The notes under the pieces are model-generated. The model was given only the letters and a program-made list of their open reading frames with translations, made no database searches and had not been told where the DNA came from. A stretch of 33,017 nt of DNA from the NCBI GenBank assembly GCA_001931875.2, contig MSJH02000451.1, positions 1-33,017 of the forward strand. Reading direction: 5' to 3'. The translations under genes and the position numbers were made by a program. Position 1 is the stretch's first letter. Each line of letters starts with the position of its first letter. The DNA comes from Byssochlamys sp. IMV 00236 (lineage: Eukaryota; Ascomycota; Eurotiomycetes; Eurotiales; Thermoascaceae). This document shows positions 1 to 33,017 of the stretch, piece by piece.

Positions 1-155
1 CAAGAAGAGGACCAAGAAGAGAACCAAGAAGAGGACCAAGAAGAGGACCAAGAAGAGAACCAAGAAGAGAACCATCAAGAAGAAAGCGAAGAGGAACTTC
101 GAGAAGAAAACAAAGAGAAACAAGAGGAGGAACTTCGAGAAGAAAACAAAGAGGA
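1..155 (+). repeat. Imperfect 12-bp coding tandem repeat (QEED/QEEN) plus a duplicated unit of about 30 bp
   Basis: Six copies of a 12-bp unit, CAAGAAGAGGAC or CAAGAAGAGAAC, fill 1-72. They alternate at one base, which switches the last residue between Asp and Asn. A second unit starting GAGGAACTTCGAGAAGAAAA occurs twice between about 88 and 155. Both repeat lengths are multiples of three, so copy-number change keeps the frame. The array is cut by the window start, so its true length is unknown. Confidence 0.85.
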
Positions 156-702
156 ACAAGGAGAGATAACTATCTGCGATGGTCGAGAGATATGTGATTG
201 CGAGGACAATAGTGATCTAGTTAAGGAGGAGGTGAACAACACAGACAGACAGGAATCTATCAGTAGCCTAACGAGTGAGCAAAATAAGCCTGAAGAGCAT
301 GAAGAGAACAAGTGTGATAATGAATTTGAAAAGCATGCCAAAGTATGTCTACCTGACTTGATGGATACTCCTAAAAAGAGACACTCTATGATGGTCATAC
401 CCAACAGACCAAACAATGGTATCAAGACACAGCAAAGAAAATCACAACAGAGTCATCTAAGTTACATACCTATGTCTGTCAAACGTCTTTCGATGGTTCG
501 TTCGCCTGTTGATACACTTGAAGGCTATTCATCTGAGTCAAGTACGAGTAGTGGGAGTAGTAGTACACATAGTCATCAGAATGCATTTGAAAGTAAAATA
601 CCTAAATTCATGGATAAAGCGGTGACCATCAAGCGTGTATCGAGTGTTGGAAGTAAATTACCCAAGAGAAAGAGTTATGCAGCCCCAGTTTATGAACACT
701 AA
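1..702 (+). CDS. C-terminal part of an unknown Glu-rich, low-complexity protein (5' truncated by window edge)
   Basis: The frame is open from base 1 to the TAA at 700-702, so this is the last 233 codons of a larger gene. The first 24 codons are an imperfect tandem of QEED/QEEN/QEEN-like units. They are followed by two near-identical units reading EELREENKEKQ and EELREENKEEQ (about 88-155). The rest is polar and probably disordered: a Ser-rich run (SSESSTSSGSSS, about 530-575), then a basic tail with SKIPKF and SKLPKRKSY, which could be phosphorylation or interaction motifs. No catalytic domain is visible and I do not recognise the family. Nothing suggests a frameshift. An AATAAA-like polyadenylation signal overlaps the stop (TAATAAAT). 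The coding call is firm because the frame is long and free of stops; the function is unknown. Confidence 0.7.
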   Translation, partial: QEEDQEENQEEDQEEDQEENQEENHQEESEEELREENKEKQEEELREENKEEQGEITICDGREICDCEDNSDLVKEEVNNTDRQESISSLTSEQNKPEEHEENKCDNEFEKHAKVCLPDLMDTPKKRHSMMVIPNRPNNGIKTQQRKSQQSHLSYIPMSVKRLSMVRSPVDTLEGYSSESSTSSGSSSTHSHQNAFESKIPKFMDKAVTIKRVSSVGSKLPKRKSYAAPVYEH

Positions 703-870
703 TAAATTTTAATTATTCAAAATACAGCGCGTTTTTGTGTGTGTGCATAAGAAATGACTCTTATTGGCTCTACAAAAAAGTGTGCATTTGTCATAAACGT
801 CACTTTTTAAACGTCATGATGCCTTCCTTTTTTTGTCCTTTTTCTTTACTTTAGATAATAATCCACATAA

Positions 871-2155
871 ATGGTAAATAAACAATACAAAGAGTAAACA
901 ATGTAAACATTTATTCTTTTTGTTTCTAGTTCAACGACGAAGACAGTTTTTCAAATTCCTTCTTTGGAGGCTTCCGTCCAAGTTTTGGAGGATTTATGAA
1001 TCCTAATAGAGGATTCTCTGAAAATTATCGTTGTTTCCCCATTGCCATGATGCAACATGGACATGATAGAGAAAACGTAAATTATGGTGGAAAAAGTAAA
1101 TGGAGCAAATGGAATCCCATTTCAAAATGAAAACTAATCAACCTTTATTAGTCATTCTTCCTCAATCAGCTTTAGAGAAACTTTGTAGGCCTACTTTGAG
1201 ATATTATAGCAAAAGAGCGTGTAGAACTTATGATTTCATATTATAGCACAACTCAATATTTCATATCCAATGTTATTTAGATTATTCAACGGTGCAGAAC
1301 GAACACATACACATGCAGGCGTGCTTGAGTTTATTGCTGAAGAGGGTCGAGTTTATCTTCCACAATGGGTAAGATAAAACGATTAAGGAGTAAAAAGATG
1401 ATCAACCATACATATGTGTAGATGATGGAAACACTGGGCACTGAGCCTGGAAGTATTATCGAAGTTAAAAATGTCACTCTGCCTCTAGGCTCCTTCGTAA
1501 AGATTCAGCCTCAATCAGCAGACTTTTTAGATATAACAGATCATCGTGCAGTGTAAAGTGATTGTGATGGATAAAAAGTGATTAGGAATTGATTCATTTG
1601 CTATAGATTAGAAAAGGCCTTACGTAACTTTTCGACATTGACTGTGGACGATATCATACAGATTAATTATAACAACAAGGTGTATGAAATCAAAGTGCTG
1701 GAAGTCAAGCCATCAAATGAAGAACATTTGGGTATATCTATTGTCGAAACTGATCTCGAAGTCGACTTTGCTCCGCCAGTAGGTTACGTTGAGCCATCAC
1801 AGCCGGTGCAGACAGTGGTAAAAAAAAAGAAGAGATGTATCATGATTGCAGCTATTAAATTGTTTATTTATCTTTGCAGAAAAGTCAAATGGTCATTGAT
1901 CTTCCTAAACCTGTCAAGACAGGATTCACAGCATTCCAAGGTGGAGGACAGAGTCTTCGAGGAAAGAGTAAACCAAACACGACAGATGAAAGCGATGCAG
2001 AGAACGGACAAGACGACGGTCCCCTCGATTTACCTTTTGGAACACTTTACTTTGGATTCCCCATCATTCCTCCACCCTCATCTAATGCCAATGATCAAAA
2101 TGAAAAGCCTACATTTACAGGAACAGGCCAAACATTAAGAAGCAAAAAGAAATAA
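871..2155 (+). CDS. UFD1: Ubiquitin fusion degradation protein UFD1 (CDC48/p97 cofactor)
   Basis: UFD1 pairs with NPL4 to recruit ubiquitylated substrates to the CDC48/p97 ATPase in ER-associated and nuclear degradation. Seven exons give 313 aa: 871-873, 930-1095, 1152-1184, 1247-1368, 1422-1552, 1607-1817 and 1880-2155. All junctions are GT-AG and every phase agrees. Landmark matches to the family's double-psi barrel domain include YRCFPIAMM, GGKIILPQSALEKLSQLNISYPMLF across two introns, HAGVLEFIAEEGRVYLPQW, SFVKIQPQSADFLDI and the NF.TLTVDDII stretch. The C-terminal tail has two F.G.GQ(S/T)LR motifs (FQGGGQSLRG and FTGTGQTLRS), as in other UFD1 proteins. The length fits the family. Exon 1 would be the ATG alone, because the second exon opens directly at FNDEDSF after TTTCTAG; another 5' exon cannot be excluded. 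The 3' end converges on the next gene, leaving 28 bp between stop codons. Confidence 0.93.
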
Positions 2156-2183
2156 AAAATATAGACACTGCTTTTGTTTTTAT

Positions 2184-3739
2184 TTAGCGTAGTTCATCGT
2201 TATGTAACTGCCTACACCAAGTTTGAATGATACGGGCAGCGTAAAGGGAACGAGGGGACCAAGCGATGTAGCTGATGTGGCGTCCACCAGGGAATAAGAC
2301 AAGTGTACATGGATTCTTGTGTCGTGCTAAAAGCATCGTTATTTAAAGCCCTTTTTTGCATATGCATTTTTTTCTTACCTTCATCAAATTGCTTTTTGAA
2401 CTTGACAGACACGTCTGAGTTTACCAAGGCATCTCTTTGACCAGCCAAGACCAAGTAAGGCACACAATCTTTAGTTTGTTGAATGACAGTAGTTGGAGAG
2501 TGCTTGTTTAAAAAGTCCATGTTGACATCGGAAAGCATAGCAACTTGTTTTGAAAAGTAATTGATCATATTGGAATATGTAAGGTCAAGGACACCATTAA
2601 CGGAAACAACACCACGACATGAAGTATCGACCTGTTCAAAACCTGGTTGGTATTGAGGGTCATTCGCTGTAAGTGAAGCCATGGCGGCCAAATGTGCGCC
2701 TGCAGAATCGCCTGAAAAGACAATAAAGTCAGGATCACCACCAAAGGAGGCAATATTTTGTCTTGTCCATCGAATTGCACGCTTGACATCAATCAAATGA
2801 TTAGGATATGCACTCTTTGGTGCCAGACGGTATCCAATATTGACAATGATCTATAAAAAAAATTAGAAAGAGTAGAGATAACCTTTTCTTTATTTGTACC
2901 CAATCATCTTCTGAAACCAACAGTTTTTCATAAGGGTAAAAGATGTCCTTTCTGCCACCTCGCCAAGCTCCACCGTGAACATGGATCAAAACAGGTCTTG
3001 GTTTAGTTGATTTCTTGTTGCTGGTAATGACATCCAACATAAGTTTACGAGGTTGATCAAAATCCTGATTACTATTATCCAACGCGTCTCTAAGTTCCTC
3101 ACTGGTGGCGTATGTAACTATAGAATCAAAGTTGCATAAATTTGCATATGTGTGCGTCATGAATACATACTGTTTGGATGAATAACAAGATTAGGAGGCC
3201 TCCAGAAAGGGTTCATTAAGCTTTTGAATAACTCTAGACTGTCATTGGAAGAGCATAAGAAAGAGAGACGCCAGAGATAAACGTATAATTTACCTCATGA
3301 AACTTTGAAGGCCCTTGTAACCTTTTCTATCAATCACTCTGATAGCTGTTTCAGCTATTTCCTTTTCTTCCAACATCTCATAAAAGAGCTTTCCCATACC
3401 GATAATCGTAGCGATATCAACAAAATACATGACCCAACTGAGAAGGTAAGCTAAAAAGGATGTTTTAATTATTGTATATATGATAAAGGGTCTCTTTCAT
3501 TTACCAAAACCGCCACAAAACTTAACAACTTGTATAAGAAATATCTTGAATATAATGAAATGAAGTGATAGTTCAGTAACTGTTGAGGTAAGCAAGATTT
3601 CAGCCAATGCCACGTATTGTCCTTTGAGCTTTCTAATGTCTATTATATTAAATGCCCCTGCAGTGGCAAAGGCTAGTATGGCCACTTCTATAATATATAA
3701 AGTAGCTACACTAGCCGTGAATAAGTTGGCAATAGACAT
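2184..3739 (-). CDS. Membrane-anchored alpha/beta-hydrolase (Abhydrolase_3-type carboxylesterase)
   Basis: A serine hydrolase of the HGG(A/G)W-oxyanion family, probably an ester hydrolase at an internal membrane; the substrate is unknown. Six exons on the minus strand give 430 aa: 3505-3739, 3294-3450, 3171-3238, 2900-3117, 2379-2850 and 2184-2326. Each junction is GT-AG and in phase. The first 130 or so residues hold about three hydrophobic segments, followed by the catalytic domain. This has the oxyanion motif HVHGGAWRGGR, the nucleophile elbow GDSAGAH, the acid region VLAGQRDALV and the late His in FPGGRHISY, so the Ser-Asp-His triad is complete. Reading through the last intron gives a wrong C-terminus; splicing restores the His. 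The topology resembles isoprenylcysteine methylesterase-like and other lipid esterases, but the sequence does not settle which. The start is the first ATG of the hydrophobic exon. Confidence 0.9.
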
Positions 3740-4248
3740 AGCTTTAGTATATAAAAAAAAAAAGAAAGAGAAGCAAGAGGGAAACTAGTTTTATACATGT
3801 GTGTAGACGGCGTTTAAACTTCTATTTGGTGTATTTGCATATGAGCCAAACGCTCGACTGCTGCCAGACTAGTGACTGTTGTATTGTAGTTGTTTACTTT
3901 TAGGGAATTGCTAGGGACACGCAAATGTGTAACTGTACATACAGTTCTGGTCTCCGCTATTTCTTCGCACTGCTTGAGCTTAAAATTTTGTGCGTTCCTC
4001 CCAAATAGGAAGATAGTTCTTTGAATATGAGTAAGCAGTACTTTGCTGTTTACTTTCCTATTTACTTAGCACTTCCTAGCAAGGCTTAATACTACCCTTA
4101 TATTCTAAAGCAGTATTATTTTATATTATACCATACGTACATATTCAGATTTACATGATGAAAGTATGCTAAGTAAGATAAGCTGATGGACTATTAGCAT
4201 ATGATTTCATTAAGGTTTTCAGCTTTTTTTATAAATGCCCTCCGTATA
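3740..4248. other. Intergenic: esterase 5' flank, no gene seen
   Basis: This is the upstream region of the hydrolase gene on the minus strand, running into the 3' end of the transposase relic. It is AT-rich with many stops in all frames. An A/G-rich tract (3748-3775) lies directly before the hydrolase ATG. I looked for terminal inverted repeats of the neighbouring transposon here and found none by eye. Confidence 0.5.
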
Positions 4249-6232
4249 TTCTTTCTGAGGCTTTATTTTGTCCCATTTTCATACATGCCGTAATTACTCC
4301 TCCATCTATGATTGGCCCATTCCAGCTTGAGCTTTTTATTAATTTTGACTGTTCCCCAGTGACAGCCTCCAACATGCTGTAAAACTAATGGCTGTGGTAT
4401 GTTTTTTTTTTTTTTTTTTGTCTTTTGGGCCTTCAAATGGCAAGTATAAAAGCGGAGGCTCGATAAAGTTGCCGTTGGGCAGTAATGTTACGTTGCATGG
4501 ATAAACTACAGTTGGGACTCTATAGGTATCCACTGCAAGTTGAGCGCATTGTGGCGTACTGAACCAATACTCGAGTGGACAAAAGCTTACTTTTCTTCCA
4601 CTGTCTATGGCTTCAAGTCCAGACGAGACGGACCTTTCAAGTCTTTCGAGATCAAACATTGTTGCAAAATATTTTGAATATATGCCTCTGTTCTTGTAAA
4701 AGCATTGAAGCATATCCCACTTAACTTCCCAAAATAAGTCTTGATTGCCTTTGATATTTGCTGCCAGGGATCTGAATCCACAAAAGCCATTTGCACCTAC
4801 GTCTGCTGTTTCAAGGATACATTCTCTAGGAATGTCAGGATGAACAAAAAAAAAGAGTTTTCATCGTCATATTTCATTCTATGGAAAATAGTCAATATTT
4901 TAGCGACAATAATGCTTTGCTTTTATAATACTTTTTCTTTTCGTTGTTAACGATTCTATCTTCTAAATCTCTTTTGAATGGCCAGACGTAATCAATGGTA
5001 CCATACTGGGAATTACGCTGCTTGCTGTCTGTTCTCGATAAAGCAGTTTCGCTTTCTTTAGCTTTTTTTTCAGCTATTTCAAAACTGGAGAGCAACCATT
5101 TTCCCGCTGTTGATTTCATGCGACCTTTAACGATAGCTGCAGCTACATAATCAACATCATCTATATCCTGCTGCTTTATACTTCTCTAATGACCTTGTCA
5201 GATCATCAAGTAAATCCTCTCTTTGTTGATCATTGTGTAAGAAGGATAGCTTTTCCCAGAGTTTTTCATTAAAGGAGATCTTCCTTCTTTGGGCTGTTTC
5301 TTTTGATCCTTCAGTCTTCATCTGATCCACTTTATAACCGCAAGCTCATGTAAGTAAGAACATTATTTTAATGATCAACAAATACCTCTGTTGTAGTTTA
5401 AAAACCACCTACTGGGTATGTATTGGAGATCCACAGCAGGCCCATCGGCTTTCATCATGTGTTGACAAGGAAGTCCAAAATTTAACCTTGAGAGGCAATC
5501 GCATTGATATTGTTCTCCGGGGATTTCGTTTTTCCAGGCAAGGTGTAACTCGAATCGTATTTTGTAAATAGCGAAAAAGCATACCTTTCCGAAAAGATGG
5601 CCTATAGCTTGAGTTTCTTTCTCGCTGAAAATCGGCGTGCTGTTCGTTTCTTTAAGCATCTCTTCTTTTTCCGATTCCATCTATAATACAACATTAGAAT
5701 TTTGTGACATTTTAGATAATTTCGCTTACGGATTTTTGCATAACCATATGGATTGCCTTAATGTTCTATAAAAGTGGATTTTCATACCAAAATACGTTTG
5801 TTGGTTTGGGACTTTTCAGAGAAAAAGTTTATAAAGCTCAAAAAAAGAGGGGAAAAAGAGAAAGAATGGCAGGTTCACATTTTATACCATAATTGTCAGA
5901 TCTGAGTCAATTGCAACTCAGTGATCTGACTGTGGACAGTTGTGATAGAGATATTCAACGACTTTGTTTAATTCAGCTATTTCTTTGCTCTTGATGAGGA
6001 AACATCCAGCTATTTCTGAAGTTAAATGCTTGGATACGTGCCAGACACAAAGCATATGGATGGACTTTGGGAGAATGTTCTCGATTGAGTTTATCAAAGC
6101 TTTCTGGTTATCCGTAACGAAAGCTTCTACGTTTCGTAGAATCCAGACCAGTTCATGCATGGTTTTATGCGCGAGAGCTGATTCAATATCGTTAACAGGC
6201 ACACCTGTCTTTTCGACAAGAGATATAAGCAA
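4249..6232 (-). pseudogene. Relic of a Mutator/FAR1-like transposase with a C-terminal OTU-type cysteine peptidase domain
   Basis: Broken minus-strand frames line up in the order of a MULE/FAR1-like transposase. (1) 6232-5918: end of a DDE-type domain, with FVTDNQKALINSIENILP followed by LCVWHVSKHL, typical of MULE transposases. (2) 5680-5375: a SWIM-type zinc finger, C-x-C ... GLPCQH. (3) About 5340-4892: a charged linker with a KGR..STA motif and SSFEIAEKKAKE. (4) About 4805-4290: an OTU-like peptidase with the Asp/Cys box DVGANGFCGFR at 4769-4804 and the distal catalytic His in GGCHWGTVK near 4350-4370. Stops and frameshifts separate the blocks, and the N-terminal part with the first catalytic Asp is missing. 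An 18-T run at 4402-4419 shifts the frame between the OTU core and its His. No terminal repeats or target-site duplication were found. Family placement rests on remembered motifs. Confidence 0.75.
4402..4419. repeat. Poly(T) run of 18 inside the OTU domain relic
   Basis: Eighteen consecutive T (poly-A on the coding strand) turn the minus-strand frame into a Lys run and desynchronise it from the downstream GGCHW motif. This is either a slippage expansion that inactivated the gene or an assembly length error. Confidence 0.8.
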
Positions 6233-6407
6233 ACCTCATTACGAACAGATAAAATATACTGTTTTCAGAAAGAAATGCGTCGCGCTGACTTGTATTATAA
6301 AAATGCCATCAAAAGATCTCCTTGGCCCTGTCCCCGGGGTGGATATTAAGATTCCGCAGGCTTGGTTTTTTTTTGTTTGGTTTTACTTCTTTCAAAAAAA
6401 AAAAAAA

Positions 6408-6934
6408 ATGAGTCTGATTGACCTTGGCGACATTACACCAAACAACTTGGGTCAAGTCAGAGCGCTTCACAAGACCTTATTCCCTGTTAGCTACAGTGAC
6501 AACTTTTATAATGAATTATTAGAAGCCGGTGAATTTGCAAAGTTGGGTACATGTCGATATTTATATATATATATATATATATAAAAGAAACTAAACACAT
6601 TATAGCTTACTATAATGACGTCTGTGTTGGTGTTGTCTGTTGTCGTAAAGAAAAAGACGAAGATTTACCCGAGAAATACAAACTGTACATGATGACATTA
6701 GGTGTGCTGGAACCCTATCGTCGATTGGGATTAGGTACACGCTTGGTTGAACACATTTTGAAGCAATCTCAACTCTCAACGGATATCTCTCGTGTTTATT
6801 TGCACGTTCAAGTGACAAATGATGCTGCAGTTGACTTTTATAAAAAGAATCAATTTGAAGTGAAGAAGACAGAAAAAGACTATTATAAGAACATAGAACC
6901 TAGAGATGCATACCTTTTATCAAAAGAAATCTAA
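6408..6934 (+). CDS. NAA50: N-alpha-acetyltransferase 50 (GNAT family, NatE catalytic subunit)
   Basis: NAA50 acetylates N-terminal Met of nascent or completed proteins using acetyl-CoA, and in many eukaryotes it binds the NatA complex at the ribosome. Two exons, 6408-6546 and 6606-6934, give 155 aa. The junction G|GTACAT ... TTATAG|CT restores KLAYYNDVCVG, matching the family's KLAYFND block. Landmarks are LGDITPNNLGQVRALHK, FPVSYSDNFY (peptide-binding loop), YMMTLGVLEPYRRLGLGT (acetyl-CoA pyrophosphate loop, R-R-x-G-x-G), YLHVQVTNDAAVDFY and the Tyr-rich DYYKNIEPRDAY. The length fits a single GNAT domain without the metazoan tail. The ATG follows a 14-A run. The 59-bp intron contains a (TA)n tract. 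The transposase relic ends less than 180 bp upstream, so the promoter must be short or lie within it. Confidence 0.95.
6562..6583. repeat. (TA)n microsatellite inside the NAA50 intron
   Basis: About 11 TA dinucleotides occupy more than a third of the 59-bp intron, between the GTACAT donor and the TTATAG acceptor. Length changes here would alter intron size but not coding. Confidence 0.85.
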
Positions 6935-7069
6935 TAAACCTATCATGCAAGGGAGAATAGACACACACATACATCAAAAGGCACATGTGACCTTGTTTGA
7001 AACACTTGACAGAGAAAAGAAGTTTTTTTTTGTTTTCTTTTTTTCTTTCCCCCTTTTTTTATTTCAAAA

Positions 7070-7819
7070 ATGAAAGAAAAGCAGATACTTGACCCTATTC
7101 AACCGATGGAGACGACAACAAGACGATGGAAAGGATGGATTGTCTTCTTTATTGGGTTAACAAGTCTCTTTTATATGGTTGACAGACAAGATGCTTTTGT
7201 ACTCACTAATAGTCAATGTGCCATGACGAGTCAACGACCAAGTACTGTCTTACATTCAGGATTTCCTCCTATCGATAATGTGACAGGACTTACCATTTTA
7301 CCCGGTAAAGCCGCAGCTATCGCATTTGAGCCTAACCCAGCAGTGGAACGCTTAAACGTCATGGGTGGAGAAAGCTGGTGGGACAGATTGTTTCCTAATC
7401 GTCATGTTCATCTACACAGTGTTCAAGTTCCTGTACTGAGTGCCAGGAATCAAACAATTTCTGCTGTGGTGTCTATTTGTTCAGGCGAAGGAGGCAGACT
7501 GACCAGACGAAAGAGATTCCCAGATATGCAACACTGTGTATCGACCAAGGCTGTCGAGATTGAAACTGAGCCAGGCGATACGTTTGGCGTACTTGAATGG
7601 GAACCTGAAGTAGTGATCGTACTCAAGAAATCAACGAGATATTGGCTTGTTCTCGAATCTCCGAGTGTAGAAAGTTCATTTGAATGGGTCTATGCTGAAC
7701 AGCCAAGTGATGTAACCGAAAGTATTCCAGTGGCTATTCAAGGTGAGAATGGATGGCAGATGCAGCTAAAGGATACACCACCTCCAAGTGCTATTGTCAC
7801 GGTTGAAAGGCATTCTTGA
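7070..7819 (+). CDS. Unknown single-pass type II membrane or secreted protein
   Basis: An uninterrupted 249-codon frame starts at the first ATG, just after a T-rich leader typical of this genome. A short cytoplasmic N-terminus (residues 1-22, basic near TTRRWKG) precedes one hydrophobic segment of about 18 residues (WIVFFIGLTSLFYMV), then a roughly 200-residue lumenal or extracellular part. The positive-inside rule suggests type II topology. The lumenal part is rich in alternating hydrophobic residues (VHLHSVQVPVLSA, EVVIVLKKSTRYWLVLESP), consistent with a beta-sandwich. It has two likely N-glycosylation sequons (NVT and NQT) and three Cys. The YWLVLES motif is reminiscent of fungal and bacterial extracellular 'choice-of-anchor' beta domains, but this is only a resemblance. 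It follows NAA50 on the same strand with a 135-bp gap. Coding is very likely; function is not known. Confidence 0.85.
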   Translation: MKEKQILDPIQPMETTTRRWKGWIVFFIGLTSLFYMVDRQDAFVLTNSQCAMTSQRPSTVLHSGFPPIDNVTGLTILPGKAAAIAFEPNPAVERLNVMGGESWWDRLFPNRHVHLHSVQVPVLSARNQTISAVVSICSGEGGRLTRRKRFPDMQHCVSTKAVEIETEPGDTFGVLEWEPEVVIVLKKSTRYWLVLESPSVESSFEWVYAEQPSDVTESIPVAIQGENGWQMQLKDTPPPSAIVTVERHS

Positions 7820-9439
7820 ATGTTGCCCTGAATTTCCTTTAATAAAATTAAATAAAACCCAAAATTTCTCTCTGTTAAATTGCTCCCCTCCCTACATCAT
7901 CTGGCATAGATATCACGTGTCATTATCGTACCCATACAATGACATCAGACCAAACTAATAGATTTCGTTGCAGATAAATATAGATTGGTTGTGGAGTTTA
8001 ATCAAGAAGAAATTACCAATTGCTTCCATGAAAGATTCGAAAAGTGAGAACGAAGCATGAGATGAGTGCTTACACTTGCATAATCAGCATTTGAGTTGCA
8101 CGACATGTTTAAGAGAGAGATATACAATAAAATACTAAACCGGTTAGCAATCACATTCCTCTATTTTTGACGAATCTACAAGTTTAGCCAGTAGGTGAGC
8201 TTGTTGCTGGTAAATACATATGGATTAAAGGCTTCTTCAAAGTGGAGATGTAAAGATGTCATTAATCTGAAAGGTGTATACTGAAGCTTATTTTTTAAAT
8301 GATAGTTTATTAAGAACATTACTGCCTATAGAATGAAGTAACCTATGCTGAGACTTAGCGATAATAGCTAATTAGATTATGCAGTTCGGCTAATGTTGGT
8401 TACCTAAAAAAGATGAACAGCAATATCGTTCCAAGATGTCGTATTTTGTATATTTTGTATTGTAAATTTTTGAATTAGAAGAAACTGTTCAACCATTCAA
8501 CAAATGTCCATGCCAAGAGATTTGCCCTTTTTCAGAAAATTAGTGCTTCTTTTAACGGCATTAATCTCGCGTACATGCTGAAGGTGCAGAATTCTATAAT
8601 TTGGACTAATATGGTACAACTAATAAGGGCAATTGACTACAAAGTTGTTTATCGAACAATTGTACTAAATCAGTCGCATCTATACTTTGACCAAAACGAT
8701 TATAAAGAGGCTAACAAAAAAAAACAAAATGCAGAAGAAATATGCAAAATTGCAGATCATAAATAATGCAATGTCTGGTTATAAAACGTTATTCTTTTTG
8801 GTTATTCTTAAAGGTAATACAAGCTTATGCTTCTTCAATGGTACCTGAAAATGTGTTTAAATAAGGTCGGATAAACTAAACTTTTTTGTCCTCAGGGGGT
8901 AAACGTTTCTCTCTGTCTCTTCTGTTACACCAAAAAGCGCCGAACCGACATCTCCTTTAATTTGCCCTGCACTGGTTGGCATATGTGTATTACGAATCAA
9001 GTGACGGAGGAATTGATGTCGTATCCGTCATTGGTCCCTCAGACCAAGCCCAAAGATAGGCATCAAACAGCCAAAATGGGATTTTTTATCGTGAAAGCTG
9101 AAGCTAAATATAAAGTTGCATGTAAAACCTTTTCATTATTAAGTAAAGAAATTCACCAACAAGTCTCGTAAAAAAAAATGAAGCCTGTCGCGCAGTAAGG
9201 TTGGTTAATGATTGTCATTATTTGTATCTGTCAGCAATCAAGACAAGATTAGGAATAGGATATGGTGACATGCTTCTTTACAAGACTACAAACTATAAAA
9301 GGATCTGTTGCCATCTCTGCAAGAGAATAACCTGTCTAGACCTAATAAGTCAAGGTTGAAGATAATAAAAACAATAGCAATGAATGTAATATAATGAAGA
9401 CTGTTTTCAGTTATGGATAATGCTTTTTTTTTTTTTTAT
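7820..9439. other. Gene-poor region with short coding-like fragments, no confident gene
   Basis: AT-rich with scattered stops. Three stretches read like protein but have no start or context: about 7972-8049 (+) after a TTGCAG acceptor-like site (reads RLVVEFNQEEITNCFHERFEK); 8575-8766 (+), 63 codons, Asn/Lys-rich; and 8962-9171 (+), 69 codons ending in LLSKEIHQQVS. None shows a family motif, so I treat them as decayed coding or chance. No tRNA-like A/B boxes were noticed. Confidence 0.35.
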
Positions 9440-9445
9440 ATGGAC

Positions 9446-9960
9446 GCCGCTGCGTTCATTTCCTTGACCCTTTCCCAATCTTGGCCCACTTTGAATATAG
9501 GATTCTGGAAAAAAGAAATAAGCGATTAGGATTAAATCTGCGATATTAAATTTTATTGGGTGCAGTTTTTTTTTCGGTAAAACAACGGATCTTGATATCA
9601 CGGAACTACGACCATTTATTATATATTCTTATCCATTGCTGCAGAGTAAAGGGCTGGTCAGAAGAAGAACCTAACCTATCCTATGAGTCATAGCTACTAT
9701 AAAAAGAATATTCATCAAATAGGCCTGCTCTTCCTTTTTGTTCTTCTTTCTGGTCAAAGCGCGCTCTTCCAAAAAAATTTTCTTGGGATCCATGTGAGAC
9801 ATATCTCCGAAAGTGTACAGAAAATAATAAAAAACCTTCGGCCCTTTGATCCCACTTTTCTCAGTGGATAAAGATAGCTGCTCATATTCCAGGTTTATAA
9901 ACCCACCCTTTTCTATAATTGTATACACGTGAGGTTGTACATCTGATCGTTGAAACAGCT
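9446..9960 (-). pseudogene. Possible decayed multi-exon gene (unidentified)
   Basis: Several minus-strand segments look coding but are broken by stops. About 9800-9695 reads FGRARFDQKEEQKG then GLFDEYSFYSSYDS. After a TAG, about 9670-9620 reads SSSDQPFTLQQWIRIYNKW. After a good acceptor (TTTTTTCCAG) at 9506, the frame reads NPIFKVGQDWERVKEMNAAASI and stops. The composition and splice-like acceptor suggest an old gene, possibly a small co-chaperone-like or mitochondrial protein, but I cannot name it and the alignment of pieces is inferred. Confidence 0.3.
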
Positions 9961-10219
9961 AAATCTGCTCACAATTTTTTTTTAATTTTAAAGACGTCAT
10001 CATTTCCGTATATCGGTTAAAGACGAGACAAGAAAATTGATTAGAAAGAGACATTAGCAGATGCATAATAAACACTTGCTATTACACAAGTATGACTGCA
10101 TTATAAAACAATAAAGAACATTGGCTCACGTGAGATTTGAATTAAGATTAGCTGGAAAAATAGAAAAACCGTTACAAAATAGGATGAAATCTTTGTCACA
10201 CGATGCCAAAAATGATTAT

Positions 10220-10330
10220 AAAATTACCATCTTTTTTTTTTTTTTTTCTCTGCGTCTCTTTCTTACCTGTCTCTTTCTCTCTTTTTCTCTTTTCTGCCTT
10301 TTTTTTTTAATTTATTTCCCTTTCTATTTC
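10220..10330 (+). promoter_or_regulatory. C/T-rich leader upstream of the IPC synthase gene
   Basis: A long pyrimidine tract (a poly-T run, then repeated TCTCTTTCT units and a second T run) ends about 70 bp before the ATG at 10402. Such CT-tracts are common at transcription starts of expressed fungal genes. No clear TATA box lies between it and the ATG. The role is inferred from position. Confidence 0.4.
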
Positions 10331-10401
10331 TGCACAATACGTTTAGGCATCAATTCATAAATAACTCACACACAAAAGGAGAAGAATAACAGTTGGAGAG
10401 G

Positions 10402-11634
10402 ATGAAACGACAAATGATGAAACTAGTACCAAAATGTCACCAAATTCAGTACATCTTTATCGCTGCGCTATTGCTCATCGACTTTATCATCATACAAGCA
10501 CCCACTATCATACCTCGATCTATATTAGCAGCATTACTCTTATCTTCATTTTGGATTCCTTATATCAGAAAGTTCACTTTACCCGCTTTACCCATCTTTA
10601 CTTGGTTAATTACTTTTTACGCCTGTCAATTTATTCCTATTGATTATCGTCCTAATCACATCTTTGTAAATTTATTACCAACCCTTGAGAGAATTCTTTA
10701 TGGCGCCAACTTATCCGAAGTGATCTCAAAGCATACACACCCTGTATTAGACATTCTTGCTTGGCTACCTTATGGTGTCATTCATTTCAGCTTTCCTTTC
10801 ATTTTGGCATTGTTGCTCTTTGTCTTTGGCCCACCAGGTTGCCTCAAAGTCTATGGTGCCGCGTTTGGTTATATGAACCTCGCTGGTGTGCTTACTCAAC
10901 TACTATTTCCAAATGCATCTCCATGTAATGTTTCAAATAGACATCTTTTTTACTTCTTTTGGCTAATCTTTTTTTTAACAAAAATAGGGTACGAGCTCAG
11001 CTACGGTTCAGCACCTGCAGATTACTCTATTCCTGGTGAACCTGGTGGATTGATTCGTATCGACAAGATCCTTGGCTTAGATTTGTACGGCTCTACCTTT
11101 GGATCCTCTCCGCTTGTGTTTGGCGCCTTTCCCTCCCTTCACTCCGGTTCTGCAACCATTGAGATGCTTTTCGTGGTCTATCTTTGTCCTAAACTCAAGC
11201 CATTAGCTATTGCTTACGTGATGTGGATGTGGTTTGCTACGATGTATCTTACTCACCACTACATGATTGATCTTGTGGGTGGATCAATTTATGCTATTGT
11301 TACATTTGCTGTAGCTCAAAATTTTTTACCCTCAATTAATCCTGAATGTCGTACTCGAATGCAATATCTTGGCGCAACCAAATTAAGTATTAGATCACTA
11401 ATCTACAGCATTGAACATGACGACGTGGTGCTAGAACAGATAACAGGAGATGAAGAAGCAGCCTTACTGAAACATAGACCAGAACCACTTGTTCTGTCAT
11501 CCGATGCTTATAATACAGCCTACGATGACACTTACTCACCCACCTCATCCGTCTATACTTCCGAGCCTGACTCACCCGTTACACCTCATTCACCTATACT
11601 CAACCAGTTTGACTTTACGAAATATTCTAATTAG
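10402..11634 (+). CDS. AUR1: Inositol phosphorylceramide synthase catalytic subunit (AUR1-type, PAP2 superfamily)
   Basis: Transfers phosphoinositol from phosphatidylinositol to ceramide in the Golgi, a step essential for fungal sphingolipids. Two exons, 10402-10924 and 10988-11634, give 389 aa. The intron is 63 bp, GT-AG, without stops and in frame, so the unspliced frame also reads through. Splicing restores SPWYELSYGSAPADYSIPG, the AUR1-type block PWYE...(A)PA.Y...G.PGGL.RIDK, whereas the unspliced insert is a Phe/Leu-rich 21-residue run. Other landmarks are GAFPSLHSG (catalytic His motif) and TMYLTHHYMIDLVGGS (second catalytic His and Asp). About six to eight hydrophobic helices are present, and the C-terminal tail is Ser/Thr/Pro-rich. 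A TTG at 10393 is in frame, but the ATG at 10402 is the natural start. Family residues that bind aureobasidin A cannot be assessed by eye. Confidence 0.95.
   Translation: MKRQMMKLVPKCHQIQYIFIAALLLIDFIIIQAPTIIPRSILAALLLSSFWIPYIRKFTLPALPIFTWLITFYACQFIPIDYRPNHIFVNLLPTLERILYGANLSEVISKHTHPVLDILAWLPYGVIHFSFPFILALLLFVFGPPGCLKVYGAAFGYMNLAGVLTQLLFPNASPCNVSNRHLFYFFWLIFFLTKIGYELSYGSAPADYSIPGEPGGLIRIDKILGLDLYGSTFGSSPLVFGAFPSLHSGSATIEMLFVVYLCPKLKPLAIAYVMWMWFATMYLTHHYMIDLVGGSIYAIVTFAVAQNFLPSINPECRTRMQYLGATKLSIRSLIYSIEHDDVVLEQITGDEEAALLKHRPEPLVLSSDAYNTAYDDTYSPTSSVYTSEPDSPVTPHSPILNQFDFTKYSN
10925..10987 (+). other. 63-bp in-frame, stop-free intron of the IPC synthase gene
   Basis: Donor GTAATG follows CCA T and acceptor AAAATAG precedes GG TAC, so the split codon T|GG is the Trp of the conserved PWYE motif. 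The length is a multiple of three with no stop, so retention would insert 21 hydrophobic residues in the lumenal/membrane loop. Confidence 0.85.
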
Positions 11635-11924
11635 AAGCTTCCCTTTACTTTTTTATACTTTTTCTATATATGGAATTATTCCTATATTCTTTGTGCATAT
11701 ATGTATACATGTATTTCTTTACTGCATATTACTCTTTACTATTACTACTATTACTACTATTACTAATGCTAATACTAATTCCATGTACCTATAATAAATG
11801 TATTACTAATTCCTGTTCTTCCATCATTCGGTCTTTTATTATTTGCTATAGCGGACTACTGATTCACTCGTTGCTTGGTTACCATATTTGAATAAGCTCA
11901 AAACATAAAACTACTTTCCTTTGA
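11635..11924. other. 3' flank of the IPC synthase gene with a trinucleotide tract
   Basis: AT-rich region with an (ATT/ACT)n-like trinucleotide run around 11738-11775 and an AATAAATG polyadenylation-like signal near 11793. No gene is seen. Confidence 0.45.
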
Positions 11925-12449
11925 CAACAACACAAAACACGATGTAGCAGAAAATTAAGGTACGGAGTTGCCAACGACAACATTTTTTTTTTTTCCCACT
12001 CTAGAACACCATACAGGAAAAGGAAAACTCTGAATTCTGCACCGAAGCTCTGGGGAGAAGGTCAAAGAGGACTGTCCTACGTTGCTCAAATGCGCATATA
12101 CAGTATCTTTGACTTAGACTGTGACCCTATCACAGAACCACTTTCTATCTTTCGACACATGAAGCGCAAATGGCTCAAGTCACTCTTAAACGTGATGCTG
12201 GGAACCATTTCGTTTACTTCGATTGACCTCCCACCAACAACAGCATCAGACAATGTCTTTCGATTGTGGGGTCTGACGATGGGCATGACCAAGGATATTA
12301 TCAAGCTGGTCGATACAAAGGAATCGTTCTTTTATAAACTGACGACTCAGAGTCCGCGATTCTCAAGGGTGGATATCGGCTGGTTCACGATGTTGATTAC
12401 CTATGCCAAAGTCTATTGGAAGAGGATATGTCACAAGAATGTGAGGTAA
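11925..12449 (+). pseudogene. Open frame ending in a duplicated Nudix C-terminus (chimeric partial copy)
   Basis: The plus-strand frame is open from 11925 to a TAA at 12447-12449, but its first ATG is at 12090. From 12129 onward it is identical, as far as the eye can tell, to the last 106 codons of the Nudix gene on the opposite strand at 13496-13816. Upstream (about 12003-12128) the frame reads RTPYRKRKTLNSAPKLWGEG and continues, with no Nudix box. A pyrimidine-rich acceptor (TTTCCCACTCTAG) at 12004 could start an exon. So the duplicated tail lacks the catalytic domain and is joined to unrelated or heavily diverged sequence. Alternatives are a transcribed chimeric gene with an unseen first exon, or a dead fragment kept identical by gene conversion. 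Similar wording just outside the identity edge (LDCDPITEP against LDYSPITEP) hints at older homology. Confidence 0.6.
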
Positions 12450-12465
12450 GGAAACTGAGGAAAGG
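12129..12465 (+). repeat. Left arm of a 337-bp inverted repeat
   Basis: The reverse complement of 13480-13816, with no difference seen by eye. It spans the Nudix C-terminal coding segment, the stop codon and 16 bases of 3' flank (to CTGAGGAAAGG). The outer edge is at ATCACAG; outside it the two sides keep only weak similarity. Confidence 0.93.
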
Positions 12466-13479
12466 AGGGAAAGATGGTTAAATAAGAGCCCTTTGGCCAC
12501 ATATAAATACTATGGGCTCCCTTCAAACTTTCCATTTTATTTTTTATCTTTTTGACAACTAATTGAACATAAACATTTCTTACAAGCTCCAAGAATAAAA
12601 CAAAGAGCCTGTTACAATAGGCATCCGACATATTACCAGATGTAAATAAGAACTTTTCGTATGTCTCAATTGCCGCGCAAGGAAGATGGCAATCAAGATT
12701 GTGCCCTACTTATACCGTCACTTTCCACGGTACACAAGGTCCCTTTGTCGCCATTTGATGCCAAGAAAGTTGTGTGTAAAAAAAAAAAAAGACACACATG
12801 AACGTTTGTTTTTGACTGACATCATTTCTGTGCTCAACCCTTTCTTGGGGCTATTTGTGGTCTAGTATGACTTGTATATAGATTATTCGAATTTGATCAT
12901 ATTGTAGAGACTTTCATTTCAAGTGAAGTTCTTTATTTATACAATCCTCAACAGTCCCATATTGCCAACAAGTGGTCTTCATTCTACAATGTGAACATAT
13001 TATACTGAGAGCTATTATTCGTCTGGAGCATAGTGCTTGCTGGATTTGAGTAATACAAATGGTCACTGCCAGCCGTAGGCTTGCCTTCTTGAATGTGAGC
13101 GCGAAAATTATGTTTGCCAACAAACATATATCAGTGTTCCAACTTTATTGTTTCCATGGCAGCTGAAACAAGACGCAATTTCAAAATATGAGCGCGCTAA
13201 TAAGAACGGTAGACTTGGCCACTATGAATTGTATCATTGACCAGAAACAAGTTACTCCTGTTTCTAATACCACATTACTTTTTAACAACGTAATTACTTC
13301 ATTTTCAGGTTAACGAAGACGCTTTATTATCAACAAGAGCAGACAGGCTCTGAAGCACATGCTAATGGCAATAGCTGACCTAATGGAGTTCCAATAGATA
13401 TTATCCCACTCATTCTCTAACCTGCAGTGTGTGTGTATAGTCAAAATGTCCCTTAGTGTACGCATACATCTTTTTTTTC
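12466..13479. other. 1014-bp spacer between the inverted-repeat arms, one 46-codon small ORF
   Basis: This would form the loop of any hairpin made from the two arms. It contains a TATA-like ACATATAAATA at about 12499-12509. An ATG-initiated frame of 46 codons at 12661-12801 (+) (reads MSQLPRKEDGNQDCALLIPS then on to a Lys run) has no recognised homologue. Everything else is stop-rich. The small ORF is at best weakly supported. Confidence 0.4.
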
Positions 13480-13816
13480 CCTTTCCTCAGTTTCCTTACC
13501 TCACATTCTTGTGACATATCCTCTTCCAATAGACTTTGGCATAGGTAATCAACATCGTGAACCAGCCGATATCCACCCTTGAGAATCGCGGACTCTGAGT
13601 CGTCAGTTTATAAAAGAACGATTCCTTTGTATCGACCAGCTTGATAATATCCTTGGTCATGCCCATCGTCAGACCCCACAATCGAAAGACATTGTCTGAT
13701 GCTGTTGTTGGTGGGAGGTCAATCGAAGTAAACGAAATGGTTCCCAGCATCACGTTTAAGAGTGACTTGAGCCATTTGCGCTTCATGTGTCGAAAGATAG
13801 AAAGTGGTTCTGTGAT
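13480..13816 (-). repeat. Right arm of the 337-bp inverted repeat (inside the Nudix gene)
   Basis: Covers residues 193-298 of the Nudix protein, its TAA and 16 bases downstream. It pairs with 12129-12465. The two arms point tail to tail. Confidence 0.93.
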
Positions 13817-14618
13817 TGGGCTGTAGTCCAACACTTGGCTTGATAAAAAGAAAGACAACGGTACCCCTATGGGTATATTAGCCATCTTTTTGTTTTGTTT
13901 TGATCAGCTATTTACATCTTACTGCAGCTACTTCAGATGTCTGAAGTTCAAATGGTGGTGATTCAGGTACTATTTGCAGATAAACTGTATGCATATTATT
14001 TTAGCAAAACCATGTCTCTTTGAAGGGATTATCATTTACCATAAGGAACAAGGATCATCAATAACTTATTATCTCTTATAGATGAAATCTCCCGTTCGTC
14101 CAGTTGACCCACAAGCAGGTAATCACCACTTTTTAAATCGACTCCAATCTCTTCGCGTACCTCTCGACACACCGTTTCCTCATCAGTCTCATCCTTTTCA
14201 TTTTTTCCACCTGGAAAAGCAACATGACCAGACCATCTTTTTGAACAATTAGATAAGGCTTTTTTCGTTTCATAGACTATTATACCTATCTCCCTTTCTT
14301 GTTGCTCGCTGCATAAACAGAATCTCAGCTTCGCCTTCCTGTACCCATGATTGATCAAAAAACTCTTCCAAAGTTCGTGGTTTTTGGACCTCTGTAGGGA
14401 TCCTCTTCTTTGGACAGTGCCAACGAAGGATAGCTGCGACCACACCACGTCGAGGTTGGTCAGAAGGTGAAGGTATGCGGTAAGGCTCCCTTTGACTTAG
14501 AGTGAAGCAAAGCTTCTTGAGTGCTACAAAAAAAAAACCAGCAAATTATCAAGGTTTGCACATGAGATTCGTTATCTTGCCTAAAAAACACATTACCATC
14601 GACATTCGCATTTGTCAT
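13496..14618 (-). CDS. Nudix hydrolase, CoA-diphosphatase-like (PCD1/NUDT7-8 type)
   Basis: Likely hydrolyses CoA or a related nucleotide diphosphate. Five exons give 298 aa: 14597-14618, 14286-14523, 14040-14236, 13916-13984 and 13496-13866. All are GT-AG and in phase. Exon 1 encodes MTNANVD. The Nudix box G-x5-E-x7-REV-x-EE-x-GV is at residues 97-119 (GKNEKDETDEETVCREVREE), preceded by RRGVVAAIL, EILFMQRATRKGDRWSGHVAFPGGK and followed by EVAAVRWVPLSFFL. The KR..(H/S)..G.VAFPGG context is that of CoA diphosphatases. The C-terminus has FRLWGLTMGM, the usual end of that fold, then a 40-residue tail. A peroxisomal signal is not obvious (ends KNVR). Exon 4 has two possible donor/acceptor pairs, both in frame; WVPLSFF is restored only by GTAAAT ... 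CCATAG. The last exon carries the inverted-repeat arm. Confidence 0.88.
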
Positions 14619-14712
14619 TGTTTTATCAGTAAAAATGACATAAACCCATTATCATTTAATTTATTAGTAAAAAAAAATAAAAAGAATAAAAGACCGCTCA
14701 GTGACGGTAGAC

Positions 14713-14913
14713 CTATTGATTTCTCAGATGGGACAAGACCTTATCAATGCTCATACTTTCGGAACCAAGCGCACCAGTGAGACCCGATTTAGCATCTTGT
14801 GCAAGCGTGATAACTTCATCTTTACCGCCTCTTGCTTCTAGTTGTTGATTGGTTAATATAACAGCAGCTTGAATTGAGTAAATGAGACATAAAGTAAACA
14901 AGAGAACCTTCAT
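14713..14913 (-). CDS. Small putative secreted protein, 66 aa
   Basis: A single-exon frame starts at ATG with a classical signal peptide (MKVLLFTLCLIYSIQAAVIL, cleavage probably after the Ala-rich end). The mature part of about 48 residues is polar, with Gly/Ser-rich LTGALGSESMS and a C-terminal amphipathic segment DKVLSHLRNQ. There is no Cys in the predicted mature part, so it is not a defensin-type protein. A TATATAA-like box lies 45 bp upstream. It sits between the Nudix gene and two other small putative secreted genes on the same strand. Family and function are unknown. A frame of this size could occur by chance, but the signal peptide and promoter position favour a gene. Confidence 0.55.
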   Translation of the reverse strand: MKVLLFTLCLIYSIQAAVILTNQQLEARGGKDEVITLAQDAKSGLTGALGSESMSIDKVLSHLRNQ

Positions 14914-14957
14914 TTTGAGGGATTAAAAGATAAACAAAAAGGAAAGAAGTCAGTCAT

Positions 14958-14965
14958 TATATAAG
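14958..14965 (-). promoter_or_regulatory. TATA-like box of the 66-aa secreted protein gene
   Basis: TTATATAA lies 45 bp upstream of the ATG at 14913. It is self-complementary, so the strand is assigned only from the gene downstream. Confidence 0.45.
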
Positions 14966-15577
14966 GCTTATTTATTGATCAATACTCATTTTGCTCCTAA
15001 GAGAGCTTCTAATTGACTGACACTCTCCTTCTTTTTATCAATTGATTATTGCAAAGAGGGAGCAAGAAGAAAAAGAGAGAGAGTGTGTGTGTGTGTGATA
15101 CTCCTTATTTGCCTCTTTCCTTTTCTTTCTTCTCTCGTTTATCAATATCATTTGACTTTCTTTCCCTCTCTTTTTATTATTTTGTTAGTGACAGTAGGAT
15201 GAATCTCCTTTGTTGATCTACAGATTGTGCGATAAAAAGAAGCCCCACCCTTAGTCGCATAACGTGTTTATCTTTGGCTTTGGTTGGCTAAACAAGCGTC
15301 TCCCCTTTTTTTTTAATAAATCGTCCACACCAAGCAGGGTGGTCTATGTCAATTCATATTCTGACTCTTCTTTGCAAGTTTTTCTTGTGTTTAGGACAGG
15401 GAGAGAAAGGATGCGTTTCTCCTTAATAGCGAAGGCTGTCATCCAAACCAAGCTCACTCTTTCCTTTTCTTGTTTGTGTAAATCAGCTGCGTTTTAGACT
15501 TCCAAATACCTTTCCTTGTCATGCATTATCATCCTGTAGGGTTGGTCTTTTAAGAAGGATGATATGACCCTATCTAC
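14966..15577. other. Intergenic, C/T and A/G-rich with a (GA)n(GT)n tract
   Basis: A compound microsatellite (AGAGAGAG then GTGTGTGTGT) lies at about 15076-15098, followed by pyrimidine-rich DNA (15110-15180). Short open frames here, including 15264-15497 (+) and a 32-codon minus-strand frame near 15430-15330, have no supporting features. I see no gene. Confidence 0.4.
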
Positions 15578-15898
15578 CTATTTCAGGTAGTTTTTGCGCT
15601 GATCGATGTGCAATTTTGACAATAACTTGTTCAAAGATGATTGTATCAGTGAACATTTCAATATGTGATCTTTTTAACAAGAAAAAGAAAAAAAGAACAC
15701 TTGATGCACCTTCTTACTCGGACATGATGTGGCATGTTGTTTTACTAATAAGCATATGGCATAATCAAGTTCAGTTTTAGAGCATGGGTCATATGTAACG
15801 GACAGGACTCGGTTATAGTCACAATTCTTTTGCTTCAATATCACCATGACAACGTAGTTACATATAAAAAAAAGAAGTAAAGAATGCACTTTTTTCAT
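15578..15898 (-). CDS. Putative small secreted Cys-containing protein, 90 aa, two exons
   Basis: Starts at an ATG with a hydrophobic leader (MKKVHSLLLFFICNYVVMVI). Exon 1 (15718-15898) encodes three Cys-containing stretches after the leader: QKNCDYN, YDPCSKTELDYAICLLV and HATSCP. A GTAAGA donor and a TTAAAAAG acceptor at 15670 join exon 2 (15578-15669) in frame, adding HILKCSLIQSSLNKLLSKLH and a charged end. The total of 273 nt is an exact multiple of three. Without splicing the frame ends in a Phe/Ser-rich low-complexity tail encoded by the pyrimidine tract of the intron, which supports splicing. Five Cys follow the leader, an odd number. No family is recognised. The upstream region is purine-rich on the coding strand and lacks a clear TATA. 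Confidence is moderate to low. Confidence 0.42.
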
Positions 15899-16434
15899 TA
15901 TTGTTGGAAAGCATAGAATCAATTTGTACCCTTCTTTCTTTTTCTTTTTCTTTTTTGTAAAGTCCAGATACAAATCCTTCCCCTTCCTCTCCTCCCTCTC
16001 TCTCTCTCTTTCTCTCTTTTTCTCTTTCTCTTCAAATGACTATTTGGGTTTGTACTATGATACATGGTACAGTGCATCCTGAATCAATTAGACTTTTTTC
16101 TTAGTGTTCACAAAAAAAAAAAACTCGTTCTCCTTTATTGTCTTACTGTCGCTTCCTTTATTCTCCTTTTTTCCCAGAAGGCTGTGGGTCATGATCTGGA
16201 TTTTGCCCATAGCTTAAAATAGCACTAGGACACTTCCATGGAACAATACATTGGATAGGGTTTAAATATAGAACAAAAAAAAGCAGATGTACCTGTGTGT
16301 GTGTGTACCTGACGACAATGTTTATTTATAAATGATACAAAAATGGATTTATTCATAATGAAGTCTCCACTAAGAGGCAGAGAGAGAGAGACGGGAGAAA
16401 AAAGACAGTAATTTATAAATGAGAGCCATACAAT
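15899..16434. other. Intergenic with CT and GT microsatellites and one coding-like minus-strand stretch
   Basis: Pyrimidine tracts fill 15985-16033. (TG)n is at about 16294-16307 and (GA)n at about 16379-16391. On the minus strand from about 16265 to 16164 an open frame reads NPIQCIVPWKCPSAILSYGQ then NPDHDPQPSGKKGE and stop. It has no ATG in frame and an unclear upstream exon. An ATG at 16356 could be joined to it by splicing, but the resulting 40-residue product is not convincing. Confidence 0.35.
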
Positions 16435-16653
16435 TTAGCAACCAAAGTAAGGACATATTGTCGTTGCTCGGCCTATATAGAAAGAAAATATCAATACCAC
16501 ACTCTCTTCTTTATTTCATAGTAACTTACGGGACAAGCCACGCTTTCGTCGTTGAGCAATTATTTTCTTGTCATTTTGAGGGCTTTCTCTTGCAAAGACC
16601 AGCAGAGCGTTTAACAAGATGGCAATGTAGAGAGCAAGATAGAATTTATTCAT
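16435..16653 (-). CDS. Putative secreted peptide precursor, 53 aa, with basic processing-like sites and a C-terminal Cys-bracketed peptide
   Basis: Exon 1 (16530-16653) begins at an ATG with a strong signal peptide (MNKFYLALYIAILLNALLVF) followed by ARESPQNDKKIIAQ, then a basic cluster RRKRGLS. The donor C|GTAAGT and the acceptor CTATATAG at 16473 join exon 2 (16435-16472), which completes RRATTICPYFGC and stops. The product is therefore signal peptide, short pro-region, two basic clusters (RRKR and RR) and a C-terminal ATTICPYFGC with two Cys four residues apart. That layout is seen in precursors cleaved by Kex2/furin-like proteases. Upstream there is a TATAAAT box 95 bp from the ATG and a CCCCT (STRE-like) element. 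No homologue is known to me; a non-coding explanation remains possible. Confidence 0.45.
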
Positions 16654-16747
16654 TGAAGTTTAAAAAAGAAAGGAAGAAAGAAAAGGGAAGAAAGTAAAGA
16701 AAAGATTTGATTTATAGTTTTGTTTTTCGAATAAAAAAAGAGAGGTA

Positions 16748-16768
16748 ATTTATATTCATTTTAAGGGG
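16748..16768 (-). promoter_or_regulatory. TATA-like box and STRE-like CCCCT upstream of the 53-aa precursor
   Basis: On the minus strand CCCCT (16764-16768) is followed by TATAAAT (16748-16754), about 95 bp before the ATG at 16653. The spacing is plausible for a fungal promoter. CCCCT resembles the stress-response element bound by Msn2/4-type factors; both are short motifs that can arise by chance. Confidence 0.35.
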
Positions 16769-17573
16769 TGGAGTATCCTTAAATGGAACATCCATGGTTC
16801 GGTTGCTCTGTAACAAACGGGTATGTACATAGATGAACTTTTTGTTTTACTAAATAAGGCACTTTTTGACAGTAGAGAGAAGTAGAAATCCTGTATAGTA
16901 TAAAAACGTGTTATTTATTATCATTCCCTTTTTGCTATTTTAATAAAATCTCGTCAAAACGTGTGAAAGAATGTATTTAATACATCATTTCTCCTTTTTT
17001 TTTTGGATCGTTCATTGTTTAAAGGCTATTTCATTTATCCTTTCATTGTTACTAAGGCTTAACCCGGCTCTGGCTTCAATCCCGAGCTTTACTCCTTAAA
17101 CGATGAATAAAGAAATGTTAAATTGTTACGTGACAACTTCCTTGCATCGTTACTGTAATATAACGTATTTCATTATGCTGATTGACAACCATCTGATTTC
17201 CTAAAGAAGAGATACATGCATCTCGATGCAACTTACCGTCCCAAGGATTACCTGGGGCTTTGGTTGGTTCATTCCATTTATACCGTATACACACACATAC
17301 AGATGGACACATGTCTCAAAACGAACTGTTTGCCTATCAGTTACACAAATTGGCGCATCTCTCTCTCTTTCTTTCGTTGTTTCCTTGTACGTGTCCTTTG
17401 TAGACTCCCTCTCCCTCTCTCTCCCTCTCTCTCCTTCTTTATCCAAGCTGTGTATATGTGAATAGGTTTACTAGTCTCTCTTTTGCTTATAGAAAAAAGA
17501 TAGATAATGCATATGTAATGTATATGCTTCAAAATCTTTTAATAGATATTGACCACAATTTCTATTTATTCAT
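16769..17573. other. Intergenic, CT-rich microsatellite, no gene seen
   Basis: AT-rich with a (CT/CCT)n tract at about 17360-17440. The overlapping frames at 17118-17532 on both strands are low-complexity Ser/Leu or Glu/Arg translations of that tract and are not credited as genes. Confidence 0.45.
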
Positions 17574-19087
<1,514 letters not shown>

Positions 19088-20229
19088 GATGAATAATTAA
19101 GAGCGGGAAAGAAAAAAAAAAAAATAACCACGCTTCTGAGCTTGTTATCTTTGCTTTCAATCGCCGAAGACTGCATGATTGACAGTCGCAGCTTCAACAA
19201 GTCATCTTTTATATCAAGCATGATTAAAATAGTTTTTACAATGTTTAGATGGGCTTGTTTCATTAACCTCCTTTGTCGCAAAAGAGGAGGTTGATTGAGC
19301 GTCTTGCCTTATTCTTGTATTTTTGCGAAGCAACAAAATAACCCAAAGAAGAGGGGAAGCTGTAAAAGATGAGCTTGATATAAAGTGTTGTTCATTTAAA
19401 TGCACATACGAAAAAATGCTAGCATAATCTACCTGTCTTTTATTTAAACAGTCGAGATTAAGCTCATGTTATGAACTTGAAACTACATGTTTGAAAGGAA
19501 GGGTTAAAGTACAAAAAAAAGGGTTTCCTAATTTTTGCAAGAGTTCCCTTTTGGGCTACAAAGCACGGAGGTCGATCGACCTGTCCTTCAGGGATATGTT
19601 TGATGACTAAAGGAAAACAAACCTTTCCGTTTTTAATTGAACCTTATACAACCACTTATTGGATCTCCTGAGTATATTTGCTACAAAAACGCCATTTTAC
19701 TGCCTCTGTGACAAACATGTAGCTCAGAATACGTCTGTGATATACTTTCAAGAAATATTTGGAGAAGGTTCAACTGAAAGATCGTACGTTCTCGATGCTC
19801 TTTCAAGTCATTTTTATCGATCCTGTCTCGAATACGTTTGCTCAACTTGTGAAACTTGGGAAAGATTGAGCACATCGTTCATGTAGTTGGAATGTACAAT
19901 AGGAGCATCATTGAAACATTGTATATGAACATAATATCCCTTATTTGGTAAAAACGTTAGGGCTCTAGTTTATTAAGAAGGAGAACTATTGCGCCATTGT
20001 TTAACACAAGCTTCAGTGCACACAATAAGGAAACATTCTGACGTCCACCTTTAGTCAGATACATCTTTGCAAGATGTTATATGATACTCATAAACCACGA
20101 GCTAGATGGATTGAAATCATATTTGTAGCAGCTCGCTGTAGTACTTTGGACACCAAAGAAATAACCGCCGTCATTTGATTCTTCTTGATAATGGAAATGG
20201 ACCAAACCTCAAAAAATCACCGCTTTTTT
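19088..20229. other. Intergenic, ADH 5' flank and retroelement 3' flank, no gene seen
   Basis: The first ~60 bp are the promoter side of the ADH gene, with a poly(A) run at 19111-19123. A perfect 10-bp palindrome GTCGATCGAC lies near 19571. A plus-strand frame at 19659-19886 (75 codons) has no recognisable features. The minus strand near 20225-20115 has coding-like sequence that may be retroelement remains. Confidence 0.4.
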
Positions 20230-22760
20230 CTTCAATCTTTCTTGGAAATACGGCTCTCTTAATATAGGTATTTACCATAGATGCCTCCGAAATTTTATAA
20301 TCAGTTTTGAAAACCACAGTTTTAGGCAATCGCTAATGGTTGTCATTACCTTAGACTGCATAAAGTAAGGAATGGGGGTATTGCCTAACATTGATATAGA
20401 AATCGAAAAGAATAGATAATAATAATACATTTTCAGGTAAGTTATAAAGTGTATTGCTATCAAGCTTTTTATTTGCCTCAATATATGGAACCAAGGCGGT
20501 GAAAAAGGCTTTCTGTCCTTTATCAGCTCCGTGTGGGCTAACATTAGGTTCATATGGTTTGTCATCAATTCTAGTCATGTCTTTATACTTGAATATAACA
20601 TTAACTAAATGGATATGCAATTTAGGCATAGGATCAACACCAACCAAAATTTTATCTTTATACGACCTAATGGAATTGTCAATGACACCAAACCTTATGT
20701 TGTATTGAATGCTCAACACCATCATACTCGACAGAAATGAAGTCAGTGGTTTGTAAACGTGCGATATTTCTACCGTCAGCAAGGGATAAGATGATCAGGA
20801 GCTGTATGGAGCGGGACATTATGCTTTGTAGCGTAATTTTTATCAATGACGGAAACATTTGCGTCTGTATCCATAATACATAATGTTTGTATATCGTTAA
20901 TAATAATGAGCGAAACTGGGTGAGTAAGCTACACTATCTGAATTAAATGGGTTGTTAATGCCCCAGTAGTATTCTTTTTCAAGGCATACAAATAAAAGTC
21001 ATTATCATAATTTTCATTAAAGATTTATTGTCACTGAAATGTTCAATGATATTTTAATCTAAATCATTCATTGCTTGTTAATATTCGTTATTAGAATAAT
21101 CAACGTCAGACAGATCAGCAGAAGGATTATTTCTAAAAGTGTCAAAAAAGGAGCTGTTAGTAGAATGCCCCATAATGCCATGTTTATTGATAGTTAAGGA
21201 GTCTGTAACATGACTGACATCGAGATTACCAGCAGCAAATGAAAGATGTTTGGTATTTACCTTATGTTGAAGATGTTTCTTTCTTTCCTCGTATACCCTT
21301 GAATGTTCAGAGATACAAATCTTCTTTGCACAAAGATAATTTATTTCTGCCTTTGTCAACTTGTGGGACAAATCCTTCAATTTCTCCACATCCATCACAG
21401 CTTTACTGATACCTTGTTTGCTGTCGTCAAAGAAACTGTGATTCACCTTTCTTTTCTTGGATTATCGTCTGGTTGGTCAGTTTTAGCTTTCTTCTGTCAG
21501 ATAGAACGCTAGATTTTTCCTAATGCTTGTTCCCAAGAAATGATGTTTGCGATCAAAACTTCTTTCAAAGCAGAAAAGTTCTTGGGGACATAGTGAATAT
21601 AAGCTTTGTGAGCAAAAGTACTCTCTCCCGTTGTTGAATTGGGGTTTGAATACGTCTTTGTATGAAGATAGTGTTCCATCAGCGTCTTGTCAACAATATC
21701 TCTAAATTCCTTGGCGAATAAAGAGAGGATGAAATGACAGAACAAAAGCAAATTATCCTCGGTATTAGCATTTGAAGCAACGGCGCAGAGGCGAAAACGG
21801 TCCAAGTACTCGGCCAAAGACTCGTTATTATTTTGGCGTAAGTAAAGAAGTAACTCGTCACGCTGGATGACATTTGCCTCGGAAGCAAGATCGAATCATG
21901 TTATGATATCTTTAGCAACAGATCAAGACATCTTCTTCGTTTGTTTTCAATAGGTCCCTTGATATTCTGATTGAACCAGCTGAAGTGCAATGTGTCCTTT
22001 TCAAAACGCGTTTCAAGATGAAAAAACCAGTGTTTTTCTACATCTACCTGATTTTTCTTGTAAATCTTCTCAAAACGTCTGATGAACGTATCAAATGATT
22101 TGTCATTACCAATTTGGATGCTACTGCTATTGCCAAGGCTTAAGACAGAAGTAGGTTTAATCTCAAAAACAGGAAGATTGGATGCCACAATTGCCGTATG
22201 ATCTTTAGTCATAGTTTGTCCATCGACAAAACCAGATCTGATTGCCAGCAATTTTGACTGAATAAAAGCGTTGTTAAGGTTCATATTCTGTTCGGAAATG
22301 AACATTTCATTTGTAGAAATCAAAGTATCCTTTAAATAGTTAATTTCCAACCTGATGGTCTTCAATTTGAGTTCGAGGAGCTCAAGATCAACAGCAGTCT
22401 CAACAGGAGTGCTGAGGATCTCTTGCTCTTTCAAACAAAGTGTATCGAGCTTAGACTTGATGTCAGAAACACGAACTTGCAAAGCAGAATTATTTCCGTT
22501 AACTACAAGATCTTGAAACTAGGTGGGTCTGAACTACTTCCTAAAGATGTAGTACCCTAAATGACATGACCCAGGAACATGCTTGTTGCAAGTTGATGGT
22601 TGACTGTGGAGATGTTATCCCTAAGAGAGAGGTTTGACATGGCAGCAGAGCTACCGTTGTCAGAGGGTGAAGTAACGTGCATGGCAACGTCCATGTGCTC
22701 ACCCAAAGAGGGAGAAGCACTGGAACAGTTTCAGTGGACTTTACAGAAGTAGAATTCATT
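20230..22760 (-). pseudogene. Decayed Gag-protease-RT remnant of an LTR-type retrotransposon
   Basis: Minus-strand frames follow the order of a Ty3/Gypsy-like element. From 22760, a Ser/Thr-rich Gag N-terminus (SPSDNGSSAAMSNLSL); 22482-21901, a coiled-coil then a capsid-like region with FDTFIRRFEKIY and FNQNIKGPIENK; 21850-21509, NNNESLAEYLDRFRLCAVAS; 21446-21078, a His/Cys-containing linker; about 20870-20600, a retropepsin-like segment around MDTDANVSVID; and about 20460-20270, the start of a reverse-transcriptase-like region (PIPYFMQSKVMTTISDCLK). Several stops and frameshifts separate the pieces. The protease motif reads DTD where DTG or DSG is expected. The RT catalytic motif, integrase and LTRs were not found. 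The element is truncated and inactive; class assignment rests on motif order. Confidence 0.7.
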
Positions 22761-24481
22761 CAAATAAAATGTGATATTATGGATGAAAAGCAGTTTAACT
22801 CGGGAAATTAGAAATACAGCAAGATAGAACGAATCTGTTTGTAATCCTTTATACAGAGAAAGGAAGAAATGCATGGCAAAAGAGAAATTGACCGTTACTC
22901 TTGGCATATCTGTCATGAAGACTTCTTGTTATCATTGTTTGAAGAAGAAAAAGAAGAACAAAAAGACTGACCATAATATGTTATTCTTTTTGTCTATTCG
23001 GTGGGCCTTGGCCAATACCGAGAGGGTACATACACTATGAATCCCAAAGCTGAGACACAAATATAAATTAGCATTTACTGCAATCATTTTTCAAGTCAAA
23101 CTTACCCTTGGTATTATGGCCAGCGGATATAGGCTTAACCGCGTTTCCTGTACAGAAAGTGGCAGCAAGTTGATCGAATTGACCAGTCTACGATAGACTG
23201 ATTACTCATGAAATCTACACTGTCCAGATCTCTACCATTTCGGAAAGAAAGCACTACATGCGCCAGAAATACACCAAGAATTGAATTAATCCTACGTGCG
23301 CTATCTCCAGATACTACCTATGATGTTGTCCACCAAAGCTTTCCAATATATAGCTCAAGCTAAATATGGCTTTATGAGTTTACCATCTTGGATTGTTTAT
23401 TTTTAAAAAAGAAGAAAAAGATAAAAAAAAAGAAACGTCGTCATTGATTTATTCTAGTTTTATGTTGTCAGTTTGATCAACAAAGAACCAATATCAGTCA
23501 TGTGTAATTATAATAAGTTCATATTTGCATTATTTAGCTTATTTTCTGGTGCATGTAGTGTTGGCCATTCGAAGTGCAACCTTAACCATGTTGTTAACCC
23601 AACTTACAAACGTCAGCCTTCTCCTTCTGAATAAATCAGTGTAAATCTATTTGAGCTTAAAGAAGGTGTTTATTTATTTTATTATTGCATCTCTTTTTTG
23701 TCTTCATACTTTTATGATGTAGATTACTTATTCATTAGAGCATAACTTTTGATGCCTTTCTTTCCGCTAATTTTCTTATATTTCAATAAATTTCCATATT
23801 TTCCATGTATTAGCTTTTGTCAGATAACTATATAAAGAAAGTTGGAAATCAAAGATCCTCAAATAAGATAGTTAAATATCAATATCCGTAAGAAAGGATG
23901 GTATTTCTAAACATGTAATTAATATTATAAGAATGGTGCTTGAATGATCGTACTGCTGTAAGTCATGTTTGTATAAACTTGTTTAAGAAGGTAGCTACAA
24001 AGATGTAATAGTTCGTATTTCGTTTTGATTGGGCAAAGAACATAACCTTTAGACTAAGACTATAAAAAAAAAAGCATATAAAAGGTGAATCTAAAGTCTC
24101 TCTTTGATTTTGGATCGATTTTATTTTGACCATCATATAAGGAGAATAATAATTCACCGTTTCCCTAGCAACAACGTGATGTAGATGTATCACTGAAAAT
24201 GCCATCGCTTTGATCTATATGAAAACATCGTCCTTGATAAAATGAATTGCAAGCTTATGTAGCTACTTATGCCATCAAAAGTAACAATTACAACGAATCC
24301 AGTCTTAATCATGGGCGTACAATTACAAATAGCTTGGCGCATTATGTGAGGCTGTGGTTACACAAGTATATGAGATTTGCCCTGAACACCTTTTTTTATT
24401 CTCTTTTTTCTTCTCATTATTTTATTCATTTGTTTTTGTGTTTACTAAATAGAAGCCACACACGCTCACTCCTTTTTTATT
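22761..24481. other. Gene-poor AT-rich region, no confident gene
   Basis: Contains A/T runs and short stop-limited frames on both strands. Around 23050-23380 short coding-like words appear in more than one frame and may be further transposon remains, but nothing aligns convincingly. The last ~250 bp, with a T/C-rich tract at 24390-24440, form the 5' flank of the Rho GEF gene. Confidence 0.4.
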
Positions 24482-27400
24482 ATGGACACAGAAAAAATGA
24501 ATATAAGGCAGGAATCATCTGTTGATGGCACAGTTGGATCACCTACTCTAGAAGCACTTTACCATGATTTGGACATGTTCATCAACGAGTTAAATTTAAG
24601 TAGTGATCAAAGACGTAGCTCTGACCAAGTTAATCAAAACGTAAGTCTAAAGGTTACTATTTGAGGAGAGAGGTATTGAGTGTTTACTCGTTCAGGGGGG
24701 ATACGAAGACGAAACCCAAGGATACTCTCCAGTTTTAGAAAATTATACACGATTTAGTACAACAGAATGCATTGAACAACCAAAAAAGCCCACGATTATT
24801 GAAGAAAAGCCTCATCAAACTACGCCACCTGTCTCACCATCATTTCTAAGAGTTAACAATAAAGAAGATTATATCTTTACGACCCGAACAAGTTCATTGA
24901 ATCGCACGATATCTTCATCCTCAGGAAGGTCGCTCAACAACCGTATTCCACCTTCACCCAAAATCATATTCTCAAATCCTACATCTCCTTTAGCGTTTGA
25001 GATGCCAAATGTGCTCGAGGATGAGGATGCGTTTCCTAACTATGCTCTTTTATCTTTTATATCAAGCAACTTTATTACTGCCGTCAGATCCTTAAATGAA
25101 CGTAGAAGAATATTCTGTACAGCAGAATACCCCCTTAGCTTTAACGGTGAAGAAGCTATAGTACGTTTGATGGATATATATGCATGTATACTAACGATCA
25201 TCTCAGGATTTACTTCGCTCTTTTCTGCCTGATAGCTTAGCCACTCCAATTTACCTCAAGATTGCTCGTGCCCTCATGAAGACTCACCCTCCTTTAATTG
25301 CACCAATCCCATATTCGGAAAAATCCGTCAGAAAAAACAAGTTGTACAACTCTACTAATGAAATCTATACACTTCTTACCACAGACCAAGAGATCCAGGG
25401 CGTCTATACACCACTCACACGCTGTTATTCAATCTCTTGTTTACCAGGTCAACCTGAATGTTACTCTCCACTCTGTCCAAATAGACTACTTCAGCAACCG
25501 GATAACATCCAACAAAAGTTGATGGCTCCATCTGTTGGGTCGTCTGTTTCTCATGATACAGTAAGTTGAAAAGTTGGGTATGTATCTGATACTAAGTTTT
25601 ACTAGAGCATTTCCCGTGCATGGTCAGCAAGCGTATCAAAGGAAATATTGATGTCGTTGCCCAAAAATGAAATCAGCAGACAGGAGGCTATTCATGAGCT
25701 TATTTATACAGAGGAAGATTATGTGCGTGACTTACGGCTTTTAGACGAGGTAAATACTTTTTTCTTTAAGGAAGCTTTTTTTTTTAAACACTATAAAAGC
25801 TCTATGTAAAAGAATTGCTCAATGCACAATGTATTGAAGAGTCGAGAAGACAAGAGTTTTGCGACAAAGTGTTCAACAACTATAAAGACATTTTGAATAT
25901 ACACAAAGAACTCTGCGATGACCTCAAGGACCATCAAGCTTACTGTCAGTCCATCAGTGCGATTGGTAGCGTTAATCAAGTGGGTGATATCTTTTTGAGA
26001 CATGTCAACCGTTTCCAGGATGCCTACTTGAGATATGGTCCTCAGGTTGTCCTGGCTGAATATGAAGCTAAACGTGAAGCCGAAACAAATATGTTATTCC
26101 AGAACTTTATTCGAGAAAAAGAAAAGAGAGCAGAAAGCAGAAGGTTGCCTTTCCGTCATTTTATCATCTTACCTGTGACTAGACTCCAACGTTATTCATT
26201 ATTACTGGATGCTGTATTGAAAAAGACACCAGAGGATAACCCAGACAAAGTTCATATCGCAACATGCATAGACATCATCAAAGGAGTTGCGACAAAAGTA
26301 GATGAAGCGACTATAGAGACGAAAAATACACTTCGTATCTATGAAATTAACCAACGTATTCGATTTAAGCCAGGAGAACCACATGAACTCGATTTATTGA
26401 AACCAGGAAGAAAGTTGATCAAGGAAGGAGTGCTGACTCGCAAATCTCATTTGGTTGTGGAAACGATTGAGCTGCGTGTATTCTTGTTTGACCATCTTTT
26501 ATTGATGACCAAAGAGAAAAAGGCTCCAAACAAGGCAGACGATGTAGAATATGTTGTATCAAAACGGCCTATACCGATGGAATTATTGCACATTCAAGAG
26601 GCTACCGAAGGTTTCTCCATCGGTTTAAGAACGATGAATAGCACAGCGACATCTACCTACGCCTCTTCTTCTTTGCTTTCACCCACAAATGGATCGTTTG
26701 CAAACGCATCTTCATCTTCACCTTTTGGAAGCAACAGTCACCCTATCCTTATCCAGCATCTCGGTAGACACGGTGCAGACTATATGCTCTATGCCGAAAG
26801 CGCTGCTTCACGTGTAGAATGGAAAGAAAAAGTAGTAGAAGCTAAAGCAATGCTGGAAATGTCTAATATGGATAAACGCGTGTTTGAGATTAGATCATTG
26901 AGCGACACAACCTTTGGTGGATCAAGTGCGTCTAGTTTACATAACCATGGAAAAGTAACCTGTACAGTGCCATTTAGTAAGTAATCCTATTCTCTTTTGG
27001 GTATTCTGGCCTCAGACTTATTTTTTTTATTATAGCAAGTTCAACAAATATTCGTATGATCGCTGTGGGCACACAACAAGGCATCTGGATGGGCATTGAA
27101 GGTGATACAAACACGATAAAGCTGGTCCTTTCCATTTCGGATGTGACCCAGATCGCTGTGTTGGAAGATCATCATATACTACTTATTCTTGCAGGTAAAT
27201 ACACTAGGATATATTATACAACGGATACTGATGATGATCAGATAAAACCCTGTATGCCTATGCATTGGATCCCCTCGTTCCAAAAGATTCTCGTCGAACG
27301 ACTGTAGACAAGCCACACCAGAAGGTCGCTCAGCACATCACATTTTTCCATGCGGGTGTCTGTAATGGCCGCACGATTGTTGTTGCCATGAAGAAGCGCG

Positions 27401-28110
27401 GTGTCGACAGCAATTTCAAAGTACTTGAGCCTGTCTGTGGTGATTTACGTGATCCAAACAATAGCAAAAAGTTCTTTGCCAAGTCCGGTCTTTTCAGCAA
27501 GATGCCATCTTGGTTCAAGAGTTATATGGAGTTTTATATTGGTACAGAATCTTATTCATTGCACTTTTTGAAGGCTCGATTGGTCGTGGTGTGTGCAAGA
27601 GGATTTGAAATTATCAATCTAGAGGCACTTAGCATGAACCGCAACTTACCAGACCCTAGTCATCCTGATTTTGCCTTTGTACAGCAAAAGGGTCAAGAAC
27701 TACGACCATTGGGCATGTTTAGATGTAAAGAAAATTATTTGTTATGTTACGATGCATTTGTCTTTATGGTAAACACGCACGGATCCTTTGTACGCGAGGC
27801 TCCCTTGATCGAGTGGGAAGGTGTTCCACAAGCAGTCGCGTTTTATTATCCTTATGTCATTGGCTTTGACCCTCGATTTATTGAAATTCGCCATGTAGAA
27901 ACGGTAAGTGAGATGTTCATAGTAATTATATGATAAACTCATTCGTCATAGGGTGAGCTCGTGCAAGTGTTGGCTGGTATACATATGAGATGCCTTCAGT
28001 TTATCAATAACGCAATAGCACCAGTAATTCATGGCTGTATGGCGCATCCTTTCAAGCCTGATTTCCAATACGTATTTCAGTTGGTAGGCACCTTTGAGCC
28101 ACCTTTATAA
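24482..28110 (+). CDS. Rho1 guanine nucleotide exchange factor (DEP-DH-PH-CNH, ROM1/ROM2 type)
   Basis: Activates Rho1 at the plasma membrane for cell-wall synthesis and integrity signalling. Eight exons give 1092 aa: 24482-24640, 24696-25160, 25207-25560, 25606-25749, 25800-26976, 27036-27194, 27242-27903 and 27952-28110. All are GT-AG and in phase. Residues 1-160 are Ser/Pro-rich and disordered. A DEP domain lies at about 165-250 (AVRSLNERRRIF ... FNGEEAIDLLRSLLP), split by an intron. A DH domain lies at about 350-545 (RQEAIHELIYTEEDYVRDL; LPVTRLQRYSLLLDAVLKKT, the conserved CR3 helix). PH is at about 570-720 with a Ser-rich insert. A citron homology (CNH) domain, about 770-1080, ends near HPFKPDFQYVFQLVG. 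It is shorter than yeast Rom2, mainly in the N-terminus. Start is the first ATG after a pyrimidine-rich stretch. Confidence 0.94.
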
Positions 28111-29208
28111 TATTTTTTTTTGTTTGCATACCATTCTTATTTGTTTTATCTTTTATATCTACCTCTTTTATATATTTATTATTATTATACTTAATTGCTG
28201 TCTTGTTGGCTGGCCCCCCTCTTTTTTTGCATTTTCCTTTCTATAAAAGTAGTAAAATTGCTTGATTTTATTTTACATTGCTCAGTCTAATAAAAATGAT
28301 TACCAAGCTTTGTAAGGGCTTGCTGTATATTTATCTCTCTCTCTCTCGTTAGTAAACATTTTCAATTTGTATCAGTTGACAAGCATGCACAACCAATGAT
28401 GCAGCCCGTGTTTTGTGAATCTAAACTTCCCCCTCTCTTTTTTGCTTTAGATTTTCGTTTGGGCATTTTAGAGAAATAATTACAAGACAGAGTAATGAGT
28501 GCATAATTGTTTATCGTTGTTCGTAGTTTACGCCAGCTGATTTACTTTAATTTTTTTTTTTTAGTCCTAAAATTAGACGTGTGGGGATAAATATTCATCG
28601 ATGGTCACCACATCTTTGGCAGCTTCCGAACGTTTCAGGGATCAATAAAAGCCTCCAGTTGCATTGAGAGAGAGAGGCCATGGTCATGTTGAAGGCTCTG
28701 TAAGACCGTTTACTTGTTGTCTGTTGGACAAAGAAATAATATAGTTTGTTGCTAAAAGGTTTATTTGTATTTATGCTTTTTACAATGATAAATAAACTCA
28801 AAAGGATGAACGTCATGGTGCTGCAAGTGAATTATCCTTCATTCATTATTTACCACATTATAAAGCATCTGTATTGCGAGAGTTATCCTGTCTTTTGATT
28901 GTATTTTATTAAACATTGCACGATTTCAACATATATTGCAAGAGTAAAAAGAATTATATAGGAACAAGGTTTACTTTTATATTAATCTCTCTCTCTCTTT
29001 TTTTTTTTCTCTTTGTATTAAGGCTCCAACACTTGTAAAAGAAGTTCGTACTTCTTCATACTTTTTATATGACTTGAACTCTTGTAGACTTTAGATTATT
29101 TTACAAGTAAGATGTTTACAATCATACAGCTTTATCTCAAAGCCCAATTTTTATTCGTTTAAAAATTGACTTCATATTGTTCATATTTTTTAACCGTCTA
29201 CTTTTAGG
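28111..29208. other. Convergent intergenic region between the Rho GEF and CHD1, no gene seen
   Basis: Both neighbours end here, so it holds their 3' flanks. AATAAA-like signals occur on both strands (for example AATAAAAATG near 28290). CT microsatellites lie near 28333-28348 and 28987-29000. The minus-strand frame at 28595-28816 has no supporting motif. Confidence 0.45.
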
Positions 29209-32200
29209 TTAAACGACTGTATCTTTACCTTCTTTAGCAGCTAACTCTTTCTCAACTTGCTTCATCTTTTCATACAAGTTAGTCAGGTCTTCGAAAGTTA
29301 CGTTTCCTGGGAAATACTTTGTAGTATATTTCCAGAGAGACTGTGCATAATTGGGTTCATGAGGTCGCCTGGCAATCTGCTCTTCAATATGTTTGCCAAT
29401 AGCGCTAATGCACTCTCTGATCATTTTTGCCTTCTTAGCTCCTTCTTCCTTTCTTGAATCGTATTTCAAGCGATGTAGATGTCGCTCAACAGGAACCATG
29501 CTACGAGATGTCTGACTAGAGCTTTCTTCGTTGCTCTTTCTTCTTCTTTCACTTTCATGGCGCTTAGCAGATCTTTCTTCTGTATCATCTGATCTCTGCT
29601 TTCTCTTGCGATCATAGCTACTACTACTACTACTCTGACCCTGACTATGACTATTACTACTACTATGACTATGACTATGGCTATGACTACTACGACTACT
29701 ATGATTATGGCTGCTATGGTTATTGCTCTTTTGTCTATGGTCTTCAGGGGTATTTCTTGAAATAGCAGATTTGCTGGAAGAAGCAGCTCCACTCTGCATT
29801 TGCTTTGAAGATGATGATGATGATGATGATGATGTATGCTTATGTTTAGACGGAGAAAGATTGCCGCGGTTTGAAGAAGTGTTTGAATGCTTAGATGAAT
29901 TTGGTACTCGCTTTGTGATTGAACCTTTTTTCTCTCTCCTCAATTCTTCTTCTTCAGCCAATATCTTCAGCATCTGGTCTGCGCGACGTACCAAATGAAT
30001 AGCTTTTGGCGTTCTCTTATCTTCATCGTTTGTTGAAATAAAAAACTTATCCTGGAGCCCCAGGGGAGTATCAGCTTGTATCATTTGCCAGGACCCAAAT
30101 CCATACTTATGCACGCCCACCAAGAGCATAGCATCTTCTTTGGGCCCCCAGTTACAGGACCAGCCTTGCACGCGCTTTGCTAAGAGAGGTACACGGAATT
30201 TGGTCATGTCTGTCATCAGGGCCATTCTTCTCGCCAGTATCTTCATGTCATGATGTCTTTGTAGCACCTGGCCAGCATTCACACTTTGGATGTCCTTCCA
30301 GGTAAATAGAATGGCCTTTTGCTTGGTATGTCGAAGTTCTTTCAGGAGATCAGAATAGGCGACCTGTTTGTTCGCTGGAAGACTCTTGGCTTTCAGGATT
30401 TGCTCACGCACCTTTGCTTTACATTCAGAAATTAAATCGTGATAAAGGTCAACGATCGTGTCCTTCTTCTTGGCACCAAGGTCAAAGTCAGACGAGACCT
30501 CATCATAACGATCTTCAAGATCGCCATACTTCAATACTGCACGAACAACCGCGCGACGATCACGCTCAGAAAGCTCACTTGAGTGTCTTTTGTTGGCGGA
30601 TGAAGAGCCCGTCGTTGGTCGCTTGCGTTTCTTGGTTCCCTTGACGATTTCGCCTTCTTCTTCCTCTTCGTTCTCATCAGGATGGCTTTCGCTATACGTT
30701 ACACGGCCCTTCTTGGCAGCACGGCTATACATGGCCTCAAGCTCTCGCTTGTCTTGTTCTTCTTTCACTTTCTGTACTTCGGATTGAGGAATGATGTCCT
30801 CCCAGCTCAGGTCGTCAGCCGTTCCTCCATAGTCTGTAATCTTGAACTGCGCCAAAAAGTCATCAGAGCCAAGCGCGGTGCCATCGCCTTCGTTGATTGT
30901 TTCAGTTTGTTCAGCACGAGCAAGGATATCATCAAGATCCATATCATTTAGTTGTTCTGTATGCTCGTTTGCCTGGAACATATTTTTAGCACCAAACTTG
31001 AGAATGGCAGAGAGCTCTTGGTTCTTGAAAGGCAAATCGCGGTTTTTGCCAGAAGCGGTCTTTAATGAATGTTCGGCGAGTAAGGAGTAGCCAGAGGTGT
31101 CCATTTGCTTGATAATACAGTATTCCAATACCATCTTTCTTTTGGCGCGTTCAATGATATCTTCTTCCATCGTTCCCTTGGACACAAATCGGTACACGTT
31201 TACAGACTTGGTTTGACCAATACGATGAGCACGAGACATGGCTTGGAGATCGTTCTGAGGGTTCCAGTCAGAGTCAAAGATGATGACTGTATCGGCCGTG
31301 ACAAGATTGATGCCCATACCACCAGCACGGGTAGACAACAAGAATACAAAGTCTGGGCTATCAGGGGCATTAAAATGTTCAATGGCCTTGTTACGTTCTT
31401 CAGGTTTAGTAGAGCCATCAAGACGCTGGAATGGATGGCCTCTGAGCGACATATAGTCAGAGAGGATGTCTAGCATCATGACCATTTGGGAAAAGATGAG
31501 TACGCGGTGACCATCTGACTTGAGACGCGTTAACAGCTTGTCTAATAAAACCATCTTGCCACTGCTTTCGACGAGCCCTCTTAGTTGTTCAATTTTATCA
31601 GTTGTACGCTTTTCAGCATCAGGAAACAGGAATGGGTGGTTGCTTGCCTTCTTGAGTTCAACAGCAATGTTGAGCCATTGTCGTTTGTTTTCACAGCTAC
31701 TTTCCAAGAAATCAAAGTTTCTGGTCAAGATGCCTTTATAATAAGATTTTTGCATTTCGCTTAACTGGACACGCAGGATGCGTTCTGTCTTGCTTGGTAA
31801 TGATTTTTCAACGTCCTTCTTTAATCGACGCAACATGATGGATTTCAATTTTTCATGAAGTGCCTTGATCTTTTCTTCTTGATTGGCGTCTTCCACATCA
31901 AGGTCAAAGTTATAATGGCTCAAGTCCATACTTGGCATCAAAAAGCGAACAAGGGCCAGGAGTTCCTTAACACTGTTTTGCAGGGGCGTACCAGTAATCA
32001 AGAGGCGGTTGGTAGTTGAGAAGCCAGAGAGGGCTTCATAGAGCTGTGAGTCAGAGTTCTTTAAACGATGGGCTTCGTCCACAGCAAGGTATTGCCAGCG
32101 CATGTTACCAAGAACGTCACGATCCTTGAGGACGATTTCATATGTAGTGATGAGAATATTAAACTTGATTTTGTTTGTATCCGAAACGTAAAACTCTGTA

Positions 32201-32984
32201 TTACGAATTGCTTCACGTGCAGCACGGTTACCCAGGTAACAGATGACGTTCATTTCAGGTGCCCATTGCTTGAATTCATTGATCCAGTTTTCAGAAGTGG
32301 ACAAGGGAACCACAACCAAGAAGGGACCATAAAGCTGTTGCTTGTGATAGAGTACATTAAAGAAACTAATTGTCTGTACAGTTTTGCCAAGACCCATTTC
32401 ATCAGCAAGGATGCCGTTGTGGTTCTTGCACCATAGCCAATACATCCAGTTAACACCATGGAGCTGATAGTCACGGAGTTCACCGCCCTTGATATAATCA
32501 GGCTGCTTCTTGAATGCTTGGAACGCAGGGCGTTGATTTCTTGGGTATGTCGCTGAGCGGTGGGGTATCTTTAGGTTTTGTTCACGCTCCCAGAAGTCAT
32601 CGATGGCCCATTGGTAATCAGAGGAAATATCAGAGGCATCTTCCCAAGTGCATTCATCATAGTTCAGACGCTTCCACTTGACAAAGTATTGATCTACAGG
32701 CTTGCCTCTTGCAGCAGTGACGCGTTCAACAGTAGACCAGTCCTTGATATCCTCACGAAGACGATGTAAATGAATATCTTTTTGCTCAATTTCTTCCTTT
32801 GTGGTTGAGCTGCTATTACGATAGGCCAGTTCTTCTTTGATACGATTTATATAATTTTCAACTTTGCGGAAACCTTTATATGAGGCAAGATAGACATAGT
32901 TTTCCCAAGTGTTATGAAGATGAGAGTAGTTTTTCCATTTGATTTGGTATTCAACATTTGTCTCAAATTGGATAGGGTCAGATT
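29209..32984 (-). CDS. CHD1: Chromodomain helicase CHD1, C-terminal 1,258 residues in one exon (5' end outside window)
   Basis: An ATP-dependent nucleosome spacing factor acting during transcription elongation. The exon runs from an acceptor (T-tract then TTGTAG) at 32985 to the TAA at 29209-29211 with no intron. In order it has tandem chromodomains ([17 protein letters not shown], then [20 protein letters not shown]), a linker, and the SNF2 ATPase with [12 protein letters not shown] (Walker A, near 32394), DEAH at 32068-32079, [16 protein letters not shown] and [21 protein letters not shown]-like DNA-binding region follows ([22 protein letters not shown]). Next is a Ser/His-rich low-complexity linker, then the CHD1 C-terminal helical domain ([17 protein letters not shown] ... 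[12 protein letters not shown]). All ATPase motifs look intact. The N-terminus lies beyond the window. ATG at 32445 is internal; the frame continues upstream through the chromodomains, so it is not the start. Confidence 0.97.
29610..29835 (-). repeat. Ser/His-rich trinucleotide repeat tracts in CHD1
   Basis: (ATG)n/(CAT)n-type and CTA-type triplet runs on the plus strand encode poly-Ser (about 29807-29833) and alternating Ser-His runs (about 29620-29730) in the linker before the C-terminal domain. All units are multiples of three, so length variation keeps the frame. Confidence 0.8.
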
Positions 32985-32987
32985 CTA

Positions 32988-33016
32988 CAAAAAAAAAAAA
33001 AAAAAAAAAAAAAAAA
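32988..33016. repeat. Poly(A) tract at the window end (T-tract of a CHD1 intron)
   Basis: Nearly 30 A residues end the window after a C at 32988. On the coding strand of CHD1 this is the pyrimidine tract directly before the TTGTAG acceptor. A homopolymer of this length is a common contig breakpoint. Confidence 0.75.
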
Positions 33017-33017
33017 T

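Follow-up and report, generated by a model that had tools for sequence, protein, structure and literature searches.

An old inverted duplication of part of a Nudix exon, probably homogenised since, in an R. microsporus-like genome

A Nudix hydrolase gene in an R. microsporus-like genome shares 337 bp, without a single difference, with an inverted copy that lies between it and a convergent PAP2-family gene. The left junction of this copy is common to another lineage, one lineage-specific residue occurs in both copies, and the flanks have diverged faster than the arms. We therefore consider it very probable that the locus is an old inverted duplication of part of an exon, whose two copies were later homogenised by gene conversion or template switching. 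The analysis was carried out on a stretch of 33,017 nucleotides (contig MSJH02000451.1), called the window below, and the features discussed are collected in Table 1.

Table 1. Position and nature of the features at the inverted repeat and around it
Feature	Positions in the window	Strand	Description
PAP2-family gene	10390-11634	+	runs towards the Nudix gene, with the left arm in between
Open frame, left flank into left arm	11925-12449	+	174 aa from stop to stop; junction DCDP/ITEP as in P0121
Left arm	12129-12465	+	partial copy of Nudix exon 5 (residues 193-298), continued by 20 nt of intron 5 that include its GTAAGG donor
Spacer	12466-13479	.	1,014 bp; includes the terminal Nudix exon together with the remainder of intron 5
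Spacer stretch	12587-12649	+	matches the final 20 residues and stop of P0122; 5/21 codons changed
Right arm	13480-13816	-	part of the Nudix gene itself: exon 5 at 13816-13500, then 20 nt from the start of intron 5
Nudix hydrolase gene	13310-14618	-	six exons, 334 aa plus stop
Nudix exons	14618-14597, 14523-14286, 14236-14040, 13984-13916, 13866-13500, 13421-13310	-	spliced model
Intron 5	13422-13499	-	78 nt, GT-AG, GTAAGG...CTGCAG; first 20 nt inside the arm
Last Nudix exon	13310-13421	-	hydrophobic C-terminal tail, LENEWDNIYW...IIKRLR, then stop

The inverted repeat is exact and ends abruptly

An earlier note on this DNA had described two arms without mismatch, separated by 1014 bp, and both statements are borne out: exact alignment of the left arm with the reverse complement of the right arm gives 0 mismatches in 337 positions, and the measured spacer has the same length. 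When the arms were compared together with their flanks, similarity stopped abruptly on either side of both. The arm match was reported as 341 columns at 99.7% by BLASTN and as 352 columns at 98% by the repeat search, both longer than 337 because of a few agreeing bases past one mismatch. By simple arithmetic, a perfect match of 337 bp far exceeds chance. No diverged similarity was found beyond the arms in four comparisons of flanks and spacer halves, whose scores were equalled in 142, 9, 77 and 41 of 200 shuffles, the lowest count (9/200) being due to a poly-T match. These shuffles rule out a larger, diverged inverted duplicate enclosing the arms.

A search of the 47.4-Mb, 840-contig genome found the arms in two copies only, with no third copy, and the left flank, the spacer and the PAP2 gene in one copy each, all of these counts being lower bounds. 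With each of the last three found just once, this genome as searched offers no empty site. Self-BLAST of 20 other stretches of the same genome, 161,778 bases in all and between 1.2 and 10 kb long, yielded no inverted repeat of at least 60 bp (0/20); the base rate obtained in this way is rough, and one of the 20 stretches had been picked for its distant Nudix relative, i.e., not blindly. Elsewhere in the assembly, three Piwi-domain matches score identically on contigs C265, C266 and C708, two of them at the near-equal contig positions 30430 and 30432, and RdRP pieces on contigs C227 and C250 also score identically, which seems to point to duplicated contigs or haplotypes. Despite these apparently duplicated contigs, no second copy of the inverted-repeat locus was found in the assembly (again a lower-bound count).

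Other repetitive sequence was noticed as well. Tandem 12-bp units (CAAGAAGAGGAC) occupy positions 1-170 at the start of the contig and read, by eye, as a Gln-Glu-Glu-Asp repeat. On another contig (C70:10001-19827) a direct repeat of 734 aligned columns and 98% identity, at 5695-6424 and 9098-9827, reaches the contig end. The minus strand of the window at 20351-22518 carries a run of open frames, two with weak, sub-cut-off similarity to Gag models (21509-21895, PF03732, 17.5 bits vs 24.1; 21901-22518, PF19317, 13.8 vs 25.9) and two with none; to judge by these similarities, the run is possibly a decayed retroelement.

The right arm belongs to the penultimate exon of the Nudix gene

The spliced Nudix model aligns with P0001 of R. 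microsporus end to end and without gaps, 324 of 334 residues being identical. A 302-aa draft model, in which intron 4 was misplaced and which ended at an apparent stop, had been used for the alignment of nine orthologues and for the identities of ~95% to P0001, 66% to P0002 of R. arrhizus and 44% to a more distant Nudix relative, the one such relative that a protein search of the genome found on another contig (counts from this search are lower bounds). The ~95% identity to P0001 marks the genome as R. microsporus-like. The Pfam family PF00293 was matched in the window by the open reading frame 14032-14496, with 36.6 bits vs a cut-off of 21.1, and in P0001 with 52.2 bits, above the curated cut-off; none of the nine NCBIfam matches of P0001 reached its cut-off (e.g., CoA pyrophosphatase NF007980, 29.3 vs 134).

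Each arm is made up of 317 nt of exon 5 followed by the first 20 nt of intron 5. The right arm had been described as the last exon of the Nudix gene, with residues 193-298, a stop and 16 bp of flank. Its place inside the gene and the residue range stand, but it consists of the penultimate exon and 20 nt of intron, and the stop seen in it comes from reading through the intron. All nine aligned orthologues run on past this apparent stop, and a GT-AG intron leads into the exon at 13421-13310, so that the right arm is excluded as the last exon. The C-terminal tail encoded there is present in 9/9 aligned orthologues, and its best 19-residue mean hydropathy is 2.0. Such retention suggests that the tail matters.

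Close by, upstream of the Nudix gene, the minus strand carries at 14713-14922 an open frame of 69 residues with a start that by eye resembles a signal peptide (MKVLLFTLCLIYSIQAAV...), for which no Pfam family was matched. In P0017 of R. arrhizus a different, secreted-looking leader is fused to the Nudix start, and the Nudix neighbourhood may be conserved, if this fusion is a guide.

The left copy arose before two lineages separated

With the left-flank frame as query, a search returned a single protein, P0121, which crosses the same junction as the window, DCDP/ITEP, flank included. This protein of 157 aa comes from an ENA source whose longest contig has 953 bases and which is probably metagenomic. 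Its start differs and is not present in the window, and over the left flank the two are set apart by two one-base indels and one 6-base deletion. The other end of the left copy is represented by P0122, a protein of 116 aa from R. microsporus and the examined representative of a cluster of 6 member sequences. It reads MKRRW...HKNVR, then FQEYNKGFVTIGIQHITRCK, and the FQEYNKGFVTIGIQHITRCK stretch aligns to the plus strand of the window at 12587-12649. In R. microsporus, the left copy thus gives way to the spacer end that also adjoins it in the window, with unchanged orientation; P0122 presumably contains an intron. No Pfam family was matched by P0122. In the window the aligned stretch is interrupted by an in-frame stop, so that it is not conserved as coding sequence. 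The records of P0122 and P0001 give an equal length for the longest contig (3,552,033 bases), which is consistent with both genes lying on one chromosome, where they would be adjacent.

A further search with a two-sequence alignment, which covered predicted proteins within a length range, gave 15 proteins at E <= 1, namely P0121, P0122 and 13 proteins at 41 to 57% identity. Seven of these 13 were inspected (including P0014 and P0015); all look like Nudix orthologues or fragments of them, and the left flank is absent from all seven.

The left junction in P0121, together with the order from left copy to spacer in P0122, places the duplication before the split of the lineages. The recent duplication maintained by conversion that the earlier note had offered is therefore upheld as to conversion, since the arms agree within each lineage at residue 206 (see below); it fails as to its age, a recent duplication being excluded by the left junction that the other lineage has in common with the window.

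The arms appear to change together and the flanks change faster

Residue 206 is Lys in both arms of the window and Arg in the other lineage, in the right copy (P0001) as well as in the left copies (P0121 and P0122). Outgroups, read by eye, are mixed at this residue, with Lys in P0003, P0004 and P0015, Arg in P0014 and Thr in P0002, and so the branch on which the change occurred is not fixed; whichever branch it was, the change affected both copies of one lineage. This residue is the only lineage-specific change common to the two copies, and parallel mutation at it is conceivable.

Changed positions number 12 in 67 flank codons vs 1 in 106 arm codons (Fisher p = 5e-5), or 9 in 67 flank codons when substitutions only are taken (p = 9e-4), all of these counts being a minimum of protein-visible changes. 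The upstream flank differs from P0121 by 7 changes in 46 codons (4 substituted codons and 3 indel events), a count that starts after the five initial, non-aligning residues of P0121, and the downstream flank differs from P0122 by 5 changes in 21 codons. The arm count of 106 codons rests on P0121, as P0122 is without the first ten arm residues. If the left arm had diverged like its flanks (5.5% as a minimum), it should have accumulated about 9 substitutions along the branch of the window alone, whereas the arms differ by 0 (Poisson 1e-4).

The arms of the window are identical also at silent sites and over the 20 intron bases, so that selection on a protein is insufficient to explain their identity; this within-lineage identity of silent sites is seen for the window only. 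Two points must be set against the reading of homogenised arms. Short-read assembly can blur a repeat of 337 bp towards identity, and selection on an unrecognised product of the left copy could also explain the slow protein change in the arm.

A functional exon probably overwrote its inverted copy

As to the molecular process, its direction, its frequency and the lack of function of the left copy, we infer the following course of events. In an ancestor common to the strain of the window and another R. microsporus lineage, a segment comprising most of Nudix exon 5 with the adjoining 20 nt of intron 5 would have been duplicated in inverted orientation into the gap that separates the PAP2 gene from the convergent Nudix gene. 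After the split, exchange between the arms by ectopic gene conversion or by template switching would have made the copies identical again at least once, and probably repeatedly, with the flanks and spacer left to drift. Sequence would probably have passed from the functional exon to the left copy. Given diverged flanks and identical arms, the simplest account is that the functional exon overwrote the left copy one or more times since the split. The left copy itself probably lacks a function, since the start of P0121 does not occur in the window, the left flank carries indels and the stretch matching the end of P0122 is interrupted. It is most likely a pseudo-exon that is kept fresh by its proximity to the gene.

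Alternative explanations of the repeat

The assembly is fragmented into 840 contigs, and a chimeric fold-back join could produce an inverted copy of this kind. However, the junction recurs in P0121, the order from left copy to spacer recurs in P0122, and none of the 20 other stretches holds an inverted repeat of at least 60 bp. As both proteins carry the left copy, the assembly artefact that the earlier note had named as a possible refutation has next to no probability. It is scarcely more credible that a small protein-coding gene of the P0122 type, held by purifying selection, makes up the left copy. There is a protein record in R. microsporus, in the six-member cluster of which the representative was examined, and the frame over the junction is open both in the window and in P0121. 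Yet the window is without the start seen in P0121, its flank carries the two one-base indels and the 6-base deletion, the downstream stretch is interrupted and P0122 belongs to no matched Pfam family; moreover, selection on a protein would not hold silent sites and 20 intron bases identical. Slightly less improbable, but still very unlikely, is that the arms serve as a switch, in which homologous recombination between them flips the 1,014-bp spacer and thereby alternates the hydrophobic-tailed Nudix protein with one that takes its terminus from the other end of the spacer, behind the retained splice donor, tailed and tail-less forms occurring in the population; read-through would then also give a 337-bp hairpin. 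The arms do bracket the last exon and both contain the splice donor of exon 5, the tail is hydrophobic in comparison with the P0122 stretch that follows the left copy (-0.17), and conversion implies that the arms interact. In yeast, spacer inversion accompanies the homogenisation of arms (PMC8604942). Against such a switch, the spacer has a single orientation, in the window and as deduced from the R. microsporus proteins (few genomes), the tail is retained in every aligned orthologue, and the alternative terminal stretch is broken by a stop in the window. No parallel to spacer inversion was found in the excerpts of PMC3213143.

Silencing, the other reading of the earlier note, is the least improbable of the alternatives, although we still regard it as unlikely. 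Read-through transcripts of the Nudix gene would fold into double-stranded RNA of 337 bp, small RNAs made from it by Dicer would dampen the Nudix mRNA, and selection and conversion would keep the arms. The geometry of the arms allows a 337-bp stem, the arrangement has survived a lineage split, and the genome has matches above cut-off to Piwi (6/6), RdRP (11/13) and Dicer_dimer (2/2), these being domain matches only; exonic siRNAs are also reported to control mRNA levels in Mucor (PMC3720535). On the other side stand the AATAAA motifs. Three of the minus strand (13149, 12937 and 12541) separate the left arm from the Nudix stop, and two more of that strand occur at 13328, in the last exon, and at 11840, past the left arm; the plus strand has them at 11793, before the left arm, and 12594, just after it. 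With motifs at these positions, the simplest transcript ends would not place both arms in one RNA, but about one AATAAA site per kb is expected by chance, so that the polyadenylation argument is weak. In addition, RNAs transcribed from the two copies in their coding direction would not pair, both being sense to the Nudix mRNA. Hairpin silencing of the Nudix gene is unproven, and what would speak for it at this locus is the geometry of the arms and the presence of silencing genes. An old duplication with later homogenisation of its copies is the reading that we prefer.

Comparison with known systems

In the inverted-duplication model of plant microRNAs, an inverted partial copy of the target gene lies beside a spacer, and the present locus also has an inverted partial gene copy beside a spacer. 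Unlike in that model, it is known from DNA, and bringing both arms into one RNA would need read-through. In the related fungus Mucor, exons are targets of the silencing genes; however, most exons giving rise to ex-siRNAs there need RdRP genes, and the excerpts of that work make no link to an inverted repeat (PMC3720535).

Among systems with homogenised arms, the inverted gene pairs of Caenorhabditis described by Zhao et al. 2007 have arms far more alike within than between species; gene conversion is one proposed mechanism, although the authors incline to selection for a structural role (PMC1803023). Our locus is similar in that an inverted duplicate common to different lineages keeps near-identical arms while orthologous and spacer sequence diverges, and Caenorhabditis also has a convergent case with 100% arm identity (PMC1803023). 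In the worms, however, paralogous genes and intergenic regions were duplicated, as opposed to a 337-bp piece of exon and intron with one pseudo-exon here, and, unlike the authors, we do not favour structural-function selection for this locus (PMC1803023). Gene conversion from arm to arm likewise keeps the arms of the human Y-chromosome palindrome P6 near-identical, with rare inversions, although P6 has large arms on a sex chromosome and its conversion was followed in 378 Y chromosomes (PMC3723533), which is unlike the present case. In Saccharomyces cerevisiae, template switching between inverted repeats homogenises the arms and can invert the spacer; the repeats there are short, non-identical and located in coding DNA, as against a 337-bp duplicate here (PMC8604942). 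The excerpts of literature on small RNA and RNAi in R. microsporus, and on gene conversion and inverted repeats in Mucorales, contained no earlier report of the locus.

The locus thus joins a known class of gene-converted inverted repeats, and its distinctive traits are the partial exon with a pseudo-exon as partner and its occurrence in Mucorales. It also calls for caution, as a perfect inverted repeat does not prove a recent event. What it offers is a compact case of homogenisation from arm to arm in an early-diverging fungus, dated before the separation of two lineages, where one can easily distinguish the working exon from its pseudo-exon partner, and conversion, spacer inversion and hairpin formation can all be tested at one small locus.
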